Shown: positions 1-64,000 of the stretch, in pieces
How positions within the stretch are numbered: the first letter of the stretch is position 1
How the letters are laid out: each line of letters begins with the position of its first letter
NCBI GenBank assembly: GCA_017962085.1
Contig: JAGCWA010000032.1
Coordinates: 1-64,000 of the forward strand
DNA from: Paludibacteraceae bacterium
GTDB lineage: Bacteria > Bacteroidota > Bacteroidia > Bacteroidales > Paludibacteraceae
DNA: 64,000 nt
Direction of reading: 5' to 3'
The notes under the pieces: generated by a model
The model's input: the letters and a program-made list of their open reading frames with translations, nothing else
What the model was told of the DNA's origin: nothing
The model's database searches: none
Program-made: the position numbers and the translations under genes

Positions 1-580
1 CTTCCACAGAATATAAAGAGTCAAAACTATCCTTAATACGTTGTTTTTTAACGACAACCACGCTGTCACCTGCCACTGTTACTCCTCGAAAGTTAATCGT
101 CACATCAGGTTCATCAATTTGATATTTCCAGAGGAACTGAAAGTCCTTTGTATAGAACAACAAACTACGATTGCCGATTTCAGGGAAAATGTATATAGAG
201 AGTTGCCTAATATATTGAGGACGTAGAATTCTTTGTTCTGACTTTATTTCACACAAGGTCTCTTTACCATTCTCTATGATCGAATACCTCTGCAAATGAA
301 CATCTTTGTCGTATTCTGTGGAATAATACAGATTTTCGCTAAAGTATTGGAAATCTCCGTATCGGGGGCTGTCCTCGTTCCATTTGCCGTCTTTGTAAGT
401 AAACTGTTTTTTGAAATGCTCTCTCTTTGTTAAGACATCGTTTTCACAAAAGACATCATCGTCAGGAGCAGCGTCAAGCAACAAATCTCCTATCTGTATG
501 TTGTGAGCGGTCACTATGATTTCCTCACCCTTCCTAAGGTAGAAATCTTTTACTTTTCCTATCTTCTTTATGTATTTCAT
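1..580 (-). CDS. Beta-propeller-like hypothetical protein, 3' part beyond window
   Basis: I translated the minus strand from the ATG at 578-580 to the window edge: 193 codons, no stop, so the C-terminal part lies outside. The protein starts MKYIKKIGKVKDFYLRKGEE and is clearly a paralogue of the next gene (672-1697): both share blocks such as KKQFTYKxGKW, YFSENLYYS, YSIIENGKETL, IYIFPEI and FLWKYQIDEP. The repeated aromatic, strand-rich blocks suggest a WD40/PQQ-like beta-propeller. No signal peptide is seen, so it is probably cytoplasmic. Function unknown. The upstream sequence is also duplicated, pointing to a recent tandem duplication. Confidence 0.8.
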   Translation of the reverse strand, partial: MKYIKKIGKVKDFYLRKGEEIIVTAHNIQIGDLLLDAAPDDDVFCENDVLTKREHFKKQFTYKDGKWNEDSPRYGDFQYFSENLYYSTEYDKDVHLQRYSIIENGKETLCEIKSEQRILRPQYIRQLSIYIFPEIGNRSLLFYTKDFQFLWKYQIDEPDVTINFRGVTVAGDSVVVVKKQRIKDSFDSLYSVE

Positions 581-651
581 TGTATATTCTCCTTGAATAA
601 AATAGTCGTTGGTTTACCCTATGGTAAATTTACAAAAAATTTCATACTCAT
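581..651. repeat. Upstream region duplicated with 1698-1768 (copy A)
   Basis: About 65 bp immediately upstream of the partial gene matches 1698-1762 upstream of its paralogue with only a few differences. It includes the stretch around ccttgaataaaatagtcgtt and atggtaaatttacaaaaaat. Copy A carries the inverted repeat TTTACC-CTAT-GGTAAA; copy B has lost it by substitutions. The shared 5' region probably holds the promoter of both genes. Confidence 0.75.
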
Positions 652-671
652 CCAACCCTTCCACACCATGT

Positions 672-1697
672 CTATCTCTGAAGAATATGCAACTCCTCTG
701 CCAACGGAACATATAAATAAACTTTGTCTTCTGTCACAATAGGGTCTTCTGTTGTCCATGCCTCCCATTCCGTTTCCATCTTTTGATATTCCAGCAGCTG
801 CATGGTCTTCAAATCGATTACTCCGATAGTGGGGACAGGGCTGTTCGATGTAAAATACATCATATTTTTGTCTATAAACGAGTGGCCATTTATTCTATCG
901 TCAGGGTTGAGCAGTTCGCTCTTTATTCCGTGTTCTGTCAACTCCCCGTTTTTAGGGTCGAGTCTCACTACAAACGTGTATCCTCCATCATCTTGCTCCA
1001 TGGCATAGATGAAACCGTCGCCACCCACCCGAAAAGATGGTTTGTACGGCAACTCTTTTGGGCCCCACTTCCGTTCTCCATTTCTGATGCAGAACGCCTC
1101 CATGGAATATTTGTATTTCGTCATACTTAGAGTTTGGCATCTAACTATTACTATAGCATCATCCACTATCGTGTAGTTTAGAGGTTGAGCTATTTCCACA
1201 TTGGGTTCATCTATTTGGTATTTCCAGAGAAATTGGAGGTCCTTGGTGTAAAATAGTAAACCCCGATCACGAATTTCAGGGAAAATATATATAGAATGTC
1301 GCTCATTGTAACGGTGCAACTTTAAACCCAATTCCGACTTTATCTCAAACAAGGTCTCTTTCCCGTTCTCGATAATAGAGTACCTCATCAATTGTTCCTC
1401 TTTATTACGTTCTCTGGAGTAATACAGGTTTTCGCTAAAGTATTGGAATTCTCCGTATCGAGGGAAGTCCTCGTCCCATTTGCCCTCTTTGTATGTAAAC
1501 TGCTTTTTGAATCCGTCTTTATCCTTTTTAGTGCTGTCTTTCTTTATCAAGACATTGTTTTCACAGAAGATATCGTCTTTAGGAGCCATATCCAATGTCA
1601 ATGCACCAATCTGCACTTTCCCTTCCGTCGCTATAACTTCCTCACCTTTCAGCAAGAAAAAATGTTTTACGCCTGCTATTTTCTTTATGTATTTCAT
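672..1697 (-). CDS. Beta-propeller-like hypothetical protein (341 aa)
   Basis: This is the full-length member of the tandem pair. The N-terminus (MKYIKKIAGVKHFFLLKGEE) is lysine-rich and lacks a signal peptide or membrane segment. The body has recurring strand-turn-strand blocks with aromatic residues and phrases like YFTSNSPVPTIGVIDLKT and FVVRLDPKNGEL, which look like blades of a PQQ/WD40-type propeller. No catalytic motif is visible. The gene is bordered by its truncated-by-window paralogue downstream and by an Lrp/AsnC gene upstream on the same strand. Function is not assigned; the fold is an inference from sequence texture. Confidence 0.75.
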   Translation of the reverse strand: MKYIKKIAGVKHFFLLKGEEVIATEGKVQIGALTLDMAPKDDIFCENNVLIKKDSTKKDKDGFKKQFTYKEGKWDEDFPRYGEFQYFSENLYYSRERNKEEQLMRYSIIENGKETLFEIKSELGLKLHRYNERHSIYIFPEIRDRGLLFYTKDLQFLWKYQIDEPNVEIAQPLNYTIVDDAIVIVRCQTLSMTKYKYSMEAFCIRNGERKWGPKELPYKPSFRVGGDGFIYAMEQDDGGYTFVVRLDPKNGELTEHGIKSELLNPDDRINGHSFIDKNMMYFTSNSPVPTIGVIDLKTMQLLEYQKMETEWEAWTTEDPIVTEDKVYLYVPLAEELHILQR

Positions 1698-1768
1698 CGT
1701 ATATTCTCCTTGAATAAAATAGTCGTTGGTCTATCCTATGGTAAATTTACAAAAAATTTCACGGACGG
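1698..1768. repeat. Upstream region duplicated with 581-651 (copy B)
   Basis: Second copy of the duplicated 5' region. It starts directly before the start codon at 1697 and is near-identical to copy A until about 1762, after which the two diverge. Together with the coding similarity it marks the unit of a tandem duplication. Confidence 0.75.
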
Positions 1769-1849
1769 ACAAGCAACGAATCCTAAACCCATCTGGAGCG
1801 GAAATGAAATACCATCATCACCAAACACAACGGGCGGAACCAGGCCGCA

Positions 1850-2314
1850 TCACTTCTCAGGCATGGACATCTGCCGACGGATCAGCTCCTTGAAAGAGAT
1901 GATGCTCTCCACCCTATCCACCTCCAAGGTTTGGATACGCTCCCGCAGGACGGAGAGCAGATGCTGGTTGTTCAGGGCGTAGATCTTCACGAGAAGGTCG
2001 TACGAGCCTGTCGTGCAATGACACTCCACCACCTCCGGAATCTTCCGCAACTCCGTCACAATCAGGTTCTCGTCCGCATGCTTCCTGAGCCTTAACCCAA
2101 TGAACGCACACGTTCCGTAGCCGATCTTCTCCGGATCCAGAACAAACTCGGACCCCTTGATCACGCCCAGCTCGGTCAGACGCTGCACCCTTTGGTGGAT
2201 GGCCGCACCCGAAACGTTGCAACTCCTCGCCACCTCCAGGAAAGGCAGACGAGCATTTTCCGCCACCATGGACAATATCTTATAGTCCAATTCGTCCAAA
2301 TCTTTCTTTTCCAT
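1850..2314 (-). CDS. Lrp/AsnC family transcriptional regulator
   Basis: A 154-aa protein of normal Lrp/AsnC length. The N-terminal winged helix-turn-helix (about residues 8-60) contains LDYKILSMVAENARLPFLEV and the recognition helix region VSGAAIHQRVQRLTELGVI. The C-terminal half (about 65-145) is the RAM/effector domain, with TGSYDLLVKIYA. Family members bind amino acids, oligomerise and bend DNA. The gene is divergent from gltB with 374 bp between them. In enterobacteria Lrp controls gltBD, so control of the neighbouring glutamate synthase operon is a reasonable inference, but no binding site was proven here. Confidence 0.92.
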   Translation of the reverse strand: MEKKDLDELDYKILSMVAENARLPFLEVARSCNVSGAAIHQRVQRLTELGVIKGSEFVLDPEKIGYGTCAFIGLRLRKHADENLIVTELRKIPEVVECHCTTGSYDLLVKIYALNNQHLLSVLRERIQTLEVDRVESIISFKELIRRQMSMPEK

Positions 2315-2688
2315 AAGTATATTATATTAAATAGGTGATCCATGCACATGCACAGTACTTACATATACAAATATACATAAATTTTCTATCTACACTAACA
2401 TTTTGACAATAAAATCACCTTGAAAATATCTTTTTGCTCAAAAGTAGAGCCAATAATGGTTATTCATAAAATTTTTTGCAAAATTGAAAATTTTACGAAT
2501 TAAAAGCAAATATAATATTTTACTTATAAATCGTAAGCAATTAGATTTAAATTTCTCTAAAGTATCAAAAAGTGGTTTTTCATACATAATTTACACTAAA
2601 ATATACACACGGAAACAACTATCATAACGAAAGTAATTTTTATTTTTGCATTACAATATGAAAGTAATTAATAATTTTTATAAACAAT
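2315..2688. promoter_or_regulatory. Divergent intergenic regulatory region, Lrp/AsnC gene and gltB
   Basis: This 374-bp AT-rich gap separates the divergent start codons. On the plus strand TATTTTTG at 2641-2648 fits the Bacteroidota -7 consensus and would start gltB transcription near 2655, giving a leader of about 35 nt; no good -33 TTTG is present at the right distance, which may indicate activator dependence. On the minus strand TATATTTG (2375-2368) is a candidate -7 box for the regulator gene, also without a clear -33. Many A/T tracts would suit Lrp-type binding. No riboswitch-like fold was recognised. Confidence 0.5.
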
Positions 2689-5600
2689 ATGTCATACACT
2701 ACACAAACAACGACGACCAAATGTCTTTACAGCAAGGAATACGAGCATGACGCATGCGGCGTAGGAATGATTGTAAACATTCAGGGCAACAAATCACACG
2801 AGCTGGTGAGCAATGCCCTAAAGGTATTGGAGAACATGCGCCACCGTGGCGCAGAAGGAAGTGATGGTAAGACAGGAGACGGCGCAGGTATCCTCCTGCA
2901 GATACCTCACGAGTTCATCTTGCTACAGGGAATCCCTGTGCCGGAGAAGGGTAAGTATGGTACTGGACTGATATTCCTGCCGCAAGACCCTGCCCAGCAA
3001 GAGGAAATCATAAAGATCCTCTTGGAAGAAATCGAGCGTGAGAACCTCACCATGATGCACCTGCGCAACGTGCCAACCAACCCTGCCTGTCTGGGCGAGG
3101 GCGCCTTGTCCACAGAGCCTAGCATCAAACAGATATTCATCACGGGTATCCCTGACAATGAGTTGCCGGACCTCGAACGTAAATTATATAAGATAAGAAA
3201 GAAGGTGGAGAACAGGGTCCACCACAAGGATTTCTACATTGTTTCCTTGTCAAGCAAGACCATCATATACAAGGGTATGCTTTCGTCCACACAGTTGAGG
3301 GAATACTTCCCTGACCTGTCCAACGAATACCTGACGAGCGGTATCGCCTTGGTGCACTCCCGATTCAGCACGAACACCTTCCCTACATGGAGCTTGGCGC
3401 AGCCTTTCCGCTTCTTGTGCCACAACGGTGAGATCAACACGATCCGAGGCAACCGTAACTGGATGAAGGCGAGGGAAAGCGTGCTCTCTTCCGAAACGTT
3501 GGGCAGCGTGGCTGAAATTTCGCCTATCGTGCAGCCTGACATGAGCGACTCCGCCTCCCTCGACAACGTGTTCGAGTTCTTCATCATGTCTGGTATGAGC
3601 CTGCCGCAAGCCATGGCGGTCCTCATCCCTGAGTCATTCAACGACAAGAACCCGATCAGCGAGAGCCTGAAGGCATTCTACGAGTACCACTCCATCCTGA
3701 TGGAGCCATGGGACGGTCCTGCCGCCCTGCTCTTCAGCGACGGACGTTATGCGGGTGGTATGCTCGACAGAAACGGACTGAGACCTTCCCGCTACCTCAT
3801 CACGAACGACGGTATGATGTTGGTGGCCTCCGAGGTGGGTGTCATGGACGTAGATCCAGCACAGATCAAGCAGAAGGGTCGCCTTCAGCCTGGTAAGATC
3901 CTCATGGTCGACACGGAGGAAGGAAAGATTTACTACGATGGGGAGTTGAAGGCTAACTTGGCCAGCGAACATCCTTACAAACAGTGGTTGGACGCTAACT
4001 GCATCCGCTTGGAGAAGCTGAAGAGCGGTAGGAAAGTGGCCAACAACGTGGAGAACTACGGCAAGAAGCTACGTAACTTCGGCTTCGGCCAGGAGGATAT
4101 CGACAAGACCATCGTGCCGATGTGTACGCAGGGTATGGAGCCTGTCGCAGCCATGGGTAACGATACTCCGTTGGCGGTTCTCTCCGACCGTCCGCAGATC
4201 TTCTTCAACTACTTCCGCCAGCAGTTCGCGCAGGTGACCAACCCTGCCATCGACCCTATCCGTGAGGAGTTGGTGATGTCACTGACGGAGTACATCGGTG
4301 CGGTCGGCAAGAACATCTTGACGCCTGACGAGAGCAACTGCAAGATGGTGCGTCTGCCCCACCCGATCCTGACGAACACTCAATTAGACATACTGTGTAA
4401 CATAAGATACAAAGGTTTCAAGACCACCAAGTTGCCTCTCCTCTTCGATGCGAAGAAGGGAGAGCGCGGACTCAGGGAGGCGTTGGACAACCTCTGCAAG
4501 AAGGCTGAGGAGTCTGTCGACGACGGAATCAACTACATCATCCTGAGCGATAAGGACTTGGACCAGAAGAGCGCGGTCGTTCCTTCTTTGTTGGCCGTCA
4601 GCGCTGTACACCACCACTTGATCGGTGCCGGGAAACGTGTTCAGACCGCATTGATCGTGGAATCAGGAGAGATCAGGGAAGTGATGCACGCCGCGTTGCT
4701 CTTAGGCTACGGTGCATCCGCCATCTGCCCATACATGACCTTCGCCGTCATCGACGACCTCGTGAAGAAGGGCAAGATCCAAGAGGATTACGAGACGGCC
4801 GAGCACAACTACATCAAGGCGGTCTGCAAGGGTCTCTTCAAGATCATGTCTAAGATGGGTATCTCCACCATACGTTCCTACAGGGGCGCGAAGATATTCG
4901 AGAGCATCGGTTTGGGCGAGAGCCTGTTGAACCAATATTTCGGCACCAACATCTCCACCATCGGTGGTATCGGTCTGAAGCACATCGCTTTAGACGCTAT
5001 CAAGCTGCATGAGGAGGCCTTCGGCAAGGAGAACAACAACGTGCTTCTCCCGAACAACGGATTGTTCGCCTACAGAAAGGACGGTATTCCTCACGCATGG
5101 ACGCCTGAGGTCATCGCGACATTACAGATCGCCACAAGAACGGGCGACTACAAGAAATACAAAGACTACACCCGATTGGTTGACTTCAAGGAGAAACCAA
5201 TCTTCATCCGTGACTTCTTCGACTACAAGAAGGCGGCGAAGCCAATCCCTGTCGAGCAGGTTGAGTCGGTCGAGAGCATCGTGAAACACTTTGTGACGGG
5301 TGCCATGTCATTCGGAGCGCTCTCCGCTGAGGCGCACGAGGCCATCGCCATCGCCATGAACCAATTGGGTACGCGAAGCAACACTGGAGAAGGTGGTGAG
5401 GACAGCCACCGCTTCCATGCGACCACGCCAGAGGGTGTGTCATTAAACTCAAAGACCAAGCAAGTGGCATCCGGACGTTTCGGTGTCACAGCTGAATATC
5501 TAGTCAATGCGGAGGAGATACAGATCAAAGTGGCACAAGGCGCTAAGCCTGGTGAGGGTGGTCAGCTCCCTGGTTTCAAGGTGAACGAGATCATCGCGAA

Positions 5601-7188
5601 GACACGTCACTCCATCCCTGGCATCTCCCTCATTTCGCCGCCGCCTCACCACGATATCTACTCCATCGAGGATTTGGCGCAATTGATCTTCGACCTGAAG
5701 AACATCAACCCACAGGCGGCAGTCTCCGTGAAGTTAGTATCGGAGAGCGGTGTGGGAACCATCGCGGCGGGTGTGGCCAAGGCGAAAGCGGACCTCATCG
5801 TCATCTCTGGTGCGGAGGGAGGAACCGGTGCGTCACCAGCCTCTTCCATGCGTTTCGCGGGTATCTCTCCTGAGATCGGTTTGGCGGAGACGCAACAGAC
5901 ATTGGCGCTCAACGGTCTGCGTGCCCAGGTTCGTCTGCAAACGGACGGACAACTCAAGACGGGACGTGACGTCATCCTCATGGCGATGTTGGGAGCCGAC
6001 GAGTTCAGCTTCGGTACATTACCGCTGATCGTATTGGGTTGCGTGATGATGAGGAAATGTAACACGAACACCTGCCCTATGGGTGTCGCCACACAAGACC
6101 CTAAGCTCCGTGAGCGTTTCCGCGGACACGCCAGCTACATCGTGAACTACTTCACGTTCCTGGCGCAGGAGGTAAGGGAATATTTGGCTGAGATGGGCTT
6201 CAAAAAATTGGAGGACATCATCGGACGTACCGATCTTATCCTTCCGAAGGAGACCAAGGACGACTCCAAGTCATCCACGTTGGACTTCACCCGTCTCCTC
6301 ACATCCGGAACAGGCAAACTCCACTTCGACGGACGTCCGTACAGCAAGGCGGAGAACCCTAAGGACGCAGAGATCATCCAACAAGCCAAATCGGCTATCG
6401 AGAACCAGCAGGAGATCACGCTGAACCTCACCATAAGGAACACCGACCGTGCCGCCGGCACACAGCTCTCAGGTCTCGTCGCTTCCCGCTACGGAGGCGC
6501 AGGATTGCCAGACTCCACGATCAACGTGCAGTTCAAGGGATCTGCGGGACAGAGCTTCGGAGCCTTCCTGGCGAAGGGTATCAGCTTCAAGTTGGAAGGT
6601 GAAGCCAACGACTACTTCGGCAAGGGATTGTGCGGTGGTAAGATCGCCATCATGCCTCCGATCCGTAGCAAGTTCAAGGCGGAGGAGAACATCATCGCGG
6701 GTAACACCGGTCTCTACGGTGCCACTTCAGGCGAGCTCTACGTCAACGGTTGCGTCGGTGAGCGTTTCGGTGTAAGAAACTCAGGAGCCATCGCGGTCAT
6801 CGAGGGCGCTGGCGACCACTGCTGCGAATACATGACCGGTGGACGGGTAGTTGTCTTGGGTCAGACAGGACGTAACTTCGGTGCCGGAATGTCAGGCGGT
6901 GTGGCCTATGTCTGGGACAAGAACCACAACTTCGACTACTTCTGTAACATGGAGATGGTGGAGCTCGGTTTGGTGGAGGAGAGCGCTAACCGCAAGGAGT
7001 TGCGTGAGCTGATCCACAAGCACTGGCTCAACACGGGATCCATCTTGGCCCGCACCATGCTCGACGACTGGAACCACTACGTGGAGGAGTTCATCCAAGT
7101 GATTCCGATCGAATACAAGCACGTGTTGCAAGAGGAGCAGTTGAAGAAGCTGCAAGACAAGATTGCGGACATTCAAAGAGACTATTAA
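2689..7188 (+). CDS. gltB: Glutamate synthase large subunit
   Basis: The 1499-aa protein is the large subunit of glutamate synthase, which makes two glutamates from glutamine and 2-oxoglutarate. It has the full family length. Cys23 in EHDACGVG is the Ntn amidotransferase nucleophile, exposed after removal of a short propeptide. The class II amidotransferase domain covers about residues 23-430, followed by the central domain, the FMN-binding barrel with GAEGGTGASP, the 3Fe-4S motif CVMMRKCNTNTCPMG (about residues 1115-1130), and the C-terminal beta-helix domain (about 1240-1480). It is first in the gltB-gltD-asnB operon. Confidence 0.98.
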   Translation: MSYTTQTTTTKCLYSKEYEHDACGVGMIVNIQGNKSHELVSNALKVLENMRHRGAEGSDGKTGDGAGILLQIPHEFILLQGIPVPEKGKYGTGLIFLPQDPAQQEEIIKILLEEIERENLTMMHLRNVPTNPACLGEGALSTEPSIKQIFITGIPDNELPDLERKLYKIRKKVENRVHHKDFYIVSLSSKTIIYKGMLSSTQLREYFPDLSNEYLTSGIALVHSRFSTNTFPTWSLAQPFRFLCHNGEINTIRGNRNWMKARESVLSSETLGSVAEISPIVQPDMSDSASLDNVFEFFIMSGMSLPQAMAVLIPESFNDKNPISESLKAFYEYHSILMEPWDGPAALLFSDGRYAGGMLDRNGLRPSRYLITNDGMMLVASEVGVMDVDPAQIKQKGRLQPGKILMVDTEEGKIYYDGELKANLASEHPYKQWLDANCIRLEKLKSGRKVANNVENYGKKLRNFGFGQEDIDKTIVPMCTQGMEPVAAMGNDTPLAVLSDRPQIFFNYFRQQFAQVTNPAIDPIREELVMSLTEYIGAVGKNILTPDESNCKMVRLPHPILTNTQLDILCNIRYKGFKTTKLPLLFDAKKGERGLREALDNLCKKAEESVDDGINYIILSDKDLDQKSAVVPSLLAVSAVHHHLIGAGKRVQTALIVESGEIREVMHAALLLGYGASAICPYMTFAVIDDLVKKGKIQEDYETAEHNYIKAVCKGLFKIMSKMGISTIRSYRGAKIFESIGLGESLLNQYFGTNISTIGGIGLKHIALDAIKLHEEAFGKENNNVLLPNNGLFAYRKDGIPHAWTPEVIATLQIATRTGDYKKYKDYTRLVDFKEKPIFIRDFFDYKKAAKPIPVEQVESVESIVKHFVTGAMSFGALSAEAHEAIAIAMNQLGTRSNTGEGGEDSHRFHATTPEGVSLNSKTKQVASGRFGVTAEYLVNAEEIQIKVAQGAKPGEGGQLPGFKVNEIIAKTRHSIPGISLISPPPHHDIYSIEDLAQLIFDLKNINPQAAVSVKLVSESGVGTIAAGVAKAKADLIVISGAEGGTGASPASSMRFAGISPEIGLAETQQTLALNGLRAQVRLQTDGQLKTGRDVILMAMLGADEFSFGTLPLIVLGCVMMRKCNTNTCPMGVATQDPKLRERFRGHASYIVNYFTFLAQEVREYLAEMGFKKLEDIIGRTDLILPKETKDDSKSSTLDFTRLLTSGTGKLHFDGRPYSKAENPKDAEIIQQAKSAIENQQEITLNLTIRNTDRAAGTQLSGLVASRYGGAGLPDSTINVQFKGSAGQSFGAFLAKGISFKLEGEANDYFGKGLCGGKIAIMPPIRSKFKAEENIIAGNTGLYGATSGELYVNGCVGERFGVRNSGAIAVIEGAGDHCCEYMTGGRVVVLGQTGRNFGAGMSGGVAYVWDKNHNFDYFCNMEMVELGLVEESANRKELRELIHKHWLNTGSILARTMLDDWNHYVEEFIQVIPIEYKHVLQEEQLKKLQDKIADIQRDY

Positions 7189-7206
7189 TCAAAGAGTAAA
7201 ACACAT

Positions 7207-7243
7207 GGAAGACGGTCAGCGCACCGTGTGGGCACCGTCTTCC
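7207..7243 (+). other. Intercistronic hairpin between gltB and gltD
   Basis: A perfect 10-bp inverted repeat (ggaagacggt at 7207-7216 and accgtcttcc at 7234-7243) with a 17-nt loop lies in the 71-bp gap between gltB and gltD. No T-run follows, so it is not a standard intrinsic terminator. It could stabilise the 3' end of a gltB transcript or tune the gltB:gltD ratio. The structure is seen; its role is inference. Confidence 0.6.
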
Positions 7244-7259
7244 CAACAGAAGATACATC

Positions 7260-8603
7260 ATGGGAAATCCAAAAGCATTTCTAACGATTCCTCGCAAAGA
7301 AGCAGGACATCGTCCCATCCAAGACAGAATCCACGACTTCGCGGAAGTGGAACAGAAACTGAACATCAAGGACCGACAGCTACAAGCCTCCCGCTGCATG
7401 GATTGCGGTGTGCCATTCTGCCACTGGGCTTGTCCGCTCGGCAACAAACAACCTGAATGGCAGGACGCTCTCTACAAGGGAGAGTGGGAAACAGCCTATC
7501 AGCTATTGCATGAGACCAATGATTTTCCTGAGTTCACAGGAAGGATATGCCCCGCATTGTGCGAGAAGGCCTGCGTCCTCAACCTCTCCATGGGTGAGCC
7601 TACCACATGTAGGGAGAACGAGTGCGCCATCATCGAGCACGCTTTTGCGGAGAACTACGTGACGATCGAGCACCCTACCCGCAACGGCAAGAAGGTGCTG
7701 GTGGTAGGTTCCGGTCCTGCCGGCTTGTCTACCGCCAACCAGCTTAACAAGAGGGGTTACGAGGTGACCGTCTACGAGAAGAACGAGGCTGCCGGCGGAT
7801 TGCTCCGCTATGGTATCCCTAACTTCAAACTCTCCAAGAACATCATCGATCGTCGTATCAAGGTGATGGAGGAGGAAGGCATCAAATTCGAATACAACAA
7901 GACGGTCGACGAGACGAAGCTGCCAGCCGGATTCGACGCTTACGTCATCTGCACGGGAACCCCTACGGCACGTGACCTGAAGATCGAGGGAAGAGAGCTG
8001 AAAGGCGTATACCTCGCCCTGGAGATGCTCAGCCAGCAGAACAGAATCTTGGCGGGCAAGAAGTTCAAGGAGAGCGAGCTGGTGAATGCGAAGGACAAGA
8101 AGGTGTTGGTGATCGGTGGTGGTGACACCGGTTCAGACTGCATCGGAACCGCTCACCGTCAGGGTGCGAAGAGCGTCACCCAGATCGAGATCATGCCTAA
8201 GCCTCCTGTAGGCGAGAACCCTTCCACCCCATGGCCTTACTGGCCGGTGATCCTCAAGACCACCACTTCTCACGAGGAGGGATGCGACCGTCGTTGGTTG
8301 CTCAACACCAACAAATTCATCGGCAAGAACGGTGTATTGACCGGCGCCGAGGTGGAAGAGGTGGAATGGGTACCAAATCCAGAGGGAGGCAGACCTATCA
8401 TGAAACCAACAGGAAAGAAGGAGGTCATCGAGTGCGACATGGTACTATTGGCCATGGGATTCCTGAAACCGGAGCACCCGGGGTTGGCGGAGAACGTGTT
8501 CCTGGCGGGCGACGCGCAGAGCGGAGCGAGCCTTGTGGTACGCGCCATCGCAAGCGGTAGGAAAACCGCCGAGGCTGTCGACCAATACTTATCATCCAAA
8601 TAA
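7260..8603 (+). CDS. gltD: Glutamate synthase small subunit
   Basis: The 447-aa flavoprotein passes electrons from NAD(P)H to GltB. The N-terminal part has two cysteine clusters for 4Fe-4S centres (CMDCGVPFCHWACP from about residue 45, and CPALCEKACVLN). Two dinucleotide folds follow: VLVVGSGPAGLSTANQL (about 145) for FAD and VLVIGGGDTGSDCIG (about 281) for the pyridine nucleotide. The C-terminal LAENVFLAGDAQSGASLVV is typical of the family. It lies 71 bp after gltB, with an intervening hairpin, and 26 bp before asnB. Confidence 0.97.
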   Translation: MGNPKAFLTIPRKEAGHRPIQDRIHDFAEVEQKLNIKDRQLQASRCMDCGVPFCHWACPLGNKQPEWQDALYKGEWETAYQLLHETNDFPEFTGRICPALCEKACVLNLSMGEPTTCRENECAIIEHAFAENYVTIEHPTRNGKKVLVVGSGPAGLSTANQLNKRGYEVTVYEKNEAAGGLLRYGIPNFKLSKNIIDRRIKVMEEEGIKFEYNKTVDETKLPAGFDAYVICTGTPTARDLKIEGRELKGVYLALEMLSQQNRILAGKKFKESELVNAKDKKVLVIGGGDTGSDCIGTAHRQGAKSVTQIEIMPKPPVGENPSTPWPYWPVILKTTTSHEEGCDRRWLLNTNKFIGKNGVLTGAEVEEVEWVPNPEGGRPIMKPTGKKEVIECDMVLLAMGFLKPEHPGLAENVFLAGDAQSGASLVVRAIASGRKTAEAVDQYLSSK

Positions 8604-8629
8604 TTGATCAACAAAAAAAATACAATGAT

Positions 8630-10294
8630 ATGTGCGGCATAGTAGGAATATTCAACATCGAGGGGAGAACCCAAGAGATGCGTCCCAAAGCGCTTAGGAT
8701 GTCACAGAAGATCAGACATCGGGGACCAGACTGGAGCGGTATCCACGTAGGGAAAAGTGCGATTCTGGCACACGAACGCCTTTCCATCGTCGATCCGAAG
8801 AGTGGTAAACAACCGTTGTTCAGCAGCGACGGCAAACAAGTGCTTGCCGTCAATGGAGAGATATACAACCACAGGGACATACGCGCCTGCTTCAACGGGA
8901 AGTACGAGTTTCAGACGGGTAGCGATTGCGAGGTGATCCTCCCACTCTACCGTGAGAAGGGCATCAACTTCCTTGAGGACCTGAGCGGTATCTTCGCCTT
9001 CGCCCTCTATGACGAGGAGAAGGACGAGTTCCTCATCGCACGTGACCCGATTGGTGTCATTCCTCTGTACATCGGCAAAGATGCGGACGGCACCGTCTAT
9101 TGCGCCAGCGAGCTGAAGGCGCTGGAGGGTTTCTGCGAGAGCTACGAACCATTCCTGCCCGGACATTACTATTGGAGCAAGGAAGGCAAGATGACCCGTT
9201 GGTACAAGCGTGACTGGGAGAGCTATGAGGCGGTGAAGGACAACGAGGCTGACATCGCCACATTGCGCGACGCACTGGAGAAGGCGGTCAAGAGACAACT
9301 GATGAGCGACGTGCCTTACGGTGTGTTGTTGTCCGGTGGACTCGACAGCTCCGTCATCTCAGCCATCGCGAAGAAATTCGCTAAGAACAGGGTCGAGACC
9401 GATGACCAGAAGGAGGCATGGTGGCCACAACTGCACTCGTTCGCCGTAGGACTTAAGGGTGCGCCAGACTTGGCGAAGGCGAAGGAGGTGGCAGACCATA
9501 TCGGTACGGTCCACCATGAAATCAACTATACGATCCAAGAGGGTCTGGACGCTATACGTGACGTGATCTACCACATCGAGACCTATGATGTGACGACCGT
9601 CCGCGCATCCACCCCAATGTACCTGCTCGCCCGTGTCATCAGAAGCATGGGTATCAAGATGGTGCTGAGCGGCGAAGGTGCCGACGAGATCTTCGGAGGC
9701 TACCTCTACTTCCACAAGGCGCCATCATCGAAGGACTTCCATGAGGAGACCGTCCGCAAGTTGGGCAAGCTCTACCTCTACGACTGTCTGAGGGCCAACA
9801 AATCATTGGCCGCATGGGGCGTGGAGGGCCGTGTGCCATTCCTCGACAAAGAGTTCCTCGACGTGGCCATGCGCCTGAACCCGCAAGCTAAGATGTGTGC
9901 TGGCAAGGAGATCGAGAAGAAGATTGTCCGCCTCGCCTGCGCCGACCTTTTGCCGGAGAGCGTGGCATGGAGGCAGAAAGAGCACTTCAGCGACGGTGTC
10001 GGCTACAGCTGGATCGACACGCTGAAGGCCATCACTTCCGCCGCCGTGTCCGACGACGAGATGGCGCACGCCGCCGAGCGCTTCCCTATCAACACCCCAC
10101 TGAACAAGGAGGAGTATTACTACCGCACCATCTTCGAGGAGCACTTCCCAAGCGAGAGCGCGGCGAAGAGCGTACCGCACGAGGCTTCCGTCGCTTGTTC
10201 CACCGCCATCGCCCTCGAATGGGACGCAGCATGGAAACGCATGAACGAGCCAAGCGGTAGAGCCGTGAAGGGTGTACATGAACAAGCCTATTAA
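8630..10294 (+). CDS. asnB: Asparagine synthase B (glutamine-hydrolysing)
   Basis: The 554-aa enzyme converts aspartate, ATP and glutamine to asparagine. Met1 is followed by the catalytic Cys2 (MCGIVGIF), the nucleophile of the class II glutaminase domain (about residues 1-200). The synthetase domain starts near 210 and carries the pyrophosphate loop SGGLDSS at about 233-239 and the conserved MVLSGEGADEIFGGY. Length agrees with bacterial AsnB. It is the last gene of the operon and is followed by a strong terminator. Co-transcription with gltBD puts glutamine-using reactions under one control. Confidence 0.97.
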   Translation: MCGIVGIFNIEGRTQEMRPKALRMSQKIRHRGPDWSGIHVGKSAILAHERLSIVDPKSGKQPLFSSDGKQVLAVNGEIYNHRDIRACFNGKYEFQTGSDCEVILPLYREKGINFLEDLSGIFAFALYDEEKDEFLIARDPIGVIPLYIGKDADGTVYCASELKALEGFCESYEPFLPGHYYWSKEGKMTRWYKRDWESYEAVKDNEADIATLRDALEKAVKRQLMSDVPYGVLLSGGLDSSVISAIAKKFAKNRVETDDQKEAWWPQLHSFAVGLKGAPDLAKAKEVADHIGTVHHEINYTIQEGLDAIRDVIYHIETYDVTTVRASTPMYLLARVIRSMGIKMVLSGEGADEIFGGYLYFHKAPSSKDFHEETVRKLGKLYLYDCLRANKSLAAWGVEGRVPFLDKEFLDVAMRLNPQAKMCAGKEIEKKIVRLACADLLPESVAWRQKEHFSDGVGYSWIDTLKAITSAAVSDDEMAHAAERFPINTPLNKEEYYYRTIFEEHFPSESAAKSVPHEASVACSTAIALEWDAAWKRMNEPSGRAVKGVHEQAY

Positions 10295-10362
10295 GACCTG
10301 AAAACGGTTTTTAGGAGCAAACAAACGATATCAAGTTCATTCTATAGATTCACTTTGAAGAG

Positions 10363-10395
10363 AGGAGCCATACTTTGCGATAAAGTATGGCTCCT
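10363..10395 (+). terminator. Intrinsic terminator of the gltB-gltD-asnB operon
   Basis: A perfect 14-bp stem (aggagccatacttt / aaagtatggctcct) with a 5-nt loop gcgat sits 68 bp after the asnB stop codon. It is followed by aaaattttct, a weak T-tract. The stem strength and position support a transcription end. Confidence 0.75.
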
Positions 10396-10545
10396 AAAAT
10401 TTTCTAATTCATAGGGAGACTTGGTAATGATTGTCCGTTAAAGCAATTAACCAAATGTTTTCTTTACAGACAAAAGCGAATCATCAATTATGTCATTTCA
10501 CTAAATCTTTGTATCTTAGTCCCCAATATTGAAAATTGAGTATAT

Positions 10546-10788
10546 ATGAAGACTGCACATTTAAATGCGATGAATACAGAACTATGGCAAAGTATAGGTG
10601 CCATAGCTGATAATGAGTCATTGATGAAGCGTCTAACTCGTTACGCCAAGAAATTGGTGAAAGAGAAGAACGATTCCTCATTAATGAGCGAGGAGGAATT
10701 CTTCGCAAAAATTGAGCGAGCAGAGAAACAACCTGGCAAAAAATTCGACAGTGTTGAAGAACTAGACAAATACATCCGCAGTTTATGA
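10546..10788 (+). CDS. Antitoxin-like protein of a degraded toxin-antitoxin locus
   Basis: This is an 80-aa, highly charged, helical protein. Its middle (NESLMKRLTRYAKKLVKEK) and C-terminus (MSEEEFFAKIERAEKQPGKK, then FDSVEELDKYI) resemble small antitoxins that pair with RelE/ParE-type toxins in Bacteroidales. The stop codon overlaps the ATG of the next frame as ATGA, the usual coupling in such operons. The downstream toxin is truncated, so this may be an orphan antitoxin. The family assignment is from pattern and context, not from a search. Confidence 0.7.
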   Translation: MKTAHLNAMNTELWQSIGAIADNESLMKRLTRYAKKLVKEKNDSSLMSEEEFFAKIERAEKQPGKKFDSVEELDKYIRSL

Positions 10789-10880
10789 GTCAATACAAGG
10801 TTATTATCAAAGAGGAGGCTCAAGAAGACTTGAAAATTTATCTGCAATTTTTCTTAATAGCAAATTTTATATACAAATAA
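10785..10880 (+). pseudogene. Truncated RelE/ParE-type toxin remnant (31 codons)
   Basis: A frame starts at the ATG inside the ATGA overlap and runs MSQYKVIIKEEAQEDLKIYL before leaving similarity and stopping at 10880. The opening strand and helix (YKVIIKEEAQEDL) are typical of ParE/RelE toxins, which are usually 90-105 aa. The central strands and catalytic C-terminus are missing and the following DNA is AT-rich and non-coding. This appears to be a deletion that removed the toxin while keeping the antitoxin. Confidence 0.7.
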
Positions 10881-11080
10881 GCATTTCCAAATAGTCTTAA
10901 TATATACAAATCCATAAAATTAGGCCATATAAAGTATATTTTAAGAGAAATATACCTTGAAATTTAGCCATTTAAATTTTAAAATACACTTATAATCTAT
11001 TGATTATAAAATATTTAATGCTAGAATATATATTAAGCATGTTTAAACCTGCTTAATATATACAATAGCAAAAAACACCC
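10881..11080. repeat. AT-rich non-coding region with inverted and direct repeats
   Basis: No gene is seen here. The region holds a perfect 13-bp inverted repeat (11027-11039 and 11050-11062, 10-nt spacer containing gtttaaac), an 8-bp inverted repeat ttataatc/gattataa near 10990-11010, and a 14-bp direct repeat cttaatatatacaa at 10896-10909 and 11052-11065. It sits where the toxin gene should continue, so it may be the scar of a lost insertion. Confidence 0.55.
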
Positions 11081-11082
11081 GA

Positions 11083-11119
11083 CAAAAAATCCCCACGATT
11101 CCAAAGAACCATGGGGATT
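11083..11119 (-). terminator. Intrinsic terminator of the 14585-11143 operon
   Basis: Read on the minus strand, aatcccca (11119-11112) pairs with tggggatt (11095-11088), and the stem runs into a run of six T (plus-strand aaaaaa at 11084-11089). It lies about 24 bp beyond the stop codon of the last gene of the metal-related operon. Confidence 0.8.
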
Positions 11120-11142
11120 GAACCAATCCGTCGCGAGCTACG

Positions 11143-11610
11143 CTATTGAATCTTCACAGCCATGGCGCGAAGTTGCTGCCAACCGACATGGTCGGTCAGA
11201 CGGATCATGAAGTGATAGTCGCCGGGATCCACATCATCTGGAATCGGTATCTCTATCTGCGCATCGTAGGTGCGGAGCCCCGAAGGGATCTCGTAGTCTT
11301 GGTTGAAGACCCATGCGTTCACGGCGGACTTCTCCTCCTCCATCGGACACTCCACCGATGATGTGCCGTGCGTATGATGATCGAAATTATTATGGATCTC
11401 GATGTTGAATGAACCCAACTCCGTGTCATCGGTAAACACATAGTGGAACGGCACCACATCCCCCCGTTTGAGTATATAACAATCGGAAGGAACGGCCTCG
11501 ATACCCTTGTCGGAAATCACCGGATAGCTCATGTCCTTGGAGGCCTCGTCGTCACCACCGCACGCACCCAGCACGCACAGCAGCATAGTAATTGCCAAAT
11601 AATGCTTCAT
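11143..11610 (-). CDS. DUF4625-like lipoprotein
   Basis: A 155-aa exported lipoprotein: hydrophobic signal followed by lipobox VLGAC with the lipidated Cys near residue 17, then an acidic GGDDEA linker. The segment VFTDDTELGSFNIEIHNNFDHHTHGT recalls the DUF4625 family, which is common beside TonB receptors in Bacteroidota. The local HHTH cluster could bind metal. It is the last gene of a four-gene minus-strand operon with another such lipoprotein, a TonB receptor and a His/Cys-rich membrane protein. Family assignment is from memory of the motif. Confidence 0.75.
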   Translation of the reverse strand: MKHYLAITMLLCVLGACGGDDEASKDMSYPVISDKGIEAVPSDCYILKRGDVVPFHYVFTDDTELGSFNIEIHNNFDHHTHGTSSVECPMEEEKSAVNAWVFNQDYEIPSGLRTYDAQIEIPIPDDVDPGDYHFMIRLTDHVGWQQLRAMAVKIQ

Positions 11611-11629
11611 CTATCTATAAATTTATTAA

Positions 11630-12070
11630 TCATTCATGTTCATGCTCATGTTCATGCTCATCGTCATCCTCCTCTTGCGTGATTGTTTTCACATCAGTGG
11701 TGGAACGTCCGTTGGCGTCAGTGACGGTCAGTTTCAGCTTGTCGCCTTCGACAACGCCCGTGCCAGCGATATCGACATGCACATGGAAGCCGTCGATGTT
11801 AAGCACACCGATGTACTTGCTGTCGGTCACAGGCTTGCTCACCTTAACCTGTCCGTTTGAAGCGTCGCAGACCTCGATGAGAATAGCGGCCGTACGTCCC
11901 TCCGCCTTAACATCCGCCTTGACGCAAATCTCATCCCCCTCGATGTTCGCCTCGTCCAACGCTACCGTCGGAGCGGCAGGATCATCGTCGTCGTCGCCAC
12001 AAGAGGAGAAACCCAAGGAAAGCACACACAGAAGAGCCATCATGAGGCTCATATATTTTATATTTTTCAT
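11630..12070 (-). CDS. DUF4625-like lipoprotein with His-Glu repeat tail
   Basis: A 146-aa lipoprotein with signal peptide and lipobox (LGFSSC, Cys about residue 24), then a run of Asp. The core has KVSKPVTDSKYIGVLNIDGF and an immunoglobulin-like strand pattern, similar in plan to the downstream lipoprotein. The C-terminus ends DDDEHEHEHEHE, four His-Glu pairs, encoded by alternating cat/ctc-type hexamers that could slip. Such tails bind Zn, Cu or Ni. It sits 40 bp after the TonB receptor gene and suggests a periplasmic or surface metal-handling role. Confidence 0.8.
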   Translation of the reverse strand: MKNIKYMSLMMALLCVLSLGFSSCGDDDDDPAAPTVALDEANIEGDEICVKADVKAEGRTAAILIEVCDASNGQVKVSKPVTDSKYIGVLNIDGFHVHVDIAGTGVVEGDKLKLTVTDANGRSTTDVKTITQEEDDDEHEHEHEHE

Positions 12071-12110
12071 ATCGTTTTAAATTTTAAATATTTGATAATT
12101 AAATAATTGA

Positions 12111-14195
12111 TTAAAAATCCAGTCCCACCTTCATGGACAAGTTGCGCCCCGGCTCCGGCACGTCTATGAGGCGGTAGTAACTGGTGTGGTTGTAATAGCG
12201 GCGATTCAGCAGATTGTCCGCATGAAGCGTCACATTCAGCTTGCTTCGTCGCAAAGGGAAAGACTTGCCGGTGGAGAAATTGAGGGTCCAATAACCGTCT
12301 GTCGGTTTTTCAGGAGGTACAATCTCGTCTTGACGGCCCACCACGTGAGCCTTCAGACCAACGAAACCGTCGCCTTTCCAATTGTATTTATAGGTCAATC
12401 CAGCATCCGTGGACCATGGCGGGGTGAATGGCAGCGTATAGCCCTTCTTCTCCCCCGATTTCTGGCGGGCATGGAGGTATTCCCCTTGCAGGAGCGCCTC
12501 CCAATGTTTCGCGAAGGTGTAGATCATCTGAGCCTCCCAACCCAACCGTAAGACGCGCGCCTGCGTATAGTTGTAGAGCTGAAGGCCCTCCACATAGCGT
12601 GACGTCGGACTCAGGTAAATATAGTTGGAGAAATAGTTCAGGTAGGGATCCACCTGCACAACTAACGCATCATTCGACCAAGAGAGTCCCAGGTCCAATT
12701 GGTAGGACTTTTCAGGGTCCAGCCGCACGTTGCCACGCTCATAGCGGAAGATATGGTAGTTGATACCGTTGGCGCCCAGCTCTTTCGGAATAGGCATACG
12801 GAATCCGCTACCCGCATTCGCCTTGAAGACCCAGTGCCCCACGTTGTAGTTGGCCCCGAACGACCAGGATAGGTTGTGGAACTTACGGGCCAAATCGGTA
12901 GAGCGCTCCAGACAGACCATCTCCGAGCCAACTGGTGTAGGATACCAGTCCTGATAGCCATGGATATGCGTCTTGGCGAAATCGAGGCGTGCTCCCGCAT
13001 TGAATATCAAGTTCTTGCGGAACTTGAAGCGGTCCATAAGGAACATGCCCAAGCTATTGGTCTCGAAGTCTGGTATGATAAAGCCCCATCCGCCACGACG
13101 GTTGTATTGGTACTCACCGTCCAGTCCGCCATGGAAAGCGTGCTTGCCCAGATGATACAGGGCCTGGTAATTATACGTGTAGGTGCTCTTGTTGAAACGA
13201 CGCTCCAAGGAGTTGTCCGGCTTAGGCATATAGCCATGGCTGACAGGCTCGGAAAGCTCCTCCCTGAAATTGTTCTGGTAGGCCACGTTCACCTCCATAG
13301 ACGTGCGTCCACAATACCATGAGGTGTGGCTATGCGACTTGAAGTGGTTCACCCACTGGTAAGGCAGGTCGACATCCCGGCGGGAGTGGTCATAATCTAT
13401 GTTAGACAATCGCACCTCCAGGCCGTGCGCATTGGCGAAGAAACCGCTCTTCGCGTAGGAATCTGACAAGCGTAGGCTCGTGCGAACCTTCCGCCCCGAA
13501 TAGCCTAACAGGAAGCTACCGTTCCGTTCGCAGCCCGCGGTGTTCCGCAACCGTCCGTCCTTCAGGCGGATCCAATAGGAGTAATATTGGATACTGTCCG
13601 TCGGAACCTTATAATCGGCGTAATCAATCCATGTCACATTGGCGCGGAAGTACCACCTTTCGCCTCTCCCGCCTATCTTAGCCGCCGCACCTATCTGACC
13701 GTTGTTCGTACGTCCGAACAACTGCACGGAACCCTCCAAGGAGTCCTTAGGCATTTGGTTAGAGCGCAGGAGGAGGACACCACCTATAGCGTCACTACCG
13801 TAAAGAAGAGCGGATGGTCCCTTGATGACCTCGGCCCGGTCGACGGAGAACTGGTCGATCTCCAGTCCATGATCATCGCCCCACTGCTGTCCCTCATGCT
13901 TGATGCCATTCTCCGAAACGACCATGCGGTTGTAGCCCAAGCCACGGATCGTCGGTTTCGACTGCCCGGAGCCTATCGAAATAGCCTTCACCCCCGGAAT
14001 GCCCTCCATCGTCTGCATCAAGCTGCCTGAAAAATTCAGTTGCAGATACTCTTGGTCGACATGGACGGAGGTCTGGGAGGAACGCATTTGAGGCTCAACG
14101 CTCTTACTGGCGCTTACGGTGACATCTTCAAGCGTGACGACAGTATCGGAGGACGCCGCCATGCTTATCATGGCGCCCAACAATATTGAAATCAT
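12111..14195 (-). CDS. TonB-dependent outer-membrane receptor, probable metal uptake
   Basis: The 694-aa protein has a short signal (MISILLGAMISMAAS), a TonB-box-like TLEDVTVSASKS, a plug domain (about residues 30-150) with TMEGIPGVKAISIGSGQSKPTIRG and RAEVIKGPSALLYGSDAIGG, then a 22-strand barrel ending in an aromatic (VGLDF). The plug phrase GQQWGDDHGLEID resembles receptors for metal ions such as zinc or copper. A stop codon 21 nt upstream in frame fixes the start. Neighbouring His-rich proteins support metal substrate; siderophore or vitamin uptake is possible but less likely. Confidence 0.9.
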   Translation of the reverse strand: MISILLGAMISMAASSDTVVTLEDVTVSASKSVEPQMRSSQTSVHVDQEYLQLNFSGSLMQTMEGIPGVKAISIGSGQSKPTIRGLGYNRMVVSENGIKHEGQQWGDDHGLEIDQFSVDRAEVIKGPSALLYGSDAIGGVLLLRSNQMPKDSLEGSVQLFGRTNNGQIGAAAKIGGRGERWYFRANVTWIDYADYKVPTDSIQYYSYWIRLKDGRLRNTAGCERNGSFLLGYSGRKVRTSLRLSDSYAKSGFFANAHGLEVRLSNIDYDHSRRDVDLPYQWVNHFKSHSHTSWYCGRTSMEVNVAYQNNFREELSEPVSHGYMPKPDNSLERRFNKSTYTYNYQALYHLGKHAFHGGLDGEYQYNRRGGWGFIIPDFETNSLGMFLMDRFKFRKNLIFNAGARLDFAKTHIHGYQDWYPTPVGSEMVCLERSTDLARKFHNLSWSFGANYNVGHWVFKANAGSGFRMPIPKELGANGINYHIFRYERGNVRLDPEKSYQLDLGLSWSNDALVVQVDPYLNYFSNYIYLSPTSRYVEGLQLYNYTQARVLRLGWEAQMIYTFAKHWEALLQGEYLHARQKSGEKKGYTLPFTPPWSTDAGLTYKYNWKGDGFVGLKAHVVGRQDEIVPPEKPTDGYWTLNFSTGKSFPLRRSKLNVTLHADNLLNRRYYNHTSYYRLIDVPEPGRNLSMKVGLDF

Positions 14196-14240
14196 ACTGA
14201 ATCTCTGTTTGAATTAAACTAAAAATGTACCTCTCTGAAT

Positions 14241-14585
14241 TCAAACAAAGGAAGGGGGACCGCGAGGTATTGGTAGGTTATAGACGTCAAGAACCAGGCT
14301 GTTCTGACGGTCAGTATATAAGATTTTAGTGATAGATGCGGAGAATGCGGAGATGCCGACAGCGGTGAGGAAGGACATCGTCAGGAACTGGCACAAGACG
14401 CAGGTATGCATGGAATCGCCCTGCGGCAGCAAGTGACCGGCGCAATTATGGCTGACGCACTCCTTGCAATCATGCTTCACCGTTTGCTCCTCGTCGTGGA
14501 TATGAAGCGAAGAAATAAGCAGCATAGGCACAAATACAAGTAAAAGCGCCCATGACTTAAGATATGTCTTCTGTTTCAAATCCAT
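14241..14585 (-). CDS. Small His/Cys-rich membrane protein of the metal-uptake operon
   Basis: A 114-aa protein with two hydrophobic segments (about residues 8-26 and 66-86). Between them is a soluble loop rich in potential metal ligands: SLHIHDEE, HDCKECVSHNCAGH and HTCVLCQF. Small proteins of this layout are often found upstream of metal TonB receptors in Bacteroidota. It is first in the operon. A -7 box (TAACTTTG, 14598-14591) lies 5 nt before the ATG, which suggests a leaderless transcript. The exact role (metal sensing, chaperoning or uptake accessory) is unknown. Confidence 0.75.
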   Translation of the reverse strand: MDLKQKTYLKSWALLLVFVPMLLISSLHIHDEEQTVKHDCKECVSHNCAGHLLPQGDSMHTCVLCQFLTMSFLTAVGISAFSASITKILYTDRQNSLVLDVYNLPIPRGPPSFV

Positions 14586-14590
14586 ATTGG

Positions 14591-14598
14591 CAAAGTTA
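14591..14598 (-). promoter_or_regulatory. -7 box 5 nt before the start of the metal operon
   Basis: TAACTTTG matches TAnnTTTG exactly. Its distance to the ATG at 14585 is 5 nt, so transcription would begin at or next to the start codon. No TTTG at -33 is evident. Confidence 0.45.
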
Positions 14599-14724
14599 TG
14601 AAAAAAAACGGAAAAGGTGTAGTTATTTCACGCAGAATAATTCAATTCAACACATCGCTAATAAGGCTATGCAAGTATAGATAAAAATATATACAAGAAA
14701 AAAGCAACACAATAATTATATGAT

Positions 14725-14791
14725 TGTGGTACCAGCGTGTAAGTGGGTTCTTGTCCACCCGCTGGCTTTTTTATTTATCTATCGTAATATA
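14725..14791. repeat. 67-bp direct repeat, copy 1
   Basis: Positions 14725-14791 match 16131-16197 with 4 mismatches in 67. Each copy contains a terminator-like hairpin and ends in atttatctatcgtaatata. The two copies bracket the winged-helix gene and the gene fragments after it. Confidence 0.85.
14732..14772 (+). terminator. Orphan terminator hairpin inside repeat copy 1
   Basis: CCAGCG (14732-14737) pairs with CGCTGG (14760-14765), an inner GTGG/CCAC pair extends the stem, and a run of six T follows (14767-14772). No plus-strand gene precedes it in this window, so it is orphaned or insulates the downstream promoter. Confidence 0.65.
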
Positions 14792-14818
14792 TATTTGCAC
14801 TATCTTATTCAAGAAAAT

Positions 14819-14884
14819 ATTTTGCCAAGTCAAATCATTTTAATATTTTTGCATTGTTTTAATGAGCATTAAAATGAAGCAAAA
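14819..14884 (+). promoter_or_regulatory. Consensus promoter overlapped by a palindromic operator
   Basis: TTTG at 14821-14824 and TATTTTTG at 14844-14851 are separated by exactly 19 nt, a near-perfect Bacteroidota promoter. At the expected start site lies TTTTAATG-AG-CATTAAAA (14857-14874), an 8-bp perfect inverted repeat, and outside it TTTTGC (14847-14852) and GCAAAA (14879-14884) form a second symmetric pair at equal 4-nt distances. The layout suggests repression by a dimeric regulator, most simply the winged-helix protein encoded next. Confidence 0.75.
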
Positions 14885-15855
14885 TGATTAAAACGAGAGA
14901 TGTTGTCATATTAGGAAGGCCCATACATCTGCAAGAACGGAGCAAGACGCAGATGAAAGGTGTCACCATCGGAGACTCATTGTCATACAAGTTCTACGAT
15001 GGAGAGTTCCATGGCATGCCATTGCTTTTCGCTGAGCCCAAAGGCAAGGTGGCTGCACCACGCAGCTTATCTGTCACGGCAAGCAATCTCACCTCATTGT
15101 TCCAGCTCCCCACTATCTTTATGTTGCCAGCATGTCCCGCATATGAACGGCAAAGGCTCATCGACAAAGACGTTTATTTCGTCGTCTCAGACAAATTCGC
15201 TCATTTGCCGATGCTTCTGGCTAATGAGCGGATTCGCAGAACCAAGTTGGCCAAAGCATTGACACCAGTCGCCCAATACCTGCTACTATATCACCTACAG
15301 ATAGAGAGCATCGAAGGACTGGCCGCACGTGACATAGAGAATAAAATACCGTATTCATACGCAAGCATTACACTTGGCATTACTTGTCTTGAAGACTTGG
15401 GGCTGTGTCGAAAAGTGGCGAATGGCTCAAAACGGAAGACCATCCACTTCGGCAAAGTTGGGAAGGAACTGTGGGAGCAAGCCCAACCCTTCCTTGACAG
15501 TCCTGTCGAAGAGCGCATCTACTGCGATGAGCTATTGTCTGAAGATCATTTCACGACATGTGGCATCAACGCCTTGGCTCACTACACATGGCTCAACCCT
15601 GATTCCGAAAGGACAATCATGATGACCGCCAAACAGCTTCGTGATTTCAAGGCATCAGGTCTCTTAATACGTCCCAATGAATTTGATGGCGGAATCATCA
15701 TTGAGGCATGGAAATACCCACCTGTCACCAGCATTGGCACAAAAGCCGAATGGGTGGACAGATTATCATTGGCCATCTCACTGCGTGAGGATGCTGACCC
15801 ACGAGTGGAAGGTGAAGTTGAACGATTAATAACTGAAACAGAATGGAAGGGTTAG
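14884..15855 (+). CDS. Winged-helix (MarR-like) protein, probable autoregulator of a lost two-gene system
   Basis: A 323-aa protein without signal peptide. The N-terminal part (about 1-115) is beta-rich with YKFYDGEFHGMPLLFAEPKG. The middle (about 125-205) forms a winged helix: LTPVAQYLLLYHLQIESIEG, then IENKIPYSYASITLGITCLEDLGLC. The C-terminus is acidic and helical. As I recall, homologues form operons with a nucleotidyltransferase-like partner, in the manner of type IV toxin-antitoxin pairs; here only 17 codons of an overlapping second frame remain. The palindrome at its promoter fits autoregulation. Precise function is not established. Confidence 0.75.
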   Translation: MIKTRDVVILGRPIHLQERSKTQMKGVTIGDSLSYKFYDGEFHGMPLLFAEPKGKVAAPRSLSVTASNLTSLFQLPTIFMLPACPAYERQRLIDKDVYFVVSDKFAHLPMLLANERIRRTKLAKALTPVAQYLLLYHLQIESIEGLAARDIENKIPYSYASITLGITCLEDLGLCRKVANGSKRKTIHFGKVGKELWEQAQPFLDSPVEERIYCDELLSEDHFTTCGINALAHYTWLNPDSERTIMMTAKQLRDFKASGLLIRPNEFDGGIIIEAWKYPPVTSIGTKAEWVDRLSLAISLREDADPRVEGEVERLITETEWKG

Positions 15856-15893
15856 AAAAATTCTTTCCAGATGCAATGCCCCAAGTTCGCTGA
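15843..15893 (+). pseudogene. 17-codon remnant of the overlapping partner gene
   Basis: An ATG at 15843 overlaps the 3' end of the winged-helix gene by 13 bp and reads MEGLEKFFPDAMPQVR before a stop at 15891-15893. The overlap and the MEGLEKF opening look like the start of the partner of this regulator family. The frame is cut near 15870, where a fragment of an unrelated gene begins. Confidence 0.5.
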
Positions 15894-16092
15894 CAGTCAA
15901 GCTAACGGGGCCTTCACTGTGGAACTGGAAGACTATATCAAGGATAGTGGCATAGATTACTGGATATATGGCCACTCACACTACAATGTAGATGTCGAGA
16001 TAGGCAATACCAAATGTGTGTCCAATCAGTTAGGATATGTATTTCATGGGGAGCATGAGTCTTTTGACCCATGTAAAAGTATCGAAGTGTAA
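15871..16092 (+). pseudogene. C-terminal fragment of a metallophosphoesterase gene
   Basis: The 73-residue frame contains IDYWIYGHSHYNVDVEIGNT and VSNQLGYVF, the hallmark C-terminal part of calcineurin-like metallophosphoesterases (GHSH provides metal ligands). The first about 180 residues of such an enzyme, including the D-H and GNHD motifs, are absent. The fragment is fused to the start of the partner gene of the winged-helix protein, so a deletion joined two genes. It is probably not functional. Confidence 0.75.
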
Positions 16093-16130
16093 CACCACAT
16101 GCATAAAAAACAACAAATTAGTTGTATATC

Positions 16131-16197
16131 TGTGGTGCCAGTGTGTAAGTGGATTCTTGTCCGCCCGCTGGCTTTTTTATTTATCTATCGTAATATA
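16131..16197. repeat. 67-bp direct repeat, copy 2
   Basis: Second copy of the repeat at 14725-14791 (63 of 67 identical). It begins 38 bp after the metallophosphoesterase fragment. Confidence 0.85.
16138..16178 (+). terminator. Terminator hairpin inside repeat copy 2
   Basis: CCAGTG (16138-16143) pairs with CGCTGG (16166-16171) using one G-T pair, followed by six T (16173-16178). The substitution relative to copy 1 keeps the outer stem pairable, which suggests selection on structure. It would end transcription of the winged-helix operon. Confidence 0.7.
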
Positions 16198-16262
16198 AAA
16201 GGCTAAGCGGCAAAGTTCAACGAAAGAATATCGGTTTTAATAATAAGACTTCTTATTTGTAA

Positions 16263-16805
16263 TCATATATCCGGTTCGGGCTCAGGGACATCCTCCTCAT
16301 GATATGCATGTTCACCATATTTCTCATAATAGAATGCATCGAAAAGCAACCAATCTTCTTTGGTCGGAGATATCTCTACTAGTGAATCTTTTCGAGCAAC
16401 GAACATATAATACATGATGGGTGGATCGTCATAGCCAGAGTAATCCTCACATCTGCTACTGTCTGATTTATTAAAGATATCCAAATTGATATATGCTCGA
16501 GCCAACGAATCGCATAGACCTTCATAGTGAACGATATGGTTTGAATACGAAGAACTGACGTTATAATAGTCTTTATGCAACAAATCGGAGATAGAAAGTA
16601 CAAAATAAGTGCTATCTTTCCCATACACAAAGACATCAATGATATCTTTATGTCCTGAGGAGTCCATACTAATCAATTTATCCACCTGCTTCTTTAATGC
16701 CTTTGAGCGAAAAGGGCTTGTGGGTTCTGTCTCCTTCAAGGATGGTTGAGCACAAGAAACAATTGAAAGGACTGTGATAATTATGGGGATAACTCTTTTA
16801 TACAT
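16263..16805 (-). CDS. Hypothetical lipoprotein (180 aa)
   Basis: The N-terminus MYKRVIPIIITVLSIVSCAQ is a lipoprotein signal peptide with Cys near residue 18. The mature part is acidic and tyrosine-rich (HKDYYNVSSSYSN, EDYSGYDDPPIMYYMF) and ends DVPEPEPDI. No known domain is recognised. It is the first minus-strand gene after the repeat-bounded relic and is AT-rich like the island behind it. Confidence 0.75.
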   Translation of the reverse strand: MYKRVIPIIITVLSIVSCAQPSLKETEPTSPFRSKALKKQVDKLISMDSSGHKDIIDVFVYGKDSTYFVLSISDLLHKDYYNVSSSYSNHIVHYEGLCDSLARAYINLDIFNKSDSSRCEDYSGYDDPPIMYYMFVARKDSLVEISPTKEDWLLFDAFYYEKYGEHAYHEEDVPEPEPDI

Positions 16806-16887
16806 GTTGCAATGTTTTTAACAAACTGTTTGTCGTTGACAAATTGGTGATTAGACCAAACTTTTCTAGTCCTCTTCAGTATCCGTA

Positions 16888-17289
16888 TTATTTGTCATAT
16901 AAATTCTCAATAGAATCACCAATATATATATATGATTGCGGACTGTTTTTAATGTTCAGCACGCTTAATGGTTGAGGATTATTTAATTTATGAATATTTT
17001 TGAGTTTAATTGCATAAGCAATCTTATTGCACTTGAAATATGACGAAAAAAATTCTTTTGAAATGCCTGATTGTTTCTTCGTCTTTTGCCAAACGATATC
17101 GGGTTTGTCAGAAATGACTTGTTCAACGTCGATTACTGCTACAATTTTCTTTATTGGACTAGTCGCATATACAATAATTTTATTGAGATTAGAAGGAACT
17201 TTTTTCCTATACTCATATGTTTTCTCTCCTGAGAATATTTTTTCTATATAACATGGATGTATTGATATGATGATATTTTTATTTTCCAT
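16888..17289 (-). CDS. PUA/ASCH-like domain protein
   Basis: A 133-aa protein opening with IIISIHPCYIEKIFSGEKTY, followed by EYRKKVP and YATSPIKKIVAVIDVEQVI. The fold signature (SIxPxYxxxIxxGxKxxEyRk and a strand IxxYAT) is that of ASCH/PUA-like RNA- or modified-nucleotide-binding proteins. The start overlaps the 3' end of the PIN-GNAT gene by 11 bp, indicating translational coupling. It is the third gene of an operon with an HNH protein. The domain is recognised from pattern; the ligand is unknown. Confidence 0.75.
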   Translation of the reverse strand: MENKNIIISIHPCYIEKIFSGEKTYEYRKKVPSNLNKIIVYATSPIKKIVAVIDVEQVISDKPDIVWQKTKKQSGISKEFFSSYFKCNKIAYAIKLKNIHKLNNPQPLSVLNIKNSPQSYIYIGDSIENLYDK

Positions 17290-18745
17290 ATGATAATGTG
17301 ATATATTGTTCGTTACTAATTTTTCTAATACTTTGTATATTCCCTTGAATTTTAGCGGAATGCAATTCCTTTGAAGTGATTTCTTTTTTCAGTGCAATAA
17401 ATCTGAATAGAATAACCAAAGTCTTTTTCTCTAGAATTTTTGTTATATCAGAGTATGAATAGACTGTTCGTTTAGCAATTCGAGGGAAAACCTCTTCGAT
17501 TTTATCAGAAATGAATGTGTCTTCAACAATTCCTATACATTGAATCGATTTTCTGTCTTTGCTACGATAGAATAATAGTATGTCTCCTTTCTTTACATGT
17601 TTTGTGTTGGCATGACATAGATATGCTTTCTTGATAGTATTACCTTGACAAGAATACATGTTTTGATCGCTTTCAAACAAGGAACCTTTTAAATCGCTAA
17701 AATCAGGGAATAAGTCTTCGTGATACTTTGGCTGAATTGGAACAATGAATTTTTGTACAGTATCATTGTCTTGGAAGTATGGATAATATTTTATTAAAGA
17801 TTCCAAACTGCCGAGATTCTCTTGCCTTAATTTCATGGATTTTATATATACATCGTCATTTTTGTATTTCCCAAGGCAATAGAATCCATATTCCTCACAT
17901 AAGCCTACTAATGTTCGTTGTTCATTTCCATAGGTATGTAAATAAACCCAATCAATATCATTTTTAACACAATAGTCAAAAGCGATATATAAAAGACGTT
18001 CACCCAATTTTTTCCCGCGAGCTGAAGGATCAACTTTGAAAGTGCATAATTTTAGAATCTTCCCCTTAACTACATCTCCGTCATTATCAAGCGGGGCATC
18101 TTCTTCATGTTTATAAATGCAAATACCTACAACAGCCCCCTTGTCATCTTCAATACACCAACATTTCCGCTGATTCTCGGCACTCTTCTGATACCAGTTG
18201 TCAAAACCTTTATACGCTTGACGTAGAGAGTCGAAAAAGGTCTGACTTTTGTCGATTTCGTACATGTAGCGTTCTTTAACTCCTGTATAAGTATAGGTTA
18301 CGACCTGATTAGAATACCGCCGTAAAAAAGCAAGAAACTGTTCTAACCGATACACTTTATCCTGAATGCCGACACAGGAAGCTTTCTTATGTATCCCTTC
18401 ATCGTTTGTCACCAGCACATGGATAGCACCACGATATAACGCAAACAGTAAGTTGTTGTCAACCTTATCATTATCATTGGATTGAGACAATGCTAATTCT
18501 ATGCGTTCTTCTTCCGAAAGAATAGGTGGATTATCAATTTTAGGATATTGATTTAAACGAGATAAAACGATAGTTTTCCTTTCCTGATTCTTGTCTCGAT
18601 TAATATCTGCAATTTGCATCGGATGAACATACAGACAATGTTGCTGTTCTGCCGCCAATCTTCGCAGTTCAGCAAAGGAGGAATCCAGTATTCGGCTGGT
18701 GTCCTCTAAGGGGATGATTATGTTTGTATCCAAAAGTATGTTCAT
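17279..18745 (-). CDS. PIN nuclease - GNAT acetyltransferase - PUA-like fusion protein
   Basis: A 488-aa three-domain protein. Residues 1-145 form a PIN domain: LLDTNIIIP with Asp6, acidic residues near 80-96, and VLVTNDEG with Asp115, the usual metal-binding set of PIN RNases. Residues about 165-305 are a GNAT acetyltransferase with the acetyl-CoA loop VDPSARGKKLGERLL (238-252). Residues about 370-488 look like a PUA/EVE-type domain (KKGDILLFYRSKD and IQCIGIVEDTF). It is co-transcribed with an HNH protein upstream (11-bp gap) and a PUA-like protein downstream (overlap). The combination suggests RNA cleavage or acetyl-group transfer to RNA or protein, possibly defence-related; not proven. Confidence 0.85.
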   Translation of the reverse strand: MNILLDTNIIIPLEDTSRILDSSFAELRRLAAEQQHCLYVHPMQIADINRDKNQERKTIVLSRLNQYPKIDNPPILSEEERIELALSQSNDNDKVDNNLLFALYRGAIHVLVTNDEGIHKKASCVGIQDKVYRLEQFLAFLRRYSNQVVTYTYTGVKERYMYEIDKSQTFFDSLRQAYKGFDNWYQKSAENQRKCWCIEDDKGAVVGICIYKHEEDAPLDNDGDVVKGKILKLCTFKVDPSARGKKLGERLLYIAFDYCVKNDIDWVYLHTYGNEQRTLVGLCEEYGFYCLGKYKNDDVYIKSMKLRQENLGSLESLIKYYPYFQDNDTVQKFIVPIQPKYHEDLFPDFSDLKGSLFESDQNMYSCQGNTIKKAYLCHANTKHVKKGDILLFYRSKDRKSIQCIGIVEDTFISDKIEEVFPRIAKRTVYSYSDITKILEKKTLVILFRFIALKKEITSKELHSAKIQGNIQSIRKISNEQYITLSYGK

Positions 18746-18756
18746 GAAATAATATA

Positions 18757-19665
18757 TTATTGTTTTTTTATTAATAAAGGATTAAGATCAGACAAATCGG
18801 AAGGAAACTTTATCCGTATATTGTCTTCCAAAGGAGAATGAGCACTATCTTCCAAAGGAGAATGTACGTTTAATCTCCTCCATTCCTTATATTCATTTAT
18901 TTGGGGGTCCGACAAACATATTGCATATTCAATGCCAAAAATATCAACAATAAAGTATATTTCTGCATCTACTATATCATCTGCTTGTTCCTCGTGGTTT
19001 TTAATAAAAAACATCATCTCAAACAGACGTTCTTCTATTATATTCTTTTTTGTATTGTATACTAAATATCCTTCCGAGTATATCCTTTGTTGATGGTAAT
19101 GCCAAAATTCCCCTTTGCCATATCTAGCATACTCCCTTAATCGTTTCAGTAAATCGTTCTCTTTACTTAATAATTCTTGTGCGCATTTGTTGTAATTTTC
19201 TTCCGAAAATTGATACAGGAAATATTCATATGCGCATTTTGCGAGAAAACGAGACATAATTATATTGGGATATTCAGGCTCATAAATATACGGAATACAG
19301 ATTTGCTTTATCCCCTTTGCTTTTATGTTCTCGTATAGTTCAACCTCATTTTCATCAATATGAATTATTAATCCATTCTCTGTGGTTTTTATAACAACTT
19401 CGGCATTCGTTGAAAGGTCAGGGAAAATAGCCTTTTGCTTTACATCTTTTCCTTTCTTTGTGGAGATTTCGCATCTGGATCGCAAAGAAACGAAATAGGG
19501 TTGTGCCAGCAATTCTTTCTCAATCTTTACGGCGAAGTAATTGTTGCATTGGTCACAAACATATCCTTGGGGCAAAAAATAATGTTTGTTCCCTAACGAT
19601 TCGGGAATAATATGTTCAATACTTTTTGAATTAGATGATTCCTTGTGACAAAAGATACAGTGCAT
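18757..19665 (-). CDS. HNH_5-type endonuclease-like protein
   Basis: The 302-aa protein opens with a zinc-HNH module: Cys3-x2-Cys6, the catalytic-type EHIIPE at 17-22, then VCDQC with Cys37 and Cys40 followed by NNYF. This arrangement is characteristic of HNH_5 family proteins. The remaining about 250 residues have no recognisable domain. It is the first gene of the HNH / PIN-GNAT-PUA / PUA operon. The HNH module suggests DNA cleavage; the target and control are unknown. Confidence 0.8.
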   Translation of the reverse strand: MHCIFCHKESSNSKSIEHIIPESLGNKHYFLPQGYVCDQCNNYFAVKIEKELLAQPYFVSLRSRCEISTKKGKDVKQKAIFPDLSTNAEVVIKTTENGLIIHIDENEVELYENIKAKGIKQICIPYIYEPEYPNIIMSRFLAKCAYEYFLYQFSEENYNKCAQELLSKENDLLKRLREYARYGKGEFWHYHQQRIYSEGYLVYNTKKNIIEERLFEMMFFIKNHEEQADDIVDAEIYFIVDIFGIEYAICLSDPQINEYKEWRRLNVHSPLEDSAHSPLEDNIRIKFPSDLSDLNPLLIKKQ

Positions 19666-19714
19666 ATATATTTTACAAATCCTTTTCTTGAGTTTTAATT
19701 ATATGTAGATTGGG

Positions 19715-19747
19715 TACTTTTGCTTATCTAATTTTTATACAAAAGTA
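19715..19747. promoter_or_regulatory. Inverted pair of -7 boxes upstream of the HNH/PIN-GNAT operon
   Basis: TACTTTTG (19715-19722) and CAAAAGTA (19740-19747) are perfect inverted copies 17 nt apart. The right one, read on the minus strand, is a TAnnTTTG box pointing toward the HNH gene. The symmetry could be an operator or two opposing promoters. Confidence 0.45.
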
Positions 19748-19831
19748 GAGGAATTTCGCCGAAATCTTTTTTTTATACATATATTTTTTCGTGATTATAG
19801 CCTTTTTTTATATGGTTTCATTGAATCCTCG

Positions 19832-20572
19832 TCATAATGGATGCGTGAACTTACAATGCGGATATTTTTCACAACCATAGAACCTTCCGTATTTCCCTTC
19901 ACGCAGTACAAGTCTTCCTCCGCAACGTGGGCAGTATCCGTTTTCTATGTTTTTTTGTCGATTATAAATTCGTGCTTTCACATTTATTATATGCTGATTT
20001 ATGTTCTCCTCTGAATTCTCATTAATAGTCAGTAATGTATTATATATTTTTTCTACTTGTATTGTTGAGAGCATTTCCTCTTGATATGAAAAAATCACGT
20101 CAATCGTTTGGTCCCAATAAATTACATGTTTAGTTGTCTTAATCTTTAATTCGGCATCTCGTGAAAAGGTTACGATTGAGATGAACGAATCAAATTGTAT
20201 GTCTTTAAGTATCTTTGAAAGTGCTCTAATATGTCCTTTATTCTGGAGCAATGGATTCCACATATTATGCTTGCTGCCATATATGTTTTGAGTCCAATAT
20301 TCACTATCTTCGCTTCCACATATCCATCCTGTATAATTTTTTGTTTCAATGACAAATATACCATGTTTTGAAACAACTATATGATCAATTTGAGAAGTAT
20401 GGTCTTTTTTATTGATAAGAAGATCATTTATGACTTTATATTTTTCAGGAGGTAATTTTGATAGGATTTTAGCAACATGTAGTTCGCCTGCTTTCCCTTT
20501 CGAAGGAAGCTTACTAATTCCTATTAATAAGGCTACAATTGATGCTATAAATATGAGATATAACACTCCCAT
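19832..20572 (-). CDS. NERD domain protein with membrane anchor and zinc ribbon
   Basis: A 246-aa protein: an N-terminal membrane helix (about residues 2-18), a NERD (nuclease-related) domain (about 25-140) with KAGELHVAKIL, SQIDHIVVSKHGIFVIETKN and YTGWI, and a C-terminal topoisomerase-type zinc ribbon (CPRCGGRLVLREGKYGRFYG, then CEKYPHCKF). The D-x(n)-E-x-K pattern (QIDH ... IETKN) matches the restriction-endonuclease-like core. Such proteins are frequent in mobile and defence regions. It lies between two other nuclease modules in this island. Confidence 0.88.
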   Translation of the reverse strand: MGVLYLIFIASIVALLIGISKLPSKGKAGELHVAKILSKLPPEKYKVINDLLINKKDHTSQIDHIVVSKHGIFVIETKNYTGWICGSEDSEYWTQNIYGSKHNMWNPLLQNKGHIRALSKILKDIQFDSFISIVTFSRDAELKIKTTKHVIYWDQTIDVIFSYQEEMLSTIQVEKIYNTLLTINENSEENINQHIINVKARIYNRQKNIENGYCPRCGGRLVLREGKYGRFYGCEKYPHCKFTHPL

Positions 20573-20622
20573 TTTCTATATCTTTCGATTTAATTCTGTA
20601 TTGAACTTTTTATATTGCACAT

Positions 20623-21504
20623 TTAATACTTCTGTTTCCCCGGTATCACCCCTCTCACTCCTCCCTTAGGGTTCTCCACATCGCCTTTGTAGCGTGGAAT
20701 CAGATGAATATGGACGTGAAAAACACTTTGTCCCGCAGCTTCGTTTACATTGATGCCAACATTGAAGCCATCGGGATGGAAACGATCCTCTAATATCTTT
20801 TTGCAGCGATTCGTTAATAGCCATAACGCTCGTTGCTCATGTGTGGTCAATTCAAAATAGTTGGACACATGACGCTTGGGGATTATTAGTGTGTGCCCTT
20901 GACTTACTGGATATCCATCGAAAAAGGCTACGGCTGTCGCTGTTTCGCTCACGATTTCCACCTTGGGGTTTAGACCGCAGAACGGGCAGCCTTGGGATGG
21001 ATTGTATTCTTTTTTGTAATCTGTTCTGTTGAAATGCCTATATTCGTAAATTTCACAGTTCTCATTCAAAAATAGGCTCTTGTACGGCAATATAACATTG
21101 CATTGGTACGTCGGTTGCTTATGGATGAAATGTGTGCGGAATCCTTCATGTTTCAAATCTCGTCGCACCGTGAAATAGGCAGTCCCTGTTGGCTTTAACA
21201 ATTCCGAAACAGACATCAACACCTCCGCTTGCTCTTCGGGTTCAAGAACGTTCAGAACATAGTTGCAAATAATGGTGTCAAATCTCTGGGTGGGATATTC
21301 AGGACGATAGTAGTTGTCGTAACCTATAATGTTGTAGCCTTCCGCCTTTAACTGGTCTGTGTCAAAACCATACCCGCATCCAAAATCCAAGATCTCACCT
21401 TGCAAAAGGTTGTTTTGTCTTAACCATCGTGTGGGGAACGAAATCGATGTCCGCTCCTTGGCTGTTAGGTGAGGGTTGTTTGTCTGTTTTTTCATGGTCG
21501 CCAA
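20623..21504 (-). CDS. Bifunctional class I SAM methyltransferase / HIT family protein
   Basis: The 293-aa protein fuses two domains. The N-terminal methyltransferase has ILDFGCGYGFDTD (motif I, about 38-50), IIGYDNYY and FDTIICNYVLNVLEP. The C-terminal half starts with CPFCGLNP and ends in the HIT signature HVHIHLIP (His263, 265, 267), a nucleotide hydrolase/transferase active site. Its start codon lies inside the upstream HNH gene (13-bp overlap), so the two are translated together. The methyltransferase part resembles phosphorothioation-associated methyltransferases in texture, but the substrate is unknown. Confidence 0.88.
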   Translation of the reverse strand: MATMKKQTNNPHLTAKERTSISFPTRWLRQNNLLQGEILDFGCGYGFDTDQLKAEGYNIIGYDNYYRPEYPTQRFDTIICNYVLNVLEPEEQAEVLMSVSELLKPTGTAYFTVRRDLKHEGFRTHFIHKQPTYQCNVILPYKSLFLNENCEIYEYRHFNRTDYKKEYNPSQGCPFCGLNPKVEIVSETATAVAFFDGYPVSQGHTLIIPKRHVSNYFELTTHEQRALWLLTNRCKKILEDRFHPDGFNVGINVNEAAGQSVFHVHIHLIPRYKGDVENPKGGVRGVIPGKQKY

Positions 21505-22544
21505 ATTTTAAAACCCATGTTTTCCGCAATCTGGACCATGGGTGAGAACGTTTTTCTGAAAACCTCGTAAAATTCAGTTTCTGACAGATGCACCAAATCC
21601 GAAACCGAATCGTAAACAATCAGATAATCCTCAAAGATAGCATTATTCTGGTTCTTTTCATACATTGTTTTCAGGGCATTTCTCTGAAGATTTGAGAATG
21701 GTTGTAGATAGATATCTAATGGAGGAAGATTATTGCTTTTCGAGGAATTGATACTGGAATCTGCAGGGATTAGATTCCACAAAAGATTATGCGACACAAA
21801 ACTCCATGGCACAAAATGATCCAAATCATAATTCTTCGCAACAATCGGTTTGCCTGTATAGATGCAACTCATGTGCCCGACGCTTTCGATGTAAGTGTCC
21901 CAGAACTTATGCTGCTTTGTCAACGATTCCCTTAAATTGGGTTTGATAAGCTTGGATGGGACATTTGGCACGTTCGGATTACGTTTCTGTAAAAACTCCG
22001 TGAGATTCCAAAACGCAAAATCACGTAGGATGGTGTAATTCTCCTTCAGATAATCAACCCAGGCTTCATTGATTACTATTTCGTCTCCATAAATAGCATA
22101 TATGCAACCATTTTCGAATCTCTGCGATTTGGCCACCACATCTTCATCATACGTGTATTTTATCCAAGGAGAGAGGAATCTGTATGGTACATTAAGAGAA
22201 AAGACTCTCAGAAATTTCTTCGTGCCATCAATATTATCCAATAACTGATTCTTGATTTTCTTTTTGTCTGAATCTATTGATATTTGGAACTCCTTCTGAA
22301 TCTCTAATGAGTTGCTGAACAACGAATCCGACTTCCCAAACGACAGCTTGAAATAATGGATGGGGTACCATGATTCAGCTACCATTCCTGCAATGATTTC
22401 CCAGAAAGAGATCCTTGTTTTCCTCTCTTTCACCACAATATCCATCAACGCCACAAACCAATAGAACTTATACGTGGCTGTGGTGTTATTGAAGATTCCG
22501 GCAAGGGCGGAGATGGGGAGGTGTGGGTTCTGTGGTAACAACAT
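21492..22544 (-). CDS. HNH endonuclease domain protein
   Basis: A 350-aa protein with a helical N-terminal part (about 1-220) and a C-terminal HNH nuclease: CIYTGKPI at 227-234, the catalytic DH in YDLDHFVPWSF (Asp242-His243), LLWNLIP (Asn257) and INSSKSNNLPP (Lys269). This is the Cas9-like/HNH_4 style of motif. It is followed by the methyltransferase-HIT gene with a 13-bp overlap. A nuclease and a methyltransferase so tightly coupled resemble a restriction-modification arrangement, but specificity modules are not visible. Confidence 0.85.
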   Translation of the reverse strand: MLLPQNPHLPISALAGIFNNTTATYKFYWFVALMDIVVKERKTRISFWEIIAGMVAESWYPIHYFKLSFGKSDSLFSNSLEIQKEFQISIDSDKKKIKNQLLDNIDGTKKFLRVFSLNVPYRFLSPWIKYTYDEDVVAKSQRFENGCIYAIYGDEIVINEAWVDYLKENYTILRDFAFWNLTEFLQKRNPNVPNVPSKLIKPNLRESLTKQHKFWDTYIESVGHMSCIYTGKPIVAKNYDLDHFVPWSFVSHNLLWNLIPADSSINSSKSNNLPPLDIYLQPFSNLQRNALKTMYEKNQNNAIFEDYLIVYDSVSDLVHLSETEFYEVFRKTFSPMVQIAENMGFKIWRP

Positions 22545-22578
22545 ATCTGTTTGTTAATTGAATTGCGTTTTACATCCC

Positions 22579-22586
22579 CAAATATA
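22579..22586 (-). promoter_or_regulatory. -7 box for the HNH / methyltransferase-HIT pair
   Basis: TATATTTG on the minus strand matches TAnnTTTG and lies 35 nt before the HNH start codon. No clear -33 element was found. Confidence 0.45.
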
Positions 22587-22776
22587 CCCTTTTTTTCTTT
22601 AATAAAGAGAGAAATCACCTCCGTACATTCAAACACGAAGTGAAAAAGATTTATAGGCCTAAAGAGTTCTCCCCTCCCCCCAAAAACAAACGCCACCGCA
22701 AGGACAAGCCCCACGATGACGTTCATCAATAAACAACCAATCTATCTATATAACAATTTTTCTAAGAATCTCTCTC

Positions 22777-24660
22777 CTACTCTACCGTCACGGACTTCGC
22801 AAGGTTCCTTGGTTGGTCAACATCCAAGCCTTTCGCCACAGCCACGTAATAGCTGATCATCTGCAATGGTATCACGCTGAGCAACGGTGCCAGACAAGCC
22901 AATGTGGATGGCACTTCCACCACATCGTCCACCATCTTGCTCACATGGTCGTCTCCCTCCGTCACCACGGCGATGATGTGGCCCTTGCGGGAAATCACCT
23001 CCTGCATGTTGCTGATGATCTTCGAGTATAACTGATGGTGCGTGGCAATGAAGACCACCGGCATCTCACTGTCCACCAAGGCGATCGGACCATGCTTCAT
23101 CTCTGCGGCAGGATAACCCTCCGCATGGATGTAGGAGATCTCCTTCAACTTCAGCGCACCCTCCAATGCCACCGGATAATTGTATCCACGACCTAAGTAG
23201 AGGAAGTTGCGGGCGAAGGTGAAACGAGAGGCCATGCGCTCGATCTTATCGCTCTGCTTCAGGATCTTCTCCATCTTGTCAGGGATGCGCACCAGTTCCT
23301 CCAAGGTCTCCTCGTACTCCTGCTGGGAAACGGTTCCCTTCGCCATGCCCAACGCCAAGGCGATCATCGTCAAGACAGTCACCTGTCCCGTGAAGGCCTT
23401 CGTGCTGGCCACACCGATCTCCGGTCCGACGTGGATGTAGACTCCCGTGTCGGTGTTGCGGGCGATGCTACTGCCTACCGCATTCACCACACCGAAGACC
23501 AAAGCGCCCTGAGAACGGGCCAACTCGATGGCCGCCAACGTGTCCGCCGTCTCACCACTCTGGCTGATGGCCAAAACCACGTCGTCGTGCTCGATGACCG
23601 GCTCGCTGTACCTGAACTCGCTGGCGTAGGCCACCTCGACAGGGATGCGGCAGAAATGCTCGATCAACTGCTTGCCGATCAAGCCCGCATGCCATGAGGT
23701 ACCACAGCTCACGATGATGATACGACGCGCGCGGAGCAGCTCGCGACGATGCTCCGTCACCGCACTCAGGACAACCGACAAATGGCCATCCTCGCTGTAT
23801 GGGTTATTGATGACACGGCCACACATGCAATCTCGCAGGACCGCAGGTTGGTCGAAAATCTCCTTCAACATGAAATGAGGGAAACCGCCCTTGTCCAACA
23901 TGGACAAATCGAGGTCCACTTCCTTCACCTCCATATCGGCCTGCTCGCCAGTCAGTTTCCTCACGATCAGATCCTTGCCTCTCTCGCAGACCACCATCTC
24001 CTCGTCGTTCAGGTATACCATCTGCTTGGTGTACAAAGCGATCGGACTCGCATCGCTGGCGATGAAGAACTCGCTGTTGTCCGGCACGACACCCACCACC
24101 ATCGGGCTACTCTTGCGGGCAGCCACCAATTGTTCAGGGTGACGACGGTCGATGACGCATATCGCATAGGCACCTATCACCTTGGTCAACGCCTTACGCA
24201 CGCTCGTGGCCAGGTCCTCGTTGCTCACGTTCATCGTGTACTCGATCAGTTGCACGAGCACCTCCGTGTCCGTCTGGCTCTTGAAGACGAAGCCCTTCGC
24301 CTCCAACTGCGTGCGGAGCGCCACATAGTTCTCGATGATACCATTGTGCACCAACGTCAGGTTACCGCTCTGGGATACGTGTGGATGGGCGTTCACCTCG
24401 CTCGGCACACCATGCGTCGCCCAACGGGTGTGGGCGATACCCAATGTGCCGGAAACGTTCTGCTTATCCGCAATCGCCTCCAAATCAGACACTTTACCTT
24501 TGGCCTTGTAGATAGCCAATCCTTTAGGCTTGCCCTTGGAATCTTCGTTGATCAATGCGCATCCAGCACTGTCGTATCCTCTATATTCCAGCCTATGCAA
24601 ACCGTCCATCAAGATCGGATAGGCATCCCTTGTTCCAATATATCCTACAATTCCACACAT
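22777..24660 (-). CDS. glmS: Glutamine--fructose-6-phosphate aminotransferase (isomerising)
   Basis: The 627-aa enzyme makes glucosamine-6-phosphate for peptidoglycan and LPS. Cys2 (MCGIVGYIGTR) is the class II glutaminase nucleophile. The glutaminase domain spans about 1-240, with two SIS sugar-isomerase domains at about 300-440 (IIIVSCGTSWHAG) and 470-615 (NFLYLGRGYNYPVALEGALK). The C-terminus NLAKSVTVE is the conserved end that lines the active site. Length is slightly above the usual 609-615. It flanks the accessory island on its core-genome side. Confidence 0.98.
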   Translation of the reverse strand: MCGIVGYIGTRDAYPILMDGLHRLEYRGYDSAGCALINEDSKGKPKGLAIYKAKGKVSDLEAIADKQNVSGTLGIAHTRWATHGVPSEVNAHPHVSQSGNLTLVHNGIIENYVALRTQLEAKGFVFKSQTDTEVLVQLIEYTMNVSNEDLATSVRKALTKVIGAYAICVIDRRHPEQLVAARKSSPMVVGVVPDNSEFFIASDASPIALYTKQMVYLNDEEMVVCERGKDLIVRKLTGEQADMEVKEVDLDLSMLDKGGFPHFMLKEIFDQPAVLRDCMCGRVINNPYSEDGHLSVVLSAVTEHRRELLRARRIIIVSCGTSWHAGLIGKQLIEHFCRIPVEVAYASEFRYSEPVIEHDDVVLAISQSGETADTLAAIELARSQGALVFGVVNAVGSSIARNTDTGVYIHVGPEIGVASTKAFTGQVTVLTMIALALGMAKGTVSQQEYEETLEELVRIPDKMEKILKQSDKIERMASRFTFARNFLYLGRGYNYPVALEGALKLKEISYIHAEGYPAAEMKHGPIALVDSEMPVVFIATHHQLYSKIISNMQEVISRKGHIIAVVTEGDDHVSKMVDDVVEVPSTLACLAPLLSVIPLQMISYYVAVAKGLDVDQPRNLAKSVTVE

Positions 24661-24961
24661 AATCGATGCTATTTAATTCTAATTATTAATTCAACAAACA
24701 GTGTCCACCATAAACTAAGAAAACCCACCAGCGGTCTCAATCTGAAGGCAGCCGATGGATTGACCCAAAAGACTCTCCAATCATCGTTTATCTGACAATA
24801 AACACCAAAATCTTCGCAAAATAAATCATTTTGAAAGCATTTTGCAATTAAAATCGGAAAAAAGTTAACACAGAAACAGATTTTTTTTCACAGGGCACCT
24901 CCTAACGAAAGGTTAAATATTTGATTAATATTTAGTTAGGTCAATTAATAAAAAAATCCAT
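24661..24961. other. Non-coding gap between glmS and the nuclease gene
   Basis: This 301-bp region holds no supported gene. It contains the 5' side of glmS, but no TAnnTTTG box facing glmS was found. An imperfect inverted repeat lies near 24900-24942 (cctaac ... gttagg enclosing aaatatt/aatattt). It lacks a following T-run on the minus strand, so it is not a convincing terminator. There is no sign of a glmS ribozyme. Confidence 0.5.
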
Positions 24962-25606
24962 TCACTCGGATCTTTTCGGGATGCGGCGGACCATTCTCAA
25001 GTCATCAATCTCACCATCCATCTTCATCTTTTTTATTTCCAACGATTTATACCCCTTCTTGCGCATAGCCTTTTCAATCCATGGTTCAACGGGGCATTTG
25101 TCCTCCCAAAGCCCTACCCCTGCGTTACGGGCGGAGAGTTGCAGGGAATCCATCGTCGGATCACTGTCATAATGGGTATAGTGCCACGCATAGCCGGCAC
25201 GCACCATCTCATGGCTCATCTCCCGTCCGTCCGACAGATAGGTATACACCAGGAGGCGATCGTACGAATCAATGTCCAGAATGTCAACGGTGACCTGCTT
25301 CTTCCATATCAGGGAGTCTAAGTAGTGCCTGCTCTTTCGGCTGAAATCCTGCCCGGACTCCGGCGCATCGATGGCATACATGCGTACCCGCCTCGGCTGT
25401 TGCTCGCCCTCCAGAAGAATCTCGTAGGTGTCTCCGTCACATACCTTGACCACCTTGCCCGCGCGACGACCCTTCAGTTCCGTCGACACGGTCAAGCTGT
25501 CTTGCCCCTCTCCCTGCGTTTGCCCAGACTCTTTCGAGCCCGGCGTACAAGCGAAGATGGACAGAGCCATCGTTAAGCATGCAAGGTATTTACTGACACG
25601 CTTCAT
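24962..25606 (-). CDS. Thermonuclease-like (SNase) lipoprotein
   Basis: A 214-aa exported protein with lipobox ALSIFAC (Cys about residue 20) and a linker. The SNase domain (about 45-180) has VVKVCDGDTYEILLEG, VRMYAIDAPESGQ and the YAWHYTHY strand. The conserved Asp/Arg/Glu set of staphylococcal nuclease is recognisable (D in DGDTY, R in RRVRM, E in APES). It probably degrades extracellular or periplasmic nucleic acid. It precedes mtaB by heptad repeats only on the other side and is not clearly in an operon. Confidence 0.88.
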   Translation of the reverse strand: MKRVSKYLACLTMALSIFACTPGSKESGQTQGEGQDSLTVSTELKGRRAGKVVKVCDGDTYEILLEGEQQPRRVRMYAIDAPESGQDFSRKSRHYLDSLIWKKQVTVDILDIDSYDRLLVYTYLSDGREMSHEMVRAGYAWHYTHYDSDPTMDSLQLSARNAGVGLWEDKCPVEPWIEKAMRKKGYKSLEIKKMKMDGEIDDLRMVRRIPKRSE

Positions 25607-25620
25607 TTTAGACCTTAAAA

Positions 25621-25650
25621 TTCTTAATTCTTAATTCTTAACTCTTAATT
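25621..25650. repeat. Heptad repeat tract (ttcttaa-type)
   Basis: Four consecutive 7-bp units ttcttaa, ttcttaa, ttcttaa, ctcttaa fill the gap between the nuclease gene and mtaB. The tract runs into the last codons of mtaB, so its C-terminal residues (IKS and stop) are repeat-encoded. Confidence 0.75.
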
Positions 25651-26960
25651 GTCATCGCAGTTCCGTCCTCATTCAACTCCCCCAGCACCACTTCCGTCAC
25701 GCAATTCACCAAAGCCTTATCGTAAGGGCGCTCCACCACCAAATAGTTCTCCGAGAAGCCATGCATCAAGCCAGCCGTACGTTTCTCCTCCCACAAGACA
25801 TGGGCGGTCTTGCCCACCTGCGAGCGGTAGAAGGCGAGCCGTTTCTCCTCAGAGAGCGCATGGAGCAGTTCGCTGCGGCGCTTCTTCTCTTCGGGGCGTA
25901 CCCTACCCTCGATCTTCAGTGCCTGCGTGTTCGGGCGTTCCGAGTAGGAGAAGACGTGCAGTTGGGTGACATCCAACGATTGCAGGAACTCGTACGAGGC
26001 GTTGAAGTACTCCTCCGTCTCGCCGTTGGTTCCGACGATCACGTCCACCCCGATGAATGCGTCCGGCATCAAGGCCTTCACCTTCCGGATCTTATCCGCG
26101 AAGAGGCTACGCTCGTAGTGGCGCTTCATGAGGCGCAGCACCTCGTCGCACCCAGACTGCAAAGGAATGTGGAAATGAGGCAGGAAACGTTTGGAGCGGG
26201 CCGTGAACTCGATGATCTCGTCCGTCAGGAGGTCCGGCTCGATGGAGGAGATGCGGTAACGCTCGATGCCCTCCACACCGTCCAAGGCACGGATCAGGTC
26301 GAGGAAAGTCTCGCCCGTCGTCTTGCCGAAGTCACCTATATTGACGCCAGAGATCACAATCTCCTTGGCCCCCTCACGCGCTGCCGCCTCCGCTTGTGCG
26401 ATTGTCTCCGCAATGGTTCCGTTACGGCTCTTGCCACGGGCGATAGGCACCGTGCAATAGGAGCAGAAATTATCGCAGCCGTCCTGCACCTTCAGCCAAT
26501 AGCGGGTGCGGTCTCCCCTCGTGCAGGAGGGAGAGAAGGTTGTGATTTCGCTTCGTTTCGTATGGAAAACCTGAGGGTTAGCCATCTTTTCCAGATTATC
26601 GAGATGACGGATAATATCAAACTTATCCTGCGCGCCAAGCACGAGGTCCACCCCTTCGATCTTGGCGACCGCCTCGGGCTGCAACTGCGCGTAACAGCCC
26701 GTCACGATGATGTAGGCCCCCGGATGCTTCGTGATCATCTGCTTGATCGCCTGACGATCCTTGCGGTCCGCCACCTCGGTCACGGAACAGGTGTTGATGA
26801 CGCACACATCCGCCACCTCGTCCCTGCCCGCCTTGCGGAAACCATGCTCAAGCAACATCTTGCCGATCGTGGTCGTCTCCGCAAAATTCAATTTGCAGCC
26901 AAGCGTGTGGAAAGCCACCTTTTTATCCTTGAATATTGATTCGTCTATCATGCTAATCAA
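25638..26960 (-). CDS. mtaB: tRNA t6A37 methylthiotransferase
   Basis: A 440-aa radical-SAM methylthiotransferase that converts t6A37 to ms2t6A37 in tRNA. The UPF0004 domain has three cysteines for the auxiliary cluster (Cys22 in TLGCKLN, Cys58 in INTCSV, Cys89 in TGCYAQ). The radical SAM motif is CDNFCSYC (Cys162, 166, 169). A TRAM-like C-terminal domain follows. The TLGCKLN opening favours MtaB over MiaB or RimO. The start may instead be the Met at residue 4. The C-terminus is encoded by a heptad repeat tract. Confidence 0.93.
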   Translation of the reverse strand: MISMIDESIFKDKKVAFHTLGCKLNFAETTTIGKMLLEHGFRKAGRDEVADVCVINTCSVTEVADRKDRQAIKQMITKHPGAYIIVTGCYAQLQPEAVAKIEGVDLVLGAQDKFDIIRHLDNLEKMANPQVFHTKRSEITTFSPSCTRGDRTRYWLKVQDGCDNFCSYCTVPIARGKSRNGTIAETIAQAEAAAREGAKEIVISGVNIGDFGKTTGETFLDLIRALDGVEGIERYRISSIEPDLLTDEIIEFTARSKRFLPHFHIPLQSGCDEVLRLMKRHYERSLFADKIRKVKALMPDAFIGVDVIVGTNGETEEYFNASYEFLQSLDVTQLHVFSYSERPNTQALKIEGRVRPEEKKRRSELLHALSEEKRLAFYRSQVGKTAHVLWEEKRTAGLMHGFSENYLVVERPYDKALVNCVTEVVLGELNEDGTAMTIKS

Positions 26961-26983
26961 CTAAAAATAAGTTTGATACCCCA

Positions 26984-27053
26984 TAAAAACAAAGAAGGAT
27001 GTCATCCCGACATCCCATCTCTTAAAACCTTAAATCTAATACCATGAAAAACA
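26984..27053 (-). ncRNA. Small RNA gene with own promoter and terminator
   Basis: Transcription predicted from about 27053 leftward yields an RNA of about 70 nt. It contains the stretch tggtattagatttaagg, then hairpin GGATGTC-GGGAT-GACATCC (27015-26997) followed by the T-rich ttctttgttttta. A consensus promoter precedes it. The internal stretch matches my memory of a widespread Bacteroidales small RNA (possibly the Bacteroidales-1 motif), but I could not verify this. It lies between the M48 protease gene and mtaB. Confidence 0.65.
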
Positions 27054-27058
27054 CAGTG

Positions 27059-27089
27059 CAAATGTACTGTCATTATTTATGTTGTGCAA
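27059..27089 (-). promoter_or_regulatory. Consensus promoter of the small RNA
   Basis: On the minus strand TTG (27089-27087) is followed after 20 nt by TACATTTG (27066-27059), a full match to the Bacteroidota promoter. No open reading frame of useful size starts downstream before the hairpin. Confidence 0.75.
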
Positions 27090-27168
27090 CATAATTATAA
27101 AATATTTTTCAACTTTAACTTTCTTTAAAAGAAAGAGGCCATCTTGAAAAATATTTTAACACAATATG

Positions 27169-28413
27169 TCAATTCTTAAGGTTTCTAATCCTCTGAATAA
27201 GAGTAGGATGCGAATAATGGAAGAAGACATACGCCTTATGTGGATTAAGGTTGCTGAGCGTGCTGACGGAGAGTTTCTTCAACGCTTCGCCCAACTCATC
27301 GCCCAGACCGTTCTCCTTGGCGAAACTGTCCGCCTGGAATTCATTCCTCCTGGATATAACGTTCAGTCCCACGCCCAACAAAGTGGAGATGGGTGTATAG
27401 AGAATGCCGAACACGATCACGCCGAGATGGAAGGATGGGTATTGGCTACCCAGCGCCTCCGCCAGATGCACATTGCCCGTCTCCGGAGTGCCTAACGCCA
27501 AAGAGAGGAGGAAGAGCATGAAACCGGTGTTGAGGATCGATATCAGCAACATCAGCAAGGTATGTTTATGCTTGTAATGGCCTATTTCGTGCGACAAGAC
27601 CGCCACGATCTCCTCTGTGGTGAGCGTGTTCATCAACGTGTCGTAGAGCACGATGCGCTTCTTCGAGCCCAAGCCCGTGAAGTAGGCGTTCGCTTTGGTC
27701 GAGCGCTTCGAACCGTCGATCACATAGAGGTCATCCAGCCCGAAATCCACCTTTTTGCAGAACTCCTGAATGGCGGTACGCAGCTCTCCATCTTCCAGAG
27801 GAGTCTGTTTGTTGAAGAGCGGCACGATCAGGTTGGAGTAGAACATCAGCATGAAGATGGAGATGCCGGACATCACCGCCCAAGCGATCAGCCAAAAGTA
27901 GGTGCCCGTCTCGTTGTAGATGAGCATGAGCAACGCCAAAACACCGCCACCGAGCAACACAGTGAGCAACCAGCCCTTCACCGTATCCGCGGCGAAAAGG
28001 GCGGGCGTCATCTTATTGAAACCGAAACGCTCCTCGATCTTGAAGGTATGGTAAATACCGAAAGGGATGTTCAGCACTTCGTTGGCGAAATAGAGGATGC
28101 CGAAGAAGATCAGCGCGATCACGATGGAGTTCTCCGAAAAGCCCCGCGCGATATTGTCCACGAAGGCGAAACCGAAGAGGAAGAACATCAGCATCATGAC
28201 GACGAAGGAGAAGAGTCCGGAGACCATGCCGAACTTCTTATTGGCCAGGAAATATTGTTGCTGCTTCTTGTACGCCTCAGCGTCGTAAAGGTCTTTCACC
28301 TCGTCAGGAAGCGCCTCGCTCACCTGGCTATTGTTCAGGTAATCCAGGTACCACTCCAAGGCGAAGTCGAGCACCAGGATAGCGATGATAATCCAAAATA
28401 ATGTCGTGTACAT
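27169..28413 (-). CDS. M48 family metallopeptidase (CAAX-protease-like)
   Basis: A 414-aa integral membrane zinc protease. There are about six to seven hydrophobic segments (for example residues 3-20, 62-85, 97-118, 148-166, 172-192 and 285-305). The zinc site is HEIGHYKHKH (His275, Glu276, His279), with a further acidic ligand in RRNEFQADSFA near residue 355. This is the Ste24/HtpX-like class that cleaves membrane or prenyl-type substrates and acts in membrane protein quality control. It is 18 bp from the downstream methyltransferase gene on its 5' side. Confidence 0.93.
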   Translation of the reverse strand: MYTTLFWIIIAILVLDFALEWYLDYLNNSQVSEALPDEVKDLYDAEAYKKQQQYFLANKKFGMVSGLFSFVVMMLMFFLFGFAFVDNIARGFSENSIVIALIFFGILYFANEVLNIPFGIYHTFKIEERFGFNKMTPALFAADTVKGWLLTVLLGGGVLALLMLIYNETGTYFWLIAWAVMSGISIFMLMFYSNLIVPLFNKQTPLEDGELRTAIQEFCKKVDFGLDDLYVIDGSKRSTKANAYFTGLGSKKRIVLYDTLMNTLTTEEIVAVLSHEIGHYKHKHTLLMLLISILNTGFMLFLLSLALGTPETGNVHLAEALGSQYPSFHLGVIVFGILYTPISTLLGVGLNVISRRNEFQADSFAKENGLGDELGEALKKLSVSTLSNLNPHKAYVFFHYSHPTLIQRIRNLKN

Positions 28414-28431
28414 GGTATAAGGGAAGAAAAT

Positions 28432-29622
28432 TTATTCTACATAGAGCACCAGTCCCTTGAGGTATTCCCCCTCAGGATGGTAAATATTTATCGGGTGGTC
28501 CGCAGGCTGCGTCAGCTGGTGCAGGATACGGACGTTGCGCCCGCTAATGGCCGCCGCACTGAAGACGGCGAGGCGGAACTGCTCCTTGTTCACCGCCTGC
28601 GAGCAGGAGAAGGTGAAGAGCACCCCACCCTTTTTGATCTTTTCGAACGCCTTCGCATTGAGCTTCTTATAGCCCTGGAGCGCATTGCGCAACACCTCCC
28701 TGTGCTTGGCGAAGGCAGGCGGATCCAAGACGATCAGGTCATACTTGTCCTTCTCCATGTCATCCAGGAACTTGAAGGCGTCTGTGGCGAAAGCCTCGTG
28801 ACGGGGATCCCCCGGGAAATTCAGTTCGACGTTCTTGTTCGTCAGGTCGATCGCCTTGGCGGAACTGTCCACAGAGTGCACCAAACGGGCGCCCCCACGC
28901 ATCGCGTAGAACGAGAAGCCTCCCGTATAGCAGAACATGTTCAGCACGTTGCGGTCCTTCGCATATTTCTCCAACAGAGAGCGGTTCTCACGCTGGTCCA
29001 CGAAGAAGCCTGTCTTTTGTCCGCGCAGCCAGTCCACATGGAACTTGAGGCCATACTCCATGGCGAGGCATTGGTCGTCGCACTCACCGATGAGGTAACC
29101 ATTCTCGGAATCGACGTTCGCCTTGAACGGCAGGGTGGTCTCAGACTTGTAATAGACGTTCTCCACACGACCCTCCATCACCTTGACGATGGCCTGGGCC
29201 AGCTCCATCCGCACCATGTGCATACCGACGGAATGCGCCTGAAGCACAGCGGTCGGACCATAGACGTCCACCACGAGACCCGGCAGGCAATCACCCTCAC
29301 CATGCACCAAACGATAGGTGTTGTTGAAAGTGTTGTCCACCAATCCCAAGCGTTTCCTGAGCAGGAAAGCCTCGGAGATACGTTTCTCCCAGAACGTCTG
29401 GTCAGGGTGTTCCCCCTCGAAGGAGAGGATACGCACAGCGATGGAGCCCACCTGATAGTGACCCGTGGCGAGATACTCGTTGCCAGAGCTATAGACATCC
29501 ACCACATCCCCCTCTTTCGGGTTGCCCACGACGCGTTGGATGGCGCCCGAGAAGACCCAAGGGTGGAAACGGAGAAGGGAATCCTCCTTCTTTGGCTTAA
29601 GAAATATTTTTGCGAAATCCAT
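28432..29622 (-). CDS. Class I rRNA methyltransferase, RlmI-like
   Basis: A 396-aa protein with an N-terminal PUA domain (about 1-75, HPWVFSGAIQRVVGNPKEGD), the EEHD-like middle region, and a C-terminal Rossmann methyltransferase with NVLNMFCYTGGFSFYA and DLIVLDPPAFAKH. RlmI methylates C1962 of 23S rRNA to m5C. The FTFSCSQ motif near the end carries the conserved cysteine. It lies just upstream of the M48 protease gene on the same strand. Confidence 0.9.
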   Translation of the reverse strand: MDFAKIFLKPKKEDSLLRFHPWVFSGAIQRVVGNPKEGDVVDVYSSGNEYLATGHYQVGSIAVRILSFEGEHPDQTFWEKRISEAFLLRKRLGLVDNTFNNTYRLVHGEGDCLPGLVVDVYGPTAVLQAHSVGMHMVRMELAQAIVKVMEGRVENVYYKSETTLPFKANVDSENGYLIGECDDQCLAMEYGLKFHVDWLRGQKTGFFVDQRENRSLLEKYAKDRNVLNMFCYTGGFSFYAMRGGARLVHSVDSSAKAIDLTNKNVELNFPGDPRHEAFATDAFKFLDDMEKDKYDLIVLDPPAFAKHREVLRNALQGYKKLNAKAFEKIKKGGVLFTFSCSQAVNKEQFRLAVFSAAAISGRNVRILHQLTQPADHPINIYHPEGEYLKGLVLYVE

Positions 29623-29754
29623 CTATCAAGAATTATTGGCGGCATCAAAACCCGCCCTGTTTTACTGTTTTGTCACACGGCGGATGCTCAGGACCCACCT
29701 TTATGCAAAGGTAAGAAAAAAAGCGAAACGAGAAGTCATCCGCGAGGGAGTTCC

Positions 29755-30321
29755 TCACTTGTTATTGAACTGATTCATGGTATTTTGCAAGCCAGCGAGG
29801 CAAAAGCTCTTGATGATCTCGCCCGCGATGGCGATGCGTTCCTCCAGACGAGGCTTCTGTTCATCCGTCCATTCGCCCAGCACATACTCGATCTGCATGC
29901 CCTTCGGGAAATCGTTTCCGATGCCGAAACGGAGCCTTGAATAGGCGTTCGTGCCGATCATGGCCTCGATGCTTTTCAGTCCGTTATGGCCGCCCGCGCT
30001 ACCATTCCCCTTCAAGCGCAGGGCGCCGAAAGGAAGGGAGAGGTCATCCACGATGATGAGCAGATGGTCCACGTCGATCTTCTCCTTGTCCAGCCAATAG
30101 CGGACAGCCCTACCGCTCTCGTTCATGTAGGTATTAGGCTTGAGGAGGAAGAGTTCGGCGTTTTTGACGCGGCATGAGGCGGTCGCACCGTAGCGGTTGC
30201 CCGGGTCAAAAACAATATTGGACGCTTTAGCGAAAGCGTCCAATACCTTAAATCCTATGTTATGGCGGGTTTCGGCGTATTCCTCGCCGATGTTACCCAG
30301 ACCAACAACCAGATACTTCAT
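29755..30321 (-). CDS. pth: Peptidyl-tRNA hydrolase
   Basis: A 188-aa enzyme that recycles peptidyl-tRNA. It starts [20 protein letters not shown] with the catalytic His20 and the conserved Asn10. The Asp of [13 protein letters not shown] is the second catalytic residue, and [13 protein letters not shown] is the family signature. Length is standard. It follows rplY by 8 bp, the usual rplY-pth order. Confidence 0.97.
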
Positions 30322-30329
30322 AAGATCGA

Positions 30330-30890
30330 TTAACCGTTATTCCTAGAAGAACGTGTAGCCTTAACAGCCACGACAACGTTCACCTTACCGCTAAGGATAG
30401 TCAAGTTATCGTATGAAAGATCACGTACCTGGATAGTCTTTCCAAGACCCAAGTTCTCAACGTTAACAGTCAAGAATTCAGGGATATTGTTGTAGAGGCC
30501 AGACACCTTCAAAGTACGCATCTCTTGGCTCAACTTACCACCGAGGCGAACACCTTCAGCCAAACCTTGAACCTTAACAGGAACGTTCATCACGATTGGC
30601 TTGTCATCAACAACCTGCAAGAAGTCGATGTGCAGGATCTTGTCGCTTACTGGGTGGAATTGGATCTCCTTCAAGATAGCCTTGCAAGCCTTTCCATCGA
30701 GGTCCAAGTCTATGATAAAGATATCAGGAGAGTAGATCAACTTACGAACATCCTCTACCTTCACTTGGAAATTCTTGTTCTCGCCAGCGCCGTAGATAAC
30801 GCATGGGATCATACCTGTAGCACGAAGTGCCTTTACCTCTTTCTTACCAACTGCAGTTCTGTTGGTACCTTTCAACTCAAAAGTTTTCAT
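30330..30890 (-). CDS. rplY: 50S ribosomal protein L25/general stress protein Ctc
   Basis: The 186-aa long form of L25 binds 5S rRNA. The N-terminal L25 domain (about 1-92) has [28 protein letters not shown] and [16 protein letters not shown]; the C-terminal TL5/Ctc domain (about 95-180) has [16 protein letters not shown]. It heads the rplY-pth pair. A TAATTTTG box (30909-30902) close to the start may be its -7 element. Confidence 0.95.
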
Positions 30891-31086
30891 TTTGTGTTAC
30901 TCAAAATTAAGTTATACATTCATTCGTAATGGCTTAATTCCCCATCACACTCCTCGGATTGCACGAATCCTAAAAAGCACCGCGAATTTACAACATTTTT
31001 TTCTACGGGCAAAGGGGGAAACGCATTTTTTACGTCTCGAGAGACAAAAGTGGTAAATAGGCCAATCATGACGAGGCGAAGCCCTT

Positions 31087-31353
31087 TTATTTAAACAACT
31101 CGGAATGGCTACCGATACGTTCCACATATATGGCGTCAGTATCTATCCAAATTAGAAGAAAATCATTTCCCACATGGCATTCCATGCAATCCTTGTATTT
31201 CCCTGTCAGCATATGAGCCCGATAACGTGCGTCCAAGATTCCCCCAGAGGCCAAGGTGCTAAGTACCACGAATAAATCGTGCATTTTCGCAAGATCATTA
31301 CGATACTTCTTAAGATCCTTCTTGGCCTTTGTGGAATAACGAACTTCTTTCAT
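31087..31353 (-). CDS. YafQ-type mRNA interferase toxin
   Basis: An 88-aa RelE/ParE superfamily toxin closest to YafQ, a ribosome-dependent mRNase. The residues expected for catalysis are in place: His47 (YRAHML), His60 and Asp64 (ECHVGNDFLL), Arg79 and His83 with Phe87 (ERIGSHSELF). The position that is Trp in E. coli YafQ is Phe here. Its start overlaps the antitoxin stop by 4 bp (ATGA). With an intact antitoxin and operator it is likely an active module. Confidence 0.9.
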   Translation of the reverse strand: MKEVRYSTKAKKDLKKYRNDLAKMHDLFVVLSTLASGGILDARYRAHMLTGKYKDCMECHVGNDFLLIWIDTDAIYVERIGSHSELFK

Positions 31354-31616
31354 TCCGCCTCGTCGATGCTATTGAGAAAATTTTCGAAACTACTCACATT
31401 GAGCGTCCCTGCATGTTTGCCGCTTTTGGATTCTTCTATGGCCTGCACAGTCTCATCGTTGGGCGTGTTATACAACGCTTCAATCAAAAGGCTTTCCACA
31501 TAGTTGTTCAAACTACGGTTGCATCTCTGTGCTTGTATTTTCAAATCAGCAAGGAGTTTTTCGCTTAGACGAAAAGCGGTCTGCTTTCTGACAATTACGG
31601 TTCCCATATCATGCAA
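31350..31616 (-). CDS. RHH-type antitoxin of the YafQ-like pair
   Basis: An 88-aa protein. The N-terminal VIVRKQTAFRLSEKLLADLK looks like a ribbon-helix-helix DNA-binding domain (Arc/CopG type) that would bind the operator upstream. The C-terminal part is acidic and helical (EESKSGKHAGTLNVSSFENF, then LNSIDEAE), as in toxin-neutralising tails. It is the first gene of the pair. The upstream region has three direct repeats at 11-bp intervals and a consensus promoter, consistent with autoregulation. Confidence 0.85.
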   Translation of the reverse strand: MHDMGTVIVRKQTAFRLSEKLLADLKIQAQRCNRSLNNYVESLLIEALYNTPNDETVQAIEESKSGKHAGTLNVSSFENFLNSIDEAE

Positions 31617-31627
31617 ATATTTTATTT

Positions 31628-31657
31628 GTTATACAAGAGTTATATATGTGTTATACA
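31628..31657. promoter_or_regulatory. Operator-like array of three repeats at 11-bp spacing
   Basis: GTTATACA (31628-31635), GTTATATA (31639-31646) and GTTATACA (31650-31657) recur exactly every 11 bp, between the antitoxin start and its promoter. One-turn spacing on a single DNA face is what cooperative RHH dimers use. Confidence 0.65.
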
Positions 31658-31665
31658 TAATATTG

Positions 31666-31696
31666 CAAATATATAACATATTCATATTTTCATCAA
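31666..31696 (-). promoter_or_regulatory. Consensus promoter of the YafQ-type toxin-antitoxin operon
   Basis: On the minus strand TTG (31696-31694), 20-nt spacer, TATATTTG (31673-31666). Predicted start near 31659 places the repeat array within the first transcribed bases. Confidence 0.7.
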
Positions 31697-31825
31697 GCAC
31701 AATTGATTATTTTTCGATTGATGGAACGGGCAAACACTTCCCTACTCCCACACACTTAAATAACGTTCTATGTTTGGGTCATCTTTTTACGAAAAGAGAC
31801 CACAAACCATTGAAATTGAATGATA

Positions 31826-32485
31826 TTACAAATTAATATGGAAGGACAAAAACAGGTGAACCCCCATATCCATACTCCGCAGTTTGCGTTTCTCCGTGCT
31901 CTTGGATTGGCTGTCATAGACATCCATCTCCCGGACATACTCCATCAGCGGGAAGCAGAATCCGACGCCTACCCTTCTGATGCGCACACCCAACTCGGGA
32001 TTGAGGTAGAGACCCTTCAGTTTGTCTTGCCGCTCGAAATCCCTATGGAACCATTTGCCATCCGCTCGCTGATATAATTCGTAACCTTCACTATCGTGGT
32101 CTTTGAGACAAATGCCGGCACCCACCTTCAATCCGACATACGGAGAGACCTTGCGGTCGGAAAGGCTTAACCTGGCTTCCGCATAAATAGGCAAAGAGAG
32201 ATGTGTGTAATCCAAATCGTTAAGCCGTTGCCTCAATTCTATTCCTCCACCGTAATAGAGGTGTTCATTGCGTTGGAACCCGAAACCAAGCGCAAGTGTG
32301 TGGGAGAAGGTAATGTCTCTATCTTCATATACCCAATTCTCGTACAAGGTGGGGCCCAATGTGGCACGATCTATCTTCAGTTTGAATCCATTAGGGAAAT
32401 ATGCGTTCTCGTCTGGCTCTTCGGCAAAGAGATTCATTGCGGAAAAAACGGATAGGAATATGATCAACAGTTTTCTCATCGTCAT
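31826..32485 (-). CDS. Outer-membrane beta-barrel-like protein (219 aa)
   Basis: The N-terminus MRKLLIIFLSVFSAMNLFA is a signal peptide (Met3 is the likelier start, two codons in). The mature protein has alternating strands (YGGGIELRQRLNDLDYTHLS, then VSPYVGLKVGAGICL) and ends in HINL. It resembles small eight- to ten-stranded OmpW/PorT-like barrels of Bacteroidota. No substrate is indicated. It lies 16 bp after the Cys-cluster membrane protein gene and may be co-transcribed. Confidence 0.8.
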   Translation of the reverse strand: MTMRKLLIIFLSVFSAMNLFAEEPDENAYFPNGFKLKIDRATLGPTLYENWVYEDRDITFSHTLALGFGFQRNEHLYYGGGIELRQRLNDLDYTHLSLPIYAEARLSLSDRKVSPYVGLKVGAGICLKDHDSEGYELYQRADGKWFHRDFERQDKLKGLYLNPELGVRIRRVGVGFCFPLMEYVREMDVYDSQSKSTEKRKLRSMDMGVHLFLSFHINL

Positions 32486-32501
32486 AATTCAACCCATTTG
32501 A

Positions 32502-33113
32502 TTAATATGCATATTTAAACACTATTTTCCCGTTTTCGGCATAGTAATTTATTCGGAAAAACCAATCTTCCTGCAAGGTGTTCAGTTCTTCCTGCGGAAT
32601 ACTCATCAACAAATCGGTGATTTCCGTATGGTACGGGGAGTCCACTTGTCGATCATAAAATTGGAGGGACGTAACTTCACCAGTCTCAGTTACATTAAAA
32701 CCGAAACAGAACCATCGAAACGAAGAATCCGGCTCAGCAACAGTGATATTGCTTTGATTGAGCCTATCCAATATATTCTGGTAAAGAGTGCTCCTTTCCG
32801 CTCTTTCATGCAGGTTATCCTCTCCGAACGGGTAATAGGGCATATCTCCATCCGCATATTCGTCGCAGGACGCAAGCAAGCCACTACTAGCTACGCCCGC
32901 GAGAGTCAGTCCGGCAAGGGTGATGACTTTGCCCAAGTTCCGTCTCTTGTCGAGCTCCTGCTCCAGATAGCGTACCTCCGCCTCACACTTCGGGCAGGTC
33001 CCCTTGCACTCTCCCTTGAAGGTGCACTCGCTCGTCACAAGTGCGATGTCGTTCTCCAAGGCTATTTTCTTTCTGATCTCACGCAAGTACTTGCATTTCT
33101 CTTTCCCAAACAT
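32502..33113 (-). CDS. Conserved hypothetical protein with Cys cluster and membrane helix
   Basis: A 203-aa protein. The N-terminal part is cytoplasmic in character: CKYLREIRKKIA, then a Cys4 cluster (Cys30, 36, 40, 43: CTFKGECKGTCPKCEAEV) suited to zinc, then a charged helix (VRYLEQELDKRR). A hydrophobic segment follows (about 62-81) ending ASC, and a periplasmic-looking C-terminal domain. Related proteins with the same opening are common in Bacteroides; their role is unknown. Confidence 0.75.
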   Translation of the reverse strand: MFGKEKCKYLREIRKKIALENDIALVTSECTFKGECKGTCPKCEAEVRYLEQELDKRRNLGKVITLAGLTLAGVASSGLLASCDEYADGDMPYYPFGEDNLHERAERSTLYQNILDRLNQSNITVAEPDSSFRWFCFGFNVTETGEVTSLQFYDRQVDSPYHTEITDLLMSIPQEELNTLQEDWFFRINYYAENGKIVFKYAY

Positions 33114-33236
33114 AATTCAGATGATTTTAAATTTATGCAAAGATAAACAATTCTTGACAGATTCGGCACTTTTTCCAGCGACGAACAACCGTCCGCCAAG
33201 ACTTTTGCCTCGACGGACGATCCATTCTTTCACGCC

Positions 33237-33689
33237 TCACTCTCCCTTGTACGGATGCGCCTTGGCGTACTCGTAGTCCTCTTCGGTGATGACGTAACGA
33301 TACTTATACAAATCAGGTCCATTCAACAAGCACTCATAATTGTATTGGGAGCCAAACATGTTGGTTTCATATCCTTCTCCACTACCACATTTATAAGTCA
33401 CTGTATCATCAAAAGTGACGAAGACACCTCCTGAAGGGAAAGGCTCAAGATCACCCCAATGTCTAAAATACCCATAAGAAATCATACTATCCTGAAATGA
33501 TAACAAAACGGAGTCCGTTTTCTCACTTGCAGACAAAGGGTCAGTAGTGATAAGAACACGATGTTCTGTCCCATTCACGATAATATAGTTAAACTCACCT
33601 GGAGTTACACCATCTACATCATCAGATTCGCATGCAAATAACCCGAATAAAAGGGCGCTCAAAAATAAGGGCTTAACTAATTTATCCAT
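33237..33689 (-). CDS. Hypothetical lipoprotein (150 aa)
   Basis: Signal and lipobox LLFGLFAC (Cys about residue 20), then ESDDVDG. The mature part has a strand-rich immunoglobulin-like texture (YIIVNGTEHRVLIT). No family recognised. Its start overlaps the end of the larger metalloprotease-motif lipoprotein gene by 13 bp, so the two are probably translated together and work on the cell surface or in the periplasm. Confidence 0.75.
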   Translation of the reverse strand: MDKLVKPLFLSALLFGLFACESDDVDGVTPGEFNYIIVNGTEHRVLITTDPLSASEKTDSVLLSFQDSMISYGYFRHWGDLEPFPSGGVFVTFDDTVTYKCGSGEGYETNMFGSQYNYECLLNGPDLYKYRYVITEEDYEYAKAHPYKGE

Positions 33690-35329
33690 TTTTCTCTATA
33701 AATTTTTAAGAACGTATTTATTAGATTAATTGTCACATTTGCAGGTCGATTGTTTTTCATAAAGTTTTCCACATCCATGAAATTTTTCATCATAGGAAGA
33801 TTACTGTCTATCAATGACATTGTATACCCAGACACCTCATCAAATGGTCTATACAATACTTCTTGACCCTGATTTTCCACATCAACCATATCGATAAACA
33901 ACGGAGAATATATCAACAATTCCGTCTTATGATAATTTGGCCACCAATGGTTATCCATATCAGAACTAAGATCCGCAATATCTGAAACAGATAATCCCAA
34001 CTTTCTATACTCATCCAAAGTCATAATCCATCCTACAGCATCCGCCCAACTATCCTTAATGATGCTACTTGTTTCATCATACCCACTTCTACTCATACGA
34101 CATGCATGAGAAGCATGAGCCAACTCATGCAAAGTAACTGAGAACACATCACTTACCAGCTGTGACACAACAACTTCTTTGTCATTTTCTTTTATTATCT
34201 TTTTCCCATAAATCTTAATCGAGTTAAATATCCAATTCCAAGTACGAACATTAGGTGATCTTGTATAACCAAGGGCTGATCCATTGGGGTCATTTATATT
34301 TTCAAATGAAATCTTCAGGCTCTTGCTTGGACGTACCAATCCGCAACAATCGCCATAGTAATACTTATATAATGCGCGATGAATAGCAGAATAATGCAAA
34401 GATTTCGGAGTACCCGTATTAATGTTCAAATTCCACTTCCCCTTCTGGTCTGGTCCATGGTAGTAAGCTTGCGTGCCATCATCACGGATATCCCACATGT
34501 CCCGTTCCCACTCAATACTATACTCCACACTCGTGCGCTTGCTGCTGAATGTCACATTACCGTTCGCATCCGTGTAGTGGTACGCTTTCAGGAAGGCGAA
34601 GTATCGGATGCGCACCTTCACGCCCTGCAGCGGGATGTACTTGCCCATCAGGTCGTCATACGCCTTGATGGTGGCGGATGGTGTCCACTTCGAACGCAGG
34701 GTGGCCTCGCCCACGTTGCCCGTCTGGATCAACGCCTCGTCCACCACGCTCTTCCACGACAAACCCGAGCCCTTCCCGGAACGGAGCTGCGCATCCCCGA
34801 CAGAGATGTCCTCCCGCTCCAAGTCCTCGTCCAAGATATAAAGCTCGTCAAGCACTTCATACGTGATGCCAAGCCCCTTCAAATCGTAATCAGCCGGCAC
34901 CACCGTGTACTGCCACGTGATGGCGTCCGCCGGCAATGACGGATCGTGGTAGGAATCCCCCTCCGTCAATTCATAGTCCAACGGATATGGGTCGAAATCC
35001 AGCGTGGTGTCCGCCACCAAACGCTCGTACTGCGCCGTGTCAGCCGGCAGAAAACGCACATACAAATGGGTCGGTTTCAAAATAGTTAGACTCTTCAGCC
35101 CTGTCCGAGCCGACAATGAATCCACGGAACGTTGCATATTACGCAACAGGAACGGACTCTCGACCTTGGCCCCAAGGCGAATCTCACCACTCACGGTCTG
35201 TTGCTCACTGACCGGTTCGTTCAACACTTCATCCTTCTCGCAGGAAGAAAACAGGAGGGCAAACAGTAACCCACTCAAACAAAACAACTTGCGCAAACAA
35301 GACCTACTACTCTCTTTGATAGAAAACAT
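33677..35329 (-). CDS. Lipoprotein with HELAH zinc-protease motif
   Basis: A 550-aa exported lipoprotein (lipobox ALLFSSC, Cys about residue 30). The first 200 residues are a charged, strand-rich segment; residues about 220-290 look like a carboxypeptidase-regulatory beta domain (DANGNVTFSSKR). Near residue 400 is SVTLHELAHASHACR, an HExxH zinc site, followed by SWADAVGWIMT, whose acidic residue could be the third ligand. This suggests a surface metallopeptidase. It is coupled to the small lipoprotein downstream. Confidence 0.75.
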   Translation of the reverse strand: MFSIKESSRSCLRKLFCLSGLLFALLFSSCEKDEVLNEPVSEQQTVSGEIRLGAKVESPFLLRNMQRSVDSLSARTGLKSLTILKPTHLYVRFLPADTAQYERLVADTTLDFDPYPLDYELTEGDSYHDPSLPADAITWQYTVVPADYDLKGLGITYEVLDELYILDEDLEREDISVGDAQLRSGKGSGLSWKSVVDEALIQTGNVGEATLRSKWTPSATIKAYDDLMGKYIPLQGVKVRIRYFAFLKAYHYTDANGNVTFSSKRTSVEYSIEWERDMWDIRDDGTQAYYHGPDQKGKWNLNINTGTPKSLHYSAIHRALYKYYYGDCCGLVRPSKSLKISFENINDPNGSALGYTRSPNVRTWNWIFNSIKIYGKKIIKENDKEVVVSQLVSDVFSVTLHELAHASHACRMSRSGYDETSSIIKDSWADAVGWIMTLDEYRKLGLSVSDIADLSSDMDNHWWPNYHKTELLIYSPLFIDMVDVENQGQEVLYRPFDEVSGYTMSLIDSNLPMMKNFMDVENFMKNNRPANVTINLINTFLKIYREKWIN

Positions 35330-35560
35330 AATCGTAAAAATTTATTTATTAAACATTAGATAACCTTATGCATTTTCATGATGAAATATTTAAAAACAAA
35401 CAACTCTAATCACATATTCACTCGACAAAGATATGACATATTTTAATTAAAAAACAATTTTTACCCTAAAATCTTACAAAATAAATGTAATTTTTACATA
35501 ATAATAAGATTATGAAACAGATAGCACGGAAGATTATTTGCAATATAAAATAGATAAAAA

Positions 35561-35680
35561 GATTTACGATTTGACAATTTACGATTTACGATTTTAGTCC
35601 TGACAGGCGTAAATAGTAAATAGTAAATAGCAACATAGTAAATAAAAAAATCTTAACTCTTACCTCTTAACTCTTAACTC
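35561..35680. repeat. Three adjacent heptad repeat tracts
   Basis: Tract 1 (35561-35597) has units of the tttacga type, including a block interrupted by gacaa. Tract 2 (35609-35629) is gtaaata three times. Tract 3 (35652-35680) is cttaact, cttacct, cttaact, cttaact. All have a 7-bp period but unrelated units. Confidence 0.75.
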
Positions 35681-35686
35681 ATATGT

Positions 35687-35719
35687 TTTGTGAAGAGAAA
35701 AAATTTTCGCAAATTTGCG
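35687..35719 (+). promoter_or_regulatory. pfp promoter with embedded palindrome
   Basis: TTTG (35687-35690) and CAAATTTG (35710-35717; one mismatch to TAnnTTTG) are 19 nt apart. The -7 box lies within the perfect 12-bp palindrome cgcaaatttgcg (35708-35719), a possible operator. The leader to the ATG would be about 50 nt. Confidence 0.6.
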
Positions 35720-35774
35720 TGGATTTTTCCAAAAGGTGTGAAATTCATATTTTAATCTAAAAATAGTAATCATA

Positions 35775-37388
35775 ATGGCAAAAAGTGCATTGCAAATCGC
35801 TAGAGCCGCTTACCAACCTAAGTTGCCTAAGGCATTCAAGGGTGGCGTAGCGCTCAAAGAAGGTAAAGCAACTGAGTCTGTTGCAAACCAAGCTGAAATC
35901 AAGAAGTTGTTCCCTAACACTTATGGTATGCCTATCGTAACGTTCGAGGCTGCCGCTTCTAAGTTGTCCATGGGTGACTTCAACGTAGGTGTAATCCTCT
36001 CTGGTGGTCAAGCCCCTGGCGGACACAACGTCATCTCCGGTCTTTTCGACGGTATCAAGGCTTTGAACCCTAAAGGAAAATTGTACGGCTTCTTGGGTGG
36101 TCCTAGCGGTTTGATCGATCACAAATACATCGAGTTGACTGCTGACATCATCGACGACTACCGTAACACGGGTGGTTTCGATATCATCGGTTCTGGCCGT
36201 ACCAAGTTGGAGGAGGAGTCTCAGTTCGACAGCGGTATCGAAATCTGCAACAAATTGGGCATCAAGGCATTGGTGATCATCGGTGGTGATGACTCTAACA
36301 CTAACGCTTGCGTGTTGGCTGAGTACTACTTGGCTAAGAAGGCTGGCATCCAAGTGATCGGTTGCCCTAAGACCATCGACGGTGACTTGAAGAACGAGCA
36401 AATCGAGACTTCTTTCGGTTTCGACACAGCTTGTAAGGTATACTCTGAGGTAATCGGTAACATCATGCGTGACGCTAACTCAGCTAAGAAATACTGGCAC
36501 TTCATCAAGTTGATGGGTCGTTCAGCTTCTCACATCGCTTTGGAGTGCGGTCTGCAGACTCAACCAAACATCTGCATCGTATCTGAGGAGGTAGAGGCTA
36601 AGAAGATGACTTTGGCTCAGATCGTCAACAACATCGCTGACACTGTTGCAGCTCGCGCCGCAAAGGGTAACAACTTCGGTGTTGTGTTGATCCCTGAGGG
36701 CTTGATCGAGTTCATCCCTGAGATGAAGGTTTTGATCAAGGAGTTGAACGACTTGTTGGCTACCGAATCTGACGTCAAGACTGCTGTATCTAAGCTTTCT
36801 GCTAACTCTAAGTCAGTTTACGAGAGCCTTCCTGAGGCCATCGCTAAGCAGTTGACTTTGGAGCGTGACCCTCACGGAAACGTACAGGTTTCTTTGATCG
36901 AAACGGAGAAATTGCTCATCGAGATGGTTAAGACCCGTTTGGCTGCCATGAAGGCTGAAGGCAAATATGTAGGTAAGTTCTCTGGCCTCGGACACTTCTT
37001 CGGTTACGAGGGTCGTTGCGCCGCTCCTTCTAACTTCGACGCTGACTACTGCTACTCTTTGGGTTACAACGCAGCTAACTTGATCGCTACTGGCAAGTCT
37101 GGTTACATGTCATTGATCAAGAACACTACTAAGCCAGCTGACCAATGGATCGCTGCCGGTGTGCCTATCACGATGATGATGAACATGGAGCAACGTAACG
37201 GTAAGCAAAAACCAGTTATCCGCAAGGCATTGGTTGAGTTGGACGGCGCTCCGTTCAAGGCTTTGGCCGCTAACCGCGAGAAATGGGCAATCGAGACTTC
37301 TTACGTTTACCCAGGTCCAATCCAATACTTCGGTCCTTCTGAGGTATGCGACCAACCTACTAAGACGTTGGCTTTGGAGCAGAAATAA
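35775..37388 (+). CDS. pfp: Pyrophosphate--fructose 6-phosphate 1-phosphotransferase
   Basis: A 537-aa enzyme of the long PPi-dependent phosphofructokinase class; it phosphorylates fructose-6-phosphate reversibly with PPi. The phosphate-binding loop [13 protein letters not shown], the GGDDSNTNA motif (about 175-183; the Asp at the position that discriminates against ATP), and [10 protein letters not shown] with the catalytic Asp are present, along with [11 protein letters not shown]. Codons are strongly biased to pyrimidine-ending forms (GGT, GCT, TCT), as expected of a highly expressed gene. Confidence 0.95.
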
Positions 37389-37410
37389 TCGTTTGAATTA
37401 TTCCATAAAA

Positions 37411-37440
37411 AAAACTTCGGGGCAATCGCTCCGAAGTTTT
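37411..37440. terminator. Bidirectional terminator between pfp and the barrel gene
   Basis: A perfect 10-bp stem (aaaacttcgg / ccgaagtttt) with a 10-nt loop lies between convergent genes. A-rich on the left and T-rich on the right, it would work on both strands. Confidence 0.85.
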
Positions 37441-37463
37441 TTATTTGTTATAGGGAATGTCCG

Positions 37464-38207
37464 TTAAAAATAGAAATGAACCCCAAGAGCAGGATTAGCA
37501 ACTACTGAAAAACTAATTTGAGTCTCTTCCACGTCTGACAGACGAAGATTCTCCCCGTTTACATATATTTCGGTTTTACCCTTAAAATAGCATCGAGAGA
37601 ATGACAAACTAAGCAGACTCATGGCAAATCCCCATCTCTTTACCGGACGGAACTCCAGTTGAAAGAATCTAAGATCGGCTTGAAAGCCATTTAAAGTTTG
37701 AGGACCAGAGGAATGTTTGTCCCTATAAGTAATACTTTTACCTGTGCCCAAATTATACTCTTCAATCGAAACATAATCACGTCGTATATACTCTCCCTCC
37801 ACACTTGACTTCATATGCACATAGGAAAGGGCCAACTCTGGCACATAATATAAATTTTCCGAAAGCCTCACATATTTGGCGAGAGCCGGCCCAACAGCCC
37901 CAAAAGATCCCTTCGTGTCGAATATGTATGACGATTCAGATATATCCCTTTCAAAATGATTATTTACAACACCAAAAGTGAAATCGAGTCCAACCCTAAG
38001 ATTATTGACAACAAAATAGTGGAATGCGGGGGAAACATAAAAGCCAGTTGTCGGATTATACTCATTATGCTTACTACCATCGTAATATACGTTAGAGGAT
38101 GTTAATTCAAAACCCACCATCGAGCCAATATACATATCGCCCTTTTGCTGTGCGTATACACCAAATGAAACTGCACATAGCAGTATCGCAACGATTCTTT
38201 TCTTCAT
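37464..38207 (-). CDS. Outer-membrane beta-barrel protein, paralogue 1
   Basis: A protein of about 247 aa, if started at MKKRIVAILL, the start conserved with its neighbour (an upstream Met adds 4 residues). The signal peptide ends at VYAQ; the mature part begins QKGDMYIGSMVGFELTSSNV and consists of amphipathic strands ending in a C-terminal Phe (GVHFYF), the usual mark of an outer-membrane barrel. It is about half identical to the upstream paralogue, from which it is separated by 24-36 bp. Function unknown. Confidence 0.85.
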   Translation of the reverse strand: MKKRIVAILLCAVSFGVYAQQKGDMYIGSMVGFELTSSNVYYDGSKHNEYNPTTGFYVSPAFHYFVVNNLRVGLDFTFGVVNNHFERDISESSYIFDTKGSFGAVGPALAKYVRLSENLYYVPELALSYVHMKSSVEGEYIRRDYVSIEEYNLGTGKSITYRDKHSSGPQTLNGFQADLRFFQLEFRPVKRWGFAMSLLSLSFSRCYFKGKTEIYVNGENLRLSDVEETQISFSVVANPALGVHFYF

Positions 38208-38243
38208 AAAAACATGCATGTATTTATATTGTGCGACATAAAT

Positions 38244-39017
38244 TTAAAAATAGATATAAATGCCAACAGCAGGATTAACACCTATTTGCAGATTATTATT
38301 TTTTACGTTTGGTATGTGATAATCAATTCCATAGGCATGTGCATCCTCTCCCTTTCTGAATATATGGGTAAAAGAGAAATCAATTAAACTCATGGAAAAT
38401 CCCAACCTCTCTGTCGGACGGAATTCGAACTGAAGTAGTCTCAAAGTGGATGAAAAACCATTCACAGGTTTTCCATCAGTCTTATAAGCACCCACGTTAC
38501 TTATGTTATCAAGTGGCTCATTCCGATATTCCTCAGGCAGTATAGTATAAGAAACATATTGCTTCTTATACATATATACTGCATTCTCATCCACCTTCAT
38601 ACGTATATAGTTCAAATCCAGTTCAGGCACATAATAGAATTTTTCCGCCAGCTTAACATATCCCGCAAAAACCGGACCAACAGACCAATACTTGCTCTTC
38701 GTATCACTAGTAAAAGACGTAGTTTCCACAGCATATTCTAAATGCTCTTTTGTAATTCCAAAAGTAAAATCGAGACCAATTCTAAGATTATTGGCAAAGA
38801 AGTAATGGAACCCAGGAGCAATAAAGAAATCCACATTCGGATTACTATCCTTTAATGTCTCATCATAAAGATTCTTTTTATCCTTGATTTCATAGGACAC
38901 ATTAGAGGATGTTAATCCAACACCTCCATGGAGACCCAAAAACATGTCCCCTTTCTGTTGCGCATACGCACCTATTGAAACTGCACACAGCAGTAACGAA
39001 ACAATTCTTTTTTTCAT
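38244..39017 (-). CDS. Outer-membrane beta-barrel protein, paralogue 2
   Basis: A protein of about 257 aa starting MKKRIVSLLL (three extra residues if the upstream Met is used). Signal peptide to AYAQ, then QKGDMFLGLHGGVGLTSSNV, similar to paralogue 1. It shares FHYFFANNLRIGLDFTFGI with FHYFVVNNLRVGLDFTFGV, and ends in YIYF. The pair arose by tandem duplication and has diverged most in the strand-connecting loops. Function unknown. Confidence 0.85.
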   Translation of the reverse strand: MKKRIVSLLLCAVSIGAYAQQKGDMFLGLHGGVGLTSSNVSYEIKDKKNLYDETLKDSNPNVDFFIAPGFHYFFANNLRIGLDFTFGITKEHLEYAVETTSFTSDTKSKYWSVGPVFAGYVKLAEKFYYVPELDLNYIRMKVDENAVYMYKKQYVSYTILPEEYRNEPLDNISNVGAYKTDGKPVNGFSSTLRLLQFEFRPTERLGFSMSLIDFSFTHIFRKGEDAHAYGIDYHIPNVKNNNLQIGVNPAVGIYIYF

Positions 39018-39213
39018 CAAAAACACATATAAAATTCAAATAACACCGCAAATTTAAAAAAATTTCACCACCACGTCTGCGCAAACACCCGATTTTCATA
39101 TAAATATTCAACAAACATCAAACTAACGTTCTGATTCTATTACCGCCCCATCTCACCTCAAAAAGAGAGGACAACCCACTCCTCTGTATGCTATTTTTTT
39201 AAGGAAAGATATT

Positions 39214-39221
39214 ATCTTTGC
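39214..39221 (+). promoter_or_regulatory. -7 box of the rsmF operon
   Basis: TATCTTTG, an exact TAnnTTTG match, 22 nt before the rsmF start codon. The -33 region is T-rich but lacks TTTG. Confidence 0.5.
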
Positions 39222-39243
39222 ATATGTAGCGTTACTTTAAGAT

Positions 39244-40608
39244 ATGCAATTACCTACTCAATTTGAAGACTCGATGAAGGCTGCCCTGGGCGGCGAATAT
39301 GACGCCTTCCGCACTGCCTTGGAGCTTGATCCACAGGTGAGCATCCGCACCAACCCGAGGAAGTTCCCTACCCTGTCGGAGGGGGACCGCGTGCCTTGGT
39401 GCGCCACCGGCCAATACCTGGACAAACGTCCTTCCTTCACCCTGGACCCGCTGTTGCATGCGGGTTGCTACTATGTGCAGGAGGCGAGCTCCATGTTCGT
39501 CGAGCAAGTCTTCCGCCAATTCATCAACACGGAAGCGCCTGTCGTGCTGGATCTCTGCGCTGCGCCGGGTGGCAAATCGACCCACTTGGCTTCCCTACTG
39601 GACGGCAAGGGTTGGCTGGTCTCCAATGAGGTGATGCGCAATCGTGTGAACATACTGCGGGAGAACCTCATCAAATGGGGCGCCCCGAACGTGACGGTGA
39701 CGAGCAACGACCCTGCCGACTTCGGTCAGCTCACGGGTCTCTTCGACCTGATTCTGGTGGATGCGCCCTGCTCCGGCGAGGGGATGTTCCGCAAGGACGA
39801 GAAAGCGATGGAGGAATGGAGCCCCGAGAACGTGCGCTTCTGCGCCGAAAGGCAACGGAGGATCCTTGCGGATGTCTTCCCTGCCCTAGCGGAGGGTGGC
39901 ATCCTAATCTTCAGCACTTGCACCTTCAACGAGGAGGAGGACGAGCATAACGCCCGTTGGATCGCCGACGAACTAGGTGCGGAACTGCTCCAAGTGAAGA
40001 CCGAACCCGCATGGAACGTGACGGAGACGGACGCAGGCTACCACTTCTACCCACACAAGACGAGAGGCGAAGGATTCTTCCTCTCCGCCCTGCGCAAGAC
40101 GAAGGAGGAACCGACCTTCAAGAAGAAACGTAAACGTGAGAACAAGGTCGCCCTACCCGCCCCCGCCAAGGATCTGACGAAGTGGCTCAACGAACCGATG
40201 TACCTCACCCCTCATAACGACGTGATCTATGCCGTGCCTGCGGAATATGCGGAGCTGTCACTTACGCTGACGGAGCAGTTGCACGTGCTGCAGTCGGGCG
40301 TCGAGGTGGCCGCTGTCAAGGGGAAGGACTTGATTCCTGCCCAGCATCTAGCTCTCTCCTGGGCTTTGCGGAAAGATGCGTTTCCTACGGTGGACCTCTC
40401 CTGGCAGGAGGCGATGACCTACCTGAAGAAGGAGAATCTCATGTTGCCGAACGACGCTCCGAAAGGCTATCTATTGCTGACCTACCGCTCCGTCCCTTTG
40501 GGTTGGGTGAAGAACTTAGGCAACCGTTGCAACAACCTGCACACGCAGGAGTGGCGCATCCGCATGCAGGTGGATGGCTGCGAATTTAAAGACTTTTTGG
40601 GAATATGA
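39244..40608 (+). CDS. rsmF: 16S rRNA m5C methyltransferase, RsmF-like
   Basis: A 454-aa RNA m5C methyltransferase of the RsmB/RsmF family. The SAM site is LDLCAAPGGKSTHLASLL; catalytic cysteines lie in VDAPCSGEGMFRKD (motif IV) and IFSTCTFNEEED (motif VI). The C-terminal extension (about 290-454), with a PUA-like end, fits RsmF (C1407) better than RsmB. Its stop overlaps the MBL hydrolase start by ATGA, so the two are an operon. Confidence 0.9.
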   Translation: MQLPTQFEDSMKAALGGEYDAFRTALELDPQVSIRTNPRKFPTLSEGDRVPWCATGQYLDKRPSFTLDPLLHAGCYYVQEASSMFVEQVFRQFINTEAPVVLDLCAAPGGKSTHLASLLDGKGWLVSNEVMRNRVNILRENLIKWGAPNVTVTSNDPADFGQLTGLFDLILVDAPCSGEGMFRKDEKAMEEWSPENVRFCAERQRRILADVFPALAEGGILIFSTCTFNEEEDEHNARWIADELGAELLQVKTEPAWNVTETDAGYHFYPHKTRGEGFFLSALRKTKEEPTFKKKRKRENKVALPAPAKDLTKWLNEPMYLTPHNDVIYAVPAEYAELSLTLTEQLHVLQSGVEVAAVKGKDLIPAQHLALSWALRKDAFPTVDLSWQEAMTYLKKENLMLPNDAPKGYLLLTYRSVPLGWVKNLGNRCNNLHTQEWRIRMQVDGCEFKDFLGI

Positions 40609-41348
40609 AACTGACTTTTCTAGGAACAGGGACCTCGACCGGTGTCCCATACATAGGCTGTAAATGTGCGGTGTGCAACTCCTCCGACCCCAAGGACAAC
40701 AGGTTGCGCTGCTCCGCCCTGCTGGAGACCCAAGGCAAGAAGATTCTGCTGGATTGCGGTCCTGACTTCAGGCAACAAGCACTCCGTGCGGGTTTCAAGC
40801 ACCTCGACCTCATCCTCCTGACCCACAAACACACCGACCATATCGGCGGGTTGGATGACCTTCGCCCCTTCGGACGGGTACCGATCTATGCCAACAGATC
40901 CACCGTCGCACACATCCACGAAGCCTATTCCTACTGTTTCGACAATGATTACAAGGGAATCCCACAACTTGAGCTGCACCAGATCCGCAACGAGAAGTTC
41001 ACCGCCTGTGGCATAGAGATCACCCCCGTCTTAGCCTACCACTACAAACTGCCTAACTTCGGCTATCGGATAGGCAAATTCGCCTACCTGACCGACTACA
41101 AAACGATCGAAGAGAAGGAGATAAAGAAACTGATGGGGCTGGATGTGCTGGTATTGGATGCGTTGCGCTACACGGAGCATTTCTCACACGCCTCCGTCGG
41201 CGAATCATTGGCGCTGGTGGAACGCGTCAAGCCGAAGAGCGCCTACTTCATCCATGCGAACCACGACATCGGGCTGCACGAAACCGTCGAGGCGTCCCTT
41301 CCCAAGAACGTCCACCTTGCCTATGATGGTCTAACGATTGAGTTTTAG
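40605..41348 (+). CDS. MBL-fold metallohydrolase (PhnP/lipoate-protein-cyclase-like)
   Basis: A 247-aa metallo-beta-lactamase fold hydrolase. It opens MKLTFLGTGTSTGVPYIGC, then CKCAVC, with the metal motif LTHKHTDHIGGLDD (HxHxDH) and later HANHDIGLHE. The layout resembles PhnP, a phosphodiesterase for cyclic ribose phosphate, but the phn operon is absent and the real substrate in Bacteroidota is unclear. Translationally coupled to rsmF. Confidence 0.88.
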   Translation: MKLTFLGTGTSTGVPYIGCKCAVCNSSDPKDNRLRCSALLETQGKKILLDCGPDFRQQALRAGFKHLDLILLTHKHTDHIGGLDDLRPFGRVPIYANRSTVAHIHEAYSYCFDNDYKGIPQLELHQIRNEKFTACGIEITPVLAYHYKLPNFGYRIGKFAYLTDYKTIEEKEIKKLMGLDVLVLDALRYTEHFSHASVGESLALVERVKPKSAYFIHANHDIGLHETVEASLPKNVHLAYDGLTIEF

Positions 41349-41365
41349 GTAATTTTTTCGCCTAC

Positions 41366-41677
41366 TTATTTCACGATGAAGATATCCTCGTTGTGACGCT
41401 TCATGTAGTATTGTTCCCTGGCATATTTCTCCAGGCTCGCCTTGTCCGTCTTCATCTCGTCCATCTTCTTCTCACACTCCGCGATACCCTTCTTGTTCAT
41501 GTTGATTTCGCTCACCAAATCCCTGATTTTCGAGTCATACTGTATGTAATTCACAATGCTGTTTTCGTCAAGAAGCGCCAGCCAAAGGGTACCTAAGCAG
41601 AACACAATCAGATATTTGCTGGAAACTATCTTCTTGATGTAATGGCCTATTTTCTTGAATATATCTTTAACTGACAT
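41366..41677 (-). CDS. Septum formation initiator family protein (FtsB/DivIC-like)
   Basis: A 103-aa bitopic membrane protein: short cytoplasmic N-terminus with Lys, membrane helix (about 21-40, YLIVFCLGTLWLALL), and a periplasmic coiled coil (about 45-90) ending in EKYAREQYYMKRHNEDIFIV, the conserved DivIC tail. It would act with FtsL and FtsQ homologues in the divisome. Convergent with the MBL gene. Confidence 0.9.
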   Translation of the reverse strand: MSVKDIFKKIGHYIKKIVSSKYLIVFCLGTLWLALLDENSIVNYIQYDSKIRDLVSEINMNKKGIAECEKKMDEMKTDKASLEKYAREQYYMKRHNEDIFIVK

Positions 41678-41815
41678 GCTGCTCCTCCATTTTTCCGCAA
41701 ATGTATGTTTTAGTTTCCGCTTTTGAAAATTTTCAACTCATTTTTTGGTCAATAGATGCGGGATTTTTACAATTCACAAAAGACAATCGCTATCCTTTTT
41801 ATTGCGAAATTTCCC

Positions 41816-41823
41816 TATATTTG
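41816..41823 (+). promoter_or_regulatory. -7 box of the first YD-like gene
   Basis: TATATTTG, exact consensus, 30 nt before the start codon. The corresponding sequence before the third paralogue is TATATTTA, one base off, while the following taacccttcttatcacatgaaaa-type leader is conserved between both. Confidence 0.5.
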
Positions 41824-41853
41824 CTTATTACCGATTTTAACCCTTCTTATCAC

Positions 41854-43188
41854 ATGAAAAAGACATTCATTCTTCTAACGCTTATCTGCATGGTCCATAC
41901 CGCTTTCGCCTGCGAATTCTGCATCATCAGAAACCGCCTGCACGACTACGGACAAATGATGGACGAGGAAGACTTCCGCACATACCGGTACAAGGGGAAC
42001 GTGCAAAAAGTACAGATGGTCCAGACATACACTGGGCAAGACGAACTTGGCAGGATGAAGATCGACACGTCAATCAGCGTGACACTGTCCTATGACAAGG
42101 ACAAAAAATGGATGTTGGTGGATGCGGCATGTGACGAATTTAAGCGTTACGAAAAGTACGAGAACATCAACGGGAAGAGGGTGTTAGTGGCGAGGGGGGA
42201 TGAAAGCTCCCTTCAGGAGTATATCTATTCATGGAACGGCAAACTACGCGCCTCCAAGTATCACAACGCCTCAAAATGCACTAAAACGTACTACAACATC
42301 AACGAGAAGGATTCCCTCTCCATCATCTACGAGAAGTGGAGAAGTTCAAGGAAGAGAAACGGACGCCATAGACATTGGGACGATATGCTACGTGAAATAA
42401 CAGGCTACGAGCTCTTTTTTTACGACAAGAACGGAAACGACACAGCCATCGTATCCTATGACAAAGATTACAACGTCACACACCGCATCAGGAAGATCTA
42501 TGACCCCCAAGGCCATCTGACGGAAATGTACGACGATGGTGTGCTGAAGGAATACCACCAATACGATTCGACGGGCAGGCTCGTGGCGGATTCCTCCCAA
42601 GGCGGGCAGGAAAATTATGAATACGAGGAAATAGACGAGGAAACAGAGTTCGCCCACATGAAGGGGGATCTACCGGACACGACCATCACCTGCACGACAT
42701 ACGATTGCGACGGGAAAGCACTCTCCCGGACCGTTCATGTCAAATTCAAGAAGAAAACAAAGGCACGCTACACCTACAACAGGCGTGGACAACTGCTTTC
42801 CATCCAGACGAAGGATTGCCAAATCGAAGTGGATGACATGTCAGACTGGTGGAGACTCAAGGCCGACAAGATCACATACAAATACGACAAGAAACACCGC
42901 CTTGTATCGGAGGTTTACTCCTGTGGGAAGAATATTGTGCGCCAATTCTCCTACTATTACGATGCGGACGGACATTTGGTGGAAGGAACGATAGAGACCA
43001 ACTTCCCTACCAACGCATCCGAATCTGATGAAAAGGGAAGAGGAAAATACCCGGAAGCGAAGATCGTCACCATCCGATACGACGAAAAAGGGAACATGAT
43101 CGAGGGAAGAAGGAAATTCAAGAAAAACGGTAAAATCGAGGAAGTGAAAGGCGGGTTGTTCTTTCGCTACACCTACTACGACGAGTAG
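41854..43188 (+). CDS. Secreted YD-repeat-like protein, paralogue 1
   Basis: A 444-aa protein. I chose the ATG at 41854 because MKKTFILLTLICMVHTAFAC is a clean signal peptide, shared with paralogue 3; an upstream in-frame ATG would precede it with an unrelated stretch. The mature part has a CEFCIIRNR opening and repeated YD-like blocks such as THRIRKIYDPQGHLTEMYDD and YHQYDSTGRLVADS, reminiscent of RHS/wall-associated repeats. No toxin domain is seen. Probably a surface or periplasmic protein. Confidence 0.85.
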   Translation: MKKTFILLTLICMVHTAFACEFCIIRNRLHDYGQMMDEEDFRTYRYKGNVQKVQMVQTYTGQDELGRMKIDTSISVTLSYDKDKKWMLVDAACDEFKRYEKYENINGKRVLVARGDESSLQEYIYSWNGKLRASKYHNASKCTKTYYNINEKDSLSIIYEKWRSSRKRNGRHRHWDDMLREITGYELFFYDKNGNDTAIVSYDKDYNVTHRIRKIYDPQGHLTEMYDDGVLKEYHQYDSTGRLVADSSQGGQENYEYEEIDEETEFAHMKGDLPDTTITCTTYDCDGKALSRTVHVKFKKKTKARYTYNRRGQLLSIQTKDCQIEVDDMSDWWRLKADKITYKYDKKHRLVSEVYSCGKNIVRQFSYYYDADGHLVEGTIETNFPTNASESDEKGRGKYPEAKIVTIRYDEKGNMIEGRRKFKKNGKIEEVKGGLFFRYTYYDE

Positions 43189-43259
43189 AATTTCCCTTTC
43201 CGAAACAGTGTGTGCGACATCCATCCTCAAACATCATTTTTAACCTATACAGAAGTCAT

Positions 43260-44852
43260 ATGAAGAACCTAATTTCGACCATCATATTTATCCTGACATC
43301 CACAGCCATCGCTAGTGCTTGTGGCCAATGCGTCGTAAAAGAACACATGAACGAATTTGGATTCGGATATAATAACGACAGCCATAATGCACACCAACAC
43401 AAAGGGAAAGTGAAGATGTTCCATATGTCATGGGGGCATGAAAACCCCGAATTTTGCTCATACCTGTTTTATGACAGAGACCAGGATTTAATGTTGGAGG
43501 ATCACCGCATCGGGGAAGTGAGTTTCTACAAAAGATACATAAAAATCAATGGGAAGATAAAACTAGCAGAAAAAATAGATCGTGGTGGATTTTCATCAGA
43601 GTACATCTATTCAGAGGATGGCAAGCTCTTAACTTCCAGAGTTCAATCCATCGACAGAATAATAGAAGACTTCTTTCTCGACAACGGGAAAGAATACCTC
43701 TCAAGGAAATCCGCCAGCCCTCTTCAAAACAAAAAAATCAGTTATAAGTATACCTACTACGACCAGAACGGGAACGACACTGCCATCGTCTTTGAAGATA
43801 AAAATTACAACATCACACATCGCACCAGGAAGATATATAACCAGCAAGGGCATCTGACGGAGGTGTACGAAAATGACTCGCTAACTGAGTATTACAAATT
43901 CGATTCGACTGGCTTACCGATAGCCGACACTTGCAAGACGAACCATAGTGTAAGTTTCGAATACGAGGAAGCGGGAGGGAAGGCAACGTATGAATACTAT
44001 AAAGGTGCCCTATCGAGCACCACACGCTACGATGCGAAAGGGTATGAGATTTACTTCAAGAACTCTTCCATAGAGCGCTTCACGAAATATGACGAAAAGC
44101 ATAGAATAACAGAAGAGAAAACGAACCATTACGGCGAGGATAGCTCCATCTATTCTATTGATGTTGAGACAAGGAGATACAGCGATTCCAGCGATGACAA
44201 AGCAGAGTTGTTGCAAGAGTCCCGCATGAAATATAAAAAAGGCACGCTGGTTAGCATTAAGAGCTGGGAAATATCCCGCAACCAGCAGGAAGAGATTCTC
44301 ACGGAGATGGAGGGGGATAAAAATGATCCCGTCACGGGAAAGCTACGAATCGACACGACCGTCACCCGCACGACGTACGGTTCCGACGGCAGGGTCCTGC
44401 TCCGTAAGATATCCGTCAACTCCAAAGTGAAGTACATAGACCGTTACACCTACAACGGCAGAGGACAATTGCTCTCCATCCAATCCAACGGCCGCCATAG
44501 AACGTCGGAACATGTGAAGGATTACATATGGGACACAGAGACCGACAAAGTGACCTATCAGTACGACGGGAAGCACCGCCTCATATCAGAGGTAACCAAC
44601 TGCGGGAAACGAATCGTGAAACAGATCGCCTACCGCTACGATGCCGCCAACCATCTGATTTCGAAAGTGACGAGAACACCCGATGAATATTATGAGGATG
44701 GAACCAAAATCCCAGTGACGAAGGTCGTCACCATGCTTTACGATAAGATCGGGAACCCAACAGAGAGAACAATCAGCTATATGAAAGGTTCCAAAAACTT
44801 ATATGAAGAAAAAATTTTCCTTCGTTACATCTACTACGACGACGAGGAATAA
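43260..44852 (+). CDS. Secreted YD-repeat-like protein, paralogue 2
   Basis: A 530-aa protein, the longest of the three. The start at 43260 gives signal peptide MKNLISTIIFILTSTAIASA and a C-x2-C (CGQCVV) as in its neighbours; an upstream in-frame Met adds 16 non-signal-like residues. It shares YDQNGNDTAIVFEDKNYNIT, RKIYNQQGHLTEVYENDSLT and the ending FLRYIYYDDEE with its paralogues, plus extra central repeats. Function unknown. Confidence 0.85.
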   Translation: MKNLISTIIFILTSTAIASACGQCVVKEHMNEFGFGYNNDSHNAHQHKGKVKMFHMSWGHENPEFCSYLFYDRDQDLMLEDHRIGEVSFYKRYIKINGKIKLAEKIDRGGFSSEYIYSEDGKLLTSRVQSIDRIIEDFFLDNGKEYLSRKSASPLQNKKISYKYTYYDQNGNDTAIVFEDKNYNITHRTRKIYNQQGHLTEVYENDSLTEYYKFDSTGLPIADTCKTNHSVSFEYEEAGGKATYEYYKGALSSTTRYDAKGYEIYFKNSSIERFTKYDEKHRITEEKTNHYGEDSSIYSIDVETRRYSDSSDDKAELLQESRMKYKKGTLVSIKSWEISRNQQEEILTEMEGDKNDPVTGKLRIDTTVTRTTYGSDGRVLLRKISVNSKVKYIDRYTYNGRGQLLSIQSNGRHRTSEHVKDYIWDTETDKVTYQYDGKHRLISEVTNCGKRIVKQIAYRYDAANHLISKVTRTPDEYYEDGTKIPVTKVVTMLYDKIGNPTERTISYMKGSKNLYEEKIFLRYIYYDDEE

Positions 44853-44935
44853 GGACTCAATGCAAGGACTCCTTCTTGATATATTACAGATAAATCCTAT
44901 ATTTACTTAATACCAATTTTAACCCTTCTTATCAC

Positions 44936-46444
44936 ATGAAAAAGATATTCATTCTTCTAACGCTTATCTGCATGGCCCATACCGTTTTCGCCTGCATACA
45001 CTGCGCGATCGGCCGAGGTACTTTTGATTACAAGTACAAAGGGAATGTCATGTCGGCACATGGCGTCACATACACTTCGAGTTATAAGGACGACAAAGAA
45101 AAGAGAGACACCTTCCATTTCTTCAGGTCTTATGACAAACAGCACAAATGTCTCGTGTGGAGTGACAACAGCAAAACAGGATTCATATTCTATAGGTTCG
45201 GTGTATTCAACGGCCAATGGAGACCTGTTGAAATAAAGGATGACGTCGTCGACAGATCAAACAACGAGTACGTTTTCTCTGAGGATGGCAAGCTAGTTGA
45301 ATCCATTTATCCAAACAGTAAAATTTATTATAATTCAGACGGAAAGGAATACTGCCACATATCCTATATCCGTCCCAATTTCATCAGAGAATACAAATAT
45401 ACTTACTACGACCAGAGAGGAAACGACACAGCCACAATCACTATCAACAGAATAAAAAACACCACCCATCGCACCAAAAAGATCTACAATCCCAAAGGAT
45501 ATCTGACGGAGGTGTACGAAAATGACTCATTGACTGAACATTATAAATACGATTCGGCAGGCATACCGATAGCCGACTCTTGCAAGATGAACCGCGATAT
45601 AAGCTTCGAACGCGAGGAGGCGGGCTTGAAGACAACGTATGATTACTATAACGGAGCCCTATCGAGCATCTCACGCCACGATGCGAAAGGAAATGAGATT
45701 TACAGCAGGTACTTCGGCAGTCAACAAAACGACGAAAATTTCATGAAATATGACGAGAAGAATAAACTGACAGAATGCAAAACAAATTACTTTGACGAGA
45801 ATGGTGCGATTTCGAAAGTACATATAGCATTGTACGAAAAGAGCGACAACATTGATCTTCCTGATGGCTACATGACCTATAGGCATGACACATTGATCGG
45901 CATCAACAGCACAAAGGTAATCCGCACGCAAAACGAAGAGATCATCACGGAGATTGAAGGGGAGGAGGAAGATGGAAAGTTCAACCCCGACACCACCATC
46001 ACCCGCACCACCTTCGATTCCAACGGCAATATCTTAAGCAAGAAAGAATTTAAGAATTCCAAGCTGGTGAACCATATCAAATACACCTACAGCAAACAAA
46101 GGAAACTACTTTCCATACAATCTGAGGAGAGCCTCACAGAGCTTCCTGATGAATTCAACAAAGAAAACACATGGGAAGACAGACTGACATACAACAAAAT
46201 AGTATACAAATACGACAAACAAAACCATCTCCATTCGGTGAACGTACTGAATGGCAAAACCATTAAGCTCTCTGGTTATTACGCCAACGACCGCCTCGTC
46301 ACCGTAAGGGAAACGACGGACAATGGCACCCAAATCCTAACGACATACACCTACGATTCGGTCGGCAATATAACCGAGCAGATAAAGGATTCAAAGGGAG
46401 TAAAGAAGGTAACAAAAACAACGTTTGTTTACTATGACGAGTAG
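44936..46444 (+). CDS. Secreted YD-repeat-like protein, paralogue 3
   Basis: A 502-aa protein with signal peptide MKKIFILLTLICMAHTVFAC, almost the same as paralogue 1, and CIHCAIGR after the cleavage site. Repeats include THRTKKIYNPKGYLTEVYEN and YKYDSAGIPIADS. It ends TTFVYYDE, like the others. The immediate upstream sequence copies that of paralogue 1 with a changed -7 box. The three genes form a tandem family of unknown function. Confidence 0.85.
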   Translation: MKKIFILLTLICMAHTVFACIHCAIGRGTFDYKYKGNVMSAHGVTYTSSYKDDKEKRDTFHFFRSYDKQHKCLVWSDNSKTGFIFYRFGVFNGQWRPVEIKDDVVDRSNNEYVFSEDGKLVESIYPNSKIYYNSDGKEYCHISYIRPNFIREYKYTYYDQRGNDTATITINRIKNTTHRTKKIYNPKGYLTEVYENDSLTEHYKYDSAGIPIADSCKMNRDISFEREEAGLKTTYDYYNGALSSISRHDAKGNEIYSRYFGSQQNDENFMKYDEKNKLTECKTNYFDENGAISKVHIALYEKSDNIDLPDGYMTYRHDTLIGINSTKVIRTQNEEIITEIEGEEEDGKFNPDTTITRTTFDSNGNILSKKEFKNSKLVNHIKYTYSKQRKLLSIQSEESLTELPDEFNKENTWEDRLTYNKIVYKYDKQNHLHSVNVLNGKTIKLSGYYANDRLVTVRETTDNGTQILTTYTYDSVGNITEQIKDSKGVKKVTKTTFVYYDE

Positions 46445-46475
46445 GGAAAGCGGGAACGACCGCACCCATCCACCC

Positions 46476-46499
46476 GCCTAGACCACAAGTCGAGGCAGG
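46476..46499. repeat. Imperfect hairpin upstream of the RAYT gene
   Basis: gcct (46476-46479) and gac (46481-46483) pair with gtc (46489-46491) and aggc (46493-46496), separated by one mismatch, with loop cacaa. It is the kind of imperfect stem that REP-type elements form. Confidence 0.4.
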
Positions 46500-46560
46500 T
46501 GAAATCCTTCTTTCTTTTCTGAAAAGCGTTCATAATGCGAGCCATTTGGGAGGAATTTTG

Positions 46561-46568
46561 TACTTTTG
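46561..46568 (+). promoter_or_regulatory. -7 box of the RAYT-type gene
   Basis: TACTTTTG, exact consensus, 30 nt before the start codon at 46599; -33 element not evident at standard spacing. Confidence 0.45.
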
Positions 46569-46598
46569 CGAAAAATCTAATGTTTTGAAATACCTGTA

Positions 46599-47747
46599 AT
46601 GATGAATTCATCCTATCGTCCACGCAATCCCGGCCACGATTACTATGGCAAGGGTGTTTATCTCATCACGCTGGTGGTGAGAGGAAGGGAGCCACTACTT
46701 GCAACGTTCACGTCTGAGAATAGCTGTGAGAAACTTGTCCCGACAACGCTTGGGGAGGAACTGCTCCGTTTTTGGGGAGAGACCTCAGAGAGGCAAGCGG
46801 CGCATGGCAACCATGTGGTGACACACGCCTGCGTATGCATGCCCGACCATTTCCACGGGGTGATCGAGGTGCTGGAACCCATGCAGTGGAATCTGGGGGA
46901 TATCATGCAGGGACTAAAAGCGGCTTGCACTAGGCAATGGTGGCAGATGCAAGGGATGGCAGCATCTAACGATCGACCGAATTCGGTCGATCTGGGCAAC
47001 CCGAACATTCCAGCTTGGTTGCGGGCAAAGGCTGCCATCCACCTCACAGAGGGCGCTCTGGTCCGCCACCTTTCCAAAAAACAGCGGCAAGAATACTACG
47101 CCCTAGTAGGCCGTGAGCGCCGCCCCCTGTTCGACGACAACTACGACGACACGGTCTGCATCGACGAGCGGCACCGAGCTGCGATGATCGCCTATGTGCA
47201 GGACAACCCACGCCGTGCACTCTTGCGACGAGCCATGCCCGACGTGATGAGACGATGTCTTCATGTGCGGTTGGCGGGACGTAGCTATGGGGCATTTGGC
47301 AACCTCTTCCTGTTACGATGGGCCCGTAGGATACAGGTGCAGTGCCACCGCAAGCATCCCACGACCGGGCAACCCTACGAAGAGACGACCGACTATGCCC
47401 GCCAGCACGACCGATGGGTGGCAGCCATCCTTGAAGGCTCCACGGTGATTGTGACGCCAAGCATCTCCCGTGGCGAACTGCAGATGAAAAACGAATGCTT
47501 GGAGAAGGGTTACCCGCTCATCCACATACAGAAAGAACCCATCACTCCCTATTGGAAACCCGAGCGACAACGCTTCGACGCCTGCGCCAATGGCAGTCTG
47601 CTCATCCTTGCGCCTTGGGGACTCGACCAAATGCCGGATGTGGACGGTGTCCCTTCCGATAGCGATTACAGTTGTTTCCACAACATGAACCACCTGGCAG
47701 AGGAGATTTGTTCGTTTATGGGAGAGGCTAAAATTATTAGGAGGTGA
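46599..47747 (+). CDS. REP-associated tyrosine transposase with DprA/LOG-like C-terminal domain
   Basis: A 382-aa protein. The N-terminal about 210 residues match Y1 transposases of the RAYT (TnpA_REP) type: GVYLITLVVRGREPLL, the HUH metal site MPDHFHGVIEV (His84, His86), and the helix region DDNYDDTVC (candidate catalytic Tyr182) with YVQDNPRRAL. The C-terminal about 120 residues (TPSISRGELQMKNECLEKG, IHIQKEPI, GSLLILAPW) resemble the nucleotide-binding fold of DprA/LOG. A 22-bp palindrome lies inside the gene. It may be a domesticated, chromosomally fixed enzyme acting on hairpin DNA. Confidence 0.82.
   Translation: MMNSSYRPRNPGHDYYGKGVYLITLVVRGREPLLATFTSENSCEKLVPTTLGEELLRFWGETSERQAAHGNHVVTHACVCMPDHFHGVIEVLEPMQWNLGDIMQGLKAACTRQWWQMQGMAASNDRPNSVDLGNPNIPAWLRAKAAIHLTEGALVRHLSKKQRQEYYALVGRERRPLFDDNYDDTVCIDERHRAAMIAYVQDNPRRALLRRAMPDVMRRCLHVRLAGRSYGAFGNLFLLRWARRIQVQCHRKHPTTGQPYEETTDYARQHDRWVAAILEGSTVIVTPSISRGELQMKNECLEKGYPLIHIQKEPITPYWKPERQRFDACANGSLLILAPWGLDQMPDVDGVPSDSDYSCFHNMNHLAEEICSFMGEAKIIRR
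46971..46992. repeat. 22-bp perfect palindrome inside the RAYT-type gene
   Basis: gatcgaccgaa followed by its exact reverse complement ttcggtcgatc. It encodes residues 125-131 (DRPNSVD) in the loop between conserved blocks of the transposase domain. Confidence 0.85.
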
Positions 47748-47773
47748 GAAAGGGTATTTCTCTATTTATTACA

Positions 47774-47847
47774 GGGAGGGGAAGCATATCTCGGGATTTC
47801 TCATCCGAAATCAGACCCGACCGATCTCCACAACCGAATCCCCTCCC
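47774..47847. repeat. Nested inverted repeats downstream of the RAYT gene
   Basis: An outer 9-bp stem (gggagggga 47774-47782 / tcccctccc 47839-47847) encloses an inner hairpin (tcggg-atttc 47791-47800 pairing gaaat 47807-47811 and cccga 47816-47820). It starts 27 bp after the RAYT stop codon. It is not followed by a T-run and so is not a simple terminator; it may be the DNA element recognised by the transposase. Confidence 0.55.
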
Positions 47848-47852
47848 CAAAC

Positions 47853-47887
47853 GAAAAAAGCGGACAGGGATATACCCCGCCCGCTTT
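47853..47887 (-). terminator. mdh terminator
   Basis: aaagcgg (47857-47863) pairs with ccgcttt (47881-47887), with an inner ggg/ccc. On the minus strand the stem ends in a run of T (plus-strand gaaaaaa). It lies 25 bp beyond the mdh stop codon. Confidence 0.8.
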
Positions 47888-47911
47888 CCTATATCGAATC
47901 CAATCCTAGGA

Positions 47912-48904
47912 TTAGAGGTTTGCGTTGTACTTCTTCCAATCAGCAACTGCAGGAAGAACGCCCATGCCGATAACCTCGTCACGCATCTTGCAAAGGTGCT
48001 CGTATGATGCGTCCAAAGCCTTCTTCTCGTCAGCTGAAAGGTTAGCCTCCGTGTATGAAACACCGTTCTCGTCGATAGTAGACTTCATGGCCATACATAC
48101 GTTCTTGTAACCGTACATGCCGTCCTTTACGAAGCAGCCTGCAGGCAAAGTGAACTTCTTACCACCCATAGCAGCCTCGATCATCTCGATAGCCACGTAT
48201 GCAGGGCTCAAGTTAGAAGAACGTCCACGAAGAGCGATGATGTTAGAACCGCCCTGGATAGTCTTTTGCTTGATCTCCTCGAACTTGTCAGCTGGGATGT
48301 TGTACTTAGAAAGTGGCTTGCCCATAACCATCACGTCAGAAGTTACAGGGACCATCTTCTCTCCGTGTCCACCCAACGTAGCGCAACCGCTAACCGCATA
48401 CTGAGGGATTCCGAAGTACTTAGCCAACTCGCTCTGAAGACGAGTAGAATCCAAACCTGCCAAAGTAGTCACTTGGTTAGGCTTCAAACCAGACTTAACC
48501 AATACAACCAAACCAGTCACGTCAGCTGGGTTGAAGATAACGACGATGTGCTCGCACTTAGGACAATATTTCTTTACGTTGTCACCGAAGTCAGCAGCGA
48601 TCTGTGCGTTGCCCTTCAAAAGGTCCTCACGGGTCATACCCTCCTTACGAGGAGCACCACCTGAAGAGATGATGAAAGAAGCGCCAGTCAAAGCCTCCTC
48701 CACATTGTCAGTGAACGTGAAGTTAACGCCCTCGAAACCGCAGTGACGCATTTCCTCGTAAACGCCCTCAAGACCCTTCAAATATGGATCGTAAAGCGTG
48801 ATATTGTTTGTTAAACCCTTAACAGCGGCCAATTGAGCCATTGTAGAACCGATAGCACCAGCGGCACCAACGATAACCAATTTTTTGTTAGATAAGAAAC
48901 TCAT
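47912..48904 (-). CDS. mdh: Malate dehydrogenase
   Basis: A 330-aa lactate/malate dehydrogenase family member. The NAD fold is LVIVGAAGAIGSTMAQLAAV (residues 9-28). Substrate contact Arg lies in GGAPRKEGMTREDLL, the middle has IVVIFNPADV and LAGLDSTRLQ, and the catalytic His is in CATLGGHGEKMVP. This form is typical of Bacteroidales, where it works in the fumarate-succinate branch. Codon use is biased like pfp, suggesting high expression. A -7 box (TAACTTTG) is at 48957-48950. Confidence 0.93.
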   Translation of the reverse strand: MSFLSNKKLVIVGAAGAIGSTMAQLAAVKGLTNNITLYDPYLKGLEGVYEEMRHCGFEGVNFTFTDNVEEALTGASFIISSGGAPRKEGMTREDLLKGNAQIAADFGDNVKKYCPKCEHIVVIFNPADVTGLVVLVKSGLKPNQVTTLAGLDSTRLQSELAKYFGIPQYAVSGCATLGGHGEKMVPVTSDVMVMGKPLSKYNIPADKFEEIKQKTIQGGSNIIALRGRSSNLSPAYVAIEMIEAAMGGKKFTLPAGCFVKDGMYGYKNVCMAMKSTIDENGVSYTEANLSADEKKALDASYEHLCKMRDEVIGMGVLPAVADWKKYNANL

Positions 48905-48949
48905 ACTATAATTGTTTTTTAAAAGAATTTATCGCATTACAATTTTACG

Positions 48950-48957
48950 CAAAGTTA
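48950..48957 (-). promoter_or_regulatory. -7 box of mdh
   Basis: TAACTTTG, exact TAnnTTTG match, 45 nt before the start codon; no strong -33. Confidence 0.45.
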
Positions 48958-49000
48958 AAAAATAAATCACTTCGCGCATACATTGTGAAGGGGTAATATC

Positions 49001-50281
49001 TTACAATTTAAACAATTTTTTCAAATCGTCCGTCTTATCGGTTTTCTCCCAAGTGAATAGCTCCACCTCCTTCGTGAAAGTTTTCCCTGAGCGGTCCGTG
49101 AAAGTCTTGGTCACCACCTGCGGCGTTCTGCCCATGTGCCCGTACGAAGCGGTCTCCTCGTAGATCGGGTTGCGAAGCTTCAGACGGTCCTCGATGGCCT
49201 TCGGGCGCATGTCGAAGATCTTGCTCTCCGCGATCTTACGCGCGATCTCACCGTCGCTCAGCTTCACCTTTGCGGTGCCATACGTGTTGACGAAGAGGTT
49301 CATCGGGTCGGCCACACCGATAGCGTAGGCCACCTGCACCAGCGCCTCGTCCGCCACGCCAGCGGCAACCAGGTTCTTCGCCAGATGTCTAGCGGCGTAT
49401 GCGGCGGAACGGTCCACCTTGGAAGGGTCCTTGCCCGAGAAGGCGCCACCACCATGAGCACCCTTACCACCGTAAGTATCCACGATGATCTTACGGCCCG
49501 TCAAACCAGTGTCGCCGTAAGGACCACCGATCACGAACTTACCGGTAGGGTTCACCAACAACTTATAATCGCCCTGCAAGAGGGATTTGTATTCGGCATG
49601 TTTGCTGACCAAGCGAGGAATCAGGATATTGCGCACATCCGCCTCGATCTTCTTCACCATTTCCTCGTCCGCCTTCAGCTGGTTCTTCTCGTCCGTGATG
49701 AACTCGTCATGCTGCGTAGAGATGACGATGGTGTCCACCCTTTTCGGCTTATTATCGTCGCCGTACTCGATCGTCACCTGCGACTTGGCGTCCGGACGGA
49801 GGTAAGGCATCTCCTTCCCTTCACGGCGGATCTGGGACAATTCGCGCAACAAGTTATGCGCCATGTCCAGCGGAAGAGGCATCAGGCTCTTCGTCTCGTT
49901 ACAAGCGTAACCGAACATCATGCCTTGGTCGCCGGCTCCCTGATCATACGGGTTGGAGCGCTCCACACCACGGTTGATATCCGGGGATTGTCCATGGAGG
50001 GCGTTCAGGATACCACAAGACTCGCTGTCGAACTTGTAATCGCTTTTCGTGTAGCCGATTTTACAGATGACACGACGGGCGATGTCCTGCTCGTTGATTT
50101 GTGCAGTCGTTTTCAACTCGCCGGCAAGGATCACTTGACCGGTCGTAACTAAAGTTTCGCAAGCAACCTTCGACTCAGGGTCTTGAGCCAAAATGTTGTC
50201 CAGAATAGCGTCGGAGATCTGGTCAGCGACTTTGTCTGGATGTCCTTCGGAAACGGATTCCGATGAAAAGAAATAAGCCAT
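49001..50281 (-). CDS. metK: S-adenosylmethionine synthase
   Basis: A 426-aa enzyme making SAM from methionine and ATP. Signatures: [15 protein letters not shown] (His and Asp in the active site), [12 protein letters not shown], and the [16 protein letters not shown] phosphate loop. It is somewhat longer than the common 384-400 aa form because of an insertion in the central region, as is usual in Bacteroidales. The 234-bp upstream gap has no SAM riboswitch that I could recognise. Confidence 0.97.
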
Positions 50282-50470
50282 TACTTTAAGACTTTTAAGT
50301 TATGTATGTAAGGGGATATAACAGATAGCTCACAATTATCATTTTAGCATTTTTTTCTGTGGTTGCAAGCAATCAAATCTATCCACCAAATGTTCTGCAA
50401 AATTAGGAATATTTTTCTTAATAAAAAATACACGGAAGAATTATTTATTAACAATCACGAATTATAGAAT

Positions 50471-50497
50471 GCAAGGACGCACTTGGCACGTCCCTGC
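50471..50497 (-). terminator. Possible terminator after the porin-like gene
   Basis: A 9-bp stem with one G-T pair (gcaaggacg 50471-50479 / cgtccctgc 50489-50497) begins 19 bp after the stop codon; the T-tract is weak. Confidence 0.4.
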
Positions 50498-50515
50498 GTC
50501 TATCAATCCATCTTC

Positions 50516-51862
50516 TTAGAAATAATACATCAGGATGGCCACCACCCTGTTGTTGGATATCTCATGCGAGTCATCCACCCTACCGTCCTTCAGATTCAGC
50601 TTACCGTAAGCAGCCGTAGTGCGTTCATACTCTACACCGAAAGACCAGTGCTTCAGATCGTAGCAGACCATCGGCGCGATGCGGTAGACATAATCCAAAT
50701 TGTTGAAGCCGAAGATGTACGTCGAGGACTCGCTCAACAGTGGCTCATCCGTGCCGAGGTTCTTCATATAGCCCAAGAAGAGACCGAACTTCCACGTCCT
50801 ACCATAGACCACATCCACCCATGAAGTGGAGTTCTTCACATTCGTCCAAGAATATACGCCTCTTTTAGGATTGTCAGCCAAGCCGAATCCGCTGAGGAGA
50901 AGGAGGTGAGACATATTACCCCCATAGATGCTCTTCGCCTTCACCTGCAGCTTGCCGCTAGGCGAATGGTACTGCACGTAAGCGTCGAACGAGCAAGAGG
51001 CGATATGGTCCTTTGCCGCAACTGGTATCTCCTCGCCGGCATGTTGTACCTTCACGGTCTCAGGCATCGAAAGGCGCATCACATCCGCACCCAGACCCAA
51101 GGTCCATCCGTCCTTTTTCCAGTCGTAACCGAGATAGAACTCCGGCATCTTACCCTTCGTCATGTAGGAGGAAGTACCCCCATTCGGACCCGTCGTAGTG
51201 TATTGGAACTGCCAGATCGCGGAAGTGAAGAGGCGGTTATGGGCATCCATCTGCCAATTCAGGCGGATCTGCGGGCTTCTGTTGAAAGGCTGGAACGGAC
51301 TACCCGTCGCCAAGCTCTGGATATTAGGGACCACGTCACCAAACATCGGGTGCCAAGTCTGACCCATGATTAAGGAGAGCTTCTGCCATTGGAGGTCGAA
51401 ATGCGCCTGACGCAGACGAACGATTGTCGGGCTTGAACCACATCCGGCGAAATCCCCCTCGACAACGCCCAACGTCTTGGCTTTCAGGAAGTCAGGACCC
51501 GTCACACGCACACCGATACGGGTCGCGATGCTGAGGAAGTTGGTGGATGATTCACCATTCATATCCTGCCCCTCTTCATTGAAATCTTCGTCTTTCGGGA
51601 TAATATAGAAGAGACCGTTCGCCGTCTCGAAATTGGTACGGGAGTCATAATAGAAATCATTTCTGAAGAAACCATAAGGCTTGAACGAGAAATTCTTGGT
51701 CTTAACAGCGATCCCCTCGTCGGTTTTCACAACCTCAACCTTCTTGGGCTTGGAGTCTTCAACCTTAGAGATAGCATATGAAGACGAAACCTCCTGGGCA
51801 AATGCGCTTCCAAAAGAGAAGACCAAGCACGCAACGCATGCGATTCCACGGAATGTAGCCAT
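50516..51862 (-). CDS. Porin-like outer-membrane protein
   Basis: A 448-aa protein with signal peptide (MATFRGIACVACLVFSFGSA) and start of the mature chain at QEVSSSYA. After a linker with FKPYGFFRNDFYYDSRTN the sequence alternates barrel strands and loops (ATRIGVRVTGPDFL, RLRQAHFDLQWQKLSLIMGQ, EYERTTAAYGKLNL) and ends in the aromatic YYF. It resembles DcaP-like porins of Bacteroidota. Substrate unknown. Confidence 0.8.
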   Translation of the reverse strand: MATFRGIACVACLVFSFGSAFAQEVSSSYAISKVEDSKPKKVEVVKTDEGIAVKTKNFSFKPYGFFRNDFYYDSRTNFETANGLFYIIPKDEDFNEEGQDMNGESSTNFLSIATRIGVRVTGPDFLKAKTLGVVEGDFAGCGSSPTIVRLRQAHFDLQWQKLSLIMGQTWHPMFGDVVPNIQSLATGSPFQPFNRSPQIRLNWQMDAHNRLFTSAIWQFQYTTTGPNGGTSSYMTKGKMPEFYLGYDWKKDGWTLGLGADVMRLSMPETVKVQHAGEEIPVAAKDHIASCSFDAYVQYHSPSGKLQVKAKSIYGGNMSHLLLLSGFGLADNPKRGVYSWTNVKNSTSWVDVVYGRTWKFGLFLGYMKNLGTDEPLLSESSTYIFGFNNLDYVYRIAPMVCYDLKHWSFGVEYERTTAAYGKLNLKDGRVDDSHEISNNRVVAILMYYF

Positions 51863-51988
51863 ACAAAATATATCTTTCTTTTAAAACTGCGCGAAGATAG
51901 TAACAACAAATCACAAATCGGTCATTTAACAGATTTTTTTAAACACATTTTCTACGGAGGTTTCATTTACCACAAAATATATTCAACA

Positions 51989-52020
51989 TTTACTATTTAA
52001 CGATTTACGATTTACTATTT
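51989..52020. repeat. Heptad repeat tract (tttacga/tttacta type)
   Basis: Units tttacta, tttaacga, tttacga, tttacta follow each other with periods of 7 or 8. The unit matches tract 1 in the pfp upstream region (35561-35597). Confidence 0.7.
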
Positions 52021-52040
52021 TTCACAATAAAGAAGAGACC

Positions 52041-52075
52041 AAAAAACCGGAACCCATCCTAAGACGAATTCCGGT
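52041..52075 (-). terminator. Terminator of the DUF349 gene
   Basis: accggaa (52046-52052) and ttccggt (52069-52075) form the stem; on the minus strand a run of six T follows (52046-52041). It lies about 26 bp after the stop codon. Confidence 0.8.
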
Positions 52076-52100
52076 CCAACAAATATATGAACTTAACAAA

Positions 52101-53954
52101 TTACTCCTTGTTCGCCGCCTCATCGAGGAGTCTGATCTTCTCGACGATCGTTTCACGCTCACGTTTCAGCTTCTGGATCTTATTGACCATATCCTTGATC
52201 AGGCTCTCCGCATTCTTGGAAGAGACGGAGAAGAAACCGATATTGTTCTCGTAAGTGGTGATGTCAGCCGTCAGAGCCTCGTATTGACGGAGCAAACGTT
52301 TCCTTTCGGAGACAATCTTCTGCTCACCCTTACCCACCATGTCCTTGACGTTCTCCTTGAAGACGTCCAATTGGCGAGCCGACTTGTCCACATTCAACTT
52401 ATCGAACTTATCATCGATGGCAGCCTTGTAAGCATTATAAATCTTATCCTTATCCTTGAAAGGCACATGACCCACCGCATTCCACTCCGCGATCAAAGAT
52501 TTCAGCTCGTTGAACGAAGCGTCATGGTCATCACCAATCGCGATGTTCTTAATCTTCTCGATGATCTCCTTCTTCTTCTTAAGGTTATCATCCTGCTCCA
52601 CACGCTGGGACTTGAACTGCTCGCCCTTCTTAGCGAAGAAGTAGTCGCAAGCGGCGAGGAACCTCTTCCAAACCACCTCAGACTGTTTCTTAGGCACAGC
52701 GCCAATCTTCTTCCAATCCTGCTGCAGCTTCACGAACAAGTCGGACGCAGCCTTCCAGTCCGTGCTATCTTTATTAGCCTCCGCCTGTTCGCAGAGAGCG
52801 ATTTTCTTCGCCAAGTTCTCGGAGAGTTGGTCCTTCACGTTGCGGAAGTATTCGTTCTTCGTCTTGAAGAACTTATCGCAAGAGGCACGGAAACGTTCGT
52901 AGATGGCCACGTTGTCCTTCTTAGGGGCGAAGCCGATCTTCTTCCACTCCTCCTGCAGGGCGAGGATTTCGTTGGACTTATCCTGCCACTCCTTGAACGA
53001 GTTGATGGCTGAGAGGTCGATCGCCTCGATCTGTTCGCAGAGAGCGGTCTTCTTCGCCAAGTTCTCCACCTCATTGGAGCGGAGTTGCTCGAAATAGTCG
53101 TGGTGACGCTTGTTGATGACGGTCGAAGCCTCCTTGAAGCGGTTCCATATCGGTTCACGGTTCTCGCGTGACACCGGACCGATTTCGCGCCACTCATCGT
53201 GCAACGACTGCAGTTTCCTGAATGCAGAAACGACCTCCTTCTCGTCGGCGAGGGCCTCCGCCTGTTCGCACAAGGCCACCTTCATCTCCAAGTTCTTGCG
53301 GAAGTCATAATCACGCAACTCATTGTTTATCTTCAAGTTATCATAGAAATTCTCCACACAGAGTTGGTAAGCGTTCCACAAGGAGTTCACCTCGCTTTGC
53401 GGCACAGGACCGATAGTTTTCCACTCCTGCTGCAATTTCTGGAAGGCAGGCACCTTCTTACCGAAATCCTCATCGTTCTCGAGGAGCTGTTTCAGTTCCT
53501 CGAGGACACGTTTCTTCTCGGCGAGGTTATTTTGCTTCTCCGTCTCGGCACGCTGGAATTCAGCCGTGCGCTTATCTTTATAGTTTTGCAGGATTTCCTT
53601 CAGTTCCGTATCCAAAGGGTTCTCGGCAGGCTTGAAATCTTCAGGGAGCCCGCCCTCCTCGATGAAACGTTGTTTCAGTTCCTCGTTCTTCGCGCGAAGT
53701 TTCTTATAGAAGTTGTATTTGATGGCATCCATTTTACTCCTTAGCGAGGAATATGACTCAGGATTGCTCTTCATCAGTTCCTTTGCCTTCTCCACCAATT
53801 CACCCTCCGTCATACTTCCGAAATCCTCAAACTCAGGGTTCTCCTCCACAACAGCGGATTCGATCACATCTTGCTCCGTAGAGACCTCATCAACAGAATC
53901 CACTTTCTCAGTAACGTCTTTCACGTTTTGTTCATTTACATCCATGGCTACCAA
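52101..53954 (-). CDS. DUF349 repeat protein
   Basis: A 617-aa acidic, almost wholly helical protein. It contains five repeats of roughly 70-75 residues, each with a W-x-x-I-G-x-V/A-P core: EWKTIGPVP, EWREIGPVS, EWKKIGFAP, DWKKIGAVP and EWNAVGHVP. DUF349 proteins are linked to stress tolerance and cell-wall or nucleic-acid processes in other bacteria, but the mechanism is unclear. The C-terminal 100 residues are a coiled coil. The second Met (residue 4) may be the true start. Confidence 0.9.
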   Translation of the reverse strand: MVAMDVNEQNVKDVTEKVDSVDEVSTEQDVIESAVVEENPEFEDFGSMTEGELVEKAKELMKSNPESYSSLRSKMDAIKYNFYKKLRAKNEELKQRFIEEGGLPEDFKPAENPLDTELKEILQNYKDKRTAEFQRAETEKQNNLAEKKRVLEELKQLLENDEDFGKKVPAFQKLQQEWKTIGPVPQSEVNSLWNAYQLCVENFYDNLKINNELRDYDFRKNLEMKVALCEQAEALADEKEVVSAFRKLQSLHDEWREIGPVSRENREPIWNRFKEASTVINKRHHDYFEQLRSNEVENLAKKTALCEQIEAIDLSAINSFKEWQDKSNEILALQEEWKKIGFAPKKDNVAIYERFRASCDKFFKTKNEYFRNVKDQLSENLAKKIALCEQAEANKDSTDWKAASDLFVKLQQDWKKIGAVPKKQSEVVWKRFLAACDYFFAKKGEQFKSQRVEQDDNLKKKKEIIEKIKNIAIGDDHDASFNELKSLIAEWNAVGHVPFKDKDKIYNAYKAAIDDKFDKLNVDKSARQLDVFKENVKDMVGKGEQKIVSERKRLLRQYEALTADITTYENNIGFFSVSSKNAESLIKDMVNKIQKLKRERETIVEKIRLLDEAANKE

Positions 53955-54217
53955 TTTTAGGGAAGCAACTAAGCTTCCCCCGATTAAACTTACAATTCAA
54001 GCATCCGTTCCGGGAGGGAAAACATTCTCCAACACCCATTCCAGAAGTGCTTGGCACTACAACTCACATCGAAATCTTCACACCGAAATCTTCGACACGT
54101 ATCGCAAATTTATGAAAACATTTATTTCACAACAAAACAAAAACGCATAAAATCGCATAAAAATCGAACAAAAAGATAAAAATAGACTTTTCGCACCCAC
54201 CATCCCACAAAAATCAT
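53955..54217. other. Non-coding gap before the DUF456 gene
   Basis: About 260 bp between divergent genes. It is A/T-rich from 54110 and contains no recognised RNA or repeat; promoters of both genes must lie here. Confidence 0.45.
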
Positions 54218-54225
54218 TAATTTTG
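54218..54225 (+). promoter_or_regulatory. -7 box 4 nt before the DUF456 start codon
   Basis: TAATTTTG matches TAnnTTTG. The ATG begins at 54230, so the transcript would be leaderless or nearly so. Confidence 0.45.
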
Positions 54226-54229
54226 GAGC

Positions 54230-54703
54230 ATGGAAATAGCTTTGTACATAATAAGCGGGGCACTCATCCTCGGGGGATTGGTCGGTTGCATCCTACCCGC
54301 ATTGCCTGGTCTGCCCGTAGCCTACGCAGGCATTCTTGCCCTTCATTTCACGGAACGGGTTCAGTTCACCACCGGCGAGTTAGTCTTCCTGACGGCCATC
54401 ATGCTCGTGGCACAAGTGCTGGACTATTTTCTGCCAGCCTGGCTCACGAAAAAGGTCGGAGGCAGTAAATTGGGCACCATAGGGAGCATCGTCGGGCTCA
54501 TCGTCGGACTCTTCTTTCCACCCTTCGGAATCATCATCGGTCCGTTCCTCGGGGCGATTGCGGGAGAGCTTCTGAACGGGGAAGGGACCAAGACCGCACT
54601 CAAGTCCGGAATGGGCTCCTTCGTAGGATTCATTCTGACCACAGGACTGAAAATAGGCGTGTGCGGACTGTACATCTGGTATTTCATCAAATCATTCATA
54701 TAA
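54230..54703 (+). CDS. DUF456 family membrane protein
   Basis: A 157-aa glycine-rich membrane protein with about four hydrophobic segments (residues 3-25, 40-62, 80-105 and 130-155). Typical DUF456 motifs are LVGCILPALPGLPVAYAGIL and GSKLGTIGSIVGLIVGLFF with GPFLGAIAGELL. Length is standard. The function of the family is unknown. It is 67 bp before purU and may share a transcript. Confidence 0.9.
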   Translation: MEIALYIISGALILGGLVGCILPALPGLPVAYAGILALHFTERVQFTTGELVFLTAIMLVAQVLDYFLPAWLTKKVGGSKLGTIGSIVGLIVGLFFPPFGIIIGPFLGAIAGELLNGEGTKTALKSGMGSFVGFILTTGLKIGVCGLYIWYFIKSFI

Positions 54704-54770
54704 AACAAGGCAAACATTTGACAAGCCAAACAAATTAAGTAAATTCGCGAAAAAGAGATATATAAGACAA

Positions 54771-55634
54771 ATGGATCAGAAACAGACTGCAATTCTATTG
54801 GTCCACTGCCCTGACAAGCAAGGCATTTTGGCGGCGGTGACCAACTTCATCAATGTGAATAAAGGAAACATCGTATATTTGGACCAACACGTGGACTATG
54901 TGCAGAACACCTTCTTCACGCGTATCGAGTTCGACCTCACGAACTTCATCATTCCAAGAGATAAGATCGAGGAGTATTTCAGAACGCTCTTCGCCAACAA
55001 ATACGAGATGGACTTCAAGCTCTACTTCTCGGACGTGAAGCCTAAGATGGCCATCTTCGTCTCCAAGATGTCCCACTGCCTCTTCGACATTCTGTCCCGC
55101 TACTTCAACGGAGACCTCAACGTCGAGATTCCATTCATCATCAGCAACCACCCGGACCTCGCCTGGATCGGAGAGAAGTTCGGCATTCCTTTCCACGTCT
55201 TCCCTATCACGAAGGAGAACAAGGCGGAGCAGGAGGCGAAAGAGTTGGAATTGCTGGAGAAAGAGAAAGTGGACTTCATCGTGCTGGCCCGCTACATGCA
55301 GATCATCTCCGAGGATATGATCAAGGAATACCCGAACAAGATCATCAACATCCACCACTCCTTCCTTCCAGCATTCGTGGGTGCGAAGCCTTACCATGCC
55401 GCCTACGAGCGTGGCGTGAAGATCATCGGAGCGACCAGCCACTACGTGACGACCGAGTTGGATGCGGGTCCGATCATCGAGCAGGACGTGGCCCGCGTGA
55501 CCCACAAGGACACCGTGCAGTCCTTCATCCACAAGGGACAGGATTTGGAGAAGATCGTCCTCTCCAGGGCCGTGGAGAAACATATCGATCGAAAAGTGCT
55601 GGTCTACAAGAACAGAACAGTCGTATTCAGTTAA
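54771..55634 (+). CDS. purU: Formyltetrahydrofolate deformylase
   Basis: A 287-aa enzyme that hydrolyses 10-formyl-THF to formate and THF, balancing one-carbon pools. The N-terminal ACT domain (about 8-85) has LLVHCPDKQGILAAVTNFIN. The C-terminal formyltransferase-fold domain has NHPDLAWIGEKFGIPF and the catalytic NIHHSFLPAFVGAKPY, then DAGPIIEQD. Length and motifs are standard. A terminator follows 20 bp after the stop codon. Confidence 0.96.
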   Translation: MDQKQTAILLVHCPDKQGILAAVTNFINVNKGNIVYLDQHVDYVQNTFFTRIEFDLTNFIIPRDKIEEYFRTLFANKYEMDFKLYFSDVKPKMAIFVSKMSHCLFDILSRYFNGDLNVEIPFIISNHPDLAWIGEKFGIPFHVFPITKENKAEQEAKELELLEKEKVDFIVLARYMQIISEDMIKEYPNKIINIHHSFLPAFVGAKPYHAAYERGVKIIGATSHYVTTELDAGPIIEQDVARVTHKDTVQSFIHKGQDLEKIVLSRAVEKHIDRKVLVYKNRTVVFS

Positions 55635-55654
55635 TGCCAGCACTGTCATGAAAC

Positions 55655-55695
55655 AAAAGGATGTGCCGTGGAACACATTGCGGCGCATCCTTTTT
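55655..55695 (+). terminator. purU terminator
   Basis: aaaaggatgtgccg (55655-55668) pairs with cggcgcatcctttt (55681-55694), 14 bp with one G-T pair, ending in a run of five T. Confidence 0.85.
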
Positions 55696-55786
55696 CTCTA
55701 CCACGCCATGGGGCACGACATTCTCGACGGGCATCGTCCCTGACATACAAACGGAAAAACATAGTAAACAACAAAAATCGACCAAT

Positions 55787-57736
55787 ATGAACAAGAGAAA
55801 CAAATTTAGCACAACCGTCAGGTTAGTCCTGTTAGGTTATTCAGCCTTAGCCCTTTCGTTGGCATCCTGCTCCAACAGCAAAAAGTCAGAGAACAGATGG
55901 GAAGACGTGACCGACACAGTCACATACAACAAAGCCCTGGAAAAGAACCATTCCTCGATCAACACAGCATTAAGCGACAACGACGAGGTCAAGACACTTC
56001 CCATATACGGCAACATAGGTTTGGACAGCGTCTTGATCGAGTCAACGAATCAGACGCAGGAATATTCAAATAAGGATGGATTATTCAAGCTACAAGGAAT
56101 AAAGACACGGAACGGACGATACGTCGTGAGATTCAGCAAGGAGGGGTATTTCCCATTAGTCAAGTCAGAGGCCTACAACGAGACGGACAACATCCAAGTG
56201 AAGCTCCAGAAGATGGGCAACAGCGAAAGAACCGCCCATGTGGAATTCAATGCGAAAGAAGGCAAGCTCCTGAACGTGCAAGACATGATGATAAAAATAC
56301 CAGCCAACTCTTTAGGTTATAGAGATTCAAACGAAGAGTACAACGGGAAAGTGACCGCCGACATCTATTACCTGTCACCCAAAGACAAGGAGTTCTCGGA
56401 AAGAATGCCAGGCGGAGACCTAGCCGCCAGAAATGCGGCGGGAGAGGATGTGGATCTATTTTCCTATGGTATGGTCAACCTCATGCTGAAAGATTCGACG
56501 GGAACGCCCATCAAGCTCAAGGAAGACAGTGCGGCGACAGTGGTATTCCCTCTACCCCAAGGAATGGGAACAGAGGTCAAAACTATACCATTATGGCACT
56601 TCAACGACTTAACAGGATTATGGGACGAGCAAGGAATCGCCTACAGGCAAGGCGACCTCTTCGTCGGAAAAGTGGGACACTTCTCATGGTGGAACCTCGA
56701 TTACCCTGAGCAAAGAGCCGTTCTAAGAGGAAAAGTGCGCAACAAAGAAGGATTACCTTACAGAGGAGCAGTGGTGATTCTATCCGACCAGAAGAGATGC
56801 ATCACGAACAACAAGGGAGAATTCACATCATATATCCCCGTCAACATAGACATCACGGTCAAAGTATTAGTGATAAACGAGAAAATAATGGAGGATAAAA
56901 TAAGCACCAAACAATGGGGGGACACACTTAAAAAAGACTTCGTCGTCAAAGCGCCAGCCATCAAGATAAGCGCCAAGGACTGTCACATGTTCAAACAGCC
57001 CGTTTATAGCTTGTTCTACGAAATCGAGTCGGAATCCGACACCCTGAGGACGGCCACCACCATAAGGAAAGACAGACCGATTCTGATTCCTTTCCTGAGC
57101 AACACGAAGAGCACCTCCATCATTCTCCAAACGGACTTTGGCTACATAAAGAAAACTGTCACTCCTCATAAAAACGAGACGGTCGCAGTCTCTTTCGACC
57201 CATGTGAGGAGACGATAACGCCAGGCATGTATTACAACTTCTCACAAAACAACATCGGTTTCCTATGGATCATAGACCCTGACGCCAACGAATTCGCCTA
57301 CCCTCTCACCAAGAAGGACTTGGATTTCAGAAAATCATGGTTTGTCGCAGGAAGTCAGCCCGAATACGATGACAAGCAGATCAGAAAAATATCCTTCAGG
57401 AACCTTATCGGAGAAGTCATAGTCGATTATGACTTGAACGAAAGCACCTACGGCGTTCGGAAACACGTGAAATTCAATTGCGCCATCGACAAGAATGATG
57501 CTAAAATAGAGCAAAAAAGCGGCCGATTCGGGAAATATCCGGAAGAGGGATACCTAACCATCCGCGACGCAGGATACAACAAACTGCTCGTCACATTCGA
57601 GGGAGAAGGGGACTTCTTCCAATGCGACAGGGTGTTGACCGGCATATACTTCTCCATCTACATCAAGAAGCACCCTTCCTTAGGCGAGATGAGCGATTTG
57701 CCTCCTGCGGGTGACACACCATTATCACAGAAATAG
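55787..57736 (+). CDS. Large lipoprotein with carboxypeptidase-regulatory-like domains
   Basis: A 649-aa lipoprotein. The ATG at 55787 was chosen because it gives a signal peptide with lipobox (ALSLASC); the longer frame begins inside the purU terminator. Residues about 55-125 (IYGNIGLDSVLIES ... KLQGIKTRNGRYVVRF) and 300-380 (RGKVRNKEGLPYRGAVVILS) are two CarboxypepD-regulatory-like beta domains. The region with PLPQGMGTEVKTIPLWHF and GHFSWWNLD is typical of large Bacteroidota surface lipoproteins. No catalytic site seen. Confidence 0.82.
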   Translation: MNKRNKFSTTVRLVLLGYSALALSLASCSNSKKSENRWEDVTDTVTYNKALEKNHSSINTALSDNDEVKTLPIYGNIGLDSVLIESTNQTQEYSNKDGLFKLQGIKTRNGRYVVRFSKEGYFPLVKSEAYNETDNIQVKLQKMGNSERTAHVEFNAKEGKLLNVQDMMIKIPANSLGYRDSNEEYNGKVTADIYYLSPKDKEFSERMPGGDLAARNAAGEDVDLFSYGMVNLMLKDSTGTPIKLKEDSAATVVFPLPQGMGTEVKTIPLWHFNDLTGLWDEQGIAYRQGDLFVGKVGHFSWWNLDYPEQRAVLRGKVRNKEGLPYRGAVVILSDQKRCITNNKGEFTSYIPVNIDITVKVLVINEKIMEDKISTKQWGDTLKKDFVVKAPAIKISAKDCHMFKQPVYSLFYEIESESDTLRTATTIRKDRPILIPFLSNTKSTSIILQTDFGYIKKTVTPHKNETVAVSFDPCEETITPGMYYNFSQNNIGFLWIIDPDANEFAYPLTKKDLDFRKSWFVAGSQPEYDDKQIRKISFRNLIGEVIVDYDLNESTYGVRKHVKFNCAIDKNDAKIEQKSGRFGKYPEEGYLTIRDAGYNKLLVTFEGEGDFFQCDRVLTGIYFSIYIKKHPSLGEMSDLPPAGDTPLSQK

Positions 57737-57753
57737 GAGCATCATTTTCCCAC

Positions 57754-58929
57754 ATGGACATAGACCCTGAGCTTTCCACCTATATCCGCACGCACCGCAA
57801 TGACGACGTGAGACGCCTGGCCCTCAGCGACCAAAAGAAGCTGGGCGACTCACTGAACTATGCGATGAACCAGATCAGCGGATGGCAGAAGGCCAAGGAG
57901 AAGATTCCTTCATGGTGCGAAATCGAGGGTCTCGTCTACCCTCCCCACCTCTCCATGGAGCAGTGTTCGTCGGAGCAGACCGCAGCCTACAAGGCGTCGC
58001 TCGTGAAGGGAGATTCCTTCACCGACCTGACCGGCGGATTCGGGGTGGACTTCACCTTCATCGCCCGAAACTTCAAGGAGGCCACCCTAGTCGAGCGGAA
58101 CCCAGAACTGTGCGAAATAGCGAGCCACAACCTGCCCCTCCTAGGGCTTCCCCACGCCAAGGTGGTGAATGGTGACGGCATCGACCACCTCAACCAGATG
58201 GCGCACGTCGACGTCCTCTTCATCGACCCCGCCAGAAGAGACCAGCAAGGCAGGAAAACCATCTCCATCGCAGATTGCGAGCCCAACCTGCTGGAAATGT
58301 TGGAAAGGCTCCGTGCCCGTGCGGGGAAGATATTGATCAAGTACTCCCCCATGCTGGACATCACATTGGCTGTCAAAGAATTGGGAGGTGCGGAGAGTGT
58401 TCACATCGTCTCTGTAGACAATGAGTGCAAGGAATTGCTCTTCCTGCTGAGCGAAGAGGCGACGGAGAACCCACAGTTCCACTGCGTGAACCTCACCAAG
58501 AAAGGAGAAACCCGCTACACCTTCACCCCGGAGGAAGAACGCAACGCCACCATGCACCAAGCGGAGGAAATCGGAGCATACCTCTACGAGCCCTACAGCT
58601 CCCTGTTGAAGGCGGGGGCCTACAAATCCCTCTGCCAACGGTTCTCCGTAGGCAAATTAGCCGTCAGCAGCCACCTCTACACTTCAGACGAACTGAACGG
58701 AGAGTTCCCAGGCAGGGCATTCCGCGTCATCGACACCTTCACACTCAACAAGAAAGAGGTGAAAGAGCACTTGGGAGGCATCACGAAGGCCAACATCGCC
58801 GTGCGCAACTTCCCGCTAAGCGCCAACGAGCTACGCGACAAACTAAAACTCAAAGAGGGAGGGGAACAATACATTTTCGCCACCACACACAAAGAGAAGC
58901 GGTTGTTGATTCTCTGCGAGAAAGCCTAG
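57754..58929 (+). CDS. Class I SAM methyltransferase, THUMP-like domain
   Basis: A 391-aa protein starting 17 bp after the lipoprotein gene. The Rossmann part has FTDLTGGFGVDFTFIA (SAM loop, about 88-103), ATLVERNPELCEI, VDVLFIDPARRDQQGRKT and ILIKYSPMLD. The C-terminal about 100 residues (AYKSLCQRFSVGKLAVSSHL, KANIAVRNFPLSANELRDKL) form the THUMP-like domain. The DPARR motif and domain order fit the uncharacterised Bacteroidota family of RNA-binding methyltransferases. Confidence 0.88.
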   Translation: MDIDPELSTYIRTHRNDDVRRLALSDQKKLGDSLNYAMNQISGWQKAKEKIPSWCEIEGLVYPPHLSMEQCSSEQTAAYKASLVKGDSFTDLTGGFGVDFTFIARNFKEATLVERNPELCEIASHNLPLLGLPHAKVVNGDGIDHLNQMAHVDVLFIDPARRDQQGRKTISIADCEPNLLEMLERLRARAGKILIKYSPMLDITLAVKELGGAESVHIVSVDNECKELLFLLSEEATENPQFHCVNLTKKGETRYTFTPEEERNATMHQAEEIGAYLYEPYSSLLKAGAYKSLCQRFSVGKLAVSSHLYTSDELNGEFPGRAFRVIDTFTLNKKEVKEHLGGITKANIAVRNFPLSANELRDKLKLKEGGEQYIFATTHKEKRLLILCEKA

Positions 58930-59012
58930 TTGAATCAATTTGCGGCTAAGGGGGAGATATTTCTTGTTAGAAAAAAACAAAGACATATATATATTCACAA
59001 AAATCTATTTTC

Positions 59013-59020
59013 TATATTTG
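59013..59020 (+). promoter_or_regulatory. -7 box of the GH3 gene
   Basis: TATATTTG, exact consensus, followed by a 5' leader of about 65 nt. No matching -33 TTTG. Confidence 0.5.
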
Positions 59021-59091
59021 CAGTATGAATGTTTCGTATGACTAAGGTATGGACCTGAGAGCGAATCTATCATACTTTATACTGACACACA

Positions 59092-61428
59092 ATGAGAAGG
59101 AATTTGAAGGAAATCATTCTAATTGGAGCAATGACGATAATGGCATCGTGCGCTAATATAATCATAGATCCCATCGATAAGAGAGTGGATGAACTATATG
59201 GACAGATGAGCCAAGAGGAACGTATCGCCCAGCTATGCGGCAAGATACACCTTGAGGCGTTCTTCCACGAAGACGGTAGCCTCGATACCCTGATGTGCGA
59301 GCGTGAACTGAAGAACGGCATCGGCCATTTCTCCCAGTACGCCGTCGGACAAAGGAAGAGTCCGGACGAGCTGCGCGACATGGTGGCGAAGATGCAGGAT
59401 TGGCTGATCCACAACACGCCCAATGGCATACCCGCCATCTTCCACGAGGAGGTGTTGAGCGGCATCGCCACCTACGACGCGACCGTCTATCCGCAACAAA
59501 TAGGACTCGCCTGCTCCTTCAATCCGGAGTTGGCGGAAACCAAGACTAGGCAGACAGCCAACAATTTCAGAAAAATCGGAGGACGCATGGCGCTGTCACC
59601 GATGGTTGACGTAGTCCGCAACCCATCCTTCAACCGACTGGAGGAGTCGTATGGTGAGGATGGTTACCTCTCCGCCGCCATGGGTGTGGCCTTCGTGAAA
59701 GGGTTACAAGGCGATGACCTGAAGACCGGCGTCGCCGCCTGCAGCAAGCATTTTCTAGGCTACGGCGGTGGTTGCGACGCTCCCGAAAAGGAACTGATGG
59801 AGGACATCATCCTGCCGCACGAAGCCATCATACGTGAGGGGAAAAGCCAATGCATCATGACGGGCTACCACCCTTTCCAAGGAACAAAATGTGTGAGGAA
59901 CAAGCAGTTACAGCAACACATCCTCCGCACCTACCTGCAATTTGAAGGCACCACCTTCAGTGACTACTGGTCTGTCGACCAATCGGACGAAAGCGAAGAC
60001 ACGCTGAGAAAGGCGGTCGAGGCCATCAACAACGGTAACGACGTGGATCTACCGAACGGAGACTGTTATAAATTCCTACCCGAAGCATTGCAAAAAGGGC
60101 TGGTCAGCGAGGAGACGCTCGAAGCGGCTGTCAAACGTGTGCTGAAGCTAAAAGCTCAAATGGGACTGCTGGACAAAGACGTGAAACTCTACGAGGAGGG
60201 CCACATTGAATTCGACACCCCGGAAGAGAGGGAAACCGCCTATCAGCTCGCCACACAGTCGGTTGTGCTCCTAAAGAACGACGGAACGCTTCCGCTCATC
60301 CGTCCTGAGAAGATATTCCTCACTGGTCCGAACGCCCATAGCATGTGGGCGATGTTAGGCGACTACACCTACCACTCCATGCGCTACTTCTGGCAACTGA
60401 AGATAGAAGACGACATGCACCCGCATATCGTCAGCCTCAAGGAGGGAATGAGCGCCAAACTGCCTCAAGGATGCACGCTGGAATACAGCAGGGGATGCGA
60501 CTGGACAGAGAAGGTGGAGACCATCATCGCAGAGGGAGGCGACTCACGGGCCGCCTACATGAGATCCATCCAAAACCGTCGCATCGACAGCGGGGAGAAG
60601 GCAGACAGTGCGACCGCCCTGAAGATGGCCGCCCAAAGCGACGTCATCATCGCCGCCATGGGTGAGAACGTCATTCTATGCGGGGAGAACAGAGACCGCA
60701 CCTCCCTCCGTCTTCCTGGCGAGCAGGAGCAATACGTGGAGAAACTCATAGCGACAGGCAAGCCCGTCGTGCTCGTCCTATTCGGTGGCCGCGCGCAAGT
60801 CATTTCCAACATTGCGGACAAATGCGCCGCCATCATCCAAGCGTGGTATCCAGGCGAGGAGGGAGGCAACGCCTTGGCGGACATCCTCTACGGCAACGTC
60901 AATCCGTCAGGCAAGCTAAGCGTCAGCTACCCGGCGGAGGAACTACGCGAACCTATCTGCTACAACTACAGTGTCGAGATGGACAAGCGAGTAGCCTATC
61001 CGTTCGGGTTCGGGCTTTCCTACACCACTTTCGAGTACTCCAACTTAAATATGGACTCCAAATTCCAGACAGCGGAGCCGGAGATAAATCTTAGTTTTGA
61101 CGTGACCAACACCGGCAAATATGAGGGCGATGAGATCGTGCAAATATACATCTCGCCTATACACATGCAATTACCCGCTAAGATAAAACCTATACAACTG
61201 CAGGGATTCAAGCGTGTATCGCTAAAACCTGGAGAAACAAAGACGGTGGAATTCACCCTCAGCGCAGAACAATTCGGCTTTTACAACAAAGGCAGATGGT
61301 CCGTCAATGGAGGCAAGTACATCGTGAAAATAGGCACTTCCAGCACAGATATTTGCCTACAAAAGGAGGTTAATCTCGGAGGCGACCAACGCACCGTCCT
61401 CCTCAGGAAAAAATACTTTGCGGAATAG
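59092..61428 (+). CDS. Glycoside hydrolase family 3 lipoprotein
   Basis: A 778-aa beta-glycosidase with a lipobox signal (GAMTIMASC). The GH3 N-terminal barrel (about 25-370) has GVAACSKHFLGYGGG and the nucleophile motif TTFSDYWSVDQ (Asp near 291). The GH3 C-terminal domain (about 400-620) includes VIIAAMGENVILCGENRDRT and LVLFGGRAQV; a fibronectin-III-like domain (about 660-740) follows. Substrate is probably a beta-glucoside or xyloside; no SusC/SusD genes lie nearby, so it is a stand-alone enzyme. Confidence 0.93.
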   Translation: MRRNLKEIILIGAMTIMASCANIIIDPIDKRVDELYGQMSQEERIAQLCGKIHLEAFFHEDGSLDTLMCERELKNGIGHFSQYAVGQRKSPDELRDMVAKMQDWLIHNTPNGIPAIFHEEVLSGIATYDATVYPQQIGLACSFNPELAETKTRQTANNFRKIGGRMALSPMVDVVRNPSFNRLEESYGEDGYLSAAMGVAFVKGLQGDDLKTGVAACSKHFLGYGGGCDAPEKELMEDIILPHEAIIREGKSQCIMTGYHPFQGTKCVRNKQLQQHILRTYLQFEGTTFSDYWSVDQSDESEDTLRKAVEAINNGNDVDLPNGDCYKFLPEALQKGLVSEETLEAAVKRVLKLKAQMGLLDKDVKLYEEGHIEFDTPEERETAYQLATQSVVLLKNDGTLPLIRPEKIFLTGPNAHSMWAMLGDYTYHSMRYFWQLKIEDDMHPHIVSLKEGMSAKLPQGCTLEYSRGCDWTEKVETIIAEGGDSRAAYMRSIQNRRIDSGEKADSATALKMAAQSDVIIAAMGENVILCGENRDRTSLRLPGEQEQYVEKLIATGKPVVLVLFGGRAQVISNIADKCAAIIQAWYPGEEGGNALADILYGNVNPSGKLSVSYPAEELREPICYNYSVEMDKRVAYPFGFGLSYTTFEYSNLNMDSKFQTAEPEINLSFDVTNTGKYEGDEIVQIYISPIHMQLPAKIKPIQLQGFKRVSLKPGETKTVEFTLSAEQFGFYNKGRWSVNGGKYIVKIGTSSTDICLQKEVNLGGDQRTVLLRKKYFAE

Positions 61429-61431
61429 ACA

Positions 61432-61459
61432 TCTAAAGTCTAGAGTCTAAGGTCTACAA
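61432..61459. repeat. Heptad repeat tract (tctaaag type)
   Basis: Four units tctaaag, tctagag, tctaagg, tctacaa fill most of the 25-bp gap between the convergent GH3 and rsmE genes and extend into the rsmE 3' end. Confidence 0.7.
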
Positions 61460-62158
61460 TTCATTCAGCACATGAATCGTGTGGCAGGCCATCAAGCCCG
61501 CCGTCTCGGTACGTAGGCGGCTGTTGCCCAGGGAGACAGGCACAAAACCGTTCTCTATGGCCAGACGCACCTCCTCCTCGCTGAAATCGCCCTCAGGACC
61601 AATCATGATAATCACGTCAGACGACTTCGTATAGACATTGGCGAGAGATTTCTTGTCCTGCTCGTAGCAATGAGCGATATATTTTTCCCCTTGGAAATCA
61701 GCATATTTCTTGACAAACTGAGCGAATGGAACCATTTCGTTCAATGTAGGTAGCGTAGCCTTCTTAGACTGTTTCATAGCGGAGACCATGATTTTCTCCA
61801 GGCGATCCGTCTTCAGCACCTTACGCTCCGAATGGTCGCACAGCAGCGGGGTGACCTCACTCACGCCCACCTCCGTCACCTTTTCGGCGAACCACTCCAT
61901 ACGGTCCATGTTCTTCGTGGGAGCGATAGCGATATGGATATGGCAAGGGAGCTCATTGAACTCCTCCTTCTTCTCCAACACACATACTTCACACTTCTTA
62001 TGATTGGCGAAGGAAATCTCGGCCGTGTAATAATTGCCACAGCCATCCACCAACTCCACGAAGTCACCCTCCTTCAGGCGGAGGACCTTCACCGCATGTT
62101 GGGACTCCTCCTCCGACAGGAAGTTGGATTTTTCTATGTCCGGTGCGAAAAAAAACAT
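61454..62158 (-). CDS. rsmE: 16S rRNA m3U1498 methyltransferase
   Basis: A 234-aa SPOUT-family methyltransferase. The N-terminal PUA-like part has EESQHAVKVLRLKEGDFVEL; the SPOUT domain contains AIAPTKNMDRMEWFAEKVTE, IIMIGPEGDFSEEEVRLAIE and VSLGNSRLRTETAGLMA, which form the trefoil-knot SAM site. Standard length. Upstream of folD on the other side by 64 bp. Confidence 0.95.
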   Translation of the reverse strand: MFFFAPDIEKSNFLSEEESQHAVKVLRLKEGDFVELVDGCGNYYTAEISFANHKKCEVCVLEKKEEFNELPCHIHIAIAPTKNMDRMEWFAEKVTEVGVSEVTPLLCDHSERKVLKTDRLEKIMVSAMKQSKKATLPTLNEMVPFAQFVKKYADFQGEKYIAHCYEQDKKSLANVYTKSSDVIIMIGPEGDFSEEEVRLAIENGFVPVSLGNSRLRTETAGLMACHTIHVLNEL

Positions 62159-62222
62159 AGTCTAAAAAATGAGTAGGGACATACCGAAACATGCCCCTAC
62201 ATTCTATTTAATTAAAATTCAA

Positions 62223-63104
62223 TCACTTGTAAATCGCCTTCTTGCCTGCGAGCAAAGTGTTCTTCAGCAAGGAGCAGATCGTCATAGGACCCACACCACC
62301 AGGAACCGGCGTGATGTAGCTACACTTAGGAGCCACGTTCTCGAAATCCACGTCGCCCGTCAATTTGAAGCCAGATTTAGCCGTAGCGCAAGGCACACGC
62401 GTCGTACCCACATCGATCACGACAGCCCCCTCCTTCACCATATCGGCGGTGAGGAACTTAGGGGAACCCATGGCAGCGATCAGGATATCAGCCTGAAGTG
62501 TCAACTCCTTCAGGTTCTTCGTGCGGCTATGGCAGATCGTCACGGTAGCGTCGCCTGGGTAAGCCTTCTGCATCATCAGGGAAGCAACCGGCTTGCCGAC
62601 GATATTGCTACGACCGATCACCACGCAGTGTTTACCCTTCGTGTCGATGTCATAACGTTTCAGCAACTCGAGAATGCCCGCTGGAGTAGCGGAGACGAAC
62701 GAAGGCAGACCGATAGAGGTACGGCCCACGTTGATCGGATGGAAGCCATCCACATCCTTGCGGTAATCGATCGCCTCAATCACCTTCTGCTCAGAGATAT
62801 GCTTAGGCAAAGGAAGCTGCACGATGAATCCGTCCACATCGTCATCATGGTTCAACACATCAATTTGTTTGAGGAGTTCCTCTTCCGTCACATCCGCCTC
62901 GAAACAGATCTTCGTGGATTTGAATCCGACCTGCTCACAAGACTTCACCTTATGGGCGACGTACGTTTCACTACCTCCGTCATGACCGACAATGATAACG
63001 GCCAAGTGAGGAGTCTTCTCTCCCCTAGCCTTTATGTCAGCCACCTCTTGCGCGATTTCCTGCTTGATTTGATCAGCAATCGCTTTTCCGTCAATCAATT
63101 GCAT
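62223..63104 (-). CDS. folD: Bifunctional methylene-THF dehydrogenase/cyclohydrolase
   Basis: A 293-aa enzyme interconverting methylene-, methenyl- and formyl-THF. Conserved sites: [13 protein letters not shown] (catalytic Lys and Tyr), [26 protein letters not shown] for NADP, and [17 protein letters not shown] at the C-terminal end. Length is standard. It lies 13 bp after ffh and is probably transcribed with it; purU, another folate enzyme, is 6.6 kb away. Confidence 0.97.
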
Positions 63105-63117
63105 AACAATATATTAA

Positions 63118-64000
63118 TTATCTACGTCCGATTTTAAATTTACCTCCCTGGTTTTGCGTGATGGCGCGCATCAGCTTGCGGGTCTCATCAAACTGCTTGA
63201 TGAGACGGTTCACTTCCTGGATGTCCGTACCGCTACCCTTCGCGATTCGCATGCGGCGGGAGCTATCCAACAATCCTGGGTTGGTACGCTCACGAGGCGT
63301 CATGGAATAGATGATCGCCTCGACGCTTTTGAAGGCATTGTCGTCAATATCCACATTCTTCAACGCCTTGCCGACGCCTGGGATCATGGAGGCCAAGTCC
63401 TTCAGGTTACCCATCTTCTTCACCTGCTGGATCTGCGCCAAGAAGTCATTGAAATCGAACTGGTTCTTCGATATCTTCTTCTGCAACTTGCGCGCCTCGT
63501 TCTCGTCGTATTGTTCCTGGGCACGCTCCACCAAAGAGACGATATCACCCATGCCGAGGATACGGTCAGCCATACGCTCAGGGTGGAAGACGTCGATCGC
63601 CTCCATCTTCTCGCCCGTACCGATGAACTTGATAGGCTTGTTCACCACGGAACGGATGGAAAGAGCGGCACCACCACGGGTATCACCGTCCAACTTCGTG
63701 AGCACCACGCCATCGAAGTCAAGGCGGTCGTTGAACTCCTTCGCCGTATTGACAGCGTCCTGACCCGTCATGGAATCCACGACGAAGAGGATCTCGTTCG
63801 GATTGATGGCAGCTTTGATGGCAGCGATCTCACTCATCATCTGCTCGTCGACCGCCAAACGACCTGCCGTATCTATGATTACAACATCATGTCCTTTGGA
63901 TTTCGCCTCTTGGATAGCGTTCTTAGCGATTGAGACAGGGTCCTTGCTCTCCAGTTCAGCGTAAACAGGCACACCGATTTGCTCACCCAACACCTTCAAC
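63118..64000 (-). CDS. ffh: Signal recognition particle protein, 5' part beyond window
   Basis: The 3' two-thirds of the SRP GTPase gene; the frame is open to the window edge. It shows part of the G domain: VVIIDTAGRLAVDEQMMSEI (G3 motif), VVLTKLDGDTRGGAALS (G4) and FIGTGEKMEAIDVFHPERMA, followed by the methionine-rich M domain (MGNLKDLASMIPG, SRRMRIAKGSG) that binds SRP RNA and signal peptides. It ends KFKIGRR. The apparent start near 63999 is an internal codon. Confidence 0.97.
   Translation of the reverse strand, partial: LKVLGEQIGVPVYAELESKDPVSIAKNAIQEAKSKGHDVVIIDTAGRLAVDEQMMSEIAAIKAAINPNEILFVVDSMTGQDAVNTAKEFNDRLDFDGVVLTKLDGDTRGGAALSIRSVVNKPIKFIGTGEKMEAIDVFHPERMADRILGMGDIVSLVERAQEQYDENEARKLQKKISKNQFDFNDFLAQIQQVKKMGNLKDLASMIPGVGKALKNVDIDDNAFKSVEAIIYSMTPRERTNPGLLDSSRRMRIAKGSGTDIQEVNRLIKQFDETRKLMRAITQNQGGKFKIGRR

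Follow-up and report, generated by a model that had tools for sequence, protein, structure and literature searches.

Gene layout and domain composition

The window, the whole 64,000-nt stretch analysed here, carries three adjacent genes on the minus strand, encoding an HNH_5 protein (18757..19665, 302 aa), a PIN-GNAT-EVE fusion (17279..18745, 488 aa) and an ASCH protein (16888..17289, 133 aa). According to the window ORFs, the HNH stop and the fusion start are 11 nt apart and the fusion stop overlaps the ASCH start by 11 nt (17279..17289, minus strand), a spacing found in 12 of the 14 loci L100-L113. These are the genes described in the initial annotation, and its domain calls hold, with Pfam E-values of 3.7e-12 for HNH_5, 3.6e-9 for Acetyltransf_1, 1.1e-3 for EVE (under the curated cut-off) and 4.7e-7 for ASCH; the second protein it had called PUA-like is this ASCH protein.

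Alignment with L072 and L073 using blastn places the trio in a variable insert (14595..20621) between stretches common to the two congeners. The insert also contains a NERD gene and genes of no assigned function, and it is AT-rich (GC 30-38% in 1-kb segments starting at 16000-20000). The location is rich in defence genes: the corresponding site in congeners is occupied by Wadjet, DdmD-like or SspD genes (JetC in L074 and L075, DdmD-like in L073, SspD with PDC-S49 in L077). The NERD gene is unlikely to be part of the system because L100 aligns there to two separate pieces, as if internally deleted, with the trio intact. Among the window neighbours, Pfam and PADLOC models recognised no restriction-modification gene beside the trio. 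Scans for sigma-70 promoters and terminators gave no matches above chance; a Bacteroides-type promoter pattern gave three matches across the window, all of them away from the operon and not above chance.

The fusion matches the PADLOC model PDC-M11A with an E-value of 2.4e-134 over residues 2-483 of 487 searched. Its PIN-like region, for which the alignments suggest limits of about residues 1-140 (18326..18745, minus strand), is not matched by any Pfam model at E-values up to 1, and the assignment as a probable PIN domain draws on the motif and on relatives. Across 30 aligned proteins including the window fusion, Pfam at E ≤ 0.01 detected PIN_3 in 3, PIN_12 in 2, EVE in 12 and Acetyltransf_1 in 21. 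The acidic residues, which had been reported as intact, are indeed so: D51, D96 and D115 are kept in 78/78 aligned fusions and D6 in 76/78 (two gaps), and since the loci were fetched with patterns covering the D6 and D115 regions, only the conservation of D51 and D96 is free of that bias. The GNAT domain (residues 161-294; 17864..18265, minus strand) is supported by Acetyltransf_1 (161-288) and Acetyltransf_10 (183-294), and G244, G248 and E249 of its loop G244-K-K-L-G248-E249 are present in all 78 aligned PIN-containing fusions. In three variants the internal GNAT loop is lost and a GNAT-like domain is added N-terminally, confirmed by Pfam in L079 and L220; these variants point to acetyl transfer as a prime candidate activity. 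The EVE match covers residues 379-481 (17303..17611, minus strand) at 19.4 bits, below the Pfam cut-off of 23, and conserved sequence on the EVE side starts near residue 320.

The HNH protein has intact CxxC, EHIIPESLGN and CxxCN motifs, and C3, C6, E17, H18, N26, C37, C40 and N41 are invariant in nine aligned sequences including the window. A search of solved structures with the HNH alignments returned no HNH relative. Septu is not favoured as an identity: the HNH protein matches PtuB partially (PADLOC, E 0.0018), and no PtuA ATPase gene was found next to it among the scanned window neighbours. In L104 and L220, a gene for an AAA ATPase that matches PtuA weakly lies ahead of HNH.

The ASCH protein matches PDC-M11B (PADLOC, E 2.3e-39). 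Its nearest solved relative is ZmASCH (PDB 5gus/5guq; PMC5615036), found in 5gus with an E-value of 2.2e-11 from the single sequence and 1.4e-28 from the profile. The cleft residues Tyr47, Lys53 and Ser128 given in the available text on ZmASCH correspond to Y41, K47 and S119, and all three are kept. That text also describes ZmASCH itself as an RNase, so the window ASCH protein could, judging from this relative, be the effector instead of the antitoxin. A YqfB-like acetyl-eraser role for the ASCH protein is not favoured. With the YqfB motif placed on the protein as presumed, the Thr position would fall on E26, which is invariant in 18 ASCH proteins, and this placement would speak against membership. 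The triad of the N4-acylcytosine amidohydrolase YqfB is Lys21-Thr24-Glu74 (PMC6972931).

Partners of the fusion and the upstream slot

Gene neighbourhoods were compared for the best 80 of 385 relatives of the fusion. The ASCH gene was found in 64 of these 80 loci and was downstream and overlapping in 58; of the 16 in which it was not detected, five stop no more than 31 nt past the fusion and the others extend further downstream. A subfamily HNH gene lies upstream of the fusion in 4 of the same 80, one of them partial (L170), and in one of 20 further neighbourhoods (L080-L099), this one from the same genome as L100. In these loci the HNH protein is not a fixed third component, and a new system in which HNH is required was rejected.

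Directly upstream HNH genes, overlapping or at most 11 nt away, occur in six further Bacteroidota loci (one partial), seven with the window, and with two fusion architectures. Genome searches that started from HNH gave three Bacteroidota genomes with a full-length relative, and all three have it beside the pair. Two alphaproteobacterial plasmids likewise have the HNH gene next to the module, in one case truncated. In L217 it lacks the first 30 residues and adjoins a transposase gene, and in L199 it is split into two ORFs. No pair lies in the stretches fetched around the HNH relatives of L184, L185, L218, L219 and L221, which led us to reject an HNH dedicated to the pair. Mapped on the fusion tree, HNH takes 3 changes against a mean of 3.2 for shuffled labels, which amounts to no more clustering than in the shuffled sets. 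In these neighbourhoods HNH is a recurrent yet optional partner of the pair.

In another genus the trio proteins are 83-91% identical to those of the window in different surroundings, and all three genes are under purifying selection between the two copies (dN/dS against L100: HNH 0.21, fusion 0.09, ASCH 0.12). The identity across genera despite differing surroundings, together with the selection, argues that the trio is more than a chance assembly.

The alignments indicate that genes are exchanged in a slot upstream of the pair. Two sister fusions (100/99), in L101 and L102, differ exactly there, L101 carrying HNH and L102 a cassette of a 285-aa protein plus GmrSD; ahead of the slot the loci align at about 85%, and from the first base of the fusion on they align at 94%. 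L103 and L105 show the same pattern (100/100). Among 28 tightly placed upstream genes, with overlapping counts, we found Methylase_S (5), ResIII (3), DEAD (3), HNH_5 (3), GmrSD_N (2), AbiEii (1) and Abi_alpha (1), the slot in relatives other than the sister pairs holding HsdS, helicase or Abi genes.

Described relatives and competing readings

The initial annotation knew of no described system with this composition. For the core this does not stand: the fusion and the adjacent ASCH protein match the models PDC-M11A and PDC-M11B of the PADLOC candidate PDC-M11 near full length, and Bell et al. 2020 (PMC7641849), citing Iyer et al. 2013 for the fusion family, discuss (PIN)-GNAT-EVE/ASCH operons, which they regard as putative toxin-antitoxin systems and connect with type I restriction. 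Those operons share the domain order of the fusion and the ASCH neighbour with the window, and the link to type I restriction is seen in relatives. They often include an AAA_17 ATPase, which is not required; none was found among the scanned window neighbours, and Pfam detects AAA_17 in L099. In the available text of Bell et al., the modules of these systems were all uncharacterised at that time, and HNH is named once, for EVE-HNH fusions. The novelty claim would hold for the HNH addition: the window HNH matches no PDC-M11 model, and the open-licence PMC literature yielded no description of HNH as a partner of the pair. In that literature Bell et al. 2020 was the only paper recognised as directly about the fusion family; no experiments on the fusion and no papers on the name PDC-M11 or on GevT/GevA were found.

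GevT and GevA of phage PhiR47_2 (PV340567), labelled toxin and antitoxin by record annotation alone, match the PDC-M11 models and form a GNAT-EVE protein with an overlapping ASCH as in the window; GevA and the window ASCH protein share 41% identity. Unlike the window, they have neither a PIN domain nor HNH. VcaM4I (PMC7897488) likewise joins an EVE reader to an HNH nuclease, but as one polypeptide, and PIN, GNAT and ASCH are not named in the available text; in the window EVE and HNH are separate ORFs. In how it may work, the locus resembles the PrrC guardian of EcoPrrI, where a gene for an RNA-cleaving back-up accompanies a restriction locus (as outlined in parts of the review PMC12707154); the comparison is meant as a functional analogy.

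We favour, with a probability of roughly 0.55, the reading of the trio as a horizontally acquired defence cassette with a PDC-M11 (GevT/GevA-like) toxin/antitoxin-like pair as its core and HNH as an accessory nuclease. It is possible if improbable that the trio is not one system and that HNH, a one-gene defence or selfish element in its own right, just shares the defence island with the pair. The relatives lacking the pair would fit, as would the truncated and split copies and the fact that HNH-less pairs are the rule among the best 80 of 385 relatives, but a separate element would not lead one to expect the direct upstream position in seven loci and two fusion architectures, nor HNH beside the pair in all three Bacteroidota genomes in which the HNH-based searches gave a full-length relative. 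We regard as unlikely a type IV complex in trans, in which EVE and ASCH would read modified phage DNA and bring in HNH, a split form of EVE-HNH enzymes such as VcaM4I. Such fusions are proven type IV enzymes, as the accessible parts of PMC7897488 and of Bell et al. (PMC7641849) state, the sister locus has a GmrSD-type protein in place of HNH and the HNH motifs are intact; however, EVE and HNH lie on two different proteins in the window, most of the fetched pairs lack HNH and the two toxin-type domains of the fusion would be superfluous.

Most doubtful is that the PIN-containing fusion serves as an antidote against GNAT-EVE toxins of phages, degrading RNAs acetylated by them (Bell et al. 2020, PMC7641849, available text). 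The same text locates the PIN-less GNAT-EVE form in prophages and the PIN-GNAT-EVE form close to defence genes, and 6 of 200 family genomes match the fusion only without its PIN part. Yet the archaeal prophage psiM100 has the PIN form, and the GNAT loop kept in 78/78 PIN-containing proteins, with an extra GNAT where it is lost, would be odd for a pure antidote.

Proposed mode of action and meaning

The favoured cassette reads best, with the same confidence, as an effector/antitoxin pair of the abortive-infection type that attaches to different restriction nucleases, and the defence or toxin idea of the initial annotation is plausible. What the sequences themselves show are the domains, the conservation of active-site residues, the coupling of the genes, their mobility, the exchange at the slot and the setting among defence genes. 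The fusion would be the presumably toxic effector. Its EVE pocket may hold a modified nucleotide, most likely one in tRNA or another RNA; this grip would set the GNAT site for acetylation and the PIN site for cleavage on the modified-nucleotide target. The ASCH protein, from the overlapping gene, would bind nucleic acid and may restrain or regulate the effector as a putative antitoxin. HNH, in the slot filled by other restriction genes in relatives, would be an accessory nuclease acting on incoming DNA as the first line, working with the pair instead of beside it; the RNA-directed effector would then be a back-up once the first line fails, by analogy with PrrC for EcoPrrI. More tentatively, PIN-GNAT-EVE/ASCH might be a portable guardian, docked by exchange up to the effector start codon onto any resident restriction nuclease (HNH_5, GmrSD, HsdS-bearing type I loci or helicase-nucleases), its supposed trigger being a nuclease that is blocked or meets modified DNA.

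Overall, the pair is already described and widespread in bacteria, archaea and phages, and its HNH variant is new as far as the literature search shows. L101 and L102 offer a natural swap, with nearly the same effector pair behind two different upstream nucleases, and thus clean comparison material. Together with the HNH form, they bear on whether a functional link, as for PrrC, or mere proximity joins restriction enzymes to RNA-directed effectors.

The three genes and their known relatives

The three-gene arrangement described in the initial annotation was borne out. Three minus-strand ORFs encode an HNH_5 protein (18757-19665, 302 aa; HNH_5 3.7e-12), a PIN-GNAT-EVE fusion (17279-18745, 488 aa; GNAT 3.6e-9 and a C-terminal EVE match of 1.1e-3, below the curated cut-off) and an ASCH protein (16888-17289, 133 aa; ASCH 4.7e-7). 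The HNH and fusion ORFs lie 11 nt apart, while the fusion and ASCH ORFs overlap by 11 nt. The PIN part of the window fusion has no Pfam match; among 30 aligned fusion proteins PIN_3 matched three and PIN_12 two (E<=0.01). In a 78-protein alignment that excluded proteins shorter than 430 aa, acidic residues D51 and D96 are present in 78/78 and free of selection bias, as opposed to D115 (78/78) and D6 (76/78, two gaps), whose counts are biased because both regions belonged to the search patterns.

The further claim, that this composition is known from no described system, was not upheld for the core pair. Both proteins fit the PADLOC candidate PDC-M11, with PDC-M11A covering nearly the whole fusion (E 2.4e-134) and PDC-M11B the ASCH protein (E 2.3e-39), and the accessible part of Bell et al. 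2020 (PMC7641849) describes (PIN)-GNAT-EVE fusions with an ASCH neighbor as putative toxin-antitoxin systems. PIN-GNAT-EVE plus ASCH is thus an already known pair. The same part assigns PIN-GNAT-EVE to the vicinity of type I restriction systems and GNAT-EVE to prophages, with all modules uncharacterised at that time; the form with HNH and the exchange slot reported below are additions that do not appear in it. In the record of phage PhiR47_2, a GNAT-EVE gene and an overlapping ASCH gene are annotated as 'GevT toxin' and 'GevA antitoxin'. Both match the same PADLOC models as the window pair; GevT is GNAT-EVE, the window fusion PIN-GNAT-EVE. A literature search returned no publication on GevT. 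In the archaeal prophage psiM100 (L002:3995-5840; L-numbers denote loci fetched from relatives), the PIN-GNAT-EVE gene lies mostly within the annotated inserted fragment IFa, and the ASCH gene (ORF5) immediately outside it.

The fusion is single-copy in its own genome. Genome searches matched 19/200 family genomes, own included (12 with the PIN part, six from the GNAT part onward only, one weak with stops), and 17/395 class genomes, own included, some of these being weak partial matches. A species-collection scan yielded 385 relatives. Of the best 80 loci, 64 showed an ASCH gene, which overlaps the fusion from downstream in 58, follows it after a small gap in two and directly precedes it in four (L166, L167, L172, L179). 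Sequence beyond the fusion amounts to at most 31 nt in five of the other 16 loci, 266 nt in one and about 600 nt or more in ten; given these 11 longer stretches, some pairs therefore lack a recognisable ASCH gene or carry one too diverged for the profile. On the alphaproteobacterial plasmids L216 and L217, an HTH region is fused to ASCH.

An exchange slot and the HNH gene

The position directly upstream of the fusion is filled by different genes even between close relatives. The sister fusions L101 and L102 (support 100/99) share about 85% DNA identity until no more than about 10 nt from the end of an HsdS-like gene, and 94% again starting with the fusion's first base; between these stretches, L101 carries the HNH gene and L102 genes for a 285 aa protein and a GmrSD protein. 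The sisters L103 and L105 (100/100) likewise differ at this place. A usable upstream gene was present in 77 loci, on the same strand in 57 and within 100 nt in 32, four of the latter being ASCH. Raw, uncontrolled and overlapping Pfam counts for the other 28 gave Methylase_S 5, ResIII 3, DEAD 3, HNH_5 3, GmrSD_N 2, and AbiEii, Abi_alpha and OLD-like 1 each; some of the 28, e.g. GGDEF and ORF6N, have no defence link.

The pair is immediately preceded by a relative of the HNH gene in L100 (8-nt gap) and in L101 and L104 (1-nt overlap). In L170, whose fusion is 36% identical to that of the window, a partial relative at the contig start overlaps by 4 nt. Seen from the fusion, HNH is thus upstream in 4/80 loci, one partial (best 80 of 385 relatives), and its occurrence on the fusion tree is scattered rather than clustered (3 changes vs a shuffled mean of 3.2). 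Four partly overlapping HNH-first searches of 200, 395, 395 and 384 genomes, the last at E<=1e-12, found full-length relatives in three genomes (own, G004 and G018), in 3/3 beside such a pair. The remaining matches are confined to the HNH domain or to a portion of the protein; the one in genome G387 extends up to residue 191 and is not beside a pair. Plasmid relatives adjoin the pair in 3/6, one with a truncated HNH (6 of 7 records covered, all but Persicobacter). Viral HNH loci gave 0/5, and none of the phage records matches the HNH protein. From the counts on both sides, the partnership is therefore recurrent yet optional both ways.

More distant arrangements vary. In L079 (from G018) and L220 (Prevotella oral taxon 299), HNH and ASCH flank a GNAT-PIN-GNAT-EVE fusion of 682-685 aa, HNH coming first, and a methylase gene lies upstream of all three (type IIG match in L079, Eco57I in L220); an AAA ATPase gene also lies upstream in L220, its L079 counterpart being an ATPase-like ORF of only 77 aa. 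On L216 and L217, an HNH relative (29-32% identity) is convergent beside AAA ATPase, fusion and HTH-ASCH genes, the L217 copy lacking its first 30 residues and adjoining a transposase gene. L199 has another HNH_5 lineage, split in two ORFs, between fusion and ASCH.

Surroundings and mobility of the insert

Compared with two congeners, the window differs from 14595 to 20621, with common sequence on both sides. What occupies this place varies between congeners: a DdmD-like helicase gene in L073, sequence with weak JetB/C/D matches in L072, SspD and PDC-S49 in one other and, in a further two, a clear JetC adjoining the same right-hand flank gene. In the unscanned loci L076 and L078, no defence gene was recognised there. 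The conserved flank (20623-22544), a methyltransferase-HIT fusion plus an HNH_4 (Cas9-HNH-like) protein, is kept in the seven congeneric loci compared (L072-L078), while adjoining genes vary. GC content in 1-kb windows is 30-38% for starts at 16000-20000. It is 42-48% to the left of these (14000-15500) and 39-43% across the genes of the right-hand flank (20500-22000), and reaches 51-58% at greater distance on either side (12000-13500, 22500-23500).

In another genus, locus L080 (the L100 locus) shares 87% DNA identity over 16885-19950, the trio standing in different surroundings. Between window and L100, dN/dS is 0.21 for HNH, 0.09 for the fusion and 0.12 for ASCH. A NERD nuclease-like protein with a topoisomerase-type zinc ribbon (19832-20572) adjoins the trio upstream; of this stretch, L100 has just two pieces. 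The same insert encodes a 323-aa protein (14884-15855) with no Pfam, NCBIfam or PADLOC match at E up to 1.

Possible working of the locus

Acetyl transfer looks necessary. All 78 aligned fusions keep G244, G248 and E249 of the GNAT loop, with Lys or Arg at position 246. Where the internal GNAT lacks the acetyl-CoA loop residues, in the 682-690 aa GNAT-PIN-GNAT-EVE fusions encoded ahead of ASCH (L079:4488-6536, L220:6881-8938, L203:6237-8309), an added N-terminal GNAT-like domain is present. This domain is Pfam-confirmed in L079 and L220, both with only weak PDC-M11A matches, and has a less canonical loop in L203.

The nearest solved relative of the ASCH protein is ZmASCH (profile E 1.4e-28), reported in the accessible part of its description to bind nucleic acid and weakly cut single-stranded RNA (PMC5615036); its three key residues are also present in the window protein. 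Likeness to YqfB, an ASCH enzyme that takes acetyl off N4-acetylcytidine according to the excerpted source (PMC6972931), would suggest an eraser role, but the nucleophile Thr seems to be replaced. By our own placement of the motif, its position is presumably an invariant Glu in the ASCH proteins studied here.

From these sequence features, the most likely reading is a silenced effector pair with a separate upstream nuclease as a first line. ASCH would keep the pair silent, EVE would direct the effector to modified RNA, and acetylation and/or cleavage would halt growth of infected cells, with the upstream nuclease, here HNH, acting on its own. Alternatively, EVE and ASCH might guide the HNH protein in trans, by analogy with VcaM4I as described in the part of PMC7897488 available. 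Under the reading of a silenced pair behind a separate nuclease, the exchange slot and the analogy with PrrC (excerpts of PMC12707154) raise the idea that the pair may serve as a guardian.
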